A stretch of DNA of 64,000 nt. Origin: Nitrospira sp. (GTDB taxonomy: Bacteria; Nitrospirota; Nitrospiria; Nitrospirales; Nitrospiraceae). Positions 1 through 64,000 of this stretch are shown one piece after another. The position numbers and the translations under genes were made by a program. How positions within the stretch are numbered: the stretch's first letter is position 1; every line of letters begins with the position of its first letter. The notes below the pieces were generated by a model. The model saw nothing but the letters and a program-made list of their open reading frames with translations. It made no database searches and had not been told where the DNA came from. The stretch covers positions 1,395,053-1,459,052 of the forward strand of contig CP092079.1 in NCBI GenBank assembly GCA_022226955.1. The letters run 5' to 3'.

Positions 1-23
1 AGAAGTATTACGGAACGAGAGCA

Positions 24-39
24 ACCAGCCAAGGCTGGT
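24..39 (-). terminator. Hairpin downstream of the CopD-like gene
   Basis: A perfect 7-bp inverted repeat (ACCAGCC, two-base loop, GGCTGGT) lies 12 bases past the stop of the minus-strand CopD-like gene. No T-run is evident, so it may be a weak terminator or an mRNA 3' end stabiliser. Confidence 0.45.
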
Positions 40-51
40 ATTCGGAGATCG

Positions 52-531
52 TTAGGACCGGACCAGCGAGACTGCGGCAAACAGCACGGCCAGTGAAAGC
101 AGAAGCGCCATGCGCGGCAACCAGGTAGCTGCGGCAAGAACCATGCGATCAGACGCCGTTCGTTGGTTGGGGGCATGAACGAGGATGGCCCGGACGCGCG
201 GGCCGAGGACAAGATCGTGGGCAAGGGTCAGCAGCAGCAGCGCGGCCACGAGCGCCAGCTTCACTCTCAAGGGAGACGGCCATTGAGCCGGCTCGAAGAG
301 CGGCCATCCGTGGGAGAAGGCCAGCATCGGCCCGGTCAATAAGAGAACGGAGGCCGCTCCCCACACCACCAGGCGAAACCGCTTTGCCGACGTTCGGAAC
401 AGGGCTCCGGCATCGGGCTTCGATGCCATGGCCCGATAGGACGGGGCTAGGACAAGGGAAAGAAAAACCGTTCCTCCAATCCAACTGACTGCCGCGAGAA
501 GATGTATCCACACGAGGGCCACTTGCGACAT
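52..531 (-). CDS. CopD-like four-helix membrane protein
   Basis: The 159-residue protein has four predicted membrane helices (about residues 5-27, 52-72, 88-108 and 133-156). The first helix carries the WIHLLAAVSWIGG pattern typical of the CopD / DUF2269-like superfamily of small integral membrane proteins. Relatives are linked to copper uptake or haem-associated electron transfer, but no specific activity can be assigned. It is the last gene of the minus-strand cluster headed by the giant multicopper oxidase, which makes a role in copper supply plausible by context only. A strong hairpin at 607-633 separates it from the upstream beta-barrel gene, so it may be transcribed separately. Confidence 0.7.
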   Translation of the reverse strand: MSQVALVWIHLLAAVSWIGGTVFLSLVLAPSYRAMASKPDAGALFRTSAKRFRLVVWGAASVLLLTGPMLAFSHGWPLFEPAQWPSPLRVKLALVAALLLLTLAHDLVLGPRVRAILVHAPNQRTASDRMVLAAATWLPRMALLLSLAVLFAAVSLVRS

Positions 532-606
532 GCTGTTGCGACTCTATCGTTTCTGTAAAACTCGTATCACGGCGCTGCCCCGACTGAGACTCGAGGCGGT
601 GGCAAG

Positions 607-633
607 GGCGCGCTGAGCCACGCTCAGCGCGCC
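607..633 (-). terminator. GC-rich hairpin after the beta-barrel gene
   Basis: A perfect 11-bp inverted repeat (GGCGCGCTGAG and its complement) with a 5-base loop lies 24 bases past the minus-strand stop at 657. It is followed by no clear U-tract, but its stability and position suggest transcript termination or 3' protection. Confidence 0.55.
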
Positions 634-656
634 GAATGCATCGTCCACTTTGTTCG

Positions 657-1370
657 CTAGAACGAAATCCCCACGTACGGGCCGACTTGGAAATAATCGT
701 TGATCGTGTTGGTCATCCGAGCCGTCAGGTGATAGCGGGCATCGACGCCGACCTTGAACGCCTTCCAGACCTGCACCTCGAATCCCGCGCCGAACTGCAG
801 GCCGGCATCGAGATATTGCGTCTTGTTCGACGGTGGACTCATCACATGAAAATCGAGACCGACGGGAATAATCCAAGGCCGGAACGCACTGCCCTCCATG
901 AATTTGATCTTCGGCGAAACGTTAATCGTCAGCAGGGTCAGCTGAACTTCCTGCGGATCGACCGTGGGACAGGTCCCGCCAAGCGTACAGGTTGCAATGC
1001 TCCCTGCGGCGTTGTTGACCCGATGGGAGTTAATTCGGTTGAGCTGCAACCCGATTTCGCCAAGGACCGACGTCTTGTCCAGTGCGCCCCAGACATCTTT
1101 GGACATCATCAAGTCGAGCCCCGCGCCGACATACCATCCGGCGTTCCCTCCATTGACACCACCGGCTCCCAAGACGCCGTTCGTATCGGTAAAAATCTGC
1201 GTGCCCCGGTCCTGGTTTAAATTCATGAACCCGCCTTTAAAGAAGACCTGATTCCCGGCACCGATCTCCTCAGCCGAAACCGGCGACACACCAGAGGCAG
1301 CGAGCCCCCCGGCGATCGCAACTCCGACAGACCACACTCCAATGCTCCGCACGATTGTCCGAACCTGCAT
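657..1370 (-). CDS. Outer-membrane beta-barrel family protein
   Basis: The chosen ATG gives 237 residues and sits 8 bases behind a perfect AGGAGG; an upstream in-frame ATG at 1427 lacks one. Residues 1-33 form a signal peptide ending in SVSA-like small residues (VSPVSAEE). The mature part alternates polar and hydrophobic residues in Gly- and aromatic-rich strands (GWYVGAGLDLMM, LQFGAGFEV, FQVGPYVGISF) and ends in Phe, as outer-membrane barrels do. Two cysteines around residues 126-132 could form a loop disulfide. No family was recognised with certainty; OmpW- or YfaZ-like barrels are alternatives. It follows the SUMF1 genes of the multicopper oxidase cluster by 124 bases. Confidence 0.7.
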   Translation of the reverse strand: MQVRTIVRSIGVWSVGVAIAGGLAASGVSPVSAEEIGAGNQVFFKGGFMNLNQDRGTQIFTDTNGVLGAGGVNGGNAGWYVGAGLDLMMSKDVWGALDKTSVLGEIGLQLNRINSHRVNNAAGSIATCTLGGTCPTVDPQEVQLTLLTINVSPKIKFMEGSAFRPWIIPVGLDFHVMSPPSNKTQYLDAGLQFGAGFEVQVWKAFKVGVDARYHLTARMTNTINDYFQVGPYVGISF

Positions 1371-1494
1371 GATGTCCCCCTCCTTGCGCGCACTGCGAGG
1401 AGCACGGCCCTTCCTGCAAGCGCTCATGTGATAGACGCTCGCCGGCCCGAGACATCAGCCTAATAAATAAATCCCTCACTGCTGCTACCTTATC

Positions 1495-2457
1495 CTACTT
1501 CACCGCCATCGACACCTTCGTTCCTGCCCCATCCTGCGCATCGCGGGCGCACCGGAATCCCATCCAGTTGATCTTGGTTTGGGGATCGGTCCCGTTGCGC
1601 ATCGCAACACGCATCGTCGTCGTGCTGTCCATCCATCCACCGCCGCGGAAAGCCTTTTGCGTGCCAGTTGCCGGCCCTTTGGGGTTGCGATCAGACGCGG
1701 ACGCGTAATAATCCTTGTCGTACCAGTCGGCCACCCATTCGGACACGTTGCCGATCGTCTGATAGAGCCCGTACGGGCTCACCGCTTTGTCGTACCGGTC
1801 GACGGAAATGATCGGAGGATACAACAACAACCGCTCCGGACGATCGCGTACAGGCCCGGACAGCCCGGTCCGTCCGAAATTCGCCCTCGTCGGTCCGGCG
1901 AGTTCCGGCCCCCATGGAAACAGCCGCCCGTCCGTTCCGCGCGCCGCCTTTTCCCATTCCGCTTCGGTCGGCAGCCGCTTCCCCGCCCACTTGCAGTAGG
2001 CCTCGGCATCGTACCAGGACACATGCATGATGGGATGGTGCGCCATCGTGTCCTGGAAGTTTCCGCCGTCGTACCGCCAGTCCAATTGCGGCTTCCGATC
2101 GGTCGCCAGAACAAACTTCAGATACTCCAGCGCCGTCACTTCGTACTTCCCGATCTCGAACGCATCCAGATAGACCCGCCGCTGCGGCATCTCGCCACGA
2201 TAGGCCAGCCGGTCCGTCTTCTTGTCGCTGCCCATGATGAATTCGCCGGCAGGCACCAGCAACATTTCATCCTTCGTCTTCCAGTTGGCCGCCCGTTCCA
2301 TCGCAATCTTTTTGCCTGCCTCGGTCCACTCGATCACGATGTCTTGCGTATCCAATGCCTGCGCAACAGGAGCCACAACTAGCAATGCCGCGGCCACAAT
2401 GACCGCATTCACCGCCCATTCCCATCTCTGAAACGTCTCCCCTTCCTTCTGCTGCAT
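1495..2457 (-). CDS. Secreted SUMF1-fold protein (formylglycine-generating-enzyme-like), copy 1
   Basis: The 320-residue protein begins at an ATG 6 bases after AAAGGAGG, in preference to an ATG 27 bases upstream. An N-terminal hydrophobic segment (about residues 15-33) acts as signal peptide or anchor. The SUMF1 domain fills the rest: VPAGEFIMGSD, YEVTALEYLKF, GKRLPTEAEWEKAARG, the GNVSEWVADWY block and the terminal GFRCARD. Formylglycine-generating enzymes need two Cys in the segment between FRGG and GFRCA. Here that segment (FRGGGWMDSTTTMRVAMRN) has none, so sulfatase maturation is unlikely and no sulfatase gene is nearby. A structural or ligand-binding role on the C-type-lectin-like fold, or a PvdO-like oxidative role, remain possible. 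It is 45 bases downstream of copy 2. Confidence 0.85.
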   Translation of the reverse strand: MQQKEGETFQRWEWAVNAVIVAAALLVVAPVAQALDTQDIVIEWTEAGKKIAMERAANWKTKDEMLLVPAGEFIMGSDKKTDRLAYRGEMPQRRVYLDAFEIGKYEVTALEYLKFVLATDRKPQLDWRYDGGNFQDTMAHHPIMHVSWYDAEAYCKWAGKRLPTEAEWEKAARGTDGRLFPWGPELAGPTRANFGRTGLSGPVRDRPERLLLYPPIISVDRYDKAVSPYGLYQTIGNVSEWVADWYDKDYYASASDRNPKGPATGTQKAFRGGGWMDSTTTMRVAMRNGTDPQTKINWMGFRCARDAQDGAGTKVSMAVK

Positions 2458-2502
2458 ACCAGGCCTCCTTTTGTATGTGATCAACTTTCAATAGCCAGCC
2501 GC

Positions 2503-3417
2503 TTACGGAGTTTGCGTAAGCTGATAATTGCTCGCGGCCGGCTGATTGCCCGCACCGGATTTCGCACAGCGAAATCCGGTGAGATAACTCTTTCTTGTCG
2601 GCTCTCCGCCGTTGCGTCCGGCAGACCGCGCGACTTCCGGGTCTTCGTTCCAGGACCCGCCGCGAAACACTTTCAGTTCACCGTCATCGGGGCCTTGAGG
2701 ATTCTCAGTAATGCCCTTGCGGTAATAATCCGGGTCGAACCAATCCGACACCCACTCGCTGACGTTGCCGGCCAGCTGGTAGACCCCGTAGGGACTCACC
2801 CCTTTGTCGTAGCGGTTGATATTGGCCAGCGGCGGGTACTTGGCGCCCCGCTTCGACCCGGGGTGCGCGATGTTGCTCTTGATCCAGCCGGCCGGCTCAT
2901 CGCCCCAGGGGAACATGCGGCCGTCCGAACCCCGCGCCGCCTTCTCCCACTCCGCTTCGGTCGGCAAACGCTTGCCGGTCCAGCGGCAATAGGCATCGGC
3001 CTCCTGCCAACTGACGTTGATCACCGGATGGGTGGCCATTTTGTCGGGGAACGGCTTGGCCCGCCAGAACTGCGGCCAACTCGCGCCAGTGGAGAGCACG
3101 AATCTGAGATATTCCACGTTCGAGACTTCGTAGCGATCGATCTCGAACGCATCGAGAGTCACCCGGTGCAGCGGCTGTTCTTGCGGACCTGCCGCGGGAT
3201 CTTTTCGGGGATCGCTCCCCATCAAAAACTCACCGGCCGGCACCATGACCATGCCGCCCGGCACATCCGTCATGGCCATCTGCTCGACTTCGTCCAGCGG
3301 CGTCCAGAGCGGGGGCTGCGCCGACGATTCATGATCGGCCAGCGAAACGCCCACGGGTTGAAGCATCATCCACAGTGCCACCGCCACGGCTATGCTGAAC
3401 GTCACCCTTCTGGCCAT
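2503..3417 (-). CDS. Secreted SUMF1-fold protein (formylglycine-generating-enzyme-like), copy 2
   Basis: The start chosen (MARRVTFSIAV) gives a 304-residue protein with a signal peptide to about residue 27. The longer reading would run back through an intergenic hairpin. SUMF1 motifs are present in order: VPAGEFLMGSDP, RYEVSNVEYLRFV, HPVINVSWQEADAYC, GKRLPTEAEWEKAARG, GNVSEWVSDWF, FRGGSWNEDPE and GFRCAKSG. As in copy 1, the two catalytic cysteines of true formylglycine-generating enzymes are absent. Copies 1 and 2 are clear paralogues. The C-terminal tail (NQPAASNYQLTQTP) after GFRCAKSG resembles translated AGCTGA-type repeat DNA and may be a late extension. Confidence 0.85.
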   Translation of the reverse strand: MARRVTFSIAVAVALWMMLQPVGVSLADHESSAQPPLWTPLDEVEQMAMTDVPGGMVMVPAGEFLMGSDPRKDPAAGPQEQPLHRVTLDAFEIDRYEVSNVEYLRFVLSTGASWPQFWRAKPFPDKMATHPVINVSWQEADAYCRWTGKRLPTEAEWEKAARGSDGRMFPWGDEPAGWIKSNIAHPGSKRGAKYPPLANINRYDKGVSPYGVYQLAGNVSEWVSDWFDPDYYRKGITENPQGPDDGELKVFRGGSWNEDPEVARSAGRNGGEPTRKSYLTGFRCAKSGAGNQPAASNYQLTQTP

Positions 3418-3434
3418 ACCTACCTGGCTGTCAG

Positions 3435-3480
3435 GCTGGCAGCCGTCAGCTTCGGGAACAAGAAGCTGAGAGCTGCCAGC
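3435..3480 (-). repeat. Long intergenic hairpin of AGCTGA-type repeat
   Basis: A 9-bp stem (GCTGGCAGC at 3435-3443 with GCTGCCAGC at 3472-3480), a 2x2 internal bulge and a further 8-bp stem (TCAGCTTC at 3446-3453 with GAAGCTGA at 3462-3469) enclose an 8-base loop. It fills most of the gap between the cupredoxin-like gene and SUMF1 copy 2. It could cause partial termination or protect mRNA between cluster genes. The sequence resembles AGCTGA/CAGCT intergenic repeats. Confidence 0.6.
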
Positions 3481-3508
3481 CAATCGCAAACTCTGTCAAT
3501 TCGCCGCG

Positions 3509-4441
3509 TCAGTGCTCCTGCTTTTCAAGCAGCGGATCGATTTCTTTCTTCGCTTCCTCGGTCACGTTGTAGCGAGTATACGCATGATCCAACACTTCGT
3601 TGGCGTAGAGCCGTCCCGTTGGAGCCGGTACGCTGATCGCCGTTTCGACGGTGGCCTTGGGACCAATCGTAACGGTCTGCTCCGTTGTGGTCCTGACATA
3701 GGGATGCCACACGACCAGCTTGTAGGTGCCCGGCGGCACATCGGTGATGGTAAACTGGCCCTGTTCGTCCGTTTTGGCAAAATAGGGGTTATTGATAGCC
3801 ATTCCCCAGCTCTCCATATAGGCATGGAAGCCGCACTGCATGACGAAAATGCGGCGGTTCTTGCTGAGATTGACCAATTGCTTCATCGGCGGCCCCGCCA
3901 TATGTTTGTGATACATCCCGGCTTCGGTGCGATCTTTAAAGTTGCGCGGATGCTGCGGATTCATCGGCAGGGGCACGTTGAAAAGAACACGCGCGCCTAA
4001 ATTCGACGTTTCATAGGCTTGAATATCGTGCATGACCGGATCCATGTTGACCACGGTCACCGATTGATCGTCACGCACCACCGTCGTGAATGGTAAAAAC
4101 AAGCAATCTTTCGCCTCGATCTGCGGCACCATCTTTTCCTCGAACGGTTTGCCCTTCTCCACTCCTTCTAAATAGACCACGACGTCGCGAAACTCTCCGG
4201 CAGCCCCAACCTGAAACGGCTGAAGAATCCGCCAGCCTTGCCCGTCGGAAATACGCCCGCAATAGAACGGGTCTGGCAACGTGGTCAGGTTATACCCTTT
4301 CGGCTTGGGGACCGCGCCATCAAGCTTCACGGTCCCTGTGATAGTCCCGCCTTCTGTCACGATGGCTTCTTCATAGGCCAAAGCAGGGCTCCCCAGAGCC
4401 AGCGCCAGTATTCCGGTCATCAGTTGTGTCTTGATTTTCAT
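3509..4441 (-). CDS. Secreted cupredoxin-like protein with C-terminal beta-sandwich domain
   Basis: The ATG used gives 310 residues with a classical signal peptide cut after about ALA-22; AGGAGG lies 14 bases upstream. Residues 25-215 form a cupredoxin-like unit. His138 in a MHDIQAYE context, then Cys203-x2-His206 followed by Met209 or Met214, matches the order of type 1 copper ligands in plastocyanin-like proteins. Residues 222-275 (FTITDVPPGTYKLVVWHPYV) look like a carboxypeptidase regulatory-like (CarboxypepD_reg) fold. Its place directly after the giant multicopper oxidase suggests a periplasmic electron carrier or copper-binding partner. That pairing is inference; a methylamine-utilisation-type cupredoxin of other function is possible. 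Confidence 0.75.
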   Translation of the reverse strand: MKIKTQLMTGILALALGSPALAYEEAIVTEGGTITGTVKLDGAVPKPKGYNLTTLPDPFYCGRISDGQGWRILQPFQVGAAGEFRDVVVYLEGVEKGKPFEEKMVPQIEAKDCLFLPFTTVVRDDQSVTVVNMDPVMHDIQAYETSNLGARVLFNVPLPMNPQHPRNFKDRTEAGMYHKHMAGPPMKQLVNLSKNRRIFVMQCGFHAYMESWGMAINNPYFAKTDEQGQFTITDVPPGTYKLVVWHPYVRTTTEQTVTIGPKATVETAISVPAPTGRLYANEVLDHAYTRYNVTEEAKKEIDPLLEKQEH

Positions 4442-4561
4442 AGTTCGTTCTCCGGCCTCCTTCAGCAGATTGAGGTTAAGGTGAAGACTGCGGTTGAGTG
4501 CTCCCCAGTATACAGGGATTTCGCCCGCGATCTCAGCCTCAACCTTCCTCTTCAAAACACA

Positions 4562-4598
4562 CGTGGGGGAGCCGCATGTTACTGGCGGCCCCCCCACG
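4562..4598 (-). terminator. Rho-independent terminator after the giant multicopper oxidase
   Basis: Arms at 4562-4575 and 4585-4598 pair over 14 bp. In the minus-strand RNA the single non-Watson-Crick pair is G-U. The loop is 9 bases, and the downstream RNA reads TGTGTTTTG. It starts 26 bases past the oxidase stop and probably ends most oxidase transcripts before the cupredoxin-like gene. Confidence 0.75.
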
Positions 4599-4623
4599 AG
4601 GTGTTACACCATCCCCACTCCGC

Positions 4624-7600
4624 TTATTTCATGGCGGTCGGAATGGCTTTCACTGCGGGCTCCACTTCCGCCTGCTTGGCGCCCATACCGGCTGCACCAA
4701 GCGGCTGGATCCGTGAATCGCCTGCCGGCAACACACGGAGGTAGCCCCACTGTCCTGACTGCGTGTAGGGCAGCCGGGCGTTGGACCAGACGAAATCTCC
4801 CACCTGACGATACGGGCCGCCCGCACCGCCACGAATGAAGACATCGAGGACTTCCGATCCGGCATACTCCACAACGCTGATCATGTCGGCACCCGGCATG
4901 TACGGCTCGATCGGCCACTCATGGCCTTCGACGCCGAACATTCCGTTCTGCTCGCTATTCGCACCGATGACATGGATGCGAAGCGCGTCACCCGCATGCG
5001 CCTCGATGAGAGGCGTGACGGGATCCTCGGGCTTATCCACCGCACAGGGCTGGAAAATCTTCCCGAGCGAGCAGCCTTGCTCTTCACGGAACTTGTACGG
5101 TTCGGCGCGGTAGTTCACCGACGTCAAACCGGCGACGTTCTGCACATAGGGCATGAACGCGGTTCCGATGATGTTGTCTTCATCCTGGAAGAACAGGGCG
5201 ACATCGCGATAGTTCCGCTTGCCGGCATTTTCGGTCAAGCTCGTATCGACAATGACGTCCGCGCGCCAGGCATTCTTCTGCGAGATATCCGCACCGGTCA
5301 CCGGATCGCGGTACTGCGACCCACGCGGACCGACGACGATGGCACCGTACAATCCGTTGCGCGGATTCAGCACGATGTTGCCGCCGTCCCACACCAGCGA
5401 CGTCGTTTCCTTATTGGAAGGATGCGCGTAATAGGTGTAGACGCGGCCCTCGCCCGGAGCCACAGTCTGCTCGCCGGCGTTGTTGCCGACATTCAGGCCC
5501 TGGCTGTCCTTCGGATCGAAAGCCAATCCCGGCGCAAAGAACGACGCCCGGCTCGCCTTCATCTTGTTCTTCAGATTCACCTTGATACAATCGCCCAGGT
5601 TGACACGCAGCGTCAGCGGATTCGGAGTCAATCCACTGGCCACGGTCGTGGCTTCCTCTTCCAGCGCGAAGATCTTGCCTTCCGGCATGGTCATTTCGAT
5701 CTTCCGCTCGAAGTCCACCTCGATTGCGTCCGGCGCCTTCGGATGGAGCTTCATCGGGCGATCCAACGCCACGACGTTGAAGCTCTTCACCGGAGCATTG
5801 GCCGGGCACACCGAGCTGGGAGTGGCGGGAATCCCGAGGGGATTGGTCCCCTTGGGCAACGGCTTCAGGTCCGCCGTTTCCTTATCGAGCACGCGCACGA
5901 TACCCCATCCACCTTCGGCGAAGTGTGACGTTCTGCCGTTGAAGTGAATGTAGTCGCCCGGCATGCCCTGGAATCCGCCCGCCTTGGTCACGAGGTCATA
6001 CCGCTCGGCGATCCCGACGTGAATCGAGTTCTTCCGGTTGGCATCCGCCGCATACCGTTCCGTGAGGAAGGTGTGGCCGGCGATCGTCCAGACGTGGGAT
6101 TCGTTCATCAGCTGGTGCAACAGGCGGAACACCATGGTGTCGCCCGTGTACGCCCGCAGGAGCGGGGTGCCCGGATCCCCATGGATCGCGCTGCTGAACA
6201 GCTTCGACGTATCAGGGTTGTTCGAGAGGCGCTGCGCAAACGGAGCCGCGCGGAAGTTGAACCCGCTGCCGGTCGTATGCGTCCCGCCGTTGATGTACTT
6301 GTTCGGCGCGTTCAAGATCTTATCGGGCATCTGGAACGACACCGTCTTGCCTGCTTCCAACGCCACTTCGATCGGCTGTCCCGGAGGATTGCCGGCTTCG
6401 ATGACGTTCACCGTGTGCGGCACCGTGTCGTGGATGGAAACCATCAACTCACGGAAGCTGCCGCTGACACCGGCACCGATCGGCTCGTTGCTATGGATGT
6501 CCGCGATCGGACCGCTCCACACCAGCTTGCCGTTCTTCGGATCGTGATAGGTGGACCCGAACGGCTCCACGATCGTCACGCCGAACCCGCCATGCGGCCA
6601 GGTCGTCGCGCCGAACGCGTGGTCATGCCAGAACACGGTCCCCATATCCACGTCTACCCACCACCGATACCGCACAAACTCCGGCGACACGAGGTCGTTG
6701 GCCGGATGGTTGTTCTTCAACGGCTTGAAGAAGGTCACCTGATCGCCCTTGATCTCCTTGATCCGGGCGACTTCGGAGCAGCTCTTATCCCGCGGCAGTG
6801 ACGCCGTGGCATCGTTGCCCTTCTCCAAACAATCCATGCCCACCATCAATTCGGTGTTCACATGGAACTTCGAGGCACCCGGCGCCATCTCGATCTTGAT
6901 GGAAGAGGCTCCGGCCTTGGCTCCGCCGACGATCTTGGCGACCATCGGAGCGGGCAAGCCGTGCTTGGTCTTCTTCCCCCACATTGTGAAGGGGCGCACG
7001 GACATTTCGTACTCCATCCCGGAAATGACTCCGTCCGAGTTCCCTGTATCGAACTGGAAGAAGTGAGGATGGATGTTGATCTTGGACGACTGGAAATTCG
7101 TGTAGTCGTCGTCGTCCCACTCGCTGGTGAGCACCAAGTCCACACAGTCATACACGTTGGCGCGAATGACCGCCGGGAGCTTGAGATCGTCGTTCGCTCT
7201 GGTCAACCGCTCTTCTTCATGGAGCAAGTAGATCAGACCGTCTTTATCCACCATGGCCGGCTCTTTCCCCTGCTTTTTGGCAAGAGTGATCGGCATGCGG
7301 ACAAAGTGAATGTTGTAGAACTTCCGGTTCGCATTCACCGGGCAGAGACTCCAACGTCCCTGTTCGCCAGGAATGGCTGGCTCGGAGGTCCGCTCGCCAT
7401 TGGCATCCTGGTGGATCGGCTCCAGCCAGGGGGCGCCACTATGGTTCGCGGAGAACGGCACACGCTTGCCGAAGTGCGGCTTGAACAACGGCCAGGCCAT
7501 CTTGCCCGTGGTCGGGTCGAAGAGAATAGCCGGTCTGGTGCTGTCATCCCACTTGGCTGCCCATGGATACTTCGGATTTGCGGCGGTGCTTTCCCGCTCG

Positions 7601-9564
7601 CCGCGGGCGATGTTGCCGTCCCACTTCCAGTCCCACACCGTCGAATCGTAGGCCATGATCTGGCCCTTCTCGTCGTTGGTGTGGCCCGGTTGACCCTGGG
7701 CTGGCACGAACATCTCGACCCAATCCTTGATATTCACCACCACCGGATCGGATTTCCAGTTCGTCTTCTGGCTCTTGTCGACGATCTGGAAGGTCTTGCC
7801 GAACCAATCGACAGTGGTGCCGATCAGCTTGTCCGACGAGACGCCCTGCTTCATGCGGCCCACACGCTCCGGCAACTCACGCATATCCGGCATCGTGTCG
7901 GTATGCGCCGCGCCAACTTGCAGCGTGTTGTAGAACCGGCCGTACCCCCACATGCCCGCGACGTAGTGATGCGCCACATGACAGTGATAGAGGAACTCGC
8001 CGGCCAGATGCTGACAGCCACCGCCGCCGCACTCAGGCTCCAGGTCGAGCGCTTCTGACGGCCCGATGACTTCCACGTCCACCCGATCGGACTTGGTCCG
8101 AATGACCGGATATTTCACCGGACCATCCTGACCCATCGCCCACAGGGTGTTGGGTTCGGTGCCAGGGCTGCGCTGCCAGCGGATGGTTCCGCTATGAGGA
8201 TGATGGGAGTGAAACACTTCCGATCCACCATGCACCACCCGCCACTTGACCGGGTCACCCATGTAACCGCGCGCCACCGTGGTGGGAGGATCGCCGAAGG
8301 TGTACGCACTGTACGCCATCGACTCATCCTCGAATCCAAAATATTCATGCTGCAAATGCATCTGATCGATGCCGAACGGCTCGCTGCGATAGTTGATCGC
8401 GCGACCGCCTGGGCGGTACGCATCCGTCAGCGGATCGCGCTGCGGCAAGAAGTCGCCCTTCTTGTTCAGCGGACGGAACGCTTCATCGCCGATTTCGTGA
8501 TAGAACAGCACGAATTCGCGGAAGTCCGGTCCAGACCCGTTGTCGATCATGACCTGCCATCCGCTGTCGGTCTCGGGCGCGGCGCCCGTGCCGAGCGGAT
8601 CGAGGTATTTGGAGCCCTTCGGCTCAACGATGAAGGCACCGAAAAGACCCAACACCGTCAATTCGCGGTCATGGCTCCAGGAGTGGAACTGCCGCACACC
8701 TTCCTGCATGCTTGGATAGATGTACCATTCGAATTCCTGCGTCTTGCCCGGCGACACCACCGTATCGGGGTTTGTCGTCGTGGCGGGCTTTCCGGTCGCG
8801 CTCACGATCATGCTGGAGGCCTGGATGACCAAGCTGCCATCCTCACCTTCCATCTGATTGCGCAACGTCATCTTGACGCAGTCGCCCTGATTGGCGCGGA
8901 GCACCAACGGCTGAATCGCATCGCCCTGGTTTCCAGTCGTAACCGCGCCCGGATCGAACCCATCCTTCTCGCGGGCCTCCTTATTCTTGGCCTCTTCCGC
9001 GCGAACCTTATCCAGGTCGTGGGTATGGGCATACATATACCCAGGATAGAAGTCGAGCCAGCGATTCAACGAGACTTCCACGTTGATCATCGAGACATCA
9101 AACTTCTTGACCGGGGCATTGGCCGGGCACTTGCCGCCGGACGACAAGACCGGCTCGCCCTTGCCGGGATCCGACATGAGCAGGAAGCTGCTGCCGTCCT
9201 GCCCCATGTACTGGTGCATCATCGACATGTCGTTGAACGCACCGGAAGTCGGGGTCGCCTGCGCGTCTTTCTTCGCCTGGTTCCCCAGCTTCTCCATCAA
9301 CCGATGATGCTGCATCTCCATCTTCTCGGCATTACCGGCACGACCTTCCATGGCGTTTTCCACCACGGTCTGGCCCTTGAGCTGCTGCGTCCAGCCTGGC
9401 ATCGCGACCGGAGTCGCGTGGCCGTCGTGCAACGGCTCAGCGGGTCCTGCCGCAAACAGCCATGGTGTCGCCACCAGGCTGCCCGTCAGCAACACGCTGT
9501 GCAGCATCAACGACAGGCGGCTACGCCTCCGCTGACGCTGAGATTGAAGTTGAAAAACCCTCAT
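4624..9564 (-). CDS. Giant periplasmic multicopper oxidase, MofA/MnxG-like (putative Mn(II) oxidase)
   Basis: At 1646 residues this is close in size to MofA of Leptothrix and larger than MnxG. GGGAGG precedes the ATG. A basic N-terminus (RRRSRLSL) and hydrophobic stretch to about residue 40 form a signal, perhaps Tat-like but not canonical. Three internal repeats start with a C-PxNA motif (about residues 146, 741 and 1253), so six cupredoxin domains are likely. Copper ligands visible: His294/His298, the His452-457 cluster, a type 1 site His527-Cys528-His529 with His533 and Met538, the His832-Pro-His834 pair, and His980-Asp-His982 with His991. Unit 3 (after residue 1250) has lost nearly all ligands. 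Family members oxidise Mn(II) or other metals; the substrate here is inferred, not shown. Confidence 0.85.
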   Translation of the reverse strand: MRVFQLQSQRQRRRSRLSLMLHSVLLTGSLVATPWLFAAGPAEPLHDGHATPVAMPGWTQQLKGQTVVENAMEGRAGNAEKMEMQHHRLMEKLGNQAKKDAQATPTSGAFNDMSMMHQYMGQDGSSFLLMSDPGKGEPVLSSGGKCPANAPVKKFDVSMINVEVSLNRWLDFYPGYMYAHTHDLDKVRAEEAKNKEAREKDGFDPGAVTTGNQGDAIQPLVLRANQGDCVKMTLRNQMEGEDGSLVIQASSMIVSATGKPATTTNPDTVVSPGKTQEFEWYIYPSMQEGVRQFHSWSHDRELTVLGLFGAFIVEPKGSKYLDPLGTGAAPETDSGWQVMIDNGSGPDFREFVLFYHEIGDEAFRPLNKKGDFLPQRDPLTDAYRPGGRAINYRSEPFGIDQMHLQHEYFGFEDESMAYSAYTFGDPPTTVARGYMGDPVKWRVVHGGSEVFHSHHPHSGTIRWQRSPGTEPNTLWAMGQDGPVKYPVIRTKSDRVDVEVIGPSEALDLEPECGGGGCQHLAGEFLYHCHVAHHYVAGMWGYGRFYNTLQVGAAHTDTMPDMRELPERVGRMKQGVSSDKLIGTTVDWFGKTFQIVDKSQKTNWKSDPVVVNIKDWVEMFVPAQGQPGHTNDEKGQIMAYDSTVWDWKWDGNIARGERESTAANPKYPWAAKWDDSTRPAILFDPTTGKMAWPLFKPHFGKRVPFSANHSGAPWLEPIHQDANGERTSEPAIPGEQGRWSLCPVNANRKFYNIHFVRMPITLAKKQGKEPAMVDKDGLIYLLHEEERLTRANDDLKLPAVIRANVYDCVDLVLTSEWDDDDYTNFQSSKINIHPHFFQFDTGNSDGVISGMEYEMSVRPFTMWGKKTKHGLPAPMVAKIVGGAKAGASSIKIEMAPGASKFHVNTELMVGMDCLEKGNDATASLPRDKSCSEVARIKEIKGDQVTFFKPLKNNHPANDLVSPEFVRYRWWVDVDMGTVFWHDHAFGATTWPHGGFGVTIVEPFGSTYHDPKNGKLVWSGPIADIHSNEPIGAGVSGSFRELMVSIHDTVPHTVNVIEAGNPPGQPIEVALEAGKTVSFQMPDKILNAPNKYINGGTHTTGSGFNFRAAPFAQRLSNNPDTSKLFSSAIHGDPGTPLLRAYTGDTMVFRLLHQLMNESHVWTIAGHTFLTERYAADANRKNSIHVGIAERYDLVTKAGGFQGMPGDYIHFNGRTSHFAEGGWGIVRVLDKETADLKPLPKGTNPLGIPATPSSVCPANAPVKSFNVVALDRPMKLHPKAPDAIEVDFERKIEMTMPEGKIFALEEEATTVASGLTPNPLTLRVNLGDCIKVNLKNKMKASRASFFAPGLAFDPKDSQGLNVGNNAGEQTVAPGEGRVYTYYAHPSNKETTSLVWDGGNIVLNPRNGLYGAIVVGPRGSQYRDPVTGADISQKNAWRADVIVDTSLTENAGKRNYRDVALFFQDEDNIIGTAFMPYVQNVAGLTSVNYRAEPYKFREEQGCSLGKIFQPCAVDKPEDPVTPLIEAHAGDALRIHVIGANSEQNGMFGVEGHEWPIEPYMPGADMISVVEYAGSEVLDVFIRGGAGGPYRQVGDFVWSNARLPYTQSGQWGYLRVLPAGDSRIQPLGAAGMGAKQAEVEPAVKAIPTAMK

Positions 9565-9648
9565 ATCGCGGCCTCCCCCCTGTTATGACCGCCCCCTGGG
9601 CGGACTGTTGAAACACACCGACAATGGATACTCGCCAGATACCTTCCA

Positions 9649-9793
9649 GGTACTTTATCTGCGCGATAAAAGTACCGGCCTCCGACTCTCTCCGGCCTTT
9701 CCTCTGGAGGAATTTAGAGCTGGTGAAGGATCCTTCTCACGAAGGAGTGGGTCATTCGGAGGCCGGTCCAAAATTACCCAGACCTTCACCAGC
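9649..9793 (-). ncRNA. Structured 5' leader with interleaved helices upstream of the oxidase
   Basis: Three long helices can form in the minus-strand leader. P1 pairs 9783-9793 with 9719-9729 (11 bp, perfect). P2 pairs 9756-9767 with 9674-9685 (12 bp, perfect). P3 pairs 9665-9676 with 9649-9659 (11 bp with one bulged base, 5-base loop). P1 and P2 are interleaved, as in a pseudoknot. P2 and P3 share bases 9674-9676, so they compete at their edge. The element starts just downstream of the sigma-54 type promoter and ends 85 bases before the oxidase ATG. It matches no riboswitch class that I recognise; regulation of oxidase expression is inferred. Confidence 0.5.
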
Positions 9794-9806
9794 GGAGCTT
9801 TCTATC

Positions 9807-9822
9807 CGCAAGCGTTATGCCT
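9807..9822 (-). promoter_or_regulatory. Sigma-54 (-24/-12) promoter candidate for the multicopper oxidase
   Basis: On the minus strand the sequence reads AGGCAT, five bases, TTGC, with GG and GC at the exact -24/-12 spacing; the consensus is TGGCAC-N5-TTGC. The predicted start near 9796 would place the structured leader at the very 5' end of the oxidase mRNA. The neighbouring activator gene supports the call. Confidence 0.55.
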
Positions 9823-9931
9823 AACTCACCGTTCCTCCAGCATATTTTCGATTTCTCAGTCCTGGAGCGGCTTCGATAACACTCACTGTTCCATCAGGAC
9901 ATTGCACCCGAATGGCATGATTCCACAGGCC

Positions 9932-10008
9932 TAGACAGACAAATACACAACAACTACTCGATGCTAGCGTTTTCAGTAACTTATACTGTCCATCTTGATA
10001 GACAGACA
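9932..10008 (-). promoter_or_regulatory. Enhancer-like dyad and half site for a sigma-54 activator
   Basis: A 20-bp dyad at 9986-10005 has arms CTGTC-C-ATC and GAT-A-GACAG, with one mismatch per arm and a 2-base centre. The 10-base word TAGACAGACA occurs at 9999-10008, overlapping the dyad, and again at 9932-9941. These sites lie about 140 and 200 bases upstream of the predicted sigma-54 start, the usual place for activator binding. Which activator binds is unknown; the adjacent one is the obvious candidate. Confidence 0.45.
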
Positions 10009-10046
10009 GGAAAGATGAGTTGGGGCAAATGAGGGCACTGAAAGAC

Positions 10047-10070
10047 GGACTAGAGGGACTAGAGGGACTA
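10047..10070. repeat. Short tandem repeat GGACTAGAG
   Basis: Two perfect 9-base units (10047-10055 and 10056-10064) and a partial third overlap the stop codon of the minus-strand activator gene. The array is probably slippage-derived; no function is evident. Confidence 0.6.
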
Positions 10071-11462
10071 TTGGAGGCCGTAATCTCGCAGCTTATTGTA
10101 GAGACCAGCCCGACTGATCTTCAGTAACTTGGCGGCTCGAAGCCGATTCCCGCCAGTCTTCCGCAAGGCTTCGACGATGCGTGTCCGCTCCGTGAGACTG
10201 ACTGCGTCCCGAACCACCGTGCGCAGCCCTTCCTCCGGCGCCTTTGCTCTCAAAGCCACCATATCGCTGCACATCAGATCTGGACCCGTCGTTGTCACAA
10301 CCGCCCGCTCGATGTAATGCTGCAACTCGCGAACATTCCCCGGCCACACCGCCTCGCTGAGCGCTTGCACCACATCGGACGAGACCGTTCTCAGCGACTG
10401 CCGATGGCGCTTGCACGATGCGGCGAGGAACTGGTCGACCAACAATGGAATATCCTCTCGCCGCTCTCGAAGCGGAGGCAACGACAACGGCAAGACCGCC
10501 AAGCGATAATACAGATCCTGCCGGAACGCCTTCATCTTCACCAACTCACCCAGATCTTTATTCGTGGCCGACACGACTCGTACATCGACCTTGACCGGCT
10601 GATTGCCTCCGACTCGTTTGACTTCCCCTTCTTGCAGCACACGCAACAGCTTGGCTTGAAACGTCGGCGTCGTATCGGCAATCTCGTCGAGGAAAATGGT
10701 GCCGCCGTCCGCTTCTTCGAACAGACCCCGCTTATTCGCCGTCGCACCGGTAAACGATCCCTTCATATGGCCGAATAACTCGCTCTCCAGCAAGGTCTCC
10801 GGCAGCGATCCGCAATCGACCACCACAAACGGCTTGTCCCGGCGATCACTGAGGCGATGAATGGTCTTCGCGACTAACTCTTTACCCGTGCCGCTTTCAC
10901 CCTGAATCAACACGGTCGCCTGGCTCTCCGCGACCAATGCAATCATGTCGAACAACTGCTGCATCGCCGCGCTGCGGCCGATGAGATCGCCCAAATGCTC
11001 TCGCACCATCGGAACCGGACGGTCGTCCGGCTCCTGAAACACCGGTCGAAGAGCTGGCTTAGGAGAGGACGTAAATAACACCAGCATGGAGGCGACCTGC
11101 CCGTCGCTGGCGACCAGTGGAAACGCCTGATGCATCCCGCAAGCAGTCCCATCGCCCTCTACGCCGCACGACACGGACTGGACATCCGGCGATTGAAACA
11201 CTTTCGTCGCCGGGCAGGCGCCGCAGGGATCGGGGCGACGCGCAAACGCCTGATAGCACTTTGCAGGATGCGAGCGGGATTCACCGGACACAGGCTCGGC
11301 CCATGCCGCCGAGTTGGCGTACACGACGTTGAACTCGCGATCCATCACCGCGACACGATCGGATATTCCACCCGCAAGCTGCCGAATCGCTTCGACCCGC
11401 GCGGCGAGAATGGGATCGTTGAAAGGGGAAACGACACACACCTCTGGCTGAGATCCGGCCAT
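10068..11462 (-). CDS. Sigma-54-dependent activator with Cys-rich PAS domain
   Basis: The 464-residue protein has an N-terminal PAS-like sensor (about 25-130), an AAA+ ATPase domain (about 155-385) and a C-terminal Fis-type helix-turn-helix ([20 protein letters not shown]). The AAA+ part shows Walker A GESGTGKE, the sigma-54 contact loop as GSFTGA, and Walker [12 protein letters not shown]. The PAS region carries Cys69, Cys80, Cys83, Cys99, Cys108 and His111. The CYQ..C-x2-CP pattern is common in PAS proteins of related bacteria but could also bind metal or sense redox. There is no receiver domain. An AGGGAG ribosome site precedes the ATG. The gene directly precedes the oxidase control region and is the likely regulator of the oxidase. 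Confidence 0.9.
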
Positions 11463-11492
11463 CTCTCTACTCCCTATCTATTTGAACGGAAG

Positions 11493-11906
11493 CTACCGAG
11501 CCGCCTCAGTCGCCGTCACGCGCTGAAATCCACCCCTATCTCCCTTAAGCAATTGTCTCACACAAGATTTCAGCTCCGCCAGATGCACCGGCTTGCTGAA
11601 ATACGCCGTCGCGCCAGCGCGAAGCACTTTCATCCTGACCTGCTCATCGCCGAACGCCGTCATGACGACGATCGGACAGTTCGGAGCGACGGCTCTGAGG
11701 CGATTGATATAGTCAACGCCTCCCGTGTCAAAACGAATCTCCGTCAGAACCAAATCCGGCATAGCACTGAGAACGAGCTGAAAGGCCTCTTCCCCGCCCC
11801 CGGCCTCACGAAGCGCATACCCTTCTCTCCACAAACTGTCGCAGAGAAGGCTGCGCATCTCTCCGTCGTCGTCAACCACCAGCACCATCGGCTTCCCCTC
11901 GATCAC
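11493..11906 (-). CDS. Stand-alone receiver-domain protein with Glu at the phosphorylation site
   Basis: The 137-residue protein is one CheY-like receiver domain. It has the acidic pocket (VVDDD, residues 10-14), the MTAFG switch block and the SKPV lysine. The phospho-accepting Asp is replaced by Glu56 (DLVLTEIRF); the NtrC-type neighbour at 14461 has DLRM with Asp56 at the same position. A Glu there often mimics phosphorylation and cannot be phosphorylated in the normal way. Start is GTG, 5 bases after AAGGAGG. It is co-oriented with the activator gene 30 bases downstream and follows a consensus sigma-54 promoter. Confidence 0.85.
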   Translation of the reverse strand: MIEGKPMVLVVDDDGEMRSLLCDSLWREGYALREAGGGEEAFQLVLSAMPDLVLTEIRFDTGGVDYINRLRAVAPNCPIVVMTAFGDEQVRMKVLRAGATAYFSKPVHLAELKSCVRQLLKGDRGGFQRVTATEAAR

Positions 11907-11964
11907 GACGCCTCCTTCACAAGCGCTTCCCCTTCACCCCATCATCCGCTTGGACCGAAGTAAC

Positions 11965-11979
11965 GCAAAGACGGTGCCA
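11965..11979 (-). promoter_or_regulatory. Consensus sigma-54 promoter upstream of the receiver/activator operon
   Basis: On the minus strand the sequence is TGGCAC, five bases, TTGC, a perfect match to the -24/-12 consensus. The predicted start near 11953 leaves a leader of about 47 bases before the GTG at 11906. The operon encoding a sigma-54 activator may thus be activated by itself or by the NtrC-type protein at 14461. Confidence 0.7.
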
Positions 11980-12033
11980 TTCGGCAGCCCCATCGCTTTT
12001 CTCAATACTAGCTATTTTGCTGGGAATCCTCGA

Positions 12034-12126
12034 TGAACGTCCGTCCTTGAAACCGCAAGCTGAAGAGAAACACCCCAACACCTGAACGTCCGACTGTTGC
12101 AAGACGCCCCAACTGGGACAAGACGC
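12034..12126 (-). promoter_or_regulatory. Direct repeats upstream of the sigma-54 promoter (enhancer candidates)
   Basis: The word TGAACGTCCG occurs at 12034-12043 and 12083-12092. A second pair, ACTG-N3-CAAGACGC, occurs at 12093-12107 and 12112-12126, with 19 bases between starts. They lie 80 to 170 bases upstream of the predicted start, where sigma-54 activators bind. They do not resemble the dyad upstream of the oxidase, so a different activator may be involved. Confidence 0.35.
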
Positions 12127-12138
12127 ACTCGACAAGCC

Positions 12139-14424
12139 CTATCCACCCTTCGGGAGCAGAATCGTAAACGTCGTCCCCTGTCCCTCCAGACTTTCCGCTG
12201 AGATCGAACCCTGATGCTCTTCGATAATGCCTTTCACCACCGTAAGGCCAAGCCCCGTTCCCTTGCCAAACTCTTTGGTCGTAAAGAACGGGTCGAAGAC
12301 TCTGGCGATCACCTCCGGAGGAATCCCACTGCCCGTATCCGCCACCGTGAGCTTCACCATGCTGTCCGCCTGCGCCATTCCGATACGCAATTGCCCACCG
12401 TCCGGCATCGCGTGAACGGCATTCATGATGAGATTGATGAGCACCTGATTCATCTGGTCGGCATCGGCCTGCACCTTGGGACAGGCATCATCCAGCTGCA
12501 TCTCAACCTGCACGCGGTTTTTCGCCAGCCGTTCCTGAAACATCTCGACGCTGCTTTCAATGACGTCCCGCAAGACCAGCGAGCCTCGCTCAGGCGGCTT
12601 GCGCCGGGCAACCGCCAGGAGCTGATTCATGACACGCGTAATGCGTTCCACCTGCGCCACAATCGTGTGCAGGCCCCGCTTCACCGTCTCATCCGTCACG
12701 CGATCCATCAGATATTCCGCGCGGCCTAGAATGACGTTCATCGGCGTTCCGATTTCATGCGCCATTCCGGAGGCGACCGTCCCGAGCTCCGCAATGCGTT
12801 CCGTCTTGCGCAACCGGTCCTGCAACCGCTTCCGCTCACTGATGTCGCGCAACATCACCAACATCGCCGGACCTTCTTCGTCGAAAAACCCCGCCGCACT
12901 AACCTCGACATCGATCGGCACGCCATCCAGCCTGAGAATCCGCTCCTCAACCATTGGAATCACCTGGCTCCCGCCGAGCAATTCATCCGCCCGCTCGCGC
13001 ATGGCCGCGTGAGAGTCCTGGTGAAAGAGATCGACAGAAGACCGCCCGACAATCTCCTCGGCCTTCACCGCGCCGAATAGTTTCAGCGCCTGATCGTTCG
13101 CAAAAATAACCCGCTCGGCCCGGATCACCAGGATGCCGTAGGGCGACACCGCAATCAGGCGCCGATACCGCTCTTCGCTTTGCCGGATCAGCTGCTCCAC
13201 ACGCTTGCGCGCGGTCACGTCCTGCGTGGTCCCTACGATACGCGTCACCCGAAGGCCTGTGCCCGTCCCTTCAAAAAACACCTGTGCCCGCACCACCATC
13301 CATCGCACTTCCCCGCCGAGATATCGCATCCGGCACTCCGACGTAAACCGTGCGTCAGGCGAGTCAGGCCGATGCGTCGGCGCCATCAGTTCCTGCAAGG
13401 CGCGCAGATCGTCGGGATGCATAGAGGCCATCATCGCTCCGAGCGAAACACCGGTCCCGCAATGATGCAGCGCCTGAGCGCGGACATCCAGCTGCACCAG
13501 ATCCGCCGCCACATCGTATTCCCAGGCCCCAAGCTGGCCGGCCTCAAGAGCCAGCCGAGACCGTTCTTCGATTCCACGCAGATGCGCTTCCGCGCGCAGC
13601 CGCTCCGTAATGTCCCGAAGGATGACGGTATAAAACGTGGCGCCATCGACCACGATATGGGAAATCGCCGCTTCGACCGGAAACTCTTCGCCGTTCCCGC
13701 GCAGCCCCATGACCGTCCCGAGCTGCCCCATCTTCCGGCTGGTCACGTGGGATCGCCCGAACTTCTCCACATGATGCCGATGGGCCTCCCTGAATCGAGC
13801 CGGTAAGAACCGGTCCAGCGAGTGGCCGATCGCGTCGCGAGCAGAACATTGAAACATCCGCTCGGCCGCCTCGTTGAAGAGGAGAACCTGCATCCGATCA
13901 TCGCTAGTAATGATGGCGTCCATGGCGGACTGGACGATCCCGTCCAGCCGAAGACTGCTCAGCAACAAGTCCCGCGCGACTTGCGACTCGCGGTGCATGG
14001 CGCCCGTTGCGCTGGCTTCCGCCAGCTCGCGCGCCGCCACGGCCGCTTCCCGCCCGGCCTCCGCCTGCGCTTGCGCCGCCCGGGCCCCGGCAAGCTGACT
14101 GCGCACCTGCCGCTGCCGGACGATCATCCACGTCATTCCCCACATCACCGTCAAGCCGAGCGCACGGTTCATCACCGCCATGACCGGATCAATGCCGCGC
14201 GGAGAAAAGTACCCGCCCAAGGCCATCAACAGAGTCACCACCGCGGCAAAGCGGTAGGAATCACGGTCGCGCGGGGATTGCAGGACAAGCACGAGCGGGA
14301 TGAAATACAAGAGCCAGTCGGCCCATCCGAGCGGCGTCAGGAGATCGAGGACAAAAATAGAGGCAGTGAGCAGGGCAACCAGCCCAGCCCCTAGGCGGGA
14401 GAAGGCTTCAGATGGTGGACTCAC
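12139..14424 (-). CDS. Membrane sensor histidine kinase with multiple PAS domains
   Basis: The 761-residue protein starts with about four membrane helices (residues 10-105). A coiled, Ala-rich linker (about 108-150) follows, then three PAS/PAC units (about 160-280, 285-410 and 415-535). The HisKA domain has His556 in GMAHEIGTP. The ATPase domain has N-box [11 protein letters not shown]1 DTGSGIPPE and G2 GKGTGLGL. It is downstream of the NtrC-type regulator by 36 bases and most likely phosphorylates it. The signal is unknown; the short loops of the membrane part suggest sensing within the membrane. Confidence 0.9.
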
Positions 14425-14460
14425 GAGGGTCTCGGACCGGCGTGCATGGTGAACGATAGT

Positions 14461-15837
14461 CTACTCGTGCGTCTTCGCTTCTTCAATCTCGCTAAGCTTG
14501 CGATAGAGGGTTTTCCGGTCGATGCCCAAGGCCTGCGCGGCCTGATATTTATTCCCGCCGGTCTTGTCGAGGATCTTCTTGATGTACTCTCGTTCGATCT
14601 CCTGCAGCGGCAGCATCTTTTCCGCCGCTTCGTCGAGCACCCGCCGGTCTCCGCGGGCGCCCTGCACCGCCTGGGGCAGATCGTCCGGCGAGATTTTTTC
14701 GCCGCGATTGAGCGTCACCGCCCGCTCCACCACATTTTCCAACTCGCGGACATTGCCTGGCCAGTTGTAGTCCATCAACATCGCCAGCGCCGATTCACCG
14801 ACTCCTTTGACTTCCTTGTTCCGGGCCTCGGCGCATTTCTTCAAGAACTCTTCCACCAGAATGGGAATATCTTCCCGGCGATCCCGCAACGGCGGCAGCA
14901 TCACTTCAATGACATTGAGCCGGTAGAACAAATCGTCGCGAAACCGCTTCGCCTTCACCTCTTCCGCAAGATGCAAATTGGTCGCGGCAATAATCCGCAC
15001 ATCGACGGCGATCGGCTTTGTGGCGCCGACCCGGCGGATGTCCTTTTCTTGAATGGCCCGCAAGAGTTTGGCTTGCAGCATAATCGGCAGCTCGCTGATT
15101 TCATCGAGAAACAACGTGCCCTTTTGCGCCTCTTCAAACAGGCCGCGCTTATCCGTCTTGGCATCCGTGAAGGCCCCGCGCATATGGCCGAACAACTCGC
15201 TTTCCAGCAGCTGCTCGGGAATCGCAGCGCAATTGACCGGCACGAACGGCGCATCCTTGCGATCGCTATTATAGTGAATAGCTTTCGCCACCAGCTCTTT
15301 TCCCGTTCCGCTTTCGCCGGTGATCAGCACATTGGTGGGGCTATCCGCGACGCGGCGGATCAGGTCGAAGACCGCCTGGATCGCTTTGCTCTTCCCGAGG
15401 ATGTGATGAAAACTGTACTCCTTATGCACTTCCTTCCGGAGCCGGCCGACTTCCCGCCGCAACGCGGATTCGCGCACCGCGCGCTCGACCACTCGAATAA
15501 TCTCCTCGGTCTTCACCGGCTTCGTCAGATAGTCGCTCGCGCCTCGCTTCATCGCTTCGACCGCCGTTTCGACGGACCCGAAGGCAGTCATGAGAATGAC
15601 GCCAATATCGGGATACAGCCGCTTGATCTCAAGCAGCAATTCCGTGCCGAGCATCCCCTTCATGCGCAAGTCGGTCAGCACCACGGCGAAATCTTCCTCG
15701 GCCAGGAGTTTCAGCGCCTCCTGCCCGCTTCCCGCCGTCGAAATCTGATGTCCGCGATCCTTGAGCACGTCGAACACCAGTTCGCGCATCTCGGCATCGT
15801 CGTCAACGACCAGTACCGCGCCCCATTCTTCCGTCAT
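14461..15837 (-). CDS. NtrC-family response regulator
   Basis: At 458 residues it has a receiver domain with Asp56, an AAA+ domain with Walker A GESGTGKE and Walker B GTLFLDEISE, and a Fis-type DNA-binding helix at the end (TGGNKYQAAQALGIDRKTLY). The sigma-54 contact loop reads GAFTDA instead of GAFTGA, a variant seen in other working activators. It is the first gene of an operon with the kinase that follows, so the pair forms a complete two-component system. A possible target is the consensus sigma-54 promoter at 11965. Confidence 0.92.
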   Translation of the reverse strand: MTEEWGAVLVVDDDAEMRELVFDVLKDRGHQISTAGSGQEALKLLAEEDFAVVLTDLRMKGMLGTELLLEIKRLYPDIGVILMTAFGSVETAVEAMKRGASDYLTKPVKTEEIIRVVERAVRESALRREVGRLRKEVHKEYSFHHILGKSKAIQAVFDLIRRVADSPTNVLITGESGTGKELVAKAIHYNSDRKDAPFVPVNCAAIPEQLLESELFGHMRGAFTDAKTDKRGLFEEAQKGTLFLDEISELPIMLQAKLLRAIQEKDIRRVGATKPIAVDVRIIAATNLHLAEEVKAKRFRDDLFYRLNVIEVMLPPLRDRREDIPILVEEFLKKCAEARNKEVKGVGESALAMLMDYNWPGNVRELENVVERAVTLNRGEKISPDDLPQAVQGARGDRRVLDEAAEKMLPLQEIEREYIKKILDKTGGNKYQAAQALGIDRKTLYRKLSEIEEAKTHE

Positions 15838-15906
15838 GCGTCACTCCTTCTCGACAGTTATCAGAGTGCAGCCTCATCCATCCGACGACACGCCGACGAC
15901 ACGGAA

Positions 15907-16518
15907 TTACGGAACGCGCGGCTCCATTGAACGGATCGCCGCGGCGATCTCTTCGCTCACGACGGCGAGCGCGCGGCTGTAGGCCGACGCAATCGCCCCG
16001 TACCCTTCGCCTTCTACGGGAAGACGGACGTTCGAACGCCCCTGCTTCTTCTGCTCTCCCCCATCCGGCAAAGCACGCTTGATCGCCCAGAACGCTTCCA
16101 GCCAGACATCTTTTCCATTGTTCGTTTCAAACCGGGGCAGATCCACCGCCAGGCGATACCCGGCCGGTCCGCTTCTGTGCTGGGGATAGACCCAGACCTC
16201 TTCGGTTCCCAGAATCCGCCCCAGGTTCTCCGCAAGGACGCGAGGGATGTCTCGCTTCAGAGCCTCCGCCCATCGATGCTCCTCGATAAACGACACGGCA
16301 TTCGGCCCGGATCGCACGACGAATTGCGGCCGATCGACAACCTCCGAGAGCGTCGTCGGCTCAATCGCGATCCGGACACCAGTCTTTCCTGCGGCCTCGC
16401 GCCCTGCCGGCGCTTCCGCGCTCAAGGTATAAAAATAGGTCGGTGGCGAAGACAGGCATCCGCCCGTCGCCCCAACGACCGCCACTACCACGACCGCGCG
16501 CACGATCCGCCGCATCAT
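15907..16518 (-). CDS. pqiC: PqiC-like auxiliary lipoprotein
   Basis: The 203-residue protein has a lipoprotein signal with Cys21 (GATGGC), followed by the YFYTL motif of the ABC-transport auxiliary family (PqiC/YmbA). In Escherichia coli PqiC sits in the outer membrane and binds the end of the PqiB needle that carries lipids across the periplasm. It overlaps pqiB by 4 bases (ATGA), so the two are translationally coupled at the end of the pqiA-pqiA-pqiB-pqiC operon. Confidence 0.85.
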   Translation of the reverse strand: MMRRIVRAVVVVAVVGATGGCLSSPPTYFYTLSAEAPAGREAAGKTGVRIAIEPTTLSEVVDRPQFVVRSGPNAVSFIEEHRWAEALKRDIPRVLAENLGRILGTEEVWVYPQHRSGPAGYRLAVDLPRFETNNGKDVWLEAFWAIKRALPDGGEQKKQGRSNVRLPVEGEGYGAIASAYSRALAVVSEEIAAAIRSMEPRVP

Positions 16519-18140
16519 TGCGCACCTTCCTTCTTGCCGCGCAGCAGCGCTTCCGGATGCCGTTCAAGATAATCCGACAACAACCGGAGGGATTCCGCGG
16601 TCCGTCCCAACTCCCTCAAGGTGTTCTGCAATTCCACCTGTGTCGGCGATCCATCTTCGAGTGTGCGCTCGGCCACTTTCAAGGTGTGGCGCAAGTCGTC
16701 GAGCGTCTGCTTGATCTCCGGAGTCACGTCATCTTGGAACTGCTCAATAAAACGGTCGCCCTTTTCAAGCGTCTTGGTCAAGGCCTGAAGCGCGGTCCTG
16801 AAATCCGTCCCAATCCCTTCAAACGGGAACGTGCGAAGCGCTTTCGATAAATGCACGACCAGTTTCTGAATCTCTTCGGTGAGGCCCGGCACCGTCGGGA
16901 TGGCCGGCGGATCGTGCGCCCAGTCCATCTTCGCGGGCGCGGCCCCAGGGAAAAAGTCCAAGGCCACGTATAATTGACCGGTCAGCAAACTCCCCACTCC
17001 CAATTGCGCGCGAAACCCATTCGCTACGACTTGGTCCCAGCGCGTACGCAGGCGCTGCTGGTCGCTCTCCAGAAAATCTGGCGAGGCATGCTTCATCATC
17101 GCCACCAACCGGCTGGGATAGAGTTCCACCTCGACAGGAAACCGAAACACGGTATTCGACTCGTCCGTTTCCACATTCATGGATTTGACTTCTCCAACGA
17201 TGATGCCCCGAAAGTCCACGGGAGCCCCGACCGTCAACCCTCGCAAGGAATGCGGGAAATACATCACGAAACGTTCCACGATCAAATCCTGATGCTTCAT
17301 CGCTTCTTCCCGCGTCGCCGCGAGGCGAAACTCCTGCCCCGCCGCCGCGGGCTGGTCCAATTCGGCTCCAGGCGGCATTTCAAACGTCACGCCGCCGATC
17401 AAAAGGGACACGAGCGATTGCATATCGACTTTCACGCCCGTGGCATTGAGCGAAACATCGACCCCGCTGGCATTCCAAAACCGAGTATTCGTCGTGATAT
17501 ACCGGTCATAGGGCTTGTCGACAAAAATCTTAAACGTGACGCCTTGCCCGTCCTGATCCACTTCATGCGCAATCACTTTCCCCACGGCTTCTTGGCGAAA
17601 AAACACGGGGGACCCGACTTCCAGCGACCCAAGCGTTTCAGCGCGAAGTACGAACTGCCGGCCAGGCACGTCTCCCGTCACAAGAGGCGCAACCTCCAAT
17701 CCCTCAAAATCCTGCCTCGGGGTGGTGGAATGCCCGATATCGACGCCGATATGAGAGCCAGAAAAAAGCGTCATGAGGCCCGAGACTTGCCCTCCGGCGA
17801 CGCGCGGTCGCACAACCCAAAACCGCGTGTCCTCGACCAAATACGGCGTCATGCTCTTATCCAATTCGACCGTGACAATCACCTTGCTAAGATCGTCGCT
17901 GACCTCAATCGTTTTGACTTGCCCAATGTCCACATTTTTGTATGCGACCTTCGTTTTTCGCGCTTCGAGCCCTTCGGCCGTTTTGAATGTGATGGTGATC
18001 GTAGGCCCCTTCTCCATGATGCCTTTGATCATGAGCCAGCCGGCGACAGCGGCCGCAAGGATCGGCACAATCCAGACAAGCCGCGCAGACCATCCCCAGG
18101 TGCGTTGGGGTCGAGCCTCCGGAAGATTACGAATGTCCAT
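16515..18140 (-). CDS. pqiB: PqiB-like MCE-domain lipid transport protein
   Basis: The start at 18140 gives 541 residues and overlaps the upstream gene by 14 bases. One N-terminal membrane helix (about 20-42) is followed by three MCE/MlaD units, each with the pattern VxYKxxxIGxVxxI or DFRGIIVGEVKS, around 55, 170 and 290. A C-terminal coiled-coil region (about 430-530) follows, as in needle-forming PqiB. Such proteins build a tunnel for lipid movement between inner and outer membrane. Gene order supports the assignment. Confidence 0.9.
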   Translation of the reverse strand: MDIRNLPEARPQRTWGWSARLVWIVPILAAAVAGWLMIKGIMEKGPTITITFKTAEGLEARKTKVAYKNVDIGQVKTIEVSDDLSKVIVTVELDKSMTPYLVEDTRFWVVRPRVAGGQVSGLMTLFSGSHIGVDIGHSTTPRQDFEGLEVAPLVTGDVPGRQFVLRAETLGSLEVGSPVFFRQEAVGKVIAHEVDQDGQGVTFKIFVDKPYDRYITTNTRFWNASGVDVSLNATGVKVDMQSLVSLLIGGVTFEMPPGAELDQPAAAGQEFRLAATREEAMKHQDLIVERFVMYFPHSLRGLTVGAPVDFRGIIVGEVKSMNVETDESNTVFRFPVEVELYPSRLVAMMKHASPDFLESDQQRLRTRWDQVVANGFRAQLGVGSLLTGQLYVALDFFPGAAPAKMDWAHDPPAIPTVPGLTEEIQKLVVHLSKALRTFPFEGIGTDFRTALQALTKTLEKGDRFIEQFQDDVTPEIKQTLDDLRHTLKVAERTLEDGSPTQVELQNTLRELGRTAESLRLLSDYLERHPEALLRGKKEGAQ

Positions 18141-18786
18141 CAGTGCTCTCTCGCAAGGAAGGTGCATCGGCCTGCGAATCCCAGATCAGTCGAGGATCGA
18201 ACTGCTTCGCCGCGAGCATCGTCAGGACCACAACGGCGCCAAAGGCGACCGCCCCCAATCCTACGCTGACCGTCGCAAACGAGTGCATCTGGACCAACGC
18301 CACCGAAATTGTCACCACAAAAATGTCCAACATGGACCACCGGCCGATAAACTCCACCACGCGATACATCTTGGTCCGGTCGAGCGGGTCCCAGGTCGAC
18401 CGGCGCTGAACCGACAGCACCAGGAAAGTCAGGATGGCCAGCTTGGCCGCGGGCACGAAAATACTGGCGATGAGCACGATGCCGGCGAGCGCCCATGAGC
18501 CGGAGGCCCAGAGATAGACGATTCCGCTCATGATCGTGTCGGACTGAGCGGAGAACAACGAGTCGGTATGCATCACCGGCAGGATATTGGCAGGAATGTA
18601 CAACAGGTATCCCGTCAGCAACAAGGCCCAGGTCCGGCTGATGCTGTTCGGCTTCCGCCAATGCAGCCTCTCCCCACACCGGCTGCACCGCGCGTCGGTC
18701 GCACCAGGGATGGACTCCGTCACGCGATGGCAAATCGGACACCCATAGAAGCCCAGTTGCGCAGCCGTCATGACGCCGCCGTTCAT
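18127..18786 (-). CDS. pqiA: PqiA-like membrane protein, second half
   Basis: Start is the ATG of an ATGA overlap with the upstream gene, giving 219 residues. It begins with a zinc-ribbon (CPIC ... CSRC within residues 8-35), then four membrane helices typical of the PqiA domain (for example TWALLLTGYLLYIPANILPVM). In E. coli PqiA the two zinc-ribbon/four-helix modules are one protein; here each is its own gene. Both probably associate at the inner membrane with PqiB. Confidence 0.85.
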   Translation of the reverse strand: MNGGVMTAAQLGFYGCPICHRVTESIPGATDARCSRCGERLHWRKPNSISRTWALLLTGYLLYIPANILPVMHTDSLFSAQSDTIMSGIVYLWASGSWALAGIVLIASIFVPAAKLAILTFLVLSVQRRSTWDPLDRTKMYRVVEFIGRWSMLDIFVVTISVALVQMHSFATVSVGLGAVAFGAVVVLTMLAAKQFDPRLIWDSQADAPSLRESTDGHS

Positions 18787-19391
18787 GACAGCGCCCGCAC
18801 TTTCGCCCAAACCTCATCCGGATCGAACGTCATCCCGCCGACGATCAGGATCGGAACCATCGCGGCAAACGCCCACAGCGCAATCCCGATCTCCACCTGC
18901 GCCAGTTGCTCCAGCTTGAAGAGCGAGACGAGCACGCCGAGGAAAAAGACTTCCATCATGCTCCATGGACGGACGGCCTCCAAGATCCGCAAAACCGGCA
19001 CCGCTCCTTGGATCAGATAGTTGAAGTGAAGGGGAACCAGGAGAAACAGCACCAGTCCAATTTGAATGCTCGGCGAGACGATCGTGGTCAGACCAACCAG
19101 CACCGCCACCTCGGCATGCCCCTCCTGCCACAGCACCGAAACCGCGTCATACAGGCTCGCCGCCTGCCGATGGCCCTGCATGTCAATGCCTGCGATGGGA
19201 TAGATATTCGCGATCAGGAATAGAAACAACCCGGCCACCGCATACGCCAAGGTATGTTGAAGGCCGTTCCGGCACGAGCGATAGAGAACGGCATCGCATC
19301 GGCCGCAGTGGGCCGCGCCGCCGAGCGGCAATGACACTCGCCGCTGAAGACAATCGCAGTCGGGACACGCGATTAATTCGGAGACATCCAT
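18783..19391 (-). CDS. pqiA: PqiA-like membrane protein, first half
   Basis: The 202-residue protein has a zinc ribbon (CPDC at residues 9-12 and CGRC at about 31-34), then four predicted membrane helices with FLFLIANIYPIAGI, the Pro-containing PqiA signature. It heads the four-gene operon for a PqiABC-type lipid transport system. The two separate PqiA modules are coupled by a 4-base stop/start overlap, so a 1:1 ratio is likely. Confidence 0.85.
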   Translation of the reverse strand: MDVSELIACPDCDCLQRRVSLPLGGAAHCGRCDAVLYRSCRNGLQHTLAYAVAGLFLFLIANIYPIAGIDMQGHRQAASLYDAVSVLWQEGHAEVAVLVGLTTIVSPSIQIGLVLFLLVPLHFNYLIQGAVPVLRILEAVRPWSMMEVFFLGVLVSLFKLEQLAQVEIGIALWAFAAMVPILIVGGMTFDPDEVWAKVRALS

Positions 19392-19578
19392 CGGCCGTCC
19401 ATCAGAGTGAGCCTGTCCGTTTCGAGCGTCGCATGACCAATGCGCAGAAGCGCTGTCGCCTCGGCCGGCGATCGATCACACGAGACTGATTCTACGCATT
19501 ACTTTTGACCACGGAGTGAGATCGAGGCAAGAGCAGCACCTCTTGTCCAGCCGCTCTAATTCCGTTATGGTCAGTCGT

Positions 19579-19734
19579 ATGAGCGACATGACCTGGCAAC
19601 TCTTGATGTCCGCCATCGTGGGGCTGATCCTCACTATTGCCTACCGGCTCTACCGAAAGCGGGTCCATGCCAAACAGGCCGACAAACTCCTATCGGATGT
19701 CGTGAAAGGCATGGACGCATTTCGCCGCCGCTGA
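19579..19734 (+). CDS. Small single-helix membrane protein, unknown
   Basis: An open frame of about 51 residues begins at MSDMTWQLL, with one membrane helix (about 5-24) followed by a strongly basic stretch (YRLYRKRVHAK) and a soluble tail. Upstream in-frame ATGs at 19516 and 19567 are possible starts. No good ribosome site is visible, so the call is tentative. It lies between the divergent pqi operon and the convergent gene at 19761. Confidence 0.4.
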   Translation: MSDMTWQLLMSAIVGLILTIAYRLYRKRVHAKQADKLLSDVVKGMDAFRRR

Positions 19735-19760
19735 CGCGCGCTGCCGCAACGCCCTCGGAC

Positions 19761-20246
19761 TCAGTAGACGAGGGGGATTTGCTGCGCCAGTTCGAACCTT
19801 AACAGCGTGCGGATTTTGCTTTCCATTTGCAGATACCGCGCGGTTTTTGTCGCCGGCAGCACCTTTCCGACTTTATCCGCATACGTGCGCCGCAACTTGG
19901 CTTCCGTGTCTTCGACGGCAAGATATTCGTTCAAAAGCTGCTGGGCCATGTCTTCGGTGATATGCCCCTTCCCCTCTTCGTAGCCCTGCGCATAGGTCAT
20001 AATCGTCCGACCGAGGCGGTCATTCAGATCCTTGAGGTCGGCTTGATAAGACTCGTAGATGGGCCAAAACTGCTTGGCCTCCGCTTCGGTGAGATCCATG
20101 TTTCCAGCGATCAGCAATTTTTTGTCGGCTTTGAGTTTTTCTTTCAAAATCTCCATGTTGGCATCAGACACGCCACCGCCTTCCGCCATCACCGCAACCG
20201 GTGCAAGCAACACCGCGACAAATAGAAGACTCGCGCATTTCATCAT
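19761..20246 (-). CDS. Secreted helical protein, unknown
   Basis: The start chosen (ATG 9 bases after AAGGAG) gives 161 residues; an ATG 6 bases further up is an alternative. It has a signal peptide to about residue 20 (VAVMAEGG). The mature part is mostly helical and charged, with motif TEAEAKQFWPIYESYQ. That pattern recalls small periplasmic Spy/LTXXQ-like or transcription-linked heptahelical proteins, but I cannot name a family with certainty. It stands alone, convergent with nothing strongly linked. Confidence 0.65.
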   Translation of the reverse strand: MMKCASLLFVAVLLAPVAVMAEGGGVSDANMEILKEKLKADKKLLIAGNMDLTEAEAKQFWPIYESYQADLKDLNDRLGRTIMTYAQGYEEGKGHITEDMAQQLLNEYLAVEDTEAKLRRTYADKVGKVLPATKTARYLQMESKIRTLLRFELAQQIPLVY

Positions 20247-20490
20247 GGCCATTCTCTCCTTATTATTCCGAAATATAAAAAGCCGACCCACTCGCACAAC
20301 CGGCACCGTCCTAACACTCTTCGGATGATAACGCTTACTCGCTCGGCATCAATATTGTCAATGGGCCGATCCTCTTGGACCAAACAGCGTTGCCTCCCCT
20401 CTCTGAAGTTTGCTATCGTGCGCTCCGCCTCCATGCCCTGCGCGCAAGATGAATGCCGACGGGCAAACTCTTCCAAGAGGCTACTACCCG

Positions 20491-21963
20491 ATGAATCATT
20501 TCATAAGCACCCGATATGCGGTGACTACATCCACAGGACTGGCTTGCATCCTTTTATGGGGCTTGGCCAGCCTCATGCCGTGGCTCAATGCGCCGCTGGC
20601 GGTTGCGGATTCGGACCTCAGGATTCCCAAGCCCACCGACACGCTCCTGCCGCCTCCGCCGGCGCCGGAAATCCCTCCATCGGTGGTGCATCTTACGGTC
20701 AATGCCACATTGGAACATTTAGATCGGGCACTCGCCAAATCCGTCGATGTCCATCACTATCATGAAGGCGAATGGATTCCGGCGAAGACACAGATCGACG
20801 GCAAGCCCTTCGGCTACCAGTACTATCTCTGGCGAGGCCCTCAAGAATTCAAAGTGGAAGGGAATCGGGTCAGAACGACGTTCCCAGACGTGCGCTATCG
20901 ATTGCAAATCCGTGTGACGGACGCCCAAGATCGCGCCCATACCGGGTCATGCGGATATGGCGGCGCGGAACAGCTACACCGATTGCGCGTCCATGCCGAC
21001 TCCAACTTGCACTGGAAAGACGATTGGGGCCTGCATACAGAGACCCGCTTCAGCGAGCCAGTATTCGAAACCCCTTGCCGGCTCGCTCCGCTCGATATCG
21101 ATGCCACCGACCTTGTGGCAGAGTTTCTCAACGAGCATTTTCCTCCGCTCGCCGCAGCCATCGACCATGTCGTCCTCGCGCAGGTGGAGACAGAACAACG
21201 CGCGGCGCTCATCTGGGCCGCGCTGCAAGAGCCGCTCGAAATTCAGCCTGGCATCTGGCTGACACCGCGCCCCTCAGAGCCTCGGGCTGGCACGCTGACG
21301 GTCGACAGTAATCGTATCGTGCATACCAGCGTCAGTATGGCGTTCACCCCCTCCATCAGCGTCGGTCAAAAACCGATCGTGAACGAACGTCCGCTCCCTC
21401 CCCTTGCCACGGGGCCACTGGACACCACCGGCTTCCACCTCGCGGTTCCGATGCGCATCCCCTACGGTGAACTGAGCAATCTCCTGGGGAAGGAACTCAT
21501 CGGAAAAACGATCAGCTTGCCCATCGGGTCCGACATTCGAATCACCGGGATGCAGGTCTATGGAAGCCACGATCGTCTCATCGGCGCAATCAGAGTTTCC
21601 GGGGGAGTGAATGGCGAGTTGTACTTGAGTGGGCAACCGGCCTTGGCGGATGACGGACAGACGATGGTCTTCCATCGATTCGACTTCACCGTCGACACCG
21701 GCAACCTCTTGGTCAACGCAACGAACCAGCTGATGCACGACAAGATCCGATCGCAGCTCCTACCCAATACGCGACTCGACCTGCGAGACCGTATTCATGC
21801 GCTTCGAAACGGCATTGAGCGGAAACTGAGCCGCCCGCTGGCACTGGGAACGACACTTGACTGCAAGGTGACGGCGTTGAAACCAGCGGCCCTGTACCCA
21901 GTACCCGAAGGCCTGGAAGTTCTGTTCATCGTGGACGGGACATTGACATTGACGACGCAGTAA
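20491..21963 (+). CDS. DUF4403 family secreted protein
   Basis: Starting at MNHFISTRY gives 490 residues with a signal peptide ending near ALAVADSD (about residue 40). The mature sequence, with a Pro-rich spacer and long alternating beta-like segments, matches the general plan of DUF4403 proteins. These resemble lipid-binding (BPI/SMP-like) tubular folds; the biochemical function is not established. A longer reading from 20410 is less likely because the signal peptide would then be internal. Confidence 0.7.
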   Translation: MNHFISTRYAVTTSTGLACILLWGLASLMPWLNAPLAVADSDLRIPKPTDTLLPPPPAPEIPPSVVHLTVNATLEHLDRALAKSVDVHHYHEGEWIPAKTQIDGKPFGYQYYLWRGPQEFKVEGNRVRTTFPDVRYRLQIRVTDAQDRAHTGSCGYGGAEQLHRLRVHADSNLHWKDDWGLHTETRFSEPVFETPCRLAPLDIDATDLVAEFLNEHFPPLAAAIDHVVLAQVETEQRAALIWAALQEPLEIQPGIWLTPRPSEPRAGTLTVDSNRIVHTSVSMAFTPSISVGQKPIVNERPLPPLATGPLDTTGFHLAVPMRIPYGELSNLLGKELIGKTISLPIGSDIRITGMQVYGSHDRLIGAIRVSGGVNGELYLSGQPALADDGQTMVFHRFDFTVDTGNLLVNATNQLMHDKIRSQLLPNTRLDLRDRIHALRNGIERKLSRPLALGTTLDCKVTALKPAALYPVPEGLEVLFIVDGTLTLTTQ

Positions 21964-22283
21964 TCGCTGCCGCCGCTCATATTCAGTTCACGCTCCCTTG
22001 GCTGAAGCCAAGAGCTGACCACGTTGGATCAAAGAACCAGCCGTTTCTTCGATCACTGCGACTCTGAAAAATGAGCTGGTTGGCGCGGGAAAATTGGAGC
22101 ATTGACTCGGAAGTAATGGCTCCTGAAGTCGTTTTCAAACACATATTCGCCCGGCATAGAACGGGAGCCTTTTCGTGTATGTTCGTTCGCCCCATAGCCC
22201 AACGCCCGCGCGCTAAGAACCGCGGAAGCAGCGATGCTACGGTTGCAGCTCTCAGTTGAACACGATGGTAGGCTGCTTGCGCG
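21964..22283. other. Intergenic region without recognisable gene
   Basis: About 320 bases lie between the DUF4403 gene and the convergent acetyltransferase gene. No credible coding frame, tRNA or strong hairpin was seen. Confidence 0.5.
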
Positions 22284-22760
22284 TCATGACAGCGTCAACT
22301 CCAAGTACTTAGTGCCTAGCACTGGGTTAAACCGATAGGGGCTGGTGGGCTTGAACCCCAATGACTGATATAGCGTTTGTGCCGCATTCATGGCTGGCAA
22401 CGTATCCAAGAGCAGACGACGATAACCTAACATCTTGGCCCGGACTAAGACTCCGCCAGCAAGTAATCGCCCTACCCCTTGACCTCGCGCCATAGAGCGC
22501 ACATAGAGCCGCTTGACTTCCCCGACGCCATCAGAGAATTTTCGCACACCGACACAACCTAGATAATTGAGCCCTTCCTGAGCCAAGATAAAGGCTCCCG
22601 AAGGAAGAGCATACTCCGCCGAGAAATGCTCCAGTTCATGGCCGATGTTCTGGAACGACAAATCCATATCCAAAGAGCCAATATACTCCTCGACGAGCTG
22701 ACGAGCCGCACACCAGTCTTCGGCGGATTGTGGTTCAACCAAGCGAATAGCCATATTCAT
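22284..22760 (-). CDS. GNAT family N-acetyltransferase
   Basis: Start at MNMAIRLVEP gives 158 residues, the usual length for the fold; a longer frame from 22877 adds low-complexity residues without a ribosome site. The acetyl-CoA pyrophosphate loop is RGQGVGRLL, preceded by VKRLYVR and followed by the LDTLPAMNAAQTLYQSLGF helix typical of GNAT proteins. The acceptor is not predictable. Codon use and GC content are lower than in flanking operons. Confidence 0.8.
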   Translation of the reverse strand: MNMAIRLVEPQSAEDWCAARQLVEEYIGSLDMDLSFQNIGHELEHFSAEYALPSGAFILAQEGLNYLGCVGVRKFSDGVGEVKRLYVRSMARGQGVGRLLAGGVLVRAKMLGYRRLLLDTLPAMNAAQTLYQSLGFKPTSPYRFNPVLGTKYLELTLS

Positions 22761-22877
22761 ACTCAAGCACTCTAACCAGTGTTTAGGCCGATCCGCATAA
22801 GAGCCAGATTCATCGTATCTATCCGTATAACACGTCCCACAGTTTGAAACAGTACGCCTTCGCTGAGGTCGTTTCAA

Positions 22878-23235
22878 TGCGCTGGGTCTGTGGGGTTATT
22901 TGTCACGACAACTTGCGGATCGCGCATCGCCCTCTTTCGGTCTCTTGCCCGAGGCTGAGACGACGAAGTCTTGCAACCGCGACGGCACGGATCAAGGAAC
23001 ACTACTCGACTGCGACAGGATCAAAGGGAAGACTGGTAAGCCCGAGACAAGGATTCCGGAGTCGGATAATAGTCCTGGGAATCTTTTTCAAGCCTCGATC
23101 GATTGTTGAAGAGACTGCCGTAGGTGCCTGCCTCGTTTTTGTGAGACTATTCGACGAGAAGGGTACAGGCGCCAAATGGATTGGCGATTGTGCCCACAAT
23201 CAGCCGTGCAGGAATAGCCAAGGTGTGCGATCTCC
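22878..23235. other. Intergenic region without recognisable gene
   Basis: Open frames here are short and without family motifs or ribosome sites. Nothing functional was recognised; the region sits in a stretch with decayed genes. Confidence 0.45.
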
Positions 23236-24606
23236 TTACAAACCACTCACAAAATACGCCTCCAATGCCACGGACGTGGCCGCCCCGCTACCATCCGCAG
23301 GCACGCACCACAGATCTGGCTGGCTAAAGGCTCCACGCGCAAAACAGGCAAACGAGCCCGTCGATCCACTGAACCAATCGAACCCATTGCTCGTTAACTG
23401 GATCAGCCCACTCCCATCCGCCTTGAGGCTCCAAAGCCCCGTGGCACGTCGGAGAATTATGCGATCCGCAACGAATCCCACCACAAAGTCATCGTGAGCG
23501 GAAAGTAGGAGTAGGGGCGTTTCAACTCCACCGCTTACGGGGATACTGAAGAGTCTATCCGTGGCCCCTCCACGCTGACTGCTCCGGATAATGACCTGCC
23601 CTCCCACGGCTCCCTGCACGTAATTAATATATGGCGTAGTTGTCAGTGCTACTCTCCCTTGCCCGTCACTCAACACACTGAAGACATCGCATTGGTCCGG
23701 TACGATGTCTAAATTGGCTAATGCCACGAGTTTGCACTGGTTATAGGCCACTCGGGTGTCTACGACCGCTCCAAAACTTTCGAGTTTGAGACCAGCACCT
23801 AACTTCACGGTCGGCCCGCCACGCACTGGCACGGTGAATAACTTCGGCATTCCCTCTGGCGATGTAGACGAGGATGGAGAGCGCACGGTGGCATAAATGG
23901 CTTTATCTGCCACAACTCCGCGTATGCCCAGTAACGCCGTAAACGGATCGTTGCCTGGGACTATCAATGGAGGATAGGCCGTTAATTGACGGAGATCACT
24001 GCCGTCAGGAAGCAGGCTAAAATAATTTCCCTCAAACTCAATCAGTGCCCGTCCCCCCGCTTGGCGTGCATAGATGGGTCCATGTAACAGGTCGCCCTGT
24101 CCAGTGGCTGCCACGAGAGTGCTTGACGAATCCCCATTAAGGAGAATGCTGGCGAGCGATGGTGACGAAGGAACAGCAGAGGCATGTAATTCATACGTGT
24201 ACAGCACCCAGGGTTCAATCACATCCTTGAGCTGTATTTCATGAGTAGGGTCATGCACAACAAGATGTCGGTCACTTCCATCGGTTTTAACCGCCCAAAT
24301 GTCGTTCCCGTTAAATACGGGTGGAACCCGCGGAGTCTCATAAACCACGTTCGTGCCAGAAACCACCGTAGCAGTAATCTCAGCGGGCTCATCGGCCAGT
24401 AAGATCTGCCCACTCCCATCGGTCTGGCCCCGCCAAAGCGTATTCCCATGTCTCCATATCAGACCGGCTGAAGGTGGAGGCCCTTGCACGCTAGGTTGTT
24501 GGATTTCCCCCGGCGTAGCATCGCTACCCCCGCTACAACTAAGAAGGGTCAGTGGCAAGAGCAGGGCGAGGATATTGGTGGATAATCCGCTCATTAGTAT
24601 TCGCAT
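23236..24606 (-). CDS. Lipoprotein with TolB-like beta-propeller repeats
   Basis: The 456-residue protein has a lipoprotein signal (LTLLSC, Cys24) and a short Pro/Ser linker. A chain of repeated segments then carries DGSG/DGSD turns (GQTDGSGQILL, VKTDGSDRHLV, LLPDGSDLRQLT, LKADGSGLIQLT), as in TolB/WD40-like or DUF5050 propellers. About six blades are likely. It would sit on the outer membrane facing the periplasm or outside. No enzymatic motif is visible, and the gene has no operon partner. Confidence 0.7.
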   Translation of the reverse strand: MRILMSGLSTNILALLLPLTLLSCSGGSDATPGEIQQPSVQGPPPSAGLIWRHGNTLWRGQTDGSGQILLADEPAEITATVVSGTNVVYETPRVPPVFNGNDIWAVKTDGSDRHLVVHDPTHEIQLKDVIEPWVLYTYELHASAVPSSPSLASILLNGDSSSTLVAATGQGDLLHGPIYARQAGGRALIEFEGNYFSLLPDGSDLRQLTAYPPLIVPGNDPFTALLGIRGVVADKAIYATVRSPSSSTSPEGMPKLFTVPVRGGPTVKLGAGLKLESFGAVVDTRVAYNQCKLVALANLDIVPDQCDVFSVLSDGQGRVALTTTPYINYVQGAVGGQVIIRSSQRGGATDRLFSIPVSGGVETPLLLLSAHDDFVVGFVADRIILRRATGLWSLKADGSGLIQLTSNGFDWFSGSTGSFACFARGAFSQPDLWCVPADGSGAATSVALEAYFVSGL

Positions 24607-24899
24607 AGATCTGGACCTACTTGAAATGACACCAATAGAACGTCACACCGGCGCAATGCAAAACATTGCTGGAACTAGAGTGCCTGGAGTAGTACCACTA
24701 GTCATATCCTTTTAATGACTGTTCTCCTGTGACTAGGCTAGATGCGATCTATCAAAAGGATACTGGCACAAGCCTACGCTTGGAGAGATTAAAAATCACT
24801 ACCCCTAATGGGGGAAGCACATTTGAATCACTAAATACATGTAGGTATAATAACTGAAGTATTAAATAAGAGAAGGTTTCACCTAGCTGATCACCCCCC
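24607..24899. other. AT-richer intergenic region
   Basis: Bases 24720-24890 are distinctly AT-rich relative to the window. The region may hold the promoter of the minus-strand lipoprotein gene, but no clear -35/-10 pair stands out. No gene was recognised. Confidence 0.4.
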
Positions 24900-25140
24900 T
24901 TACCGCTTCCTCCACTCCCCTAGTGGTACAGCAGAAAGGCCAACCCACAACCCTTTCTTAGCCTCCCTCGCTTCCACCTATAGCTTCTCCAATTTGGCAT
25001 TCCCCGGCGCATACTTCCGATACCACCAGCATCTACCGCCTTCGACCAACTCACGGTTGACGTTCATTCCATCCAGCAACGCACATCGGCAATGGTGCGT
25101 CCGTAAGCGATTGGAAGACCTACCTGAGCGATTCTCACGG
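24900..25140 (-). pseudogene. Decayed thermonuclease (SNase-like) gene
   Basis: Minus-strand translation gives the C-terminal part of a staphylococcal-nuclease-like protein in pieces. YGRTIADV (near 25105) is followed by a frameshift into LLDGMNVNREL and CWWYRKYAPGNAKLEKL. A TAG stop follows, then in the same frame VEAREAKKGLW and GEWRKR before a final stop at 24900. The order matches the conserved end of secreted thermonucleases. One frameshift, one nonsense codon and no recognisable N-terminal catalytic half mean it is not functional. It lies next to a tRNA gene. Confidence 0.7.
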
Positions 25141-25291
25141 CAGGTGTCACAGGCCCGCCAAAGGTTCAGGAAATTCCTGGATGGAGATATTCTGTGCGAG
25201 CCGATCATGAAGGACGGGAAGCTCGGATATTGCTTCACCGCAACGGAGACACGTGACCGATACTGTCAGGAATTGAGGTTGTCGATGGAAT

Positions 25292-25367
25292 TGGTGGAGG
25301 GCAGGGGAGTTGAACCCCCGACCCCTACGTTGCGAACGTAGTGCTCTCCCAACTGAGCTAGCCCCCC
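25292..25367 (-). tRNA. tRNA-Ala (anticodon CGC)
   Basis: A full cloverleaf is readable on the minus strand: acceptor GGGGGGC with GCCCTCC, D arm GCTC..GAGC, anticodon stem CTACG/CGTAG with loop TTCGCAA, and T arm with TTCAACT. Discriminator A and an encoded CCA follow. The anticodon CGC reads GCG alanine codons. The adjoining thermonuclease remnant suggests past insertion or turnover at this locus. Confidence 0.95.
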
Positions 25368-25519
25368 ACCTGGCGGAACTGAAGACGCGAGCCGTGAATC
25401 CCGCAGGGTTGGTTGCGCATCAGCGCGCACACTCGATGCTGCGGTAGAAGAACGGGGAGGAAGGGTGGCTCGCAATCCTCTCGCAGCCGGATTATACACA
25501 ACCGCTTCGTGAGTCTCTA

Positions 25520-25645
25520 GCAGGAAGCTGAAAAAAATTGCCCGCGTCGTTCTCGCTTCGCTCAGATCCTCACCGTACCCCAGCGGGTACGCTTTCGGCC
25601 CTTCGCTCGCTGCGGCCTTGCTGACAATCTTTTTGAGCATCCTGC
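25520..25645 (-). repeat. Dispersed ~125-bp palindromic repeat, copy B
   Basis: In minus orientation it starts GCAGGATGCTCAAAAAG and ends TTTTTTCAGCTTCCTGC, with CAGCAAGGCCGCAGCGA and a GTACC..GGTAC core. It matches copies at 44347 and 58127. It lies 25 bases past the stop of purN. Confidence 0.8.
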
Positions 25646-25670
25646 AAACGTATTTTTCTTAGCGGCACTT

Positions 25671-26345
25671 TTACGACGGGCCGATGACGGCCTCCCCGAC
25701 CGGTTTCCCCTGCTCGACGAATACCCGGCGCCCCTCGACGCGCAAGCGGCCTTCGGCAAAGAGTTGCACGGCGCGGGGATAGAGCTTGTGCTCCTGCACC
25801 AAAATCCGCGCGGCCAATGCCTCGGGAGAATCGTCGTCCAGAATCGGCACGGCGGCTTGAAGAATGATCGGCCCTTCATCGACCCCTTCGGTGACAAAAT
25901 GGACGGTGCAGCCCGCGAGCTTGCAGCCCCACTCAATGGCTTTCTTCTGCACATCCAATCCTGGAAACGACGGCAGGAGCGACGGATGGATGTTCATCAT
26001 GCGATTGGCGTAGGCGTTGACCAAAACCGCCGTGACAATTTTCATGTACCCGGCAAGCAAGACCAATTCGACGTCATGCTGCTGCAAGATGGCCAAGAGC
26101 GCCCGGTCATAGGCTTCACGGCTGTCGGGCTGGCCGGCGAACGGCTTGGGATCGACGAACAGATCTTTCAGTCCGTGTTTCCTCGCCCGTTCAAGCGCCA
26201 CGGCGTCTTTTTTATTGCTGATGACGGCGGCGATCGTCGCATGGACCTGGCTGGCTTCGATGCCGTCGATGATAGCTTGGAGGTTGGACCCGCGTCCGGA
26301 CGCCAGGACGGCCACTCGCAGCGGAGTTGTTCGCTTAGCCGACAT
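25671..26345 (-). CDS. purN: Phosphoribosylglycinamide formyltransferase
   Basis: The 224-residue enzyme transfers formyl from 10-formyltetrahydrofolate to GAR in purine synthesis. The N-terminal phosphate loop is [14 protein letters not shown]. The catalytic Asn-His pair is in [14 protein letters not shown], and the conserved [13 protein letters not shown] with catalytic Asp follows. Length is typical. Its start overlaps the end of purM by 11 bases, so purM and purN are translationally coupled. Confidence 0.95.
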
Positions 26346-27372
26346 ACTCTACCGATGGCTGGCCATCAGTGGCGGCCACGATTTCACCGATCACATAGCC
26401 TTGATCGCCCAGCGTCTTGGCCCGCGCAATGACCGCGTCGGCCTCGGCAGCAGATACCACGAGGATCAATCCAATTCCCATGTTGAAGACGCGATACATC
26501 TCATCACGCTCGACGGCACCCAGCCGGCCGATCAGCGAACAGATCGGTGGCACGGACCAGCGATCTCGATGAATCCTCGCCCGCACACCGGCAGGAAAGA
26601 CACGCGGCAGATTTTCCGTAATCCCGCCGCCAGTAATATGCGCGATGCCTTTGATGGGATGATGTTGAATGAGATCCAGGATCTGTTTGGCATAAATTCT
26701 GGTCGGCACCAGCAAGGCGTCGCCGACGGTCGTCGCGAGTTCCGGCACGCGGCTAGTCACAGTGAGCTGGGCCTGTTCGAGCAAGACCCGTCTGGCCAGG
26801 GAATAACCGTTACTGTGCAGCCCAGACGACGCCAGTCCAACGATGACATCCCCCGGCACAATCGACTTGCCATCGATAATCTTCGGCCGGTCCACCACGC
26901 CGACGGCAAACCCAGCGAGGTCGTACTCTCCGTTTCCATACATCGACGGCATCTCAGCCGTTTCGCCGCCGATGAGCGCGCAGCCGGCCTGGCGGCAACC
27001 TTCGGCAATGCCTTTGAGGACTTCCTGCGCTTTCGGAACAGATAGCTTGCCCGTGGCAAAGTAATCGAGAAAAAAGAGCGGCTCCGCGCCGCTGACCGCA
27101 ATATCGTTCACGCACATCGCCACAAGATCGATGCCGATCGTGTCGTGCCGGTCCATGAGAAAGGCTACGCGCAGCTTCGTGCCGACCCCGTCGGTGCCGG
27201 ACACCAGCACCGGGTCTTCATACTTCTTGGCCTGGAGGCGGAACAGCCCGCCGAATCCGCCAAGATCCGTGAGCACTTCCGGGCGAAACGTCGAACGGAC
27301 GAGCGGCTTAATGCGGTCGACAAACTCGTCGCCCGCATCGATATCCACACCTGAGTCGCGATAGGTCGTCAT
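26335..27372 (-). CDS. purM: Phosphoribosylformylglycinamidine cyclo-ligase
   Basis: Starting at [18 protein letters not shown] gives 345 residues, the normal size; the longer frame from 27498 reads through the promoter region. Characteristic blocks: [50 protein letters not shown] and [16 protein letters not shown]. It makes AIR from FGAM with ATP in purine synthesis. It is divergent from the DUF4197 gene. Confidence 0.95.
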
Positions 27373-27444
27373 AAGAGGGTCGCATCTTATACGGAGCGTC
27401 TCATGAGGGTCAACGCACGAGTTTCGGCGACGACTTTCCAGCGC

Positions 27445-27480
27445 TTGACAGAGACAGTCAACCGGCAACTCCACTATACT
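27445..27480 (+). promoter_or_regulatory. Possible sigma-70 promoter for the DUF4197 gene
   Basis: A TATACT at 27475-27480 is a good -10 box. The perfect TTGACA at 27445-27450 is 24 bases away, too far for the usual 17, so the true -35 box may be a weaker sequence in between. It lies 42 bases upstream of the GTG start. Confidence 0.3.
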
Positions 27481-27521
27481 ATGACGAGCGATTCCCACCG
27501 GTTACACAAAGGAGACTGACT

Positions 27522-28235
27522 GTGCGGCAACTGACTCCCTGGCTAGGCCTGTGCTTCTTGGCACTCACAGCCTGCGCCGAACTCAAGCAACCGCTTCAGC
27601 TCCTTGGACTTCCCGCGCCGGCGGGCCTCACGCAGGAACAAATCGCCGCCGGACTCAAAGAGGCCCTGCGCGTCGGAACCGAACATGCCACCGCCCTCAC
27701 GGGAAAACCGGACGGATTCTACCGGAATTCATCGATCAAGATTTCGATGCCGGAACAGTTGCAGGCGTTTGAGAAAGGCCTGCGCGTCTTCGGCTTCGGC
27801 CCGCAAGTCGATGAGTTTGTGCTGAGCATGAATCGCGCGGCGGAACGCGCGGCGCCGCAGGCCACGGATATTTTTGCGGGCGTCATCGCCCAGATGACGT
27901 TTACCGACGCGCAGCAGATTCTGTCTGGCTCCGACCAGGCCGCTACGGAATACTTCAAGGCCAAGACCTCGGCCCAGCTGACGGCCGCCTTCCGCCCGCA
28001 TGTCGAACGAGCCATGAACCAAGTCGGCGTCACTCGTCAGTATAAAGAGCTTGTGCAGCATTTTCGGTCGATCCCCTTTCCTAAAACCGAGATCGTAGAC
28101 CTCGATCAATATGTGGTGGGAAAAGGATTGGATGGGTTGTTTCTGATGCTCGGCCAGGAAGAACAGGCGATCAGGAAGAACCCCGCCGCTCGCGTGACCG
28201 ACCTGCTCAAGCAAGTGTTTGGAAAACCATCCTGA
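27522..28235 (+). CDS. DUF4197 lipoprotein
   Basis: The GTG start follows AAAGGAGA by 8 bases. The 237-residue product has a lipobox (LTAC, Cys18), and the rest matches DUF4197: LTQEQIAAGLKEAL, GFYRNSSIKISMPEQLQ, DEFVLSMNRAAERAAPQA and the TRQYKELV region. DUF4197 proteins are helical periplasmic or outer-membrane lipoproteins without known function. The gene stands alone, divergent from purM. Confidence 0.85.
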   Translation: MRQLTPWLGLCFLALTACAELKQPLQLLGLPAPAGLTQEQIAAGLKEALRVGTEHATALTGKPDGFYRNSSIKISMPEQLQAFEKGLRVFGFGPQVDEFVLSMNRAAERAAPQATDIFAGVIAQMTFTDAQQILSGSDQAATEYFKAKTSAQLTAAFRPHVERAMNQVGVTRQYKELVQHFRSIPFPKTEIVDLDQYVVGKGLDGLFLMLGQEEQAIRKNPAARVTDLLKQVFGKPS

Positions 28236-28277
28236 GATATTAGTCGGTCCCAGTCGGCAACATCGCCCTGACAGAAT

Positions 28278-28322
28278 GTATCCGAGGCGAGAACGCCGTT
28301 AGCAGGCTTTTTTAGCATCCGA
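28278..28322 (+). repeat. Partial copy (right half) of the dispersed palindromic repeat, copy D
   Basis: GAGAACGCCGTTAGCAGG followed by CTTTTTTAGCATCC matches the right half of copies at 44347 and 58127. The left half is absent or too diverged to see. It ends next to the stop of ntrX. Confidence 0.6.
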
Positions 28323-29717
28323 CTAAACTTCCGGACGCATCTCTACTTCCAACAACTTAATCTTGCGGTGAAGATGGCTGCGTTCGATCTGAAGATCTTC
28401 GGCCGTCCGCGAAATATTCCAGTGATGCTCGCGCAACTTCCGACCGATATAGTCTTTCTCAAATGCATTCCTGGCGTCGCGCAGCGACTCGTAGGATTTC
28501 GTGAGTAACGGGCTGTTCCCCTGGGCACTGGCTGCCGCGCCCTGGCTGCTTCCCCGCCCCTGCAGCGACAGCCCCGCCTGCGGCGCATCGATCACCGCCC
28601 CCGGCACCATGATCATCAGCCGTTCGATGAGATTGCGCAATTCGCGAATGTTGCCAGGCCATTCGTACTGCTGAAACACCGTCATGGCTTCAGGCGTCAC
28701 CTCCTTGATGCGCAGGCCCTGCTCCTCGGCATGAATCTTCATAAAATGCCGGACCAGCGCGGCAATATCCTCGCGACGTTCCCGCAACGGCGGCACAATG
28801 ATCGGCACGACATTCAGCCGGTAATACAAGTCCTCGCGAAACGTGCCCTTGGCGATTTCTTTTTCCAGATCCTTATTCGACGCCGCCAACACTCGCACAT
28901 CCACTTTCATCAACTTGCCGCCGCCGACTCTGGTGAACTGCTGCTCTTGGAGCGCCCGCAACACCTTGGCTTGCGTGGCCAAACTCATATCGGCAATCTC
29001 ATCCAGAAACAGCGTGCCGCCGTCGGCCTGCTCGAACTGCCCCCGCTTCATGGAGGTGGCGCCGGTAAACGACCCCTTCTCATGCCCAAACAATTCGCTT
29101 TCGATCAATGTCTCGGGAATGGCCGCACAGTTGACCGCCACAAACGGATGCTCCGCCCTGGCGCTGTGGGTATGAATCGCACGGGCGACTAATTCTTTCC
29201 CCGTCCCGTTTTCGCCGCCGATTAAGACCCGGCTGTTGGTCGGGCCAGCGGTCTCGATCAATTGCCGCAACTGCTGCATGACCGGCGACTGGCCGACCAG
29301 CTCAAACTTTTTTAGCACTTTCGTCTTGAGCGTCCGGTTTTCCTGCTCTAAGCGGTATTGATCCAATGCATGTTTGACTCGAAGCGTGACGTTCTCCAGC
29401 GACAGCGGCTTTTCAATATAGTCGTAGGCGCCCAGCTTGATCGCCCTGACCGCCGTCTCGATGGAGCCATGCCCCGACATCATGATCACTTGCGCCGTCG
29501 GCACAAATCCTTTCACCCGCTTCAGAGTCTCCAATCCGTCCAATTCTGGCATCCAAATGTCCAGCATCATGAGATCGGGCGGATCGGTCGTATACAGCTT
29601 CAGCGCTTCGGCCCCGCTGCTCGCCACGGTGACGTCATAACCTTCGTCCTCAAGAATGCTGCGCAAGGACGTTAAGATGGCGGTTTCGTCGTCGACGACT
29701 AAGATCGATGCAGACAT
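28323..29717 (-). CDS. ntrX: NtrX-type sigma-54 response regulator
   Basis: The 464-residue protein has a receiver domain (Asp53), an AAA+ domain with Walker A GGENGTGKE (Gly-Glu-Asn variant), a GSFTGA contact loop and Walker B GGTLFLDEIAD, and a C-terminal Fis helix (WNISRTAEDLQIERSHLHRKI). It is paired with the upstream NtrY-like kinase by a 54-base gap. In other bacteria NtrYX controls nitrogen metabolism, redox or envelope genes; the target here is unknown. Confidence 0.85.
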   Translation of the reverse strand: MSASILVVDDETAILTSLRSILEDEGYDVTVASSGAEALKLYTTDPPDLMMLDIWMPELDGLETLKRVKGFVPTAQVIMMSGHGSIETAVRAIKLGAYDYIEKPLSLENVTLRVKHALDQYRLEQENRTLKTKVLKKFELVGQSPVMQQLRQLIETAGPTNSRVLIGGENGTGKELVARAIHTHSARAEHPFVAVNCAAIPETLIESELFGHEKGSFTGATSMKRGQFEQADGGTLFLDEIADMSLATQAKVLRALQEQQFTRVGGGKLMKVDVRVLAASNKDLEKEIAKGTFREDLYYRLNVVPIIVPPLRERREDIAALVRHFMKIHAEEQGLRIKEVTPEAMTVFQQYEWPGNIRELRNLIERLMIMVPGAVIDAPQAGLSLQGRGSSQGAAASAQGNSPLLTKSYESLRDARNAFEKDYIGRKLREHHWNISRTAEDLQIERSHLHRKIKLLEVEMRPEV

Positions 29718-29771
29718 GCGTCCCCCGTAATCCGTGAGTCTCGTTTCAATCCGGCGTTCATCCTTCGCGCC

Positions 29772-32111
29772 CTACACCGGCAAATCGAACGTGAACAGCG
29801 CGCCTTTCGGCTGATTATTGCCAGCCTGAATCTGGCCGTCATGATCCGTAATGATCCGGCGGACAATGGCCAGCCCCAGCCCCGTTCCGGTCTTCTTCCT
29901 CGTGAAGTATGGCACAAACAGCTTCTCTTGATCTTCGGGCGTAATTCCTACGCCTTCGTCGGCCACGCTCACGACCGCTCGTTTGCGCTTCGTGTCGTAC
30001 TTCGTGCGGACCCAAACCCGCCCCGCATGATTCATCGCTTGAATGGCATTGTCGAACAAATTCACACAGACCCGCTTCAATTGCTCACGGTCAAAGTTGA
30101 GCATCGGAAGGTCCTCGTCCAGCTCAACGTTGAATTCGATGTCCTTGTGCGCCGGGCGATAGAGCGTGAGCACCTCCTCGATCACATCGTGCAACGATTG
30201 CCGGGCCATCTGCGGAGCCGGCAGGCGGGCGAACTTCGAGAACTCGTCCACCATATGCTTCAAGCTGCCCACTTCCGTCACAATCACATTAGTAGCCTCG
30301 TCGAAGATCTTGTCGAAATCCGGCGACTTCTCGAAAAACTTCTTGCGCAACCGCTGGGCCGAGAGCTGAATCGGCGTGAGCGGGTTTTTGATCTCGTGCG
30401 CCACCCGGCGGGCGACTTCCTGCCAGGCCGCGACTTTCTGCGCCTTGATCAATTCCGTCAGGTCGTCGAAAATCAGCACGAACCCCAAATCCTTATTGGC
30501 CTCATCTCGCATGCGCGAGCCATTGAGGCGAATCCGCACCGGCTTCCCCTGCACATCCACCTGGCCTTCCAACGACCAGTCGTCCCGGCTATCGGCCTGC
30601 ATCCGGTCGTAGACGGCCTGAAACAGGTCGAGGTCGAATTCCTTGAAGACCTCATTGGCCGGACGATCGCGAATCCGATCGGCCTCGAGCCCGAGAATCC
30701 GCTCTCCCGAAGGATTGAAGGTTGTGACGATCCCATTCCGGTCAATCGAGAGCAAGCCGGCGGCAATCGTCTCCACCACGGTTTCGATGTATGCCCGGCG
30801 GCGGTCCAGTTCGACGTTCGTTTGCCGCAGCGAGCGGTTGGCATCTTCCAGCTTGAACTTGCTGCCTTGCAAGTCACCCGTCATCCGGTTGAACGACTCG
30901 ATCAGCGTCCCGATTTCGTCCGTTGCCTTGGCCTCGATCTTCACCGACAGATCCCCTTGCGCCACCGCCTCGGTGGCTTCGGCCAGGCGCTGAATCGGCA
31001 CCGTAATACTGCGCGCGACATAAAACCCAAACCAGGTGGCGCTGAAGAGAATCATCACCGTCACAACCGCCACAAAAAGGTAGGCGCCGGCCTTGATCGG
31101 ATTCTTCATCGCCTTGATCTGCTTATACTCTTCGTATTGCCGCCCGATGCCTTCCATCTTCGTGAGCAACGATTCCGGCACATAGGCCTCGACAACGACG
31201 ACTCCGGCCAGTTCGCCGAGATTATTCCCAGCTGCGACCGGCACCCCGGCCCGCACTAGCCGACCAGTCTGCGCCTCCTGCACCGAAGTGAACTCCTGCT
31301 TCCCGTTGATGACTTGCAGCACCAGCTGACTGACTGGAAGATCCAGCACTCCGGCGGGAATGTCCGCATCGAGCGCTTTGGTCAGCGTCTCCATCTTCGA
31401 TGAAAACACCTCGATGCCCGCCACGCCATACTCCATCCGCTTGCGCGCCATCGCCGCGATCAATAAGTCGCGCTGCTCGGATATCAGCATGTCCTCGCGA
31501 AACAGTTCCTGCCCAATGGCGCGCGCGCTATTGACCGCGAGCGCGATATGCCCGGCATGCTGCATGCGCGCCACTTCGTACGAATCCTTCATCACCCGGT
31601 CGATCTGATCGCTGAACCAGACATCGACCGCTTTGGTGACTAATCCACTCGCCACGATCGCCAGCAAAATCGTCGGGATCAGCGAAAAGCCGATGAAGGC
31701 CGCGATGAGTTTCGTGCGAAATCCCGACCCCATCAGCCGGTGCCGCCGCTCAAAATAGGCTTTGATCAGGTTGCGCGAGAGCAGCAACGTCAGCACGACG
31801 AAGCCGATCAAATCGAGATTCAGAAGGAGCAGGACAAAGGCATAACTCGTTGTCGGCAGAAACGAATCGGCTTCCCCCCCGCCGGGAACCGCCATTTGTG
31901 AATAGTAGAAGGTCAGCGCCAGACTGGGAATGAGTAAAATGAGGACGATCCAGACCGGACGGAGATGGGGCGCTTTGCGCTCAGGCTCGCTGGAACGGGG
32001 CGGCTTGCCGGAGTCGGCAGCCCCGGATGGCTCTGCGCTAGACAGGCGTCGCTCTATTCTGCCAGGCCCGGCAGTGGACGGCACATGTAGTGGCTGTTCA
32101 GAATCCGGCAT
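29772..32111 (-). CDS. ntrY: NtrY-type membrane histidine kinase
   Basis: At 779 residues it has a disordered Pro/Ser-rich N-terminus (1-45), three or four membrane helices (about 50-160) and a large periplasmic sensor. Another helix (about 345-370), a HAMP domain (about 370-425) and a PAS domain (about 445-555) follow. The kinase has His572 in RRVAHEIKNPLTP and ATPase boxes FDNAIQAM, DEGVGITPED and GTGLGLAIV. The layout is that of NtrY. It and ntrX form a complete two-component pair. Confidence 0.88.
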   Translation of the reverse strand: MPDSEQPLHVPSTAGPGRIERRLSSAEPSGAADSGKPPRSSEPERKAPHLRPVWIVLILLIPSLALTFYYSQMAVPGGGEADSFLPTTSYAFVLLLLNLDLIGFVVLTLLLSRNLIKAYFERRHRLMGSGFRTKLIAAFIGFSLIPTILLAIVASGLVTKAVDVWFSDQIDRVMKDSYEVARMQHAGHIALAVNSARAIGQELFREDMLISEQRDLLIAAMARKRMEYGVAGIEVFSSKMETLTKALDADIPAGVLDLPVSQLVLQVINGKQEFTSVQEAQTGRLVRAGVPVAAGNNLGELAGVVVVEAYVPESLLTKMEGIGRQYEEYKQIKAMKNPIKAGAYLFVAVVTVMILFSATWFGFYVARSITVPIQRLAEATEAVAQGDLSVKIEAKATDEIGTLIESFNRMTGDLQGSKFKLEDANRSLRQTNVELDRRRAYIETVVETIAAGLLSIDRNGIVTTFNPSGERILGLEADRIRDRPANEVFKEFDLDLFQAVYDRMQADSRDDWSLEGQVDVQGKPVRIRLNGSRMRDEANKDLGFVLIFDDLTELIKAQKVAAWQEVARRVAHEIKNPLTPIQLSAQRLRKKFFEKSPDFDKIFDEATNVIVTEVGSLKHMVDEFSKFARLPAPQMARQSLHDVIEEVLTLYRPAHKDIEFNVELDEDLPMLNFDREQLKRVCVNLFDNAIQAMNHAGRVWVRTKYDTKRKRAVVSVADEGVGITPEDQEKLFVPYFTRKKTGTGLGLAIVRRIITDHDGQIQAGNNQPKGALFTFDLPV

Positions 32112-32239
32112 GCTGGTCGCCTTAGCTCAGAGGCCTGTTCACACAAACACCTGAGCCCACTATAACGAAATGCGCGGACCGTCTCAAAAGTTCCGACATG
32201 AGCGGATCCACCGACAACGGGTGAGCGCGCCCCTCGAAT

Positions 32240-32626
32240 CTATTTGCCGGACGAGAGGGATACGTATTTCATGCGAAGCGCGTAGAGCATGTCCCGTAAG
32301 ACCGTCTGCTCTTCCGAGGTGAGATTCCCTTTGGTTTTCTCTTCGAGCACGGAGAGTAAATCGATAATTTCTTTAGCTTGCGGAAGATTGACGGGAATAG
32401 CCTGTTGCTGTGGGTCCAGGGTCTCCCCCATCAGCATCAGCGACGACGAACCCAGCGAAATGACAAAAGAAGAGAACGTCACAGGGAAGGCAGGCGCCTG
32501 CTGCGCCGCATCCGGCTCCGACAGCGCCGGCTTGTGCGAATCGCTTGGATCGGCAGCTTTCGCGGCGGCCTCGCTGCCCCCGCCACGCCGGTCTCGAACG
32601 ACAAATCCTTCTTCCTGCTCCGCCAT
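32240..32626 (-). CDS. DUF1844 family protein
   Basis: The 128-residue protein has a charged, low-complexity N-terminus (1-45). The DUF1844 core begins with FSSFVISLGSSSLMLMGE and continues with NLPQAKEIIDLLSVLEEKTKGNLTSEE, a helical pattern shared by that family. A GAGGA site precedes the ATG. The function is unknown. It lies between ntrY and mazG and is divergent from mazG. Confidence 0.85.
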   Translation of the reverse strand: MAEQEEGFVVRDRRGGGSEAAAKAADPSDSHKPALSEPDAAQQAPAFPVTFSSFVISLGSSSLMLMGETLDPQQQAIPVNLPQAKEIIDLLSVLEEKTKGNLTSEEQTVLRDMLYALRMKYVSLSSGK

Positions 32627-32767
32627 AATTCCTCGCTCAATAACGCTGAATCAACAATGAATCCGTGCGCGGTACCCTACCACAGGCTCCCGGAGCTCGC
32701 AAGCCGCAGACAACCGTTGAAGCCGTTGTTCCTGTCAGTATAGAGTGGGCCCTCAACAGAGGACGGT

Positions 32768-33649
32768 ATGTCTGAACGTTTTTCACAATTGATCGATCTT
32801 ATGGCGGCACTTCGGGCCCCGAACGGATGCCCATGGGATCGGAAGCAAACGCACGAATCGCTGAAGCCCTATCTGCTGGAAGAGGCCTACGAAGTCCTGG
32901 AGACGATCGACCACCAAGACATGACCAAGCTCAAGGAAGAGCTCGGCGATGTCCTGCTTCAAGTCGTGTTTCACAGTCAGATTGCCGCCGAAGCCGGCAC
33001 CTTCACGATCGACGATGTCGTCGATCAACTCGCCGCGAAACTCGTGCGGCGGCACCCGCATGTGTTCGGCGGCCAGGACGCGGCGGCGAAGAAGCCAGCC
33101 AATGGCGAACAAGTCCTAAGCCAGTGGGAAGAGATCAAGCGGGCCGAACGCCAGGCGGCCGGCGGTGCGCAGTCCGCCTTAGACGGCGTCCCCAAAGCGC
33201 TCCCCGCGTTGCTCCGCGCCTATCAAGTGCAAGCCCGCGCGTCGCGGGTAGGGTTCGACTGGTCGCACGATGCCACGGGGCTGGCCGACGTCTTCAACAA
33301 GATTGCGGAGGAAACTGGCGAGCTGCAAGCCGCCCTCGCGGCAGAGGCCTCATCCCCATCCGCCGCACGCCATGACGACGTCGTGGGCGAGCTCGGCGAT
33401 CTTCTCTTTTCTCTCGTCAACCTGGCCCGGTTTCTCAAGGTCAATCCCGAAGACGCGCTGCGGCTGTCCACCAACCGGTTTGCAGACCGGTTCATTCTCG
33501 TGGAAGCCCAGGCGGCCGAACAACAACGTTCGCTCTCTGGCATGACCGCGGCCGAATTGGACGGACTCTGGGAGCAGGCCAAGCAGCGGCTTCGCGAAGC
33601 CGCGATACAGCCGGACTCACTGATCGAGACAAAGGATCTTCCTTCATGA
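32768..33649 (+). CDS. mazG: Nucleoside triphosphate pyrophosphohydrolase
   Basis: The 293-residue protein has two MazG units. Magnesium-binding ExxE motifs are in LLEEAYEVLE and LKEELGDVLLQVVFHSQIA in the first unit, and in AEETGELQAAL and VGELGDLLFSLVN in the second. Full-length MazG of this type hydrolyses NTPs and dNTPs to monophosphates, with roles in damaged-nucleotide clearance and alarmone control. A 4-base overlap (ATGA) couples it to the following gene. Confidence 0.93.
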   Translation: MSERFSQLIDLMAALRAPNGCPWDRKQTHESLKPYLLEEAYEVLETIDHQDMTKLKEELGDVLLQVVFHSQIAAEAGTFTIDDVVDQLAAKLVRRHPHVFGGQDAAAKKPANGEQVLSQWEEIKRAERQAAGGAQSALDGVPKALPALLRAYQVQARASRVGFDWSHDATGLADVFNKIAEETGELQAALAAEASSPSAARHDDVVGELGDLLFSLVNLARFLKVNPEDALRLSTNRFADRFILVEAQAAEQQRSLSGMTAAELDGLWEQAKQRLREAAIQPDSLIETKDLPS

Positions 33650-34263
33650 GCGATGAACAAAGCCCCTACCGAGAAGGCCAACGCGCCGGCGCCCACCCGC
33701 TCGTAGTGGTCTTCGCCATCTTGCTAGGGCTCTGGCTGTTTGTGGCCTTAATCGTGCCTAGCTCGCGCAACAAACAAGCAACCGGGACGGAAGGGCCTAC
33801 CGTATCGGTCGTGGAAGATCCCGAAGCGACACCGGTCATTTACAAAGTCCAGGCCAGCATCCCAGACATCAACCTCGTCGCGCTTGTGGTCCCGCCGGAA
33901 GCCACCGACAGCCAAGTGGCCGGGCTCTTACGGCAGCTGAAGAACGAACGACTGGCCGGCACGCTGAGCGATCATATTCCGGCGACGACACCGGGGCACC
34001 AGCTCGGCGATCATGCGATCGCCGACATCTATGTATTTTCCGACAAGCAATATGCCGTACCGGAAGCGCTCAAGACGTTGGCGCTCGGCGCCCATGCACC
34101 CGGCACACTCATCCCGCGAGCGATTCCATTTGAGGTGACGATGGAAGAAGTGCGCGGCCACTACCGGATCGACCTCAGCGATACCGGCGCGCCGGATAAA
34201 GGCTCACTGGGTTACACGGACGATTCTGGCGTCCACTCCAAGCGGTATCGATCCATTTTCTAA
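33646..34263 (+). CDS. Membrane-anchored protein, unknown
   Basis: The 205-residue protein has a short cytoplasmic tail, one membrane helix (about 18-40, HPLVVVFAILLGLWLFVALIV) and a periplasmic mixed alpha/beta domain. Residues 64-120 (VIYKVQASIPDINLVALVVP, QVAGLLRQLKNER) and 125-165 suggest a small folded domain, but no family was recognised. Its start overlaps the mazG stop, so it is translated from the same mRNA. A link to nucleotide clearance is not evident. Confidence 0.7.
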   Translation: MSDEQSPYREGQRAGAHPLVVVFAILLGLWLFVALIVPSSRNKQATGTEGPTVSVVEDPEATPVIYKVQASIPDINLVALVVPPEATDSQVAGLLRQLKNERLAGTLSDHIPATTPGHQLGDHAIADIYVFSDKQYAVPEALKTLALGAHAPGTLIPRAIPFEVTMEEVRGHYRIDLSDTGAPDKGSLGYTDDSGVHSKRYRSIF

Positions 34264-34297
34264 ACATCTGTGTGCATAGAGGGCGGGGAGCACGCCG

Positions 34298-34705
34298 CTA
34301 TAACCCGACCCGTTTCCTGATTTCTTCCCGCACCGCGGCCTTCTCCTGCTCGAACAACCCTTCAATTTTTTGAAACAGATGGCTCAGCGGGCCGACGAAT
34401 GGCGCGAGCATGACGTCACGCCGCTCCACCATCATCCCTTCCGCATCGGCCACCTTCACTTTCCAGTCGGCGATGGTGCGAGACAGCACTTTCCCGATCA
34501 CCAGTTGCTGTCCAGGAGACCCAGTCACTGGCCCAAGCAACCGCTCCCGCAGCACATCGAGCTCATCGGGAATCGACACCTTGACCCGAATCCCATGCGG
34601 GGTCGCCCAATTCGCACGCTGCACCGAATAATCGTACGAGAATACCGGCTCGCGTGGCTCGCGAAACGGCCCGCTTACATCAAAAATGGTCAGCTTGTTT
34701 TTCAT
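34298..34705 (-). CDS. Conserved-looking cytoplasmic protein, unknown
   Basis: The 135-residue product lacks a signal or membrane helix. It has a beta-rich first half (YSVQRANWATPHGIRVKVSIP) and an amphipathic C-terminal helix (PLSHLFQKIEGLFEQEKAAVREEIRKRV). AAGG lies 6 bases upstream of the ATG. I do not recognise a family. It is next to, and co-oriented with, the haem genes, but the gap of about 70 bases and a different theme give no clear link. Confidence 0.6.
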   Translation of the reverse strand: MKNKLTIFDVSGPFREPREPVFSYDYSVQRANWATPHGIRVKVSIPDELDVLRERLLGPVTGSPGQQLVIGKVLSRTIADWKVKVADAEGMMVERRDVMLAPFVGPLSHLFQKIEGLFEQEKAAVREEIRKRVGL

Positions 34706-34773
34706 ATGCCTTATCCTATTACAACAGTGTGAGTCATGCGCGTCCGATGCAATGCCCTTACTTATCCACGCCC

Positions 34774-36237
34774 CTAGCCGGACAACGCGGCATCGCGGGA
34801 CATGAATAGATGACTAGTCACCTTTTCCGCCGCAATGGCGCCATCGCGAATACAATCGGGAATGCCCACGCCGCGATAGGCTGCTCCCGTCAGCACTAAC
34901 CCGCCGTACCGGCTTAAGGCGGCATCGAGTTGTGCCAGCCGGTCGAGATGCCCCAGCGTATATTGCGGCATCGCCTTCCACCAGCGATTCACTTCGACAT
35001 AGCCCGGCTCGGCCGTAATACCGCAGAGCGCGGCGAGATCCGCGCGGATCTTCGCAACCAGTTGCTCGTCGCTGAGTTTCAGAATCGCCTCCCGTCCCAC
35101 TCCGCCGACATAACAGCGCACCAACACCTGACCGGCCGGCGCCCGATGAGGCCACTTCAGCGATGTCCAGGTTGCCGCAATCAGATCCCGAGCCTCCGCG
35201 CGCGGGACAATAAAACCGAACCCTTCCACCAGACCCGCGACGGCCTGCGCCGGAAAAGCCATCGCGACCGTCGCAGTCGACGCATAGGGAATGAGATCCA
35301 GCAATCCGCCGGCAATTGGCGTCAATGGACGCAGCAGCTCAGCCGACACATAGGCCGGTGTTGCTAGAACCAGCGCCTCCGCTGAGAGCGCCGACCCATC
35401 ATTGAGAATGAGATCGTACATCCAGCGGCCGAGCTGATGAGACCGCACTCGCAACGCCTCGACCTGGCAGTTGGCGCGTAATTCCACGCCTTGCTGCGCG
35501 AGCCGCGCCGTCAACGCCGTTACCAGATCGCCCAGCCCATTGCGCAAACTGACGAACATGGTACGTTTGGCTCCGCCGACCGGAGCAGGTGGCTGTTTTT
35601 TCTTGGCCGCCATCATGCCACGAATAATGCTGCCGTACTCCTGCTCTAACTCAACAAAGCGAGGGAACGTGGCCTTCACACTCATCTGCTCCGCATCGCC
35701 GGCATAAATTCCAGCCATGAGCGGCTCCAGCACACGCTCGAAGGCCTGCGACCCGAACCGACGCCGAAAAAACGACGCGAGCGATTCATCGCCATCAGAA
35801 GGACCGCGCGGCACCACCACATCCAGCCCCATACGCGCCAGCCCAGACCAACTCAGCAGACCGCTCCGGAGAAACGGCCCCAGCTGTTTCGGCACGAAGG
35901 TGATGAGCCCTTCGGGCAATTCATGCAGCCGCCCACGCGAGAGGACAAACGCCCGCTTCGCGGTGTCATTGGTATTGATCAGTTGATCGGTCAGGCCGAG
36001 CTTCCGACAGAGCTCAAGCGCCGCCGGCTTTTGCGAGAGGAATGAATCCGGCCCGGCTTCGGTGGTCAGCTCGCCGATACGATGCGTGACGATCTTGCCG
36101 CCCCAGGACGATCCAGCCTCCAACAGGACGCAGCGAATAGACTGTCCGGCTGCGGTAGCTCGCTCCTGAAGAGAGAACGCCGTGGCCAGCCCCGAGATGC
36201 CGCCGCCGACGATGACGATTGTGCGTGGAGCGGTCAC
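34774..36237 (-). CDS. hemG: Protoporphyrinogen oxidase, HemY type
   Basis: The 487-residue flavoenzyme has the FAD-binding loop VGGGISGLATAFSL, then the PPOX blocks GPDSFLSQKPAALELCRKLGL, EPLMAGIYAGDAEQMSV and, near the end, GLVLTGAAYRGVGIPDCIRDG. It oxidises protoporphyrinogen IX to protoporphyrin IX, normally with oxygen, as expected in an aerobe. The start overlaps the ferrochelatase stop by 4 bases. It is the third gene of hemE-hemH-hemG. Confidence 0.93.
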   Translation of the reverse strand: MTAPRTIVIVGGGISGLATAFSLQERATAAGQSIRCVLLEAGSSWGGKIVTHRIGELTTEAGPDSFLSQKPAALELCRKLGLTDQLINTNDTAKRAFVLSRGRLHELPEGLITFVPKQLGPFLRSGLLSWSGLARMGLDVVVPRGPSDGDESLASFFRRRFGSQAFERVLEPLMAGIYAGDAEQMSVKATFPRFVELEQEYGSIIRGMMAAKKKQPPAPVGGAKRTMFVSLRNGLGDLVTALTARLAQQGVELRANCQVEALRVRSHQLGRWMYDLILNDGSALSAEALVLATPAYVSAELLRPLTPIAGGLLDLIPYASTATVAMAFPAQAVAGLVEGFGFIVPRAEARDLIAATWTSLKWPHRAPAGQVLVRCYVGGVGREAILKLSDEQLVAKIRADLAALCGITAEPGYVEVNRWWKAMPQYTLGHLDRLAQLDAALSRYGGLVLTGAAYRGVGIPDCIRDGAIAAEKVTSHLFMSRDAALSG

Positions 36238-37184
36238 GGATGACTGGCCAGTGAGGATTGATGCGCATCGATGACCGATACCAGAGTCTCGATCAGTGCC
36301 GAATCGGCGTTGAGCATGGGCATCCGCTCCAGCTGCATCCCCAGGTTCGCCGCCCGCTGCTTCAGCTCAATATCGATATCGAACAGCGTTTCCACATGAT
36401 CGCAAATGAAGCCGATGGGAGCGACCAGTACATGCCGATGGCCGTCCCGGTGCAGCGCGTCCAGCGCAGACTCCACCGTCGGCCCCAACCAGGGTTCGCT
36501 CGACCGCCCCTGACTCTGATAAGCGAACCGCGACGGCTGCTGGCCTAAGCGGGCCGTAATGGCCTCGACCGTGCCTGTCACTTCATCGGGATAGGGATCG
36601 TTCATGGCCACAATCCGCTCCGGCAGGCTGTGAGCCGTGAAGAGAATCGGCACCTGCGCGCGAAGGTCGGCGGGAAACTTCAGCAGCCCTTGCCGGATAT
36701 TCTCGACCATCGCGGCAATCAGTTGAGGATGCCGGTTCCAGCTCCCCACATAACTCACCGCGCAGGCGCTTTGAAGAGCCGCTCGCGCTTCTTCCACTTT
36801 TTTGCGATAGGCCCCGGTGCTCAGCGAAGATTGCTGCGGCGCCATGCAGAGGCCAATGACCTGTCCAGGCGCATCGGCGAGCAACTCGGCATAGGTCTCC
36901 TTGATAAAGGGATGCCAATGCCGCAATCCGACATAGACCCGAAACTGTCCAGATTCAGACTCGTTCAATCGCCGTTCGAGCTTCTTGGCAACCTCTTGCG
37001 TAATGCCGGGCGCGGGCGACTTTCCGCCGGTGGCGCGATAGCGCGCGCGAATTTCCTCGACCAGTTCAGGAGGAGTCGGACGCCCGCCGCGGACATCCAG
37101 CAGGAACGGCTCGACGTTATCGAGGGAGTCGGGTCCTCCCATCGCCATGAGCAGAACCGCGACCGGACCGTTTGCATCCGCCAT
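36234..37184 (-). CDS. hemH: Ferrochelatase
   Basis: The 316-residue enzyme inserts iron into protoporphyrin IX. It shows VAVLLMAMGGPDSLDNVEPFLLDV at the start, VYVGLRHWHPFIKE (substrate-pocket histidines), LFTAHSLPERI with the catalytic His, and VLVAPIGFICDHVETLFDID with the conserved Glu. No C-terminal [2Fe-2S] Cys cluster is present. It lies between hemE (14-base gap) and hemG (4-base overlap). Confidence 0.94.
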   Translation of the reverse strand: MADANGPVAVLLMAMGGPDSLDNVEPFLLDVRGGRPTPPELVEEIRARYRATGGKSPAPGITQEVAKKLERRLNESESGQFRVYVGLRHWHPFIKETYAELLADAPGQVIGLCMAPQQSSLSTGAYRKKVEEARAALQSACAVSYVGSWNRHPQLIAAMVENIRQGLLKFPADLRAQVPILFTAHSLPERIVAMNDPYPDEVTGTVEAITARLGQQPSRFAYQSQGRSSEPWLGPTVESALDALHRDGHRHVLVAPIGFICDHVETLFDIDIELKQRAANLGMQLERMPMLNADSALIETLVSVIDAHQSSLASHP

Positions 37185-37198
37185 GAGATGACTCTGGA

Positions 37199-38224
37199 TT
37201 AGCGTTGGCTGAGTTTGTGGATCATGTCGATCGTCGCCGCCACATGATCGACCGGAGTCGTCGGAAGGATGCCGTGACCGAGATTGAATATATGTCCTGG
37301 CCGGTTGCCGGCCCGCCGCAAAATGTCTTCCACCCGGCGTTCGATTTCATGCAGCGGGGCATGCAGGACCAGCGGATCGAGATTCCCCTGTACCGCGCGA
37401 TCATGTCCGATCATCGCCCAGGCTTCATCAAGATGGATGCGCCAATCGACGCCGATCACATCGCCGCCCGCTTCGCGCATCTGCCGAAGAATCGCCGTGG
37501 TGCCAGTGCCGAAGTGGATGAGCGGAACGCCCTCGTACTTGAGCCCCTCGAAAATCAATTGCACGTGAGGTTTCACATACTCGGCGTAATCCCCCGCCGA
37601 CAGGCAGCCGACCCAGCTGTCGAACAATTGAATCGCTTGCGCCCCGGCCTGGATCTGGCGGCGGAGATAGCCGGTAATCACCCGCGCGAACTTGTCCATG
37701 AGCTTGTGCCAGCTTGCGGGATCGCTGTACATCATCTGCTTGGTATAGAGATAGTTCCGCGATCCACCGCCCTCAATCGCATAACTCGCCAGCGTAAACG
37801 GCGCGCCGGCAAATCCGATAAGCGGCACACGTCCATTTAATGCGCGGCGCGCCTGTCGAATCGCTTCGGCGACATAGTCCAGTTCACTGCCGTCCACGAC
37901 TTTCAATCGCTCAACCGCCGCACGGTCTCGGACCGGATTGTGAATCACCGGCCCTTCCCCTTCGGCAAACTCCAGGCTCAGCCCCATCGGTTCCAAGGGC
38001 AGAAGGATGTCGGCAAAAATAATAGCGGCATCGAGCGGAAAGCGATCGATCGGCTGCAGGGTGACTTGCGCGGCCAGTTCAGGCGTCTTGCACAAATCCA
38101 GCATAGAATGCTTGGCCCGCAATGCGCGATATTCAGCCATGTACCGCCCAGCCTGGCGCATGAACCACACCGGCGTGCAATCGACCGGCTCGCGCCGGCA
38201 GGCTTTGAGAAATCGGTCATTCAT
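37199..38224 (-). CDS. hemE: Uroporphyrinogen decarboxylase
   Basis: The 341-residue protein begins with NDRFLKACRREPVDCTPVWFMRQAGRY, the hallmark substrate-binding segment, with Asp86-like AIIFADILLPLEPMGL following. Later blocks are LIGFAGAPFTLASYAIEGGGS, LIHFGTGT and NLGHGILPTTPVDHV. It converts uroporphyrinogen III to coproporphyrinogen III. It is the first gene of hemE-hemH-hemG. Confidence 0.96.
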   Translation of the reverse strand: MNDRFLKACRREPVDCTPVWFMRQAGRYMAEYRALRAKHSMLDLCKTPELAAQVTLQPIDRFPLDAAIIFADILLPLEPMGLSLEFAEGEGPVIHNPVRDRAAVERLKVVDGSELDYVAEAIRQARRALNGRVPLIGFAGAPFTLASYAIEGGGSRNYLYTKQMMYSDPASWHKLMDKFARVITGYLRRQIQAGAQAIQLFDSWVGCLSAGDYAEYVKPHVQLIFEGLKYEGVPLIHFGTGTTAILRQMREAGGDVIGVDWRIHLDEAWAMIGHDRAVQGNLDPLVLHAPLHEIERRVEDILRRAGNRPGHIFNLGHGILPTTPVDHVAATIDMIHKLSQR

Positions 38225-38275
38225 AAGGCGCGCATTCTAGAGACGCACAGGCAAGGGTGTCAAATACAACCAAGT

Positions 38276-38327
38276 GTAGTGCTCCCCAGAAATAAACCCA
38301 GGTGGCTTGATTTATGGGGGGCACTAC
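38276..38327. repeat. 52-bp inverted-repeat element between hemE and a DUF4189 gene
   Basis: The arms GTAGTGCTCCCC (38276-38287) and GGGGGGCACTAC (38316-38327) pair over 12 bp with one mismatch; the interior adds an AT-rich sub-stem (ATAAA/TTTAT). It lies 26 bases past the DUF4189 stop and 51 bases upstream of hemE, both on the minus strand. It may be a terminator or a very small MITE-like element at the island edge. Confidence 0.55.
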
Positions 38328-38352
38328 AAAAGCAACCATCACAAACGTGCGC

Positions 38353-38973
38353 CTAGCGCCTAGTCACCTTGCCTGTAGGGAAATCGCTTTCTGTAGTATC
38401 TCCTTTAAACTCAATTTCCTTCGGATCAATTATTTTTTCCAAGTTGCTATAAGCCTTAGGTTTGCATTTGGTGTTCCAATCCTCATTGCTACAATTATTC
38501 TTCTCCTTGGCTTTGCGTAACGCATTTGTATAAGACTCATCCCAAGTGACATCCGTTAGTATATCGTCAATGTATAACACAACCACTGATATCCCTCCCC
38601 CCGATGCCGCAATGCTGCAATTACCGCCCATGGCTTTATTGCATGCGGTAAGCACGCGCGCTTCGGCATCTTTGAGTGAGATCGGATTACGGCGAACCAC
38701 CCATACTTCGTTTGCATGTGGATGCCATGCAACCGCAATAAAGCTGTCTATCTTCCCATACTTCTTGTACTTCTCTAAGGGATCCACAAAGACAGGTCCT
38801 TTCAGTTGTTCTACCAAGTCTTGATTATTTGTCGCTGGCCCCGATGGAATGGGCATGCAGCCACCGCCGCCAATGGGTACCATTCCTACTGGGCAGTTGC
38901 CCTCTGCTATGGCGGCCACAGACCACATAAAAAATATTAAAATACTAAGTAAAAAAACATGTAATTTTGGCAC
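38353..38973 (-). CDS. Secreted DUF4189 protein
   Basis: The GTG start is 6 bases after AAGGAGG. The 206-residue protein has a signal peptide (to about residue 23, IAEGNC), then a Cys- and Gly-rich stretch (CPVGMVPIGGGGCMPIP). A DUF4189-like core follows: FIAVAWHPHANEVW, KDAEARVLTACNKAMGGNCSI. A C-terminal extension has extra Cys pairs. The gene is AT-richer and uses codons unlike the hem operon, suggesting acquisition. The function is unknown. Confidence 0.75.
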   Translation of the reverse strand: MPKLHVFLLSILIFFMWSVAAIAEGNCPVGMVPIGGGGCMPIPSGPATNNQDLVEQLKGPVFVDPLEKYKKYGKIDSFIAVAWHPHANEVWVVRRNPISLKDAEARVLTACNKAMGGNCSIAASGGGISVVVLYIDDILTDVTWDESYTNALRKAKEKNNCSNEDWNTKCKPKAYSNLEKIIDPKEIEFKGDTTESDFPTGKVTRR

Positions 38974-39190
38974 TTTGCACCTCCTTCGGCACAGCCGTTG
39001 AGCAATTGCCGCATTAAAACGTACTTAGCATGATTAATTATTAGGCAATATCACCTGTCTCCGCAAATTGCAACTCAGAGTGGCGCTCTTACGCCATCTG
39101 TAAATTTACTTGATTGGGGGCAAGGTAGACACAATTATCTGCGCTATCTAAACCCACATTGGAAAATCCATATTTATCAGCAATGGCTTC

Positions 39191-39737
39191 TTGAGTGCTA
39201 ACTCTAAGTGCAATACGACAAGCCCGGTTGGGCTAAGGTGTTGCCGTGCGAACGAACGGCTATACGCCTCGACGGAAACCATCTACGCGGCCTTGTATGT
39301 GCTGCCACGTGGCACGCTGCGTCAGGCGCGCAAGGCGCGCCGCCCTCGAGCGCGAGGGACGGATCGACGCGACCACATCCCGACCATGACGTCAATTGCT
39401 GCGCGCCCGGTCGAAATCAACGCACGAACGGTGCCGAGCCACTGGGAAGGCGACCGCCTCAAAGGGAGCCGAAACGGCTCGGTGTTGGCACCTTGGTGGA
39501 GCGAACGCCCCGCCTGGTCCTCCTAGCACGCATGGAGGGGACGGATACGGTGAGTGCCCGAGAGGGATTCACAAAGACACTCCGGCATGTACCCGCCCCA
39601 CTTCGCAAGACGCTGACCTATGATCGGGGCAAAGAGATGGCCGAACATGACCGTCTGGTCCAGGGACTCGCCATCCAGGTGTTCTTTGCCGATCCGCACA
39701 ACCTCTGGCAACGCGGCCCCAATGAGAACACGAATTG
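39191..39737 (+). pseudogene. Broken IS30-family transposase
   Basis: The first frame encodes STETIYAALYVLPRGTLR, RRPRARGTDRR and the first acidic residue in SHWEGDRLKGSRNG. A frameshift near 39480 moves to a second frame with GTLVERTPRLVLLARMEGTD, the second acidic residue in LTYDRG, and the third in WQRGPNENTN. The N-terminal helix-turn-helix and everything after NENTN are missing, and a small internal deletion after TLRQ is likely. No terminal repeats were identified, so the element is a dead remnant. Confidence 0.8.
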
Positions 39738-40016
39738 GCGATGCAGAGGTCGAGTACTGGAGCGAGTCTCGCGAGAATCTGGGCAAGCTGACATTGAAGA
39801 GAAGCGCCGACTATTTCCTTTTTTACCAGTCCATGTATAATGATCATCTGATATCAAGTTGGCCTCTGTTAGCACAAGCGGGATATCCAACATCGGCGGC
39901 CTGCCCGTTCAGATTTCCTCAAGTGCCCCGATCATGACGAGTAGAATCGGGATCCACCTTCACCTGCATGGCATCCCGTTGACCATGCCACAGCATCCCT
40001 GACCTGGAGGTAGCGA

Positions 40017-41000
40017 ATGTCCGACGTGAGCACCTTGCAACCGACACAACCGACCCGAGGTCAGGAGCTGTGGCTGACCGTCCTTCGCTGGTTCGATTCC
40101 TGGGCGGGTTTGGAACAGATGAAAACGGACGGCGTGCCGAAGATGGACTGGATCCGCTGCATTCCGTTGATCGCGGTGCATCTGATGTGTCTCGGCGTCA
40201 TCTGGGTCGGCTGGAGCTGGACCGCTGTCGCCGTCGCCGTGGCGTTTTATTACCTCCGCATGTTTGCCATCACTGGCTGGTATCACCGCTATTTTTCCCA
40301 CCGGACGTTTAAGACCTCGCGCGCCGTGCAATTTGCCTTCGCGGTGCTGGGAGGCTCTTGCGCCCAACGCGGTCCGCTCTGGTGGGCCGGGCATCACCGG
40401 CATCACCACATCGCCTCGGATACGCCGGACGACGTGCATTCTCCCCGTCACGGCGGGTTTCTCTGGTCCCATATGGGGTGGTTTACCTCGCAAACCCATT
40501 TTGCGCCGCGCCTGAAAAGCATTCAGGATTTTGCGAAATTCCCGGAGCTTCGCTTCCTCGACCGGTTCGACATTCTGGTTCCAACCCTTTCGGGATTCGG
40601 CATGTTCGGCCTGGGGAAATTGCTCGAAACCTACGCGCCGGGGCTCGGCACCAACGGCCCGCAGATGTTGATCTGGGGGTTCTTCATCTCGACCGTCGCC
40701 CTCATCCATGGCACCTGCACGATCAATTCGCTGTCGCACGTCTACGGCTCGCAACGCTATGTGACCGGCGACGATAGCCGGAACAACTTCATCCTCGCCC
40801 TCATTACGATGGGCGAAGGCTGGCACAACAACCACCATTACTATCCCGCCTCAACGAGGCAGGGATTCTATTGGTGGGAAGTCGACATGACCTACTACTG
40901 CCTAAAGATGATGGAAAAAGTCGGGCTCGTGTGGGACATCCGCGACGTGCCTGATTACGTGCGCGAGGGAAAGAGCAAACAGGAATCGCTCACGGCCTGA
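40017..41000 (+). CDS. Membrane fatty acid desaturase (acyl-CoA desaturase type)
   Basis: The 327-residue protein has four membrane helices and the three His boxes of the desaturase family: WYHRYFSHRTFK (HRxxSHR), HHRHHHIASD and GEGWHNNHHYYP. These eight or more histidines bind two irons that insert a cis double bond, probably delta-9, into a saturated acyl chain. GGAGG lies 7 bases upstream. No electron-donor gene is adjacent. It probably tunes membrane fluidity. Confidence 0.9.
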   Translation: MSDVSTLQPTQPTRGQELWLTVLRWFDSWAGLEQMKTDGVPKMDWIRCIPLIAVHLMCLGVIWVGWSWTAVAVAVAFYYLRMFAITGWYHRYFSHRTFKTSRAVQFAFAVLGGSCAQRGPLWWAGHHRHHHIASDTPDDVHSPRHGGFLWSHMGWFTSQTHFAPRLKSIQDFAKFPELRFLDRFDILVPTLSGFGMFGLGKLLETYAPGLGTNGPQMLIWGFFISTVALIHGTCTINSLSHVYGSQRYVTGDDSRNNFILALITMGEGWHNNHHYYPASTRQGFYWWEVDMTYYCLKMMEKVGLVWDIRDVPDYVREGKSKQESLTA

Positions 41001-41022
41001 AACACAAGCAGATCTTCACCGC

Positions 41023-41490
41023 TTAGACCCAATCGGACTCTTCGCGAGCCGGTTTTACTACCATCTGACCGGCCAGCTGCGCTCGAATACGCTGACTCTG
41101 TGCGTCGAGCGCAGCGACCGCCTCGCCCGTCACAATCCACGCATCGCCAGGCTCCAGCTCGAACCGGTAGTGGTTCTTGCGAATAGAAAACCACTCGATA
41201 TACGGATGCGGCACCAGATTGGGATGCGGGTCGAAAGACATGAGATTCACGTCGCCGATCTGCGGATTTTCCATATCGCCGATCACCTGCCCGGCCACGT
41301 CGTCGTCCTCAAAGCGGCGATTGCGGAACTGAATCAGCTGCCCGGCGATCTCGCCTTTGAAATTGCCGCGCAAGTAGACATCGACCGATCCGATCACGGC
41401 AAAAGCGATGCGGCCGACCACCGTCCCCTCGACCCGATTATCCAAGAATCCTTCCTGCACCCACCGGCCGTTTCCAAATTTCTGCGCCAT
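41023..41490 (-). CDS. Conserved-looking soluble protein, unknown
   Basis: The 155-residue protein has no signal or membrane helix. It has a beta-rich N-terminal half (GFLDNRVEGTVVGRIAFAVIGSVDVYLRG pattern) with FKGEIAGQLIQFRN, then a helical end (VAALDAQSQRIRAQLAGQM). AAAGGGG precedes the ATG. I do not recognise a family. It is convergent with the desaturase gene and co-oriented with the transporter at 41506. Confidence 0.65.
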   Translation of the reverse strand: MAQKFGNGRWVQEGFLDNRVEGTVVGRIAFAVIGSVDVYLRGNFKGEIAGQLIQFRNRRFEDDDVAGQVIGDMENPQIGDVNLMSFDPHPNLVPHPYIEWFSIRKNHYRFELEPGDAWIVTGEAVAALDAQSQRIRAQLAGQMVVKPAREESDWV

Positions 41491-41505
41491 GCTAAACCCC
41501 TTTCA

Positions 41506-42375
41506 TCATGCAGCCGGAGAAGCGTGAAGCGGGTGATCGGGTTCAGGCACACTCGCCCCTAATGAACCGATAATCACCGCGAGTAAAATCAAGCCGCTCC
41601 CGACCCACCCCAGCCAGTCGAGCGACTCCCCGAGAAAATACCACGCCAGCCACGCCGCGTAGGCCGGTTCAAGCGAAAAGATCAGCGCCACTTGCTGCGC
41701 AGGGAGCAACTGCTGCGCCCACATCTGCACCGCAAAGGCCAGTGTCGCCAAAACTCCGGTGACCGCGAGCCCGATCGCTAAAACCGCCGTCGGCTCGAAC
41801 GAGCTCAACGTCGGATGTTCCCATACCATGGCTACCAACATGAGCCCGGACATGGCAACCAACTGCCACATGAATAGCGACGTCGCATCCAACTCTCTCG
41901 TATACCGCTCCAAACAGGCCATGTGAGCGGCGAATGCCACCGCGCACCCAAGGGTTAACAAGTCTCCGAGATTGACGCTGGTGGCCGGCTTGACCAAACA
42001 CCACAAGCCGACGGTCGCAATCCCGGCCGCCAGCCACGAACGCGAACCGAAACGCCGCAAGATGAGCGGCACAAATACAACGTAGAGCGTCGTGATAAAC
42101 GCGGAGTTCGACGCCGTGGTATACCCCAGCCCCACGGTTTGCAGGACATACCCAAGAAAAAGCCATCCCGTCGCAATGGCGCTGGCGCGGAGCACCGCCC
42201 GATCGGTCGAAACCGGCCTGGCCATCAAGAACAGGCACAATCCTACGAGAATTGTCCCAAGGAGAAACCTCAAGAACAGAAACGACAAGGGCGGAATCTG
42301 ATCGAGCGCCGCTTTCGTTGCGGGAAACGTCGCTCCCCAAATGAGCGTGGTCAGGAGTAATGCAAATCGAGGCAT
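41506..42375 (-). CDS. EamA/DMT-superfamily transporter
   Basis: The 289-residue protein has ten predicted membrane helices in two EamA repeats. FALLLTTLIWGATFPATKAAL begins the first, and the second ends with ESLDWLGWVGSGLILLAVIIGSL. The family exports small metabolites or amino acids; the substrate cannot be read from the sequence. The gene lies 15 bases upstream of the 41023-41490 gene in transcription order and may be co-transcribed with it. Confidence 0.9.
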   Translation of the reverse strand: MPRFALLLTTLIWGATFPATKAALDQIPPLSFLFLRFLLGTILVGLCLFLMARPVSTDRAVLRASAIATGWLFLGYVLQTVGLGYTTASNSAFITTLYVVFVPLILRRFGSRSWLAAGIATVGLWCLVKPATSVNLGDLLTLGCAVAFAAHMACLERYTRELDATSLFMWQLVAMSGLMLVAMVWEHPTLSSFEPTAVLAIGLAVTGVLATLAFAVQMWAQQLLPAQQVALIFSLEPAYAAWLAWYFLGESLDWLGWVGSGLILLAVIIGSLGASVPEPDHPLHASPAA

Positions 42376-42449
42376 GGAATTGAGCGAGGGCTGAGATGTG
42401 AAGGCTGAAGAACGGGTCTGCTGTTCAGGGATTGACTCAGAACCGCCTG

Positions 42450-42653
42450 CTACGGCCGGCAGAGCGCACAGCGCCGCTGCACATTAGTCCCGGCCTGCTC
42501 CATAGCCCGAAGGGCCCGCTCTTTATCCGGATAGTCGAACCAGCCGCCTTCCCAAAAATCGCTGGAGAAGACGTTCGCGGGAACTTCCGAACAACGTTCT
42601 TTGTGGAGTGTCACGCGATCAATGGAACGGGCGATATGGACCCAATAAATCAT
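42450..42653 (-). CDS. Small soluble protein, unknown
   Basis: The product of about 67 residues starts at MIYWVHIARS; an upstream TTG could add three residues. It has a compact mixed composition with GGWFDYPDKERALRAMEQAG, which looks like a folded alpha/beta unit, and a C-terminal Cys pair (CALC). No family was recognised and the ribosome site is weak. Coding character is good (no low complexity). Confidence 0.55.
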   Translation of the reverse strand: MIYWVHIARSIDRVTLHKERCSEVPANVFSSDFWEGGWFDYPDKERALRAMEQAGTNVQRRCALCRP

Positions 42654-42733
42654 GGCGGCCAATCTACAGTGGAAAGAGAGCGCCGGACGGCATCACCGAC
42701 GTAATGATTCGATGATCCCGCCCGGCAACTGAA

Positions 42734-42910
42734 TTAAGGAACGAGAATCCATTCGTCTTTTTCGATGACGACCTTGACCCCGGTTTCCAACTTCTTCACA
42801 TCATCCTTGTCGAAAAGCCGCATATACCGTTCAATGCGATCTTCGTCATCGATGCGCTCTTCCTGCATCATCCCATTATTCCCTTTGTACTTTCTGATCA
42901 ACACCGACAT
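42734..42910 (-). CDS. 58-residue acidic protein, unknown
   Basis: A short frame starts at ATG 42910, eight bases after a strong AGGAGG, and ends with TAA at 42734. The product begins MSVLIRKYKGNNGMMQEE and ends VVIEKDEWILVP. It is charged (many Asp, Glu, Lys and Arg) and has a beta-like C-terminal strand pair. The clean ribosome site and lack of rare or repetitive residues support it as real. No family was recognised. It is divergent from the FmdB-type gene. Confidence 0.7.
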   Translation of the reverse strand: MSVLIRKYKGNNGMMQEERIDDEDRIERYMRLFDKDDVKKLETGVKVVIEKDEWILVP

Positions 42911-43073
42911 CGACAGCCTCCTCTGATTCGCTCTGGCAGTTCAACAAGATGGTTGTGTACAATAAGGCAAAGCTCGTCGGCCGGTCAAGGGACCGGTGGG
43001 GGACTTGCCGAGATTTATCCGTGTGCGAAATGGCCCGCCTGGGCGGAGCTGCCAAGGGAAAGGAAACGCGATC

Positions 43074-43388
43074 ATGCCGGTCTACGAGTATCGATGCGGG
43101 CAATGCACCAAGACCTTCGAAGCCACGCAATCCGTGCATGCGCGGCCGGAAGATACCGAATGCCCCTTCTGCCAAGCGATGGACTCCTCCCGGCTCCTCT
43201 CTTCCTTTGCCTCAACCGTGAAGGGCGACCATAAGCCGGGCTTTGCGGAAATGAAAGCCGGGTCGATGCTCAACGAACGCATGGACCGATTCGCCAAACT
43301 TCCCCCCTTGAACGCCAAACGCAATGTTCCCCAGCCAAACGCCACGTCGGCCTCAGATCCTGGATCGGGCCCAGGGGCAGACTCCTAG
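43074..43388 (+). CDS. FmdB-type zinc-ribbon protein
   Basis: The ATG follows AAAGGAAA by about 8 bases and gives 104 residues. The N-terminus MPVYEYRCGQC-TKTFE, with a second Cys pair in CPFC (about residue 31), is the FmdB_1 / CxxC-CxxC regulatory zinc ribbon. The tail is Pro- and Ser-rich and probably disordered. Such small proteins are often called putative regulators, though the activity of most is not proven. Confidence 0.85.
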   Translation: MPVYEYRCGQCTKTFEATQSVHARPEDTECPFCQAMDSSRLLSSFASTVKGDHKPGFAEMKAGSMLNERMDRFAKLPPLNAKRNVPQPNATSASDPGSGPGADS

Positions 43389-43450
43389 GCTATGAGCGCG
43401 GGGTGGCACCCATATCGACTCAGTCTCATCTCGAACACAAGGGAACTGGC

Positions 43451-44272
43451 ATGATCGTCAGACTGCTGCTGGCCTGCTGGGTGAGCATTATCGGATTTGC
43501 GGCCCTCCCCTCCTCCTCTCATGCCGAAGTGGCGGGGAGCCTGGTCATTGCCGGCAATGGGCCGGAGAACAACACCATTGAAACCTTGGCGCGCGCCTTT
43601 GAAAAAGCCAACCCGCGGGTGTATATCGATCTCCTCTGGGAAGATCATTCCAAGCCAATCGACATGGTGAAATCGGGACAGGCACAGATCGCCGTCACCG
43701 GTTCGGAAGACGCCGCGTTGGCCCATACACAGATCGGATGGGACGGAATCGGCATCCTCGTGCATCTTTCTAACTTCACGAAAGAAATCACCACGCAACA
43801 GGTCGCCGAGCTCTTCTCTGGAAAATTCTCAACCTGGGCGGACGTCGGCGGACCGGACACGCGAATTTTATTGATCGATCGCCCACGCAACCAAAATATC
43901 CGCGAGACCTTCGAGACGCAGCTAGGAATTGCCGGGAAGATCTCGGATACGGCGAAAGTCATCGGCTCTGATGAAAAAGCGGTGAAAACGGTCGTCGGCA
44001 CACTCCCGCCGCTCTCGGCCGTCACCTATATTTCGCTCAGCACCGGCCTTTCAGTCGTCTCGACCGGCGTAGCCGTCAGGCTCCTCCCAGTGGACAAGAT
44101 CGAACCAGAAGCGCCGACCGTCAAAGATGGCCGCTACCCGCTGCGACGGCCGGTCTTGCTCCTTTCCAAGAAAGAAGCGAACCCTCTCGTCGATGCATTC
44201 GCGCAGTTTGCCCTGTCCGCTCCCGGTCAAGCCATCATTGCTGAAACCTATGTGCCCATGCCGAGCCGCTAG
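43451..44272 (+). CDS. PstS-like periplasmic substrate-binding protein
   Basis: From MIVRLLLACW the protein has 273 residues with a signal peptide to about residue 24. The mature part is a two-lobed PBP-like fold: LVIAGNGPENNTIETLARAFEK, VKSGQAQIAVTG, and FSGKFSTWADVGGPDTRILLIDRP, which is the phosphate-binding-protein-like segment. No permease or ATPase gene is near, so it may be a stand-alone sensor or scavenger. The ligand could be phosphate or another oxyanion. Confidence 0.75.
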   Translation: MIVRLLLACWVSIIGFAALPSSSHAEVAGSLVIAGNGPENNTIETLARAFEKANPRVYIDLLWEDHSKPIDMVKSGQAQIAVTGSEDAALAHTQIGWDGIGILVHLSNFTKEITTQQVAELFSGKFSTWADVGGPDTRILLIDRPRNQNIRETFETQLGIAGKISDTAKVIGSDEKAVKTVVGTLPPLSAVTYISLSTGLSVVSTGVAVRLLPVDKIEPEAPTVKDGRYPLRRPVLLLSKKEANPLVDAFAQFALSAPGQAIIAETYVPMPSR

Positions 44273-44346
44273 CAGACTGCGGGAAACCCGATTGATACCA
44301 CCGATGCACCAAGATCGTTCAGCCTGGGGCCAAGCCACACACCACC

Positions 44347-44471
44347 GCAGGATGCTCAAAAAGGCTGTCCAGCAAGGCCGCAGCGAAGCACAGCGGCGAG
44401 GCGTACCCGCCGGTACGTTGAGCCGCGGCGCGATGCGAGAACGCCGCTGGCGGACTTTTTCAGCATCCTGC
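44347..44471 (+). repeat. Dispersed ~125-bp palindromic repeat, copy A
   Basis: The ends GCAGGATGCTCAAAAAG and CTTTTTCAGCATCCTGC are 17-base inverted repeats with one mismatch. Inside are CAGCAAGGCCGCAGCGA, a GTACC..GGTAC core and GAGAACGCCGC. It lies between the PstS-like gene and the IPT/TIG gene. Copies at 25520 and 58127 and a half copy at 28278 share the layout. Confidence 0.85.
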
Positions 44472-44495
44472 GAGATCTTCATCAAGGAGGTCCAT

Positions 44496-44960
44496 ATGCA
44501 GTCCCGGTTATTATTCGCGCTCTTCTTACTCTTCGGTTCATTCTCCATCCTTCCACTCTCATCCACCCAGGCCGTAGCGGAGGACAATAACGGCACCTTC
44601 GTCGATGGCGCAGGCTTTACGCTCTACGGCACAGAATCCATCAAGGGATCGGGCTCCGACAAAGTCGAGCACGATCCGGTCTGCGATCGAAGCAAGCGCC
44701 CCAAAATATTCAAGGTGGAACCGGACGAGGCCAAGCCTGGGCAAAAAGTGAAGATCTCGGGCGAGAATTTCGGAACCAAAGAATGCTTTCACGGCGTTGC
44801 CTTTAGCGCCGCTGGACCGACCAAGATCGACTATACCTTCGTCAACGACGCAACCATCGAAGCCACCGTGCCCGATGTGAAAGCCGGCATGTCGTTCATC
44901 GATGTCGTCGCCGGCGGCGGCAACGCCCGCTCCAAAGGATTCTTAGTCCAAGCCAAATAA
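44496..44960 (+). CDS. Secreted IPT/TIG-domain protein
   Basis: The ATG is 5 bases after AAGGAGG. The 154-residue product has a signal peptide (to about residue 28, AVAED). After a linker, a single IPT/TIG immunoglobulin-like domain follows: KIFKVEPDEAKPGQKVKISGENFG, then TIEATVPDVKAGMSFIDVVA. Two Cys in the linker and one in the domain are notable. Such domains bind sugars or proteins at the cell surface. A longer upstream frame would run through the repeat at 44347 and is rejected. Confidence 0.8.
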   Translation: MQSRLLFALFLLFGSFSILPLSSTQAVAEDNNGTFVDGAGFTLYGTESIKGSGSDKVEHDPVCDRSKRPKIFKVEPDEAKPGQKVKISGENFGTKECFHGVAFSAAGPTKIDYTFVNDATIEATVPDVKAGMSFIDVVAGGGNARSKGFLVQAK

Positions 44961-44964
44961 TCGA

Positions 44965-45000
44965 ATGCTGAAGAGGGAGAGTTCTCCCTCTTCAGCATTC
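44965..45000 (+). terminator. Strong hairpin after the IPT/TIG gene
   Basis: A perfect 17-bp stem (AATGCTGAAGAGGGAGA and its complement) with a 2-base centre lies 4 bases past the TAA. No T-run follows, but the stability and position indicate termination or 3' end protection. Confidence 0.75.
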
Positions 45001-45124
45001 TGAATCCGTTCTTCTCTCGCTGCCAATCTCTCGACAGGACTTTTGCGTCTATGCTAGGTTACGCGCTCTCTTGCGCCAGATTCGGCTCTGTGTGAGGTCT
45101 GCGGTGACCCAAGCCAGTTCTCGT

Positions 45125-46543
45125 ATGTTTAAGAAAATTTTAGTCGCAAATCGCGGCGAAATCGCCATGCGCATCATCCGCGCCTGCCGCGAACTGAATA
45201 TCGCCACGGCCGCGATCTATTCCGAAGCCGACTCGACTGGCATCTACGTCAAGAAAGCCGATGAGGCCTACCAGGTCGGCCCCGGGCCGGTGAAGGGGTT
45301 TCTCGACAAGCAACAGATCGTCGATGTGGCTCTGCGAATCGGGGCGGACGCCATCCATCCAGGGTACGGTTTTCTCGCTGAAAATGCGGAATTTGCCGAG
45401 CTGTGCCAGGCGTCGGGGATCACCTTCATCGGCCCCTCCCCGTCCGCCATCAATGCCATGGGCAGCAAAATCAAAGCCCGCGACCTCGCAAAAAAAATTG
45501 GCGTCCCGGTCGTCCCTGGCACTGAAGGCGGTGTCACGGACATCGAAGAAGCGCTGGCCTTTGCTAACGCAGCCGGCTATCCCGTCATGATTAAAGCCAG
45601 CTCCGGCGGCGGCGGGCGCGGGCTCCGTGTCGTCCGAACAGACGCCGAACTGCGCGAGAATATGGAAGTGGCCTCCCGCGAAGCGCTCGCCGCCTTCGGC
45701 GACGGTGCGGTGTTCATTGAAAAGTATGTCGAGCAACCCCATCACATTGAATTCCAAATCCTGGCGGACAAGCACGGCAATATCATCCATCTGAATGAAC
45801 GGGATTGTTCGATTCAACGCCGCCACCAGAAGCTCATCGAAATCGCCCCGTCGCTGATTCTGACTCCAGCCCTGCGAGCCGAAATGGGAGAAGCGGCCAT
45901 CAAAATCGCCAAAGCCGTTTCCTACGACAATGCCGGCACGGTCGAGTTCCTGCTCGACCAGGATGGCCGCTATTATTTCATGGAGATGAACCCGCGGATT
46001 CAGGTCGAACACACCGTCACGGAGCAGATTACCGCGATCGATATTGTGCGCAACCAAATCGTCATCGCCTCAGGCAAGCCACTGCCAATCCAGCAGTCGG
46101 ACGTCACCATTCAAGGCCATTCCATTCAATGCCGGATCAATGCTGAAGACCCGCGCAACAACTTCATGCCCTGTACCGGCACCATTACCGCCTACCTCTC
46201 GCCAGGTGGCATCGGCGTCCGCATCGACGGCGCGGTCTACAAAGATTACACCGTCCCTCCCTACTATGACGCGTTGCTCGCGAAGCTAACCGTCCGCGGA
46301 CGGACCTGGGAAGAAACCGTCAGCCGCATGCGCCGCTCGCTGGAAGAATATGTGCTGCGCGGCGTGAAGACCACGATCCCCTTTATGAAGGCGATCATGC
46401 AGGAAGAAGACTTCGTGGCCGGGCGGTTCGACACGTCATATCTGGACACGCACCAAGACCTCTACGACTACGACGACCAGGAACCGCCGGAAGACCTGGT
46501 CTTGGCGATTTCCGCGGCAATCGCCGCCTACGAAGGCCTGTAA
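45125..46543 (+). CDS. pycA: Pyruvate carboxylase biotin-carboxylase subunit
   Basis: Starting at MFKKILVANRGEIAMRI gives 472 residues, normal for a biotin carboxylase. It shows EADSTGIYVKKADEAY, the ATP-grasp glycine loop SSGGGGRGLRVV, EKYVEQPHHIEFQ, ERDCSIQRRHQKLIE and the catalytic EMNPRIQVEHTVTE. It carboxylates biotin with ATP and bicarbonate. The downstream gene encodes the matching carboxyltransferase with biotin domain, so the pair fits two-subunit pyruvate carboxylase rather than acetyl-CoA carboxylase. Confidence 0.9.
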   Translation: MFKKILVANRGEIAMRIIRACRELNIATAAIYSEADSTGIYVKKADEAYQVGPGPVKGFLDKQQIVDVALRIGADAIHPGYGFLAENAEFAELCQASGITFIGPSPSAINAMGSKIKARDLAKKIGVPVVPGTEGGVTDIEEALAFANAAGYPVMIKASSGGGGRGLRVVRTDAELRENMEVASREALAAFGDGAVFIEKYVEQPHHIEFQILADKHGNIIHLNERDCSIQRRHQKLIEIAPSLILTPALRAEMGEAAIKIAKAVSYDNAGTVEFLLDQDGRYYFMEMNPRIQVEHTVTEQITAIDIVRNQIVIASGKPLPIQQSDVTIQGHSIQCRINAEDPRNNFMPCTGTITAYLSPGGIGVRIDGAVYKDYTVPPYYDALLAKLTVRGRTWEETVSRMRRSLEEYVLRGVKTTIPFMKAIMQEEDFVAGRFDTSYLDTHQDLYDYDDQEPPEDLVLAISAAIAAYEGL

Positions 46544-46606
46544 CCGGTTCGTCCCAAGATACCCGGCAAACATGGGCACCACACTTCATAAGGGTACGTA
46601 ACGACG

Positions 46607-48565
46607 ATGGCGGCACGAAAAACAGCGAAGTCGAAGAAAGCGGCGGTCAAGAAACCCACTCGCGGACCGGTCGTGCGCACCTCGCGCACGAAGGCGGTTA
46701 ACCCGCCCGAGGTTCAACTCCAGCCGTCCCCAGGACACAAGGTCCTGATTACGGATGTCGCCCTTCGCGACGGACACCAATCCCTCCTCGCGACGCGCAT
46801 GCGCACCGAGGACATGCTGCCGATCGCGCAAAAACTGGACGCCGTCGGATACTGGTCTCTCGAAGTATGGGGCGGCGCCACGTTCGATACCTGCTTGCGT
46901 TTTCTCAAAGAAGATCCGTGGGAACGGCTGAGGGCGCTGCGGGCGGCCATGCCCAACACCCGGCTTCAGATGTTGCTGCGCGGACAAAATCTCGTGGGCT
47001 ACCGGCATTATGCCGACGACGTCCTGGAACAATTCATCGAACGGTCGGCCACCAACGGCATCGATGTCTTTCGCATCTTCGATGCGCTCAATGACGTCCG
47101 AAACATGGAGCGGGCCATTCGCGAAGTCAAAGCCTGCGGCAAGCATGTCGAAGCGGCGATCAGCTATACGGTCAGTCCCGTGCATACCGTGGACCGTTTC
47201 GTGCGCATGGCCAAGCAACTGGAAGATCTTGGCACCGATACCCTCTGTGTGAAAGACATGGCCGGCTTGCTGGAGCCGATGGAAGCCTATCGCCTCATCA
47301 AGCAACTGAAGAGCGCCGTGAAGGTGCCGATCCATCTGCACTCCCACTACACCTCCGGCATGTCCTCGATGTCCGCTCTCATGGCGATCCTCGGCGGGCT
47401 CGATATGCTCGACACCGCCATGTCGCCTTTAGCCGGCGGCACATCGCACCCGGCCACGGAAACGCTGGTGGCGTCCTTGAAAAACACACCTTACGACACC
47501 GGATTGGATCTGGCCACCTTCTTGCCGATCACCGAGCATTTCCGGACCGTGCGCCGCAAGTATCGCCAGTTTGAAAGCGATTTCACCGGGGTCGACGCCG
47601 AAATTCTGACCTCGCAAATCCCCGGCGGCATGCTGTCGAACCTGGCCGCGCAGTTGACGGAACAAGACGCGCTGGATCGCATGCGCGAAGTGCTCGACGA
47701 AGTGCCACGCGTTAGAAAAGACATGGGCTATCCGCCGCTGGTGACGCCAAGCAGCCAGATCGTCGGCACGCAAGCGACGCTGAACGTGCTGACCGGCGAA
47801 CGCTACAAGGTCATCACGACGGAAACGAAAAACTACTTCCTCGGACTTTATGGCCGCGCGCCCGGCCAGATCGATCGGGATATTCAGGCGCGCGCCATCG
47901 GCGATGAAGAACCGATCAAGACGCGTCCGGCCGACCGGCTGGAACCTGAGATGGAAACCAGCAAGAAGGAGCTGCCGGCATCGGCCAAGTCTGTGGAAGA
48001 CCACCTCTCCTTCGTGCTCTTCCCCGCTATTGCGCGCGATTTTTTCGAGGCTCGCGAAAAAGGCGAGCTGATCCCGGATCCGCTGGAAACCACGATGGCT
48101 AAAGGGCCCGCTGTGGCAGGCGAGCTGCACTTAGCGCCGATGGAATACAACATCACGGTCCACGGTGAAACCTACCACGTGAAACTCTCCGGCTCGGGCC
48201 GCAAAGTCGACGGGCGGAAACCCTACTACATCCGCGTGAACGACAAGCTGCAAGAAGTGTCGCTGGAGCCGATTCGGGAAGTGTTCGCCGGCGTGCCAGA
48301 GGCGCCTGACACCGGCGCGAGCTCAAAGCCCAAGCGGCCGCGCCCCGTCAAGCCTGGCGATGTCGCGCCGCCGATGCCCGGACGCGTCGTGAAAATCCTC
48401 GTTGCGCAAGACGATCACGTAAAAGCCGGCGATCCCCTCCTGATCATTGAGGCCATGAAAATGGAAAGCCGGGTTCCCGCGCCGATCGACGGCAAGGTCT
48501 CGGCCATCCTCGCGGCGGAAGGCGATAACGTGAAGACCGACGAGACCGTCATCCAGTTGGAATAA
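46607..48565 (+). CDS. pycB: Pyruvate carboxylase carboxyltransferase/biotin-carrier subunit
   Basis: The 652-residue protein has a Lys-rich N-terminus and the HMGL-like carboxyltransferase domain (DVALRDGHQSLLATRMRTEDM, GGATFDTCLRFLKEDPWERL, CVKDMAGLLEP, HLHSHYTSG metal-binding His pair). A conserved PYC_OADA linker and a C-terminal biotinyl domain follow, with Lys618 in EAMKME. The same architecture occurs in oxaloacetate decarboxylase alpha, but no beta or gamma sodium-pump subunit is nearby and pycA is adjacent. It probably supplies oxaloacetate to the reductive TCA cycle. Confidence 0.9.
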   Translation: MAARKTAKSKKAAVKKPTRGPVVRTSRTKAVNPPEVQLQPSPGHKVLITDVALRDGHQSLLATRMRTEDMLPIAQKLDAVGYWSLEVWGGATFDTCLRFLKEDPWERLRALRAAMPNTRLQMLLRGQNLVGYRHYADDVLEQFIERSATNGIDVFRIFDALNDVRNMERAIREVKACGKHVEAAISYTVSPVHTVDRFVRMAKQLEDLGTDTLCVKDMAGLLEPMEAYRLIKQLKSAVKVPIHLHSHYTSGMSSMSALMAILGGLDMLDTAMSPLAGGTSHPATETLVASLKNTPYDTGLDLATFLPITEHFRTVRRKYRQFESDFTGVDAEILTSQIPGGMLSNLAAQLTEQDALDRMREVLDEVPRVRKDMGYPPLVTPSSQIVGTQATLNVLTGERYKVITTETKNYFLGLYGRAPGQIDRDIQARAIGDEEPIKTRPADRLEPEMETSKKELPASAKSVEDHLSFVLFPAIARDFFEAREKGELIPDPLETTMAKGPAVAGELHLAPMEYNITVHGETYHVKLSGSGRKVDGRKPYYIRVNDKLQEVSLEPIREVFAGVPEAPDTGASSKPKRPRPVKPGDVAPPMPGRVVKILVAQDDHVKAGDPLLIIEAMKMESRVPAPIDGKVSAILAAEGDNVKTDETVIQLE

Positions 48566-48598
48566 ACCGATCGGCTGCATCCACATCCGGGGTCGTCT

Positions 48599-49531
48599 GT
48601 GCAGGCCTTCCTTCGCATCATCGCCGGTGGGATTTTCTGCATGCTCGCTACCTCCTGCGCCACACCCGACACCTTGCCGATCTGGTTCGAGGCCGTCGAA
48701 CACCTGCCCGTCAACAGCGTCACCGTCAATGGCCAGCGCATCGCCTACCTCGACCGAGGCACCGGCCCGCCCGTGGTCTTGATCCACGGATTCGGCGGAT
48801 CGATGTGGCAGTGGGAACATCAGCAGGCGGCGCTCGAACCGCACGTCCGGGTCATTACCCCGGATCTCCCAGGATCGGGCCTCTCCGATAAACCGGACAT
48901 CGCCTATACACCGGAAGAGATGCTGCAATTTCTGGTGGGATTCCTGGATGCCCTGCACATCCGCCAGGCCTCACTGGCAGGCAATTCCATGGGCGCAGGG
49001 CTCGCCATCGGCATGGCGTTAGATCATCCAGACCGGGTCTCGAAGCTGGTGCTAATCAGCGGGCTCCCGCCGCAGGTCATGGAACATTTGGCCAATCCCT
49101 CGATCAAGCGCGCGCTGACCACCAGCACGCCCTCCTGGCTCGTCTCGTTCGGGAACTGGCTGTTCGGCGGCCTCATGACCGACAAGATCCTCAAAGAGAT
49201 CGTCTACGATCACCGCTTGCTCACTCCGGCAGTCCTTGAACGATCGAATAGGAATCGCCAGCGCCCGGGGCTGATCAAACCGCTGTTGACTGTGGGCGCC
49301 AATCTGCCGGCATGGGAAGAGCGCTATGCACCGCGCATCGATACAATTTCTCATCCCACTCTGATTCTCTGGGGTGAAGAAGACCGCGTATTCCCCACGA
49401 AGGCCGGCGCACTCCTGCACAGCCTCATTCCGCAATCGACATTCACCGTCATCCCCAAGGCCGGCCATATTCCTCAATGGGAACAGCCGGACCTCGTGAA
49501 TGCAACGCTCCTGTCGTTTCTCCAACCTTGA
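48599..49531 (+). CDS. Alpha/beta-hydrolase lipoprotein
   Basis: A GTG start gives 310 residues with a lipobox (LATSCAT, Cys19). The alpha/beta-hydrolase fold is clear: oxyanion-hole HGFGGS, nucleophile elbow GNSMGAG, a later Asp in GEEDRVFPTK and the catalytic His in KAGHIPQWEQP. It sits in the membrane or outer membrane and hydrolyses an ester or C-C bond of unknown type; related enzymes act on lipids or meta-cleavage products. It is 33 bases after pycB. Confidence 0.82.
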   Translation: MQAFLRIIAGGIFCMLATSCATPDTLPIWFEAVEHLPVNSVTVNGQRIAYLDRGTGPPVVLIHGFGGSMWQWEHQQAALEPHVRVITPDLPGSGLSDKPDIAYTPEEMLQFLVGFLDALHIRQASLAGNSMGAGLAIGMALDHPDRVSKLVLISGLPPQVMEHLANPSIKRALTTSTPSWLVSFGNWLFGGLMTDKILKEIVYDHRLLTPAVLERSNRNRQRPGLIKPLLTVGANLPAWEERYAPRIDTISHPTLILWGEEDRVFPTKAGALLHSLIPQSTFTVIPKAGHIPQWEQPDLVNATLLSFLQP

Positions 49532-49598
49532 GCGTTCGACAACGGCAGGATATAATTTCCCCATTGTCTATCTTCCCCACACCACGATGGAGCGCCCG

Positions 49599-50264
49599 AT
49601 GATACGACGCAACCTTCACGCGCTTACGATCACTGTGCTCCTGACCAGCGGACTCGCCGGTTGCGGAAGCTCCGGCCGGCTTCTGGACTCAGGATTTGCC
49701 TATAAGGATTTGCCTGTCGCCGACGGCACGGTCGCCGCCGGGGAGGGCCATTCTGTCCTCTTCAAAGGCAGCCCCTTAATGCTGTCCGGCACCGGCATCA
49801 AAGTCGGAGATCAATTGCGGGACGTGAAACTGACGGGTCGAGACCTCACCCTGGTCAATATCGCCCAGACCGCCGGATCCGGAAAGGTCCGCATCATCAG
49901 CGTCGTCCCTTCGATCGACACGAAAGTCTGCGAACAACAGACTCATCAGCTCAGCGAAAAAAACCGCGGCCTGGACAAGATGGTCGAGCTCATCACCGTG
50001 AGCATCGACACCCCCTTCGCCCAAAAGCGCTTTGCGGAAGAGGCCAAGATTCGCAACGTCACGTTTCTCTCCGACTACCGCGGCGCCGATTTCGGCAAGG
50101 CCCATGGTCTTTTCCTGCGCGAGCCTTATTTCCTAACCAGAGCCGTCATGGTCGTCGATGCACAGAATGTGATTCGCTATTTGCAAATCACTCCGGAGCT
50201 CGCTCAGCTTCCCGATCTCGACGAAGCCTTCACATTCGCCCGCACCCTGGTCACCACCGGCTAA
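49599..50264 (+). CDS. tpx: Lipid-anchored thiol peroxidase (Tpx) without resolving cysteine
   Basis: The ATG chosen is 6 bases after GGAG and gives 221 residues. It has a lipobox (LAGC, Cys22), unlike usual cytosolic Tpx. The peroxidatic site is Cys111 in PSIDTKVCEQQT. In classical Tpx a resolving Cys follows SxDLPFAQxRFC; here that position is Ala146 (PFAQKRFAEE). It therefore should act as a 1-Cys enzyme, reduced by an outside thiol. The stop is followed after one base by sthA, a tight link to NAD(P)H balance. Confidence 0.88.
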   Translation: MIRRNLHALTITVLLTSGLAGCGSSGRLLDSGFAYKDLPVADGTVAAGEGHSVLFKGSPLMLSGTGIKVGDQLRDVKLTGRDLTLVNIAQTAGSGKVRIISVVPSIDTKVCEQQTHQLSEKNRGLDKMVELITVSIDTPFAQKRFAEEAKIRNVTFLSDYRGADFGKAHGLFLREPYFLTRAVMVVDAQNVIRYLQITPELAQLPDLDEAFTFARTLVTTG

Positions 50265-50265
50265 C

Positions 50266-51669
50266 ATGGCGAACTACGATCTCCTGGTCATCGGCACCGG
50301 CCCCGCCGGGCAAAAAGCCGCCGTGCAAGCGGCCAAACTCGGCAAGAAAGTCGGCATCATCGAGCGCAACGCCGCCGTCGGCGGCGTGTGCATCAACACC
50401 GGCACCATCCCCAGCAAATCGTTCCGCGAAGCCGTCCTCTATCTATCCGGTTTTCAGCAACGCACCCTCTACGGAGCGGGCTATCGCGTGAAAGACCGGA
50501 TCACGGTCGAAGATCTGGTCTTCCGGACCACCCATGTCAAAACGAATGAAATCCAGACCGTCCAGAATCAGCTGCGGCGCAACTCCATCGATATCATCTA
50601 CGGCACCGCCAGCTTCATAGACCCACACCGGCTGTGCGTGCGTCAGGGCTCCGAGACCGTCGAACATACCGCCCACTTCATCGTCATCGCCGTCGGCACC
50701 ACCCCGGCCAGGCCGCCCGAGATCCCGTTCGACACAACCTCCATCATCGACACCGACGGGCTCCTCGCCTTGAAACAAATTCCGCAGTCCATCGTGATCG
50801 TCGGCGGAGGCGTGATCGGCACAGAATACGCCTCGATGCTCGCCATGCTCGGCGTGCCGGTGACGCTCATCGACAAGCGGCCTCGGCTGCTCGAATTCGT
50901 GGATACGGAAATCATTGAGGAGCTGCAGCGGCAAATGAAGGAGATCGGCGTCACCCTGTATCACGAGGAAGAGGTTGTCGGCATTCAGAAGGAACCGGAC
51001 GGACAGGTGACCGTGACCTTGCAAAACGCCGCCCCCCTGTCGACCAGCACCTTGATGTATGCGATCGGGCGGGTCGGAGCCACTCGCGAACTTCAGCTCG
51101 AACGCATCGGTCTCACGCCGGACAGCCGCGGACGGCTGGCCGTCAATACGCACTTTCAAACCGCTGTTCCGCATATCTACGCCGCGGGCGACGTCATCGG
51201 CTTTCCCGCGCTCGCCTCCACATCGATGCAGCAAGGCCGCCATGCCGCGTGCCATGCCTTCGGCCAGCCGGATCGGACAGACACCGCGCTCCTTCCCTAT
51301 GGCATCTATTCGATCCCTGAAATTTCCATGGTAGGCCGCACCGCCGAAGACCTCACCCATGCCGGCATCCCATTTGGAGTGGGCATCGCGCGGTATCGTG
51401 AGATCGCCAGGGGGCAGATTATCGGCGATGAGACCGGCATGCTGAAGCTGCTCTTTCATCGGAAGACCAGAGAGCTTCTTGGGGTCCATATCATCGGGAA
51501 CGGCGCGACCGAATTGGTCCACATCGGACAGGCCGTCATGGCCTACCATGGAAAAATCGATTACTTCATCGATACCGTCTTCAACTATCCCACTCTGGCC
51601 GAATGTTATAAAGTCGCCGCATTGAACGGCATCAATCGGCTGCCACGCCCCTGGCTGCCCATCCCGTAA
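50266..51669 (+). CDS. sthA: Soluble pyridine nucleotide transhydrogenase
   Basis: The 467-residue flavoprotein has the FAD loop VIGTGPAGQKAAVQAAKLG, the NAD(P) loop VGGGVIGTEYASMLAMLG, and the dimer-interface end NYPTLAECYKVAALNG. In lipoamide dehydrogenase-like enzymes an active-site Cys pair follows GG; here the segment is GGVCINTGTIPSK with only one Cys, as in SthA. It interconverts NADPH and NADH. It is one base after the tpx stop. Confidence 0.88.
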   Translation: MANYDLLVIGTGPAGQKAAVQAAKLGKKVGIIERNAAVGGVCINTGTIPSKSFREAVLYLSGFQQRTLYGAGYRVKDRITVEDLVFRTTHVKTNEIQTVQNQLRRNSIDIIYGTASFIDPHRLCVRQGSETVEHTAHFIVIAVGTTPARPPEIPFDTTSIIDTDGLLALKQIPQSIVIVGGGVIGTEYASMLAMLGVPVTLIDKRPRLLEFVDTEIIEELQRQMKEIGVTLYHEEEVVGIQKEPDGQVTVTLQNAAPLSTSTLMYAIGRVGATRELQLERIGLTPDSRGRLAVNTHFQTAVPHIYAAGDVIGFPALASTSMQQGRHAACHAFGQPDRTDTALLPYGIYSIPEISMVGRTAEDLTHAGIPFGVGIARYREIARGQIIGDETGMLKLLFHRKTRELLGVHIIGNGATELVHIGQAVMAYHGKIDYFIDTVFNYPTLAECYKVAALNGINRLPRPWLPIP

Positions 51670-51696
51670 GCCACCCCCCTCGCATCAGGAGCTGCC

Positions 51697-52365
51697 ATGT
51701 CGTTTTCAAACCATCTCCGCAAGCTGGCTCAACCGATTTGGGAGGCCCAGCTGACCCATCCTTTCGTCATAGCCCTAGGAAACGGCACGCTGCCAGAGCG
51801 GAAGTTCAAATACTACATTCTGCAGGACGCTCGGTTTCTCGGCGACCTCGCGCGCCTGTTCGCCGCTGGCGCTGTCAACGCACCGGATTCAGAAAGCGCA
51901 CTCCGCTTCGCGAAGCTGGCTGAAGAGACCATCGTCGTCGAACGCAGCCTCCACGAAAGCTACGGCAAACAATGGAAGATGACGGCCAGGCAAATGACCT
52001 CTGTCCCCATGGCCCCGACTAACTATGCCTATACCCGCCACATGCTCAGCGTTGCCCATACCGGATCGGCCGTGGAGATTGCCGTCGTCGCCCTCCCCTG
52101 CGCCTGGATCTACTGCGTCGTCGGCCAGCATCTTCTAAAAAATGGACCGCCCAAGAAGAACCACCCCTATCGCAACTGGCTCATGCTCTACGCCTCGCCG
52201 GAATTCGCCGAAGTCCAGCAATGGATGCGAAAGAAAGTCGATCAGTGGGCCAAGACCGCAGGAGTGGAAGAGAAGCGCCGGATGGAAGAATCCTTCCTCA
52301 TCAGCTCGCGCTACGAATGGATGTTCTGGGACATGGCCTGGAATGAAGAACAGTGGCCGGTGTGA
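51697..52365 (+). CDS. tenA: TenA/thiaminase II family protein
   Basis: The 222-residue helical protein matches TenA: PIWEAQLTHPFVIALGNGTLPERKFKYYILQDARFL, the catalytic Cys135 in VALPCAWIY, and the C-terminal ESFLISSRYEWMFWDMAW with the conserved acid. TenA salvages the pyrimidine of degraded thiamine or breaks thiamine. A thiD gene lies 1.1 kb downstream in the same direction, which supports a salvage role. AGGAG lies 8 bases upstream of the ATG. No TPP riboswitch was seen. Confidence 0.9.
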   Translation: MSFSNHLRKLAQPIWEAQLTHPFVIALGNGTLPERKFKYYILQDARFLGDLARLFAAGAVNAPDSESALRFAKLAEETIVVERSLHESYGKQWKMTARQMTSVPMAPTNYAYTRHMLSVAHTGSAVEIAVVALPCAWIYCVVGQHLLKNGPPKKNHPYRNWLMLYASPEFAEVQQWMRKKVDQWAKTAGVEEKRRMEESFLISSRYEWMFWDMAWNEEQWPV

Positions 52366-52439
52366 AACATTCTCCAAACGCTCGTAACAAAAGCGCTCTA
52401 GACACTGATTTCAACGCGAGTATAATGGCCCCCACTCGC

Positions 52440-53408
52440 ATGATCAGACGATTCCTTACCATATCGGCGTTGCTGTCCTGCCTCCTGCTTTCCGGCCATG
52501 CGCTGGCGGCGGGCACCTATGAAGAAACTCTCAAGGCCCTGGCGGAGGGCGTGATTGCCGAATCCCTGAAGGCCAAGAAGGAACGGCTGGCCATTGTGGA
52601 CTTCACGGACTCCAAAGGCGTCGTCACGCCGATCGGACAATTTCTAGCAGAAGAACTCGGCACCCAACTTCTCGTCGCCGGAGATGTGCAAGTGGTGGAG
52701 CACAAGCTCGTCAGCTCGACATTAAAAAAGCGGCACATTACCCTCATCGATTCGACATCTCCCAAAATACTGAAGAGCATGGCCAAGGCCATTCGGGCCG
52801 ATGTGTTCGTCGTGGGATCATACATTGACTCGCCAGATGGCATTTTGGTCACGGCTAAGCTCCTCAGCCCGTCGAATGCACAGGCCATTGGGGCTGCCCG
52901 CGGCACCCTCCCAAAAATCGGACCGCTGGCCGAAATGGTCAAAGACGCCAATGCGCCCCCGGTCGTGAAGGCGGAGCCTCCGAAAGGACCGGTGACCCCG
53001 GAGGGATTGGGGTTCCATCGAAACGAATACTATGAGTTGGTGGTGCGAACGATGAGCCGGCAAGACAATCAAATCCGCATGGATCTGACGATTGAAAACC
53101 GGTCGCCACGCGATGTAAAACTGCTCTGCCTTTTACAGGATACGCTGCTGAAAGACGAACGAGGCGGACAATGGCTGCAAAGTGTGGAAGGCAATCGCGA
53201 AAGCCTCTGCACCAGAGGCATGGAACTCTCGCCGCGCGAGAAAGATCGGGCCGTGCTAACCTTTTCGGCGCCGGCCGATCAGCCAGCGGCCTCACAATTC
53301 ACGTTCGCCTTTCATGAGAAATCCCCGCGGCGCGATGCCGCATTTGTAATCGAAGGTCTGACGATTGAACCATCGACCGTAGCGCCCACCACCACAGTGA
53401 CTCCTTAA
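52440..53408 (+). CDS. Secreted FlgO-like protein
   Basis: Using MIRRFLTISA, the protein has 322 residues with a signal peptide to about residue 24 (an ATG 15 bases up is an alternative). Residues 25-170 match the FlgO / CsgG-like fold: ERLAIVDFTDSKGVVTPIGQFLAEELGTQLL, VVEHKLVSSTLKK, KAIRADVFVVGSYIDSPDGILVTAKL. A C-terminal beta-sandwich-like domain (200-310) with Cys pairs follows. The function is uncertain; relatives are periplasmic or outer-membrane accessory proteins. Confidence 0.75.
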   Translation: MIRRFLTISALLSCLLLSGHALAAGTYEETLKALAEGVIAESLKAKKERLAIVDFTDSKGVVTPIGQFLAEELGTQLLVAGDVQVVEHKLVSSTLKKRHITLIDSTSPKILKSMAKAIRADVFVVGSYIDSPDGILVTAKLLSPSNAQAIGAARGTLPKIGPLAEMVKDANAPPVVKAEPPKGPVTPEGLGFHRNEYYELVVRTMSRQDNQIRMDLTIENRSPRDVKLLCLLQDTLLKDERGGQWLQSVEGNRESLCTRGMELSPREKDRAVLTFSAPADQPAASQFTFAFHEKSPRRDAAFVIEGLTIEPSTVAPTTTVTP

Positions 53409-53423
53409 CGAATCGGAACACCC

Positions 53424-54227
53424 ATGGCTTCTCGCACCGTACCTCAAGTTCTCACCATCGCCGGCTCCGACTCCGGCGGCGGCGCCGGCATTCAGGCGGA
53501 CCTCAAGTCGATGTCGGCCAACGGCACCTTCGCCATGTCGGTGATCACCGCCGTGACGGCGCAGAATACGGAAGACGTAACCGATGTGTTCGAGTTGCCA
53601 ACCTCCATCATTGCCGCACAGCTCGATGCCGTCTTCGACGACTTCGACGTCTCCGCCGTCAAAACTGGCATGCTGTCTTCCACACCGGTTGTTGAGCTTG
53701 TGGCAAAAATACTCACCATCCAAAAAGCGGCGAATCTGGTCGTTGACCCAGTGATGGTTTCTAAATCAGGGCGGGCGCTGTTGAAACCGGATGCGATTGA
53801 GGCGCTGAAGAAACTGCTGTTCCCCCTGGCCCTCGTCGTCACGCCAAACATTCATGAAGCTCAGCAGCTCTCCGGCCTGGCCATCGGCAACTTGGCCGAT
53901 GCGAAGCGCGCGGCGAAAATCATCCACGGCTTCGGCCCCAAGTATGTCCTCATCAAGGGCGGCCATCTGCTGACCGAGCGTGCCACCGACCTGCTCTACG
54001 ACGGCCGGTTCTTCAATATCTATAAGGGTGAGTTCATCGATACGCCGCATACGCACGGTACAGGCTGCACCTTCGCTTCAGCCCTCGCAGCCCAGCTGGC
54101 CCGCGGCAAGGCAGTAACAGACGCCGTACAGGCTGCCAAGGCCTACCTCACAGAGACAATCCGCCATAGCCTTGCCATTGGGCATGGCACCGGCCCGACC
54201 AATCATTTTTACTTTCTCGAAGCATAG
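53424..54227 (+). CDS. thiD: Hydroxymethylpyrimidine/phosphomethylpyrimidine kinase
   Basis: The 267-residue enzyme carries out the two phosphorylations of HMP to HMP-PP in thiamine synthesis. Blocks: LTIAGSDSGGGAGIQADLKSM, VITAVTAQNT, VKTGMLSS, VDPVMVSKSG, VTPNIHEAQQLSG, and the anion hole HTHGTGCTFASALAA with the catalytic Asp/Cys pair region. It probably uses HMP from TenA activity. Confidence 0.95.
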   Translation: MASRTVPQVLTIAGSDSGGGAGIQADLKSMSANGTFAMSVITAVTAQNTEDVTDVFELPTSIIAAQLDAVFDDFDVSAVKTGMLSSTPVVELVAKILTIQKAANLVVDPVMVSKSGRALLKPDAIEALKKLLFPLALVVTPNIHEAQQLSGLAIGNLADAKRAAKIIHGFGPKYVLIKGGHLLTERATDLLYDGRFFNIYKGEFIDTPHTHGTGCTFASALAAQLARGKAVTDAVQAAKAYLTETIRHSLAIGHGTGPTNHFYFLEA

Positions 54228-54236
54228 GGAGCGGCA

Positions 54237-55529
54237 ATGTCTCGACTGCCTGGACGGCCGCTCACTTTCCTTCTGACCGGATTCTCATGGCTCATGCTGG
54301 CGTCGCTCGTTGGGCTCGCGATCCTGGTCGGCCTGGTGCGAGGCACGCCGCTACCTCACTGGATCCGCCATGCCCATGTGCATGCGGCCCTCGTGGGCGG
54401 CGTGGCGCAAATGATTCTAGGTGCGGCGCTCATCTTTATCTCGCCACTCCTCCTGACCGGCCGCACCCAGCGCGAGTCGCATCCGCTCCTATTTTTGACG
54501 ATCAACGGCAGCGCGATCGGCATGGTCGTGGGATTCGGACTCCATAACTATCCGATGATCGGCATCAGCGGACTCTTTGTCGTGGCATCGTTTCTCTGGA
54601 TTGCGCGCGACACCTGGCTGCAAGCCAGGCAAAGCCTCAACGCCCCTCCGCTGAACCTCTGGTATTACGCGCTGGCTGTGCTGGCGCTCTTCGGCGGGTT
54701 GGCCTGCGGAGAAGCCATGGCCTTCGCCTGGGCGCCAGAATCGTTCGGCTATATTCGACTCGCCCATATTCACCTCAATCTGCTCGGCTTTATTACTCTG
54801 GCCATCGTCGGCACGATGCATAATCTGCTGCCGACGGTGTTGAACGCGCCGCTCTACAGCCCCCGGCTCGCCCGCATCGTCATGTGGCTGTTCCCGCTGG
54901 GGCTCGTGGTGCTGATCGCAGGATTCATGAATTCCTCCGTGGCGACCGAGATCGCCGGAGGATGTCTGCTGCTGCTCAGTGCGCTCCTCTATGCTTTGAA
55001 TCTGTTCACCACCTGGCTGCGCTCGAACCATCACGGCACTGCGGCATCGGATCACCTCCTGGTCGCGACGTTTTTCCTGGTGATCACACTAGTGCTCGGC
55101 ATACTCGTCGCCGCCAACAACCTCGGCGCCACGCCTATCATGCCCTTTGGGTCACTACATCTTGTGGCCTATACGCACATGGCACTGATCGGATTTATTT
55201 TGCAAACAATCGTCGGCGCGCTCTCTCACCTCGTTCCAGTCACGCTTGCGGTGCGCCGTGCGCCAAGTCCAAAGAAGCGAGGCCCCTACCTCGAATATGT
55301 AACGGGTGTCCTCAATCGCTGGAGAACCGTACAAGTGGCGAGCCTCAGCATGGGGACGATGGGACTGGCCCTGCTGGCCTCGCTGACCTGGAACGTCCCC
55401 CTTTCCTCACCCTATGTCCAAAGCGCCATGTGGACTTCGTGCGGGCTGTTGTTGACCGGCCTGACCGTCTTCTCTGTCAAACTGGTCACCGTTCTTTTGG
55501 CCGAACCGGAACAAACCATCGACTCTTAA
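54237..55529 (+). CDS. Haem-copper-oxidase subunit I-like membrane protein
   Basis: The 430-residue protein has about 12 membrane helices. Histidines sit inside helices: HAHVHAALVGGV (about 42-50), RLAHIHLNLLGF, GTMHNLLPTV, YTHMALIGFI and LSHLVPVTL. The order recalls the COX1/NorB superfamily or NnrS-like proteins, with possible haem ligands in several helices. The tyrosine or cross-linked residues of true oxidases and partner subunits are not evident, so catalysis is uncertain. It may be a haem or NO-responsive protein. It begins 9 bases after thiD. Confidence 0.65.
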   Translation: MSRLPGRPLTFLLTGFSWLMLASLVGLAILVGLVRGTPLPHWIRHAHVHAALVGGVAQMILGAALIFISPLLLTGRTQRESHPLLFLTINGSAIGMVVGFGLHNYPMIGISGLFVVASFLWIARDTWLQARQSLNAPPLNLWYYALAVLALFGGLACGEAMAFAWAPESFGYIRLAHIHLNLLGFITLAIVGTMHNLLPTVLNAPLYSPRLARIVMWLFPLGLVVLIAGFMNSSVATEIAGGCLLLLSALLYALNLFTTWLRSNHHGTAASDHLLVATFFLVITLVLGILVAANNLGATPIMPFGSLHLVAYTHMALIGFILQTIVGALSHLVPVTLAVRRAPSPKKRGPYLEYVTGVLNRWRTVQVASLSMGTMGLALLASLTWNVPLSSPYVQSAMWTSCGLLLTGLTVFSVKLVTVLLAEPEQTIDS

Positions 55530-55582
55530 ACCGAATCGCCTGTTACGACATCGACGAACCGACTCTGCGAGCATTGTCCGCC

Positions 55583-56341
55583 ATGGAACAAGATCTTTCG
55601 TTTTCAGACCCTCAGGGCCACCGTATAGCCGCAGTCCTGGCCACGCCCACTAGCACGACAGACCGGATCGCCGTCTTATGCCACGGGTTTCTCTCCGGCA
55701 AACACAGCACCACCAATAAAACGCTGACTCGCCTCCTCAACGCTCAAGGCATCGCGACCTTCGTCTTTGACTTTTTCGGGCAGGGAGATAGCGAAGGTCC
55801 CTTTGAGGCGCTCACGACAACGGCCGCTGTGGCGCAAGCGAGCGCGGCTCTGGATCTCGTCCGACAAAAAGGATATCGGCGGTTGGGGCTGATGGGATCC
55901 AGCTTCGGAGGACTGGTCGCAACGTTAACCGCAGCACAGCGTCACGATCTGGCATGCCTGGCCTTAAAATGCCCCGTCGTGGATTTTGCCGAAGAACTGC
56001 GGCTGACACTCGGAGACGCGGAGATGGCGATCTGGCAATCGACCGACACCATCCCCAATATCATGGGCGGGGCCGAGCGCATCAGACTCCGGTACGCTTT
56101 TTATGAAGACTGCCTCCAGCAGATTGCCTACGAACCTGCCAAAACGATCGCCGCGCCGACCCTGATCGTCCAAGGAGATCAGGACGAATGCATCCCCTTA
56201 CACCAAAGTCGGCAACTGGCCGCCGCGCTAACCTGCCCTCACCGTATGGAAATCCTCCCGGGCGCCGACCACCAGTTCACCAAGCCTGCGGACTTTACTC
56301 GGATGACAACTCTTATTGCCGACTGGCTCGCAACGCACTGA
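55583..56341 (+). CDS. Alpha/beta-hydrolase, cytosolic
   Basis: The 252-residue protein starts at MEQDLSFSDPQGHRI; a longer frame reaching into the upstream gene is a different frame and is rejected. It shows LCHGFLSGKHSTTNKTL, the nucleophile elbow MGSSFGGL, the Asp of QGDQDECIP and the His of GADHQFTKP. It resembles short-chain ester or thioester hydrolases of the BAAT/YqiA type; the substrate is unknown. It precedes a small membrane protein with one base between. Confidence 0.85.
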   Translation: MEQDLSFSDPQGHRIAAVLATPTSTTDRIAVLCHGFLSGKHSTTNKTLTRLLNAQGIATFVFDFFGQGDSEGPFEALTTTAAVAQASAALDLVRQKGYRRLGLMGSSFGGLVATLTAAQRHDLACLALKCPVVDFAEELRLTLGDAEMAIWQSTDTIPNIMGGAERIRLRYAFYEDCLQQIAYEPAKTIAAPTLIVQGDQDECIPLHQSRQLAAALTCPHRMEILPGADHQFTKPADFTRMTTLIADWLATH

Positions 56342-56342
56342 C

Positions 56343-56801
56343 ATGATTCTGGAAGATGAGCGGCGTGAAACGGTTTTGCAGCTCTATCCGATTTTTAAGG
56401 AAGAAGTGTATCGGCGGCGCAACCAAATGATGCGCTGGACTGGAATCGGAGCAGGATCGCTTGTCGCCATACTGTGCATCGTTCTCCTGACACCCGCCGC
56501 ACAGTCGCTCTCAGCGGCATCGCGACTGCTCTTGGCCAGCGCGACGCTCTTGCTGGCTCTCACCTATATGGAGATTGTCCTACAGCAGCACACCCGCCAT
56601 CAGCAGGCGAAACAGCAACTCATCAAGATTGAGCGAACTCTTGGTCTATTCGGAGAATCCTCCAGGCCTAACGATGGCGCGTTCTATCCTGACGCCTGGC
56701 AAACCGAATGGACTCGCGATAGAAGCCTGCTGCAATACATAGCGGTCCTCACTCTTCTGACCGGCATCGTCCTCATTGCCATCCTGCTGCCAAGCCTATA
56801 A
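56343..56801 (+). CDS. Small two-to-three helix membrane protein, unknown
   Basis: The 152-residue product starts at MILEDERRETVLQ, one base after the preceding stop. Hydrophobic segments at about residues 35-57 and 62-80 pair into a hairpin. A soluble charged region (QQHTRHQQAKQQLIKIERTLGLFG) follows, then a C-terminal helix (133-150). No family was recognised. The tight coupling suggests it works with the hydrolase. Confidence 0.65.
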   Translation: MILEDERRETVLQLYPIFKEEVYRRRNQMMRWTGIGAGSLVAILCIVLLTPAAQSLSAASRLLLASATLLLALTYMEIVLQQHTRHQQAKQQLIKIERTLGLFGESSRPNDGAFYPDAWQTEWTRDRSLLQYIAVLTLLTGIVLIAILLPSL

Positions 56802-56932
56802 TCAACCCTGCCTTCCCGATGGCCTCGTAGGGAATGTCATATCACCGTACTATTTCGTTCGAAAAAAATGCACTCCATCTCCAATAACGTACGCGTTCAT
56901 TGACAAGCCTTGATCATCATCACATTAGATCA

Positions 56933-56983
56933 ATGAGTTACACTCATCATCCTCACAGAAAGCAATAGGCACACCTATTGCTT
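56933..56983 (+). promoter_or_regulatory. Two palindromes upstream of the FN3 protein gene
   Basis: ATGAGT-TAC-ACTCAT (56933-56947) is a perfect 6-bp dyad. AAGCAATAGG, four bases, CCTATTGCTT (56960-56983) is a perfect 10-bp stem. The first could be an operator; the second sits 55 bases before the ATG in the likely leader and may form an RNA hairpin. No known riboswitch matches. Confidence 0.4.
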
Positions 56984-57038
56984 GGCAATAAGACTCTTCT
57001 CAATGTAAACCAGAGCCACAAACAAATTCAGGCTGAGC

Positions 57039-57998
57039 ATGACAATTCCAAACCTCTCGTGCGCAACTAGATCACCCATCACCCTCTCCGCATGCGTCTG
57101 GATCCTCACCATGGCAGCCATCGCCCCTACTCTCGCAGGAGAGGCCGCTGCTCCGAAACAACATAGCCTTATTCACCGCCCTGATGCTCCAGTATTGCCA
57201 ATCGTTCCGCGTCCAGAATCTACGAGTACGCCCTCACGACCTGTTGCGGCGGCACCGGCAGTGACAATACCCCCGTCACAAACACTTCACCACAAATTGA
57301 CCAAGAAGCCGACCTCGGCAGTTGTCAGCGCACCTCTTCCGCCCGAACCAATCCCTTCACCGCAAACAAGCCCCAGACTCTCTTCAGCGGGAACCCTTTT
57401 ACCCGCAACACCCCAAAACGGAACCGAGAGTCCATCAAAGAGCATCCCGGCTCCGACCGGCGACCGTACGATTGCCCCGATTGTTCCAATGACGACAAGG
57501 CCGCTTTCGATGTCATCACTGAGCAACGTCGTAGCTCCAACAGCATCTCGAAATGCCGCCGCAGCATCTCCATTGACTGCCGCCGCACAATCGGGTCGTC
57601 CCGCAGCCAGCCTTGCACCTTCTATGTCCAGGCTCGCCCAAATGAGCCCTGGATTAGCAAGCTTACTGCAACCGTCCGCACCTGTGGTTACGCCCACGCC
57701 AACAACTTCACCGCCCGCCACTCCGCCTTCATCCACATCTCCGGGATCCTCTACCGGAAGCGTCACCCTCTCTTGGTCCGCAAACAGCGAAAACGATTTG
57801 GCTGGGTACAAGATCTACCTTGGAACCTCATCTGGGAATTACACCGCTTCAGGATCGCCCACGGTGATTGGGAAAATAACCAGCTACACTGTAACCGGCC
57901 TCCAACGAAACACCACCTACTTCTTCGCCCTCTCCGCCTACGATAGCGCCGGCAATGAAAGTGCATTTTCCGCAGAAGTCAGCAAGAGCATTTTCTAG
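57039..57998 (+). CDS. Secreted FN3-domain protein with Pro/Ser/Thr-rich stalk
   Basis: The 319-residue protein has a signal peptide to about residue 34 (APTLAGEA). A long region rich in Pro, Ser, Thr and Ala (35-230, with short SSPP and TPTPTTSPP-like runs) follows, then one fibronectin type III domain (235-319: VTLSWSANSENDLAGYKIYLG, ITSYTVTGLQRNTTYFFALSAYD). It looks like a cell-surface or envelope protein on an extended stalk. The 3' end is followed by two copies of the dispersed repeat. Confidence 0.8.
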   Translation: MTIPNLSCATRSPITLSACVWILTMAAIAPTLAGEAAAPKQHSLIHRPDAPVLPIVPRPESTSTPSRPVAAAPAVTIPPSQTLHHKLTKKPTSAVVSAPLPPEPIPSPQTSPRLSSAGTLLPATPQNGTESPSKSIPAPTGDRTIAPIVPMTTRPLSMSSLSNVVAPTASRNAAAASPLTAAAQSGRPAASLAPSMSRLAQMSPGLASLLQPSAPVVTPTPTTSPPATPPSSTSPGSSTGSVTLSWSANSENDLAGYKIYLGTSSGNYTASGSPTVIGKITSYTVTGLQRNTTYFFALSAYDSAGNESAFSAEVSKSIF

Positions 57999-58126
57999 CA
58001 GCTAGCGAAAACGATCCCCGGCTTCGTTTCACCTCGGTCACATCCTCACCGTGGCCAAAGGCTGCGCCTGCGGTGTTACCCTCGGCTCCGGCTTCGCCGG
58101 ATGCCCGTTTGACCAGCCACTTCGTT
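57999..58126 (-). repeat. Diverged copy of the dispersed palindromic repeat (copy C')
   Basis: In this orientation the order AGCAG..GAAAACGATC, CGTTTC.CCTCGGTC, ATCCTCACCGT and later CGGCTTCGCCGG parallels copy B on the plus strand. It is degenerate and lies head-on next to copy C. Confidence 0.45.
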
Positions 58127-58252
58127 CAGGATGCTCAAATAGACGATCCAACAAGGCCGCAGGGAGTCTAGCGACTGAGGCGTACCCTCTGAGGTACATC
58201 GCAAGGAGATAGACGACTGAGAACGCCGTTGGGCGCCTATTTCAGCATTCTG
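58127..58252 (+). repeat. Dispersed ~125-bp palindromic repeat, copy C
   Basis: It starts CAGGATGCTCAAATAGACG and ends CGCCTATTTCAGCATTCTG, with CAACAAGGCCGCAGGGA and a GTACC..GGTAC core. Paired changes at the ends (AAATAG with CTATTT) keep the terminal stem. It abuts the stop codon of the minus-strand SUMF1 gene. Confidence 0.8.
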
Positions 58253-59089
58253 TCACGATTTTGCGCAGCGGAAGCCCGTATAGCTATTACGCGTCTCAGG
58301 AGGAAGTTTGAACCGCCCATAGGTGAGAAGATACTTGGGAAGGTCCGACCATGACCCGCCGCGCAACACTTTGAACTGGCCATCCTTCGGCCCCAATGGA
58401 TTGGCCTCTGGACTCTGCTCATAATAATTTGCGCCGTACCAGTCAGAAACCCATTCTCCCACATTCCCAGCCATCTGATACAACCCGAAGGGGCTCTTGC
58501 CGAATTCATACGACTGCACTGGCATCAACGCCTGGCTATAGCTGAATCGCGCCCCGATCGCGAAATTCGCATGCTCATTCGTCGGCAACTGGTTCCCCCA
58601 GGGATACAACCGCGCATCGGCTCCACGTGCCGCCTTCTCCCACTCGGCTTCGGTCGGAAGCCGCTTCCCATTCCAACGGCAATAGCCATCGGCATCCCGC
58701 CAATCCACGCCGATTACAGGCCGATCGCCATGCCGGCTCATGTTGACAGTCTCCCACAACCACGGCGCCGCACGTCCGGATTCGGCAAGAAAGACACCAT
58801 ACTGCGCAGTCGTCACCTCGTACACGTCAATCGAATAGGCGTCGAGAACCACACCATGGCGCGGCCGCTCATCCTCCAACGCCTGCGTGCCGGAAGCCCC
58901 CATTTCAAACGAGCCTTCGGGAATCATCACCATTAGCGTTTCTTGAGGCGGCGCAAGTTCTGCGGGTTTGGATTTGCGAAGGCGATCAAGCTGAGCGAAT
59001 AGTAGAGAGGCACTCAAAACGGAACAGAGGACAAGTAATAAAAGCAGCACCCCGAGCCGTCTCAATAAATAATCCCTCCGACTACCCAA
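58253..59089 (-). CDS. Membrane-anchored SUMF1-fold protein, copy 3
   Basis: The 278-residue protein has an N-terminal membrane helix (about 11-33) and a short linker, then the SUMF1 domain: MIPEGSFEMGASG, VYEVTTAQYGVF, GKRLPTEAEWEKAARG, GNVGEWVSDWY, LRGGSWSDLPK and the terminal GFRCAKS. No Cys occurs in the LRGG-to-GFRCA segment, so it lacks the formylglycine-generating pair. It overlaps the methyltransferase by 28 bases, so the two are coupled. It is less similar to copies 1 and 2 in the middle. Confidence 0.83.
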   Translation of the reverse strand: MGSRRDYLLRRLGVLLLLLVLCSVLSASLLFAQLDRLRKSKPAELAPPQETLMVMIPEGSFEMGASGTQALEDERPRHGVVLDAYSIDVYEVTTAQYGVFLAESGRAAPWLWETVNMSRHGDRPVIGVDWRDADGYCRWNGKRLPTEAEWEKAARGADARLYPWGNQLPTNEHANFAIGARFSYSQALMPVQSYEFGKSPFGLYQMAGNVGEWVSDWYGANYYEQSPEANPLGPKDGQFKVLRGGSWSDLPKYLLTYGRFKLPPETRNSYTGFRCAKS

Positions 59090-59721
59090 TGTCGATCGTC
59101 AGGGACATCGATCAAGAGTCGCGTTAGGTTCATCTGTGCCAATTGGGAACCGACTTCATCTTCCGTAAAAGCGGCCAGCAGCGAATTGTAGAAATCCCGC
59201 CGCAGAATCTCATGCGCCCCGCTGGCGTACTGATCCACGATGGCTTGTGCCGCCTCGGGGGACTCGGGCCGCAGCAGATCCATCACCAGCACCGGCGAGC
59301 CGGGCTTCACAAACAGCCTCAGCTTGTGCCAGAACTGCAATGGGTTAGGCAGGTGGTGGAGCAGGCTATTGGAAATCACCGCATCGGCCTGATTGGCTCC
59401 GGCAAGATCCTCAAACCGCTCGCACCGAATAGTCATCCGATCGGACAATCCCGCCTGGCGAACGGCCTGCTCTGCCAAATCGACCATCGGCCGAGAGGCA
59501 TCGATACCCGTCATCCGGCATTCCGGCAACAGGCCAGCCAGCCGCACCGCAATATCGCCGGGGCCGCACCCCAGATCGAAAATATGGCCGTGAGAAAAAT
59601 CCGGGAAGTATTCTCGAAACAACTCGACGAACCGTTGATTCTCCGCGAGGAAATCCGCTTCGGCATAGACTTTGGCCTGCAACGGATCGTCCATCAATTC
59701 CGGCTCAAGCGTGCGATTCAT
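59062..59721 (-). CDS. Class I SAM-dependent methyltransferase
   Basis: The 219-residue protein has the Rossmann-like SAM fold: motif I HIFDLGCGPGDIAVRLAG, the acidic loop MTGIDASRPMVDLA, and motif IV ADAVISNSLLHHLPNPLQF. The acceptor is unknown; small-molecule or lipid acceptors are possible. It directly precedes SUMF1 copy 3 with overlap, a pairing that suggests a joint role. Confidence 0.85.
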   Translation of the reverse strand: MNRTLEPELMDDPLQAKVYAEADFLAENQRFVELFREYFPDFSHGHIFDLGCGPGDIAVRLAGLLPECRMTGIDASRPMVDLAEQAVRQAGLSDRMTIRCERFEDLAGANQADAVISNSLLHHLPNPLQFWHKLRLFVKPGSPVLVMDLLRPESPEAAQAIVDQYASGAHEILRRDFYNSLLAAFTEDEVGSQLAQMNLTRLLIDVPDDRHWVVGGIIY

Positions 59722-59734
59722 ATTATCCCTACTT

Positions 59735-60226
59735 TCAATTGACTGCTCCTGTCACGTCCACCTGATCGCCCGGCCGAACGACCCCCTCCCTCAACACCTT
59801 GGCATACACTCGACTCCAGCCCGGATGCGTTTCTTGCGAGATGCGATGAAAATCTCCGTCATGAAACCATGGCGCATTGTAACGGCATGGTGTGGTGTAA
59901 CTCATCACTTCCAGCGCAAGGTCTGGTCCGATGCTCAGTCTGACACCGGGCTGTATTCCCTCCCAATCCACTCCGGCCAGCGTCAGATTCTCCCCTGAAA
60001 AACCCGGCTCGATGGAATGGCCCGCTTGCTGTAATCGCTCAATCACCTCCAGCGAATACACACAGACCGCGCGATCCGGGCCGCCGTGAAATTTCAGATT
60101 GCGCTGGCGATCCCCCTCGACACCCCGCACAGTCACCAGGGCTTCACGCACCGGCTTTTTCGGCACCCCGCCATCCGAAACACTGATTTGATGAATATGA
60201 GGATAGGGAGGACGCCCGTTCTTCAT
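59735..60226 (-). CDS. MOSC-domain protein
   Basis: The 163-residue protein matches stand-alone MOSC domains (YiiM-like): IHQISVSDGGVPKKPV, GVEGDRQRN, FHGGPDRAVCVYSLEVIERLQ, and PGFSGENLTLAGVDW. A single Cys in DRAVC corresponds to the conserved Cys region where molybdenum cofactor or sulfur is handled. It may act in metal-sulfur chemistry or amine-oxime reduction. It begins 3 bases after prmA ends. Confidence 0.88.
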   Translation of the reverse strand: MKNGRPPYPHIHQISVSDGGVPKKPVREALVTVRGVEGDRQRNLKFHGGPDRAVCVYSLEVIERLQQAGHSIEPGFSGENLTLAGVDWEGIQPGVRLSIGPDLALEVMSYTTPCRYNAPWFHDGDFHRISQETHPGWSRVYAKVLREGVVRPGDQVDVTGAVN

Positions 60227-60229
60227 GAC

Positions 60230-61105
60230 TTACCCCTGTCCTTCACAGGGCTCAGATCGGCCAAGCTCCAGCGCCACCCAGCCCTCCTGCTCGCGCCGAT
60301 GAATCGGATACAGCCCAGAAGAAGCATACTGCGCCATGACTTCATCCACTTGCTCGACCAACAGGCCTGAAAAAAAGAGCCGCGAGCCAGCCAAGCCATA
60401 GGCGGCTAACTCATCGGCCAAGAGCAAGAGCGTCTGCCGATCGATATTCGCAACCACCAGATCCGGCGTCATGCCCTCGGGCACGTCGAACAGTGTTCCA
60501 CAGATCAGTTCCAATTCTGAACCGAACGCATTCTGGCTTGCGCATTCCAACGCACAGTCCACCGCCACTGGATCGATCTCGACACCGACCGCCGACCGCG
60601 CGCCCAGCCGCAAGGCCGCCATCGCGAGAATGCCGCTGCCGGCACCGACATCGAGTACGACTTCGCCGCCACGGATCAGCTCCTCCAACCACTCCAGTAA
60701 CATGCGAGTCGTCGCATGATGCCCTGTACCAAAGGCCTGCTTGGGATCGAGGATCACGTCGAGATCGCCGGCCAGTAATGACGCGGACTCCCAACTGGGC
60801 CGAATGACTAACCGGCGCCCGACCCGGAGTGGCTTGACCGACTGCGCCCACTGACGATTCCAATCCTGATGCGGCAGATCCCCGACCTGAACGGCCCCGC
60901 TGCTCCGCCCGGAAGGATCGAGCCGATCCAGCGCCGCGCGGACCTGTCCCAACTGGTCACTGCTCCAATGCTCCCGAGACCAATAGAGATGGGTGACCCC
61001 TTGATCCTCCCATGCGCCACGCACATGGGGATCGCCCAGCATCCCAAGCAATTCTCCAGGATCGACGGCGCTATGAATACTCACATCGACCCATTCCTGC
61101 ATCAT
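60230..61105 (-). CDS. prmA: Ribosomal protein L11 methyltransferase
   Basis: Start at MMQEWVDVSIHS gives 291 residues, as usual for PrmA; the frame from 61171 extends past the promoter. Blocks include RLVIRPSWE, DPKQAFGTGHHATTRMLLEWLE, motif I VLDVGAGSGILAMAALRLGA and motif IV VVANIDRQTLLLLA. It trimethylates L11 in the 50S subunit. It is divergent from the MutS-like gene. Confidence 0.93.
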   Translation of the reverse strand: MMQEWVDVSIHSAVDPGELLGMLGDPHVRGAWEDQGVTHLYWSREHWSSDQLGQVRAALDRLDPSGRSSGAVQVGDLPHQDWNRQWAQSVKPLRVGRRLVIRPSWESASLLAGDLDVILDPKQAFGTGHHATTRMLLEWLEELIRGGEVVLDVGAGSGILAMAALRLGARSAVGVEIDPVAVDCALECASQNAFGSELELICGTLFDVPEGMTPDLVVANIDRQTLLLLADELAAYGLAGSRLFFSGLLVEQVDEVMAQYASSGLYPIHRREQEGWVALELGRSEPCEGQG

Positions 61106-61150
61106 AAGTTCTCTCTCGCAATCGATTGACGGAACCGATCTCTTCCCAGT

Positions 61151-63007
61151 ATGGTCGAACCCATCGTGCACATCGACCGCCCCTCACCCCCCTCATTCGA
61201 CCGCGACCGGGCGCTTGCGCAGCTCTTGCGCCGGGGCGACCGGCTTCACCGGCAAGGCCTGCGGGCCAGCAGCAATTTTTCCCGCTGGCGCCTCGTCCTG
61301 TTTCTCACTGCTCTGCTCATCACCGTCAGCCTCTACCGGCTGGGCGATTACTCTGAAGGCAACTGGTCAGTCGCCATGTTTCTCATCGGATTCGTGATCG
61401 TCGCCGCGTATCATAACAGGCTCGAACACCGGATTCATCGGCTCCTACTCTGGTCGGAGATCAAACGCCAGCACCTCGCCCGACTGCGCCTCGACTGGCC
61501 CGCGCTTCCGCCCAGCCGACCGGTCGCAGCCGACGCCCATCTCTATGCGCGAGACCTCGACCTGCTCGGCCCTCGCTCCCTGCTGCACCTCCTCGACACG
61601 ACCGTCTCCACGCAAGGTCATGACCGGCTCGCATCCTGGCTCCTCGTACAGCCGCCGGATGAACAGACCTGGCGGACCAGGCAACAGCTGGTCAAAGAGC
61701 TGACCAGGCTGACCGGATTTCGAGATCGGCTGAATGTGCAAGCCCGGCTGACGGGCGAAGCGGAAATCAACGGGCAACGCATTGCCGCGATCTTGCAGCA
61801 TCACCTGCATCTCCCTCATCTCCACATCATTCTCCCGATCCAAGCCATACTCGCGAGCATCACCTTTGTCCTCGGCCTCGGCGCGTTGCTCAATCTCTTG
61901 CCAGCCTATTGGATGATTTCATTCGGCCTCTATGCGGTCGTCTTTTTTCAGACCGATCAGGGAGAAGAATTACTTGAGCATGCCGTCGGCCTGCATCACG
62001 AAGTCGAAAAACTCGGCACCGTCCTGGAGTTCCTGGAGCAGCGGGCACGGAAGTCCGGAGCCGCACTCACCGCAACCTGCCGCGCACTCATAGAAGCGGA
62101 TACGGCCCCGTCGGCATCGATCCGGCATCTCGCGCGCGTTCTCCACGGCGTCAGCGTCAAAGCCCATCCGCTGATTCACCTGGTCTTCAATGCGCTCTGC
62201 CCATGGGATCTCTTCTTCGCCTTTCGCTTGCAGCAATTTCAACGGCGGCTACACGAGCTGCTCCCTCTCTGGCTGGATTGCCTGGCCGAAGTCGAAGCCG
62301 CCTCGGCGCTCGCCACTTTCGCCTATCTGCATCCGTCCTATGTCTGGCCGGCCCCCACGCTGACCGCAACGCTGACCGCCGATGGACTCGGCCATCCGCT
62401 CATCCCACCGCAACATCGTATCGCCAACGACATCTCCTTCGCCCGCCCCGGCACCATCTACCTCATCACCGGCTCCAACATGTCGGGCAAAAGCACCTTC
62501 CTCCGCACCATCGGCATCAACCTCTGCCTGGCGCAAGCCGGCGCGCCGGTCTGCGCGCGGACGTTTACATGGACCTGGAGCCGCCTGGCCTGCTGCATCC
62601 GCGTGGACGACTCCCTGGATGCCGGCCTGTCGTTTTTCTATGCGGAAGTGAAGCGGTTGAAATCGATTCTCCGAGCAACGGAAGATCGCGCGGCGCCGCC
62701 GGTGCTCTTCCTGATCGACGAAATTTTCAAAGGCACGAATAATCGCGAGCGATTGATCGGCAGCCGCGCCTATGTGCGGGCGCTCGCGACGGGCAATGGC
62801 TACGGCTTGGTCACCACGCACGATCTGGAGCTCGCCGACCTCGACCAATCGATTCCCGGCCTCACCAACAGCCACTTTCAGGAAACCGTATCCGCCGGCA
62901 CCCTGCAATTCGATTACACCCTGCGCCTCGGCCCCTGCCCGACAACCAACGCCCTGAGGATTATGGAACTGGAAGGACTGCCGACAGACCGCCCGCCTCA
63001 ATCCTAA
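61151..63007 (+). CDS. Membrane-anchored MutS-like ATPase
   Basis: The 618-residue protein has two membrane helices (about 42-62 and 70-88), which true MutS lacks, then a MutS core/lever region (about 130-390) and the ATPase domain. Walker A is GSNMSGKST, Walker B is LFLIDEIFKGTNNRER, and the switch is TTHDLELADL. The mismatch-reading N-terminal domain is absent. Such MutS-related proteins are widespread but without defined function; recombination or envelope-linked DNA tasks have been suggested. Sequence and length suggest an intact gene. Confidence 0.85.
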   Translation: MVEPIVHIDRPSPPSFDRDRALAQLLRRGDRLHRQGLRASSNFSRWRLVLFLTALLITVSLYRLGDYSEGNWSVAMFLIGFVIVAAYHNRLEHRIHRLLLWSEIKRQHLARLRLDWPALPPSRPVAADAHLYARDLDLLGPRSLLHLLDTTVSTQGHDRLASWLLVQPPDEQTWRTRQQLVKELTRLTGFRDRLNVQARLTGEAEINGQRIAAILQHHLHLPHLHIILPIQAILASITFVLGLGALLNLLPAYWMISFGLYAVVFFQTDQGEELLEHAVGLHHEVEKLGTVLEFLEQRARKSGAALTATCRALIEADTAPSASIRHLARVLHGVSVKAHPLIHLVFNALCPWDLFFAFRLQQFQRRLHELLPLWLDCLAEVEAASALATFAYLHPSYVWPAPTLTATLTADGLGHPLIPPQHRIANDISFARPGTIYLITGSNMSGKSTFLRTIGINLCLAQAGAPVCARTFTWTWSRLACCIRVDDSLDAGLSFFYAEVKRLKSILRATEDRAAPPVLFLIDEIFKGTNNRERLIGSRAYVRALATGNGYGLVTTHDLELADLDQSIPGLTNSHFQETVSAGTLQFDYTLRLGPCPTTNALRIMELEGLPTDRPPQS

Positions 63008-63151
63008 CGGCTGAGTTTCGTTTCACAACAGCCGAATTCGTGCAGCGAAAATGCCTGTATTTCCTTGCTTCAAGTAATGTTTCCTTTGACCTCCACAGGC
63101 ACTTCCTCGCATAGTGGTAGAGCAATCGCACTACACCCAGACACCGGCTCC

Positions 63152-64000
63152 ATGAATAAACCATCGCCACATCCGCTTCGCGGGCTCTTGATCGCACAAT
63201 TCTTCGGCGCCTTTAACGACAACGCCTGGAAACTCATGGTAGCGCTGCTCGGCATTCGCCAAGTCGCCGCCACTCTGGAGCCTGGGGCCGGCCTGGAGTC
63301 GGCCTCGCAAGCGCAGACCGCGCTCACCTTCATCATCTTCACCTTGCCGCTGATGCTAACATCCCTCGTGGCCGGCGTCGTGGCCGACCGTGTCAGCAAA
63401 CGCACCGTCATCGTCACGATGAAAGCCGGTGAAGTCGGCCTCATGGCGGCCGGCACCGCGGCGCTTTTCGTCAACCCGGCCGGCGGCCTGCTTCCCCTCA
63501 TCGTCCTCGGTTGCATGGGTGTCCATAGCGCCCTGTTCAGTCCGGCGAAATACGGCATCCTCCCGGAAATCCTTCCGCACGACCGGTTGTCAAAAGGCAA
63601 CGGCATTCTTGAACTGAGCACGTTCCTCGCGATTCTTGGCGGCACCGCGTTCGGCGGAATTCTGCTGGACGTGGCAGGCTCCGCCACCTGGCTTGCCCCA
63701 CTGGCGCTGACGCTGTTCTCGCTCATCGGATTTGGCGCGGCATTGACGGTGCCAGCCGTGGCCGCAGCCCGGTCGGATGGCGGCATCGCCTCGACGCTCG
63801 GCGGCGCCATACTGGCTGTGCAATCCAATCGCACCCTGCTCCTGGCCATCGTCGGCGCCGCCTGTTTCTGGACCATCGCCAGCCTCGTCGGCCAGGACAT
63901 CCTGGTCTATGCCAAGACCCGCCTCGCCTTATCGGACTCGCTGTCCGGCCTTCCGCTCGCGTTGCTCTCCATCGGCATCGGCGCTGGCGCGATGCTCGCA
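63152..64000 (+). CDS. LplT-like major facilitator, 5' part
   Basis: The coding frame runs off the window edge, giving 283 residues from MNKPSPHPLRGLL. It shows LIAQFFGAFNDNAWKLMV, the start typical of lysophospholipid transporter LplT and of fused transporter-acyltransferase-ACP synthetase proteins, and about seven or eight membrane helices with GVVADRVSKRTVIV. It probably flips lysophospholipids for repair. Whether acyltransferase domains follow cannot be seen. Confidence 0.82.
   Translation, partial: MNKPSPHPLRGLLIAQFFGAFNDNAWKLMVALLGIRQVAATLEPGAGLESASQAQTALTFIIFTLPLMLTSLVAGVVADRVSKRTVIVTMKAGEVGLMAAGTAALFVNPAGGLLPLIVLGCMGVHSALFSPAKYGILPEILPHDRLSKGNGILELSTFLAILGGTAFGGILLDVAGSATWLAPLALTLFSLIGFGAALTVPAVAAARSDGGIASTLGGAILAVQSNRTLLLAIVGAACFWTIASLVGQDILVYAKTRLALSDSLSGLPLALLSIGIGAGAMLA

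Follow-up and report, generated by a model that had tools for sequence, protein, structure and literature searches.

Several described systems place an anti-Shine-Dalgarno sequence in the loop of a folded RNA. In Alphaproteobacteria, rhizobial small RNAs (RFM SmelA075/SmelA099) are built of three or four hairpins on which conserved CCUCCUCCC loops are carried by variable stems, and they were proposed to block ribosome-binding sites (RBS) in trans (PMC3927594). In the SD-sequestering pseudoknot riboswitches (SAM-II, preQ1-II/III), the loop of a leader structure can pair with the SD of its own gene. Trans-acting sRNAs derived from 5' UTRs are a further point of comparison. We analyzed a 64,000-nucleotide stretch (hereafter the window) of a Nitrospira sp. 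genome, in which the leader of a giant multicopper oxidase gene forms a structured RNA with a comparable loop. Compared with the rhizobial sRNAs, which have a small-RNA gene of their own and a general CCUCCUCCC loop, it is a single three-way junction in an mRNA leader, with one 12-nt loop, GGACCGGCCUCC, specific to the RBSs of one gene family. Compared with the pseudoknot riboswitches, no conserved ligand pocket was found, the loop also matches the RBSs of other genes, and there is no sequence relation, as judged by the absence of an Rfam match. By these criteria it belongs to neither family. With the 5'-UTR-derived sRNAs it shares a predicted position at the very 5' end of an mRNA, an AU-rich stretch downstream and a match to the RBS of another mRNA, release as an sRNA and action in trans being predictions only.

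The locus had been singled out in a preliminary description as a pseudoknot-like leader with two interleaved perfect helices of 11 and 12 bp and a third, competing 11-bp hairpin. This observation is confirmed: both perfect helices are present and interleave as an H-type pseudoknot. The third hairpin is present in the sequence with one bulged base (9649-9659 with 9665-9676); it was not listed by a repeat search, and is shared only with the closest relative (leader copies L006/L036; L numbers designate copies of the leader and G numbers genomes, G000 being the genome studied here). The relevant strand is the minus strand, on which the oxidase is encoded; it folds 4.2 s.d. better than dinucleotide shuffles, none of 200 being as good. 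The features of the locus are collected in the following table.

Features of the oxidase leader and its surroundings (window coordinates)
Position	Strand	Feature	Basis
9808..9821	-	predicted sigma-54 promoter, GG-N10-GC (GGCATAACGCTTGC), 14 nt before P1	signature and spacing in related leaders (see text)
9719..9793	-	conserved 75-nt three-way-junction RNA (P1, P2, P3)	covariance model R2, 85 bits, E 4.6e-15 (the window's copy was in the training set); covariation; conserved in genus and family
9783..9793	-	P1 5' strand, pairs with 9729-9719	perfect 11-bp helix; all 11 pairs covary over 92 sequences, 99.4% of cells paired
9719..9729	-	P1 3' strand	as above
9749..9779	-	P2 hairpin carrying the recognition loop	consensus fold; covariation of the lower P2 pairs
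9758..9769	-	apical recognition loop GGACCGGCCUCC (anti-Shine-Dalgarno)	weighted conservation (see text)
9731..9746	-	P3 hairpin, GNRA-type tetraloop in this genome	U-A/C-G covariation
9692..9698	-	site A, AGGCCGG, 7-nt complement of the loop	complementarity and duplex energy analysis
9674..9685	-	site B, UCGGAGGCCGGU, RBS mimic; pairs with 9767-9756 as the 12-bp pseudoknot helix	perfect 12-bp helix; duplex energy (see text)
9649..9676	-	lineage-specific hairpin overlapping the 3' end of site B	seen only in the window and its closest relative
9569..9576	-	RBS of the oxidase, GGAGGCCG, 8-nt perfect complement of the loop	complementarity; GGAGGCC in related leaders
4624..9564	-	giant multicopper oxidase, 1646 aa, MnxG-related	Cu-oxidase_3 (Pfam); PDB 9bxa MnxG, E 1e-85
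4452..4460	-	RBS of the next operon gene (3509-4441), GGAGGCCGG, 9-nt complement of the loop	complementarity; conserved at the equivalent gene start in g14 genomes
2462..2468	-	RBS of the gene at 1495-2457 (EgtB/SUMF1-like), GGAGGCC	complementarity; NCBIfam
10068..11462	-	sigma-54-dependent activator (AAA+ and Fis-type HTH), directly upstream	Pfam, NCBIfam
12139..14424	-	PAS-containing histidine kinase, likely partner of the activator	Pfam

The window lies in a 3.6-Mb single-contig genome, whose genus and family include Nitrospira moscoviensis and N. defluvii. The oxidase is far below the NCBIfam MnxG cut-off and is thus a relative of MnxG and not an MnxG. Two formylglycine-generating-enzyme-like proteins follow it in the apparent operon, at 1495-2457 (EgtB/SUMF1-type models) and at 2503-3489 (judged by eye), both on the minus strand.

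To determine whether the helices could be due to chance, we examined their conservation. The leader matches 76 of 79 genus genomes, most strongly over 9793-9716, and is also found upstream of the oxidases of other genera. A first alignment of 35 distinct sequences gave a three-way junction with compensatory changes. A covariance model found the RNA in 150 of 172 family genomes and, in the phylum sample, in 115 of 396 genomes, all of them in the order Nitrospirales apart from one weak hit without the loop (G175); the RNA occurs in two families of this order. The weak hits in G175, G093, G231 and G311 (E 0.015-0.9) were treated as chance. Hits on the opposite strand are shadows of the self-complementary helices (22-25 bits against 85-104 bits for the true strand). 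Every hairpin read, except the chance hit in G175, lies upstream of a giant oxidase gene. In an alignment of 92 copies, 95.1% of cells are paired and 22 of 27 pairs carry changes on both sides, with 222 double-change cells against 50.6 +/- 5.8 in shuffles (0 of 500 as good) and 21-45 in slid controls, in which 34-56% of cells are paired. This alignment is fitted to the model, which leans towards the structure, but the P1 replacements (for example GCCGACGCUGG with a matching 3' strand ending GGCGUCGGC) are plain in the sequences. Chance is excluded by these changes and by the matches in 76 of 79 genus genomes. The covariation that the preliminary description had set as a test is found. No Rfam 15 family matches: at the gathering threshold only a tRNA was found in the window, and no match up to E 10 was obtained over 9540-9850. 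A blastn search of a plasmid collection returned nothing.

The distribution of conservation within the RNA was then considered. With similar sequences down-weighted (effective number 27), the 12-nt apical loop of P2 is 99% conserved, compared to 69% for paired columns and 44% for other unpaired columns, those of the junction included. We infer that this is what an antisense-type recognition loop on a scaffold looks like, and not what a ligand pocket usually looks like. The interleaved 12-bp helix is a lineage-limited alternative pairing of this loop, present in many but not all leaders, and not the universal core.

The GG-N10-GC signature of sigma-54 lies upstream of P1 in 67 of 73 non-redundant leaders, and in 62 of these 67 the distance between GC and P1 is 13-14 nt. 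RpoN is encoded in the genome, and no sigma-70-type promoter was found upstream. Transcription is thus predicted to begin within a few bases of P1, near 9796, so that a start downstream of 9674, which the preliminary description had named as refuting its reading, is not indicated; this is a prediction and not a measurement. The T fraction is 0.38 in the 12 nt after P1, compared to 0.18-0.26 beyond. An intrinsic terminator directly after P1 was considered, as 28 of 76 leaders have 5 or more T in 8 nt against a background of 8%, but the window itself has no clear one there and none is claimed.

One exception concerns a divergent second type of the RNA (L102, at G000:C1:3035362-3035433, and the similar copies L104, L106, L140 and L141), which precedes another giant oxidase. 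These copies lack the sigma-54 signature (by eye for L140/L141), as does L111, have a UCUGGUGA...UCACCAGA P1, and are followed by the RBS GGAGGCTGG or GGAGGCCG. In L108 and L111, also of the second type, the loop is changed to GGACTGGCCTCC and the oxidase RBSs that follow (GGAGGGGAAA, GGAGGAGAAG) no longer match beyond GGAGG; the RBS of L118 likewise has reduced complementarity.

The loop contains CCUCC and is complementary to the RBS of the oxidase itself, which reads GGAGGCC in 65 of 73 leaders (the start finder required GGAGG followed by A, C or T, so that the figure concerns what follows GGAGG). By comparison, about 7.7% of the GGAGG sites before an ATG continue with CC in this genome, (76-19)/(1108-368), where 19 and 368 are control counts; whole-genome pattern counts were preferred here, since a baseline taken from retrieved loci was biased by loci retrieved with the pattern itself. 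Two other genes of the operon have complementary RBSs, and the equivalent second gene in the g14 genomes has GGAGGCC, mostly GGAGGCCGG.

The genome carries a second giant oxidase (RBS at G000:C1:2633518) and a third, whose leader is the second-type hairpin at G000:C1:3035362. The second has no hairpin and, by eye, a TTGACA-type promoter; its RBS and start read AAGGAGGCCGGTCCATG, the exact complement of all 12 loop bases. The 16-mer AGGAGGCCGGTCCATG occurs once per genome (twice in G331) in 65 of 396 phylum genomes, all of this order, against one hit of the reversed control. Wherever read, it is the start of a hairpin-less giant oxidase, in otherwise unconserved sequence. A 17-mer scan of 84,980 species also returned hits in unrelated genera, in numbers near what chance gives for such a short pattern (about 30 expected). 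Within the genus the commonest variants, GGAGGUCGG and GGAGGCUGG, keep the pairing by G-U. A few do not: AGCAGG, AAGAGG, and GGAGGCCAGTCC, an uncompensated mismatch in three g15 genomes with a canonical loop. Three genomes without a detected hairpin (G274, G280, G311) keep the perfect paralog RBS, whereas three other hairpin-less genomes (G080, G231, G245) have changed ones. In the sister families the exact RBS is found in 10 of 12 hairpin-bearing but in 3 of 22 hairpin-less genomes. This co-loss is suggestive of action in trans, but it is confounded by shared descent and by G274, G280 and G311, and was not used as proof.

Between P1 and the RBS, stretches of 8 nt or more complementary to the loop are present in 28 of 73 leaders against 1.1% of shuffles, and stretches of 7 nt or more in 37 of 73 against 4.6%; related leaders are not independent, so these figures are descriptive. 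Duplex energies with the loop are -31.1 kcal/mol for the paralog RBS, -27.4 for site B, -22.4 and -19.8 for the operon genes and -18.4 for the own RBS, with a median of -12.9 for 114 ORF starts of the window (isolated stretches, without the cost of opening P2). We infer that site B, which looks like a copy of the RBS, should out-compete the own RBS and leave it free.

Taken together, the explanation we favor, with moderate confidence, is a leader RNA that controls translation by loop-RBS pairing, in cis and probably in trans. The analysis itself establishes the RNA structure, its place after a sigma-54-type promoter sequence and before giant oxidase genes, the invariance of the loop, and its complementarity to the RBSs of the oxidase, of operon partners and of the hairpin-less paralog. 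The remainder is inference, in the absence of expression data: that transcription starts at the predicted promoter, that pairing blocks 30S binding and that translation of the targets depends on it, that sites A and B relieve repression in cis, and that the leader, or a small RNA released from it, acts in trans. In this view the loop can sequester the oxidase's own RBS; in many genomes an upstream RBS mimic (site B or A) competes for the loop and so frees the real RBS; and the leader, or a fragment cut at the AU-rich stretch after P1, can repress the paralogous oxidase. As the loop is invariant, loop-RBS pairing cannot be tested by covariation, and the RBSs of paralogous genes could share ancestry; the conserved paralog RBS in G274, G280 and G311, the mismatch in the g15 genomes and the reduced complementarity in L108, L111 and L118 also count against the model. 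The net effect would be that switching on the first oxidase by its two-component/sigma-54 system turns down the paralog. A more far-reaching form of this model, which remains tentative, is an RNA-mediated isoform switch conserved through much of the order Nitrospirales, in which the leader of one oxidase mRNA is an antisense regulator of its paralog and of its own operon's RBSs, and shields its own gene by the in-leader RBS mimic.

Among the alternatives, control in cis only, in which the loop sequesters the RBS of its own mRNA, site A or B releases it, and the matching RBS of the paralog is merely inherited from the common ancestor, survives best although we regard it as unlikely. It agrees with the position of the copies read, with the complementarity of the own RBS in almost all of them and with the paralog RBS of G274, G280 and G311. 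However, the paralog matches over 12 nt, better than the own RBS (8 nt), and the extra GGUCC is kept across the order although the rest of the UTR is not; operon partners share the motif, which one cis hairpin cannot cover at once; and the 5' part of the loop (GGAC) has no partner in the own RBS.

The interpretation given in the preliminary description, a ligand- or metal-sensing switch without known riboswitch consensus, is supported only in part: the leader is real, structured, conserved and matches no known riboswitch, but the evidence does not support the switch itself. A compact three-way junction with an SD-complementary loop and an alternative partner is a common riboswitch arrangement, and metal regulation would make sense for MnxG-like oxidases. 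On the other hand, no conserved ligand-binding core was found, the junction being poorly conserved, there is no Rfam match, and all copies read precede one gene family only. A metal riboswitch, with the loop pairing as expression platform, is thus not excluded but is improbable. We consider it very unlikely that the loop is a protein-binding or kissing-dimer site with secondary RBS complementarity; its invariance and partly palindromic sequence (CCGG and GGCC are self-complementary) would agree with this, but it would explain neither the exact 12-nt complement at the paralog RBS nor GGAGGCC at the own and operon RBSs. Finally, DNA-level repeats (operator, REP or mobile element) without an RNA role, suggested by inverted repeats close to a promoter, can be all but dismissed given the single close copy in this genome, the one orientation relative to the gene, the covariation including G-U changes and the position just after the promoter.

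Nitrospira oxidize nitrite, and in part ammonia, worldwide, but we found no description of this leader, nor of any small RNA or regulatory leader of Nitrospira, in the open-access literature searched. Anti-SD loops on variable stems and SD-sequestering leaders are already described; what is new is an RNA family with covariation support, absent from Rfam, which leads to the prediction that one 12-nt loop coordinates several copper oxidases through their RBSs. If this is right, it would be an unusual mRNA leader that links paralogs, with a built-in RBS mimic, and would give a handle on when these MnxG-like oxidases, whose function is unknown, are used.

Other features were observed around the leader and in related genomes. 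Three head-to-tail copies of a 9-nt unit (AGACGGACT, and AGAGGGACT twice) lie at 10043-10069, just beyond the stop of the sigma-54 activator gene. A 494-aa ORF next to the histidine kinase (14446-15930, plus strand) has no Pfam or NCBIfam match. In genome G117 the oxidase match (G117:C12:138416-143317) is reported with six in-frame TGA codons, which may correspond to decay, assembly error or recoding.

Follow-up and report, generated by a model that had tools for sequence, protein, structure and literature searches.

In one lineage of the genus Nitrospira, a stand-alone receiver protein, here termed REC, carries glutamate in place of the phospho-acceptor aspartate, and its sequence makes it very probable that REC is a pseudo-receiver. 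Our full proposal, to which we assign a probability of about 0.5, is that REC became a pseudo-receiver in this lineage, is fixed in an on-like state, and acts as the partner of the sigma-54 activator (ACT) encoded beside it. The DNA analyzed, referred to as the window, is a 64,000-nucleotide stretch of a one-contig, 3.6 Mb Nitrospira sp. genome, whose named close relatives by sequence are Nitrospira MAGs. REC and its phospho-acceptor codon are located in the window as follows.

11493..11906, minus strand: stand-alone receiver protein REC, 137 aa, GTG start (ORF list, Pfam, and fold model with pLDDT 85.6)
11739..11741, minus strand: REC codon 56, GAG, encoding Glu at the phospho-acceptor position (sequence)

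REC is a receiver domain by both sequence and fold. It matches the Pfam receiver family PF00072 (E 1.2e-20), and its predicted structure aligns to CheY-like receivers, the top structural match being 3crn (Z 22.0, rmsd 1.9, 123 residues aligned). The first-pass annotation of this DNA had pointed to Glu56 where the adjoining NtrC-type protein (14461-15837) has Asp56, which sequence and alignment confirm. A canonical phosphorylatable response regulator has Asp at the end of beta3, and REC has Glu there; the loss of the phospho-Asp that defines aspartate-less receivers, or pseudo-receivers, is seen in 8 of 8 clade members, all with Glu. The same annotation held that the other active-site residues are kept. 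This is correct for the acidic pair Asp12 and Asp13, Thr83, Tyr102, Lys105, and Pro106 of the window protein but not for residue 60 (D+4), where the conserved Pro, which it did not mention, has been lost.

Glu56 is confined to eight Nitrospira genomes

REC matches at E 1e-30 or better were obtained in 67 of the 79 genus genomes. Glu56 occurs in eight of the 79, namely the window genome, G039, G023, G067, G014, G002, G068, and G050 (the window locus and L100-L106; records L011-L014 are four of these genomes again), and the REC ORF is intact in every one. Asp occupies position 56 in 59 of the 67 matches and in G047 (L160), which lies on a shortened contig, bringing the genus count to 60. ACT orthologues were found across 149 of the 235 genomes of the order. 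For 74 of the 78 that lie outside the genus the receiver region was taken, and all 73 readable orthologues have Asp. REC is deleted in G073 and unusable at contig ends in G044, G020, and G070; G006, G026, G029, G048, G057, G071, and G074 gave no REC match at the cut-off. Paralogues L096, L097, and L099, all with Asp, were left out before counting, and some counts also omit partial rows, among them L063 and L098. The contig of G025 that holds L063 carries three receiver matches with repeated kinase and activator pieces, the result of either duplication or an assembly effect.

An alignment of orthologues at this position had been suggested in the first-pass annotation, with the caveat that they might have Asp and Glu56 might be a lone substitution or a sequencing error. 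The counts above bear out the Asp in the orthologues but not the rest of the caveat: because Glu is common to eight genomes, an error or lone substitution was rejected.

The substitution arose once and was accompanied by changes in the beta3-alpha3 loop

The change from Asp56 to Glu, as reconstructed from the trees, is a single event inside an Asp-bearing family, in the ancestor of the eight species. In a REC tree computed with column 56 omitted, all Glu rows fall together (100/98) and a single change suffices; the NtrC+ACT tree likewise gives one group (100) and one change. When the tree is rooted with paralogues, the Glu rows are nested among Asp rows.

The eight Glu rows were compared site by site with 113 Asp rows, a set without G047 (L160) and without another 18 Asp loci from beyond the genus. 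Among the 32 REC sites conserved at 97% or more in the Asp rows, six (12, 24, 56, 57, 59, and 60) are replaced in at least seven of the eight Glu rows. The companions of Glu56 include Glu12 to Asp (7/8), Leu57 to Ile, Met59 to Leu or Phe, and, at D+4, Pro60 to Ala, Asp, Thr, or Ser. Loop 56-62 contains four of the six replaced sites and five of the 32 conserved ones (enrichment P 0.002, or P 0.008 without site 56). Asp13, Thr83, Tyr102, and Lys105 are retained in all eight Glu rows, although the invariance of any three chosen residues is weak evidence alone, with 65 of 114 sites invariant and a chance of ∼0.19.

L106 has a Glu12/Glu56 form and the other Glu rows are Asp12/Glu56. On the REC tree L106 branches first, the remaining seven rows being grouped at 100/85, which together with its Glu12 suggests that Glu56 may have preceded Asp12; the order is uncertain, since the NtrC+ACT tree sets L106 within the group. 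One could read these reciprocal replacements, from Glu12/Asp56 to Asp12/Glu56 with the L106 form besides, as a reworked acidic pocket in which Glu56 and Asp12 bind metal, or in which Glu56 or the retained Thr55 is modified, so that REC is still switchable. We consider this improbable, as ordinary receivers commonly have either acidic residue at position 12, and Asp orthologues conserve Thr55 to about the same degree (109/113). REC does keep DD2, Thr, and Lys, and most pseudo-receivers lack an acidic DD2 according to the accessible text of PMC12632262, which would favor a working pocket; the accessible text of PMC4395418, in turn, knows no bacterial phospho-Glu signaling. Still less credible is the stricter form, in which Glu12-to-Asp compensates for Glu56 by keeping carboxylate reach and the pocket binds metal or undergoes another modification through Glu56 and Asp12/Asp13. 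Were the pocket rebuilt, REC would be a switchable receiver that works on glutamate instead of aspartate.

REC remains under purifying selection with a locally accelerated rate

Codon comparisons indicate that selection on REC is still purifying in the Glu clade. Pairs of Glu genes, with dS of about 0.1-1.6, have dN/dS of 0.08-0.25, well under 1; the median for 335 Asp pairs is 0.069. The REC-to-ACT ratio of dN/dS spans 0.67-2.87 across 27 Glu pairs, with an Asp-pair median of 0.59. Relative rates were then obtained by fitting likelihood branch lengths to 57 rows (6 Glu) with the topology fixed and with a site bootstrap, after ten partial rows, including the Glu rows L101 and L103, were dropped; the result thus describes one clade on one topology. 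Measured against ACT, REC is significantly accelerated in the Glu subtree, by a factor of 2.5 (95% 1.8-3.6). Residues 29-74 reach 4.3-fold (2.6-6.9), and for residues 75-121 the value of 1.6 (0.9-2.9) is not a clear acceleration. The relative REC rate lies at 0.25-1.05 in all 20 Asp-only subclades. When branch classes are set against the rest of the genus, the Asp sisters score 1.8, the Glu stem 5.4, and branches within the Glu group 2.9, which suggests that relaxation was highest at the change and possibly began earlier; part of it may be older than Glu56, the Asp sister branches being at 1.8 already. A coarse test on non-overlapping pairs (four Glu pairs) gave no significant acceleration (P 0.22).

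The faster evolution after the change, the free choice among Ala, Asp, Thr, and Ser at D+4, and the existence of another lineage, G073, already without REC might all be signs of a decaying gene whose Asp was lost by drift once phosphorylation had become useless. We judge decay unlikely because the ORF is intact in all Glu genomes, dN/dS stays far below 1, Thr83, Lys105, and Asp13 are kept, and the 75-121 half is not clearly accelerated. Furthermore, Glu56 is held in 8/8 genomes even though one third-base change would give Asp. A maintained pseudo-receiver is the reading that we prefer.

The REC gene follows a two-component pair and precedes the receiver-less activator ACT

The genes around REC are transcribed from the minus strand in the order NtrC-type regulator, histidine kinase (HK), REC, ACT, and multicopper oxidase, and the NtrC-HK-REC-ACT order is the rule throughout the genus and family.

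14461..15837, minus strand: NtrC-type response regulator with an Asp56 receiver, AAA+, and HTH (Pfam, alignment)
12139..14424, minus strand: multi-PAS sensor histidine kinase HK, H-box HEIGTP intact (Pfam, sequence)
11964..11979, minus strand: sigma-54-like -24/-12 promoter upstream of REC (conserved position)
10068..11462, minus strand: sigma-54 activator ACT with its own N-terminal domain bearing invariant Cys, AAA+, and Fis-type HTH, and without a receiver (Pfam, alignment)
4624..9564, minus strand: multicopper oxidase, 1646 aa, weakly MnxG-like, downstream of ACT (Pfam/profile match)

ACT is identified as a sigma-54 activator by PF00158 (E 1.3e-71) and PF02954 (E 9.8e-11), and the GSFTGA loop is visible. 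The first-pass annotation had placed REC directly before a sigma-54 activator that lacks its own receiver; both points stand, with 30 bases between the genes and no receiver domain detected by Pfam in 10068-11462. Pfam did not recover the PAS domain that it assigned to ACT at the N-terminus, even with matches accepted up to E 5. Cys 69, 80, 83, 99, and 108, all within residues 69-108 of the N-terminal domain, are invariant in six aligned orthologues, and this domain is possibly a metal or redox sensor. A structure model of ACT was discarded (mean pLDDT 43.9). NtrC-family proteins combine receiver, AAA+, and HTH in one chain, and REC falls outside the family because REC and ACT are separate ORFs. 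Natural fusions of REC to the activator were dropped as evidence of partnership: 80 loci were scanned, and none of the 76 where a receiver match precedes the activator has one.

Of the 67 genus loci, 65 have a GGCAY-N5-TTGC element 45-95 bases upstream of REC and no copy elsewhere in the upstream 350 bases; the element also precedes REC in 44 of 73 loci from outside the genus. The promoter was recognized through this conserved position, since a plain scan of the window was insufficient, giving 24 loose matches to a sigma-54-like pattern against 31 expected by chance. The conserved gene order and the sigma-54-like promoter before REC suggest that REC and ACT probably form one unit. An alternative is that REC is a phosphorylation-independent adaptor that serves HK or the NtrC-type regulator, perhaps by blocking phosphotransfer, and is adjacent to ACT merely through a shared transcript. 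In its favor, HK and NtrC are directly upstream in the same order family-wide and HK has an active His; yet a separate conserved promoter joins REC to ACT rather than to HK, and the acceleration falls on residues 29-74 and not clearly on 75-121. We regard this alternative as doubtful, slightly more so than decay.

Partnership of REC with ACT, proposed in the first-pass annotation as action in trans, gains from the family-wide order, the shared promoter, and the missing receiver of ACT but loses from G073 (L161), in which REC is cleanly absent between HK and ACT and both the promoter element and ACT are retained. REC is therefore not always needed there, and, if the assembly is right, the promoter would serve ACT with REC dispensable. 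With these points on either side, we give about even odds that ACT is the putative partner of REC.

Two other candidate correlates were rejected. A change of the kinase sensor at the Asp-to-Glu branch is not specific, as kinase lengths vary genus-wide. Of the 79 genus genomes, 49 contain the amoA-type family PF02461; the eight Glu genomes all lack it, but so do the closest Asp sisters (G041, G069, G011, and G003), and thus we claim no link between Glu56 and ammonia oxidation.

A proposed signal-independent partner of ACT and its relation to known receivers

We propose the following course of events. The ancestral REC, as its relatives show, had Glu12 and Asp56 and stood between the HK/NtrC two-component pair and the receiver-less ACT. 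In the ancestor of the eight species, Asp56 became Glu, with loss of Met59 and the D+4 Pro, and with Glu12 replaced by Asp in seven. HK should then be unable to phosphorylate REC at the canonical residue, given the chemistry of Glu. REC stayed under purifying selection, with clear acceleration only on the alpha2/beta3-alpha3 side. Glu56, supported by Thr83 and Lys105, would most likely hold REC in one on-like conformation, and REC would act as a signal-independent partner of the co-encoded ACT, its amount set by the sigma-54 promoter instead of by phosphorylation. The first-pass suggestion of phosphorylation-independence thus has good sequence support in the clade-wide loss of the acceptor Asp and the pseudo-receiver-like beta3-alpha3 changes, and its "permanently active" REC is plausible as a putative state.

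Spo0F relays phosphate via its Asp. REC lacks a phospho-Asp, which Spo0F has, and resembles the Spo0F-type single-domain receivers (such as 6ifh and 1pey), the closest solved sequences, in consisting of a single receiver domain. Pseudo-receivers are an already established class, which REC, judged by its residues, joins. The available portions of the literature report that Asp-less proteins account for about 4% of all receivers, Glu being the commonest replacement at 26% (Maule et al., PMC4395418), and that pseudo-receivers diverge chiefly in the beta3-alpha3 and beta4-alpha4 loops, frequently lack the D+4 Pro, and have a non-acidic DD2 in ∼80% of cases (PMC12632262). REC shares with these proteins the receiver fold, the Glu replacement, the lost D+4 Pro, and divergence focused in the beta3-alpha3 loop and alpha2/alpha3. 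Unlike most of those described there, it has lost none of the other four conserved active-site residues, which include DD2, Thr, and Lys; also unlike the class, it stands alone beside a receiver-less sigma-54 activator, and close relatives have Asp orthologues at the same locus.

Whether Glu turns a receiver on varies among proteins in the same accessible texts. Asp-to-Glu activates only certain receivers (PMC4395418, PMC12632262) and is often insufficient alone (PMC4395418); Glu at the phosphosite might stabilize the active form through contacts with the conserved Thr and Lys, an idea disproved in some proteins (PMC12632262, a 2025 review). Given this mixed record, an on-like rather than off-like state of REC is close to a coin toss. 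The phosphomimetic Asp-to-Glu form of NtrC (Klose, Weiss and Kustu 1993, as cited in PMC4395418) has a Glu phosphosite and a sigma-54 activator link, as REC does, but there the change was made in the laboratory and the receiver is part of the activator chain, whereas REC is natural, clade-fixed, and a separate protein. The Rim15p receivers of Ascomycota, as outlined in PMC12632262, also show a clade-wide Asp-to-Glu phosphosite with true receivers in relatives, although Rim15p is a fungal kinase domain and REC a stand-alone bacterial receiver.

Among the papers listed by our literature searches, none concerns this Nitrospira locus. The accessible parts of two Nitrospira studies (PMC6606698, PMC7522533) describe sigma-54 regulators near nxr genes and do not mention the REC-ACT unit. 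The change in REC is single and recent enough that the gene order, the kinase, and the likely output partner are still present. The Asp relatives and the Glu12/Glu56 (L106) and Asp12/Glu56 forms are a natural before-and-after series, stepwise in close relatives, with which one can ask whether Glu activates the receiver, whether losing the D+4 Pro has an effect, and whether REC switches partner.

The multicopper oxidase downstream of ACT has its own sigma-54-like site and a candidate leader RNA

The region between ACT and the oxidase contains two conserved features.

9808..9821, minus strand: sigma-54-like site ∼257 nt before the multicopper oxidase gene, with an equivalent in 27 of 28 loci (conservation)
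9719-9793, minus strand: structured leader between that site and the oxidase, with a complementary stretch at 9674-9684 (alignment)

The oxidase matches NF041487 at E 1.5e-29, far under the cut-off; in those other Glu-clade loci where it is present, identity is 93-99%. A TGTCTA..TAGACA-like palindrome (window 9987-10004) before the oxidase promoter also occurs in relatives and is a candidate activator-binding site. The oxidase is a possible ACT target. It was rejected as a demonstrated one: it has its own sigma-54-like site, but TGTCTA-type palindromes were found upstream of REC in none of the eight Glu rows.

The leader is a candidate cis-regulatory RNA, as suggested by conserved pairing. A long outer stem and two inner hairpins are present in 27 of 27 aligned loci, with few compensatory changes in a near-invariant sequence, and a loop stretch is complementary to the downstream stretch, which in the window is followed by a short U run. 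An Rfam search of 9400-12400 at E up to 0.5 returned only a chance-level snoRNA match under its cut-off, and guanidine riboswitches are the only ones mentioned in the accessible text of PMC12342949. Of the 79 genus genomes, 69 contain the core pattern, almost all in single copy, and the reversed control pattern was detected in none. A further GGCAY-N5-TTGC element is located at window positions 20444-20457 (minus strand), upstream of a small ORF (19761-20306).
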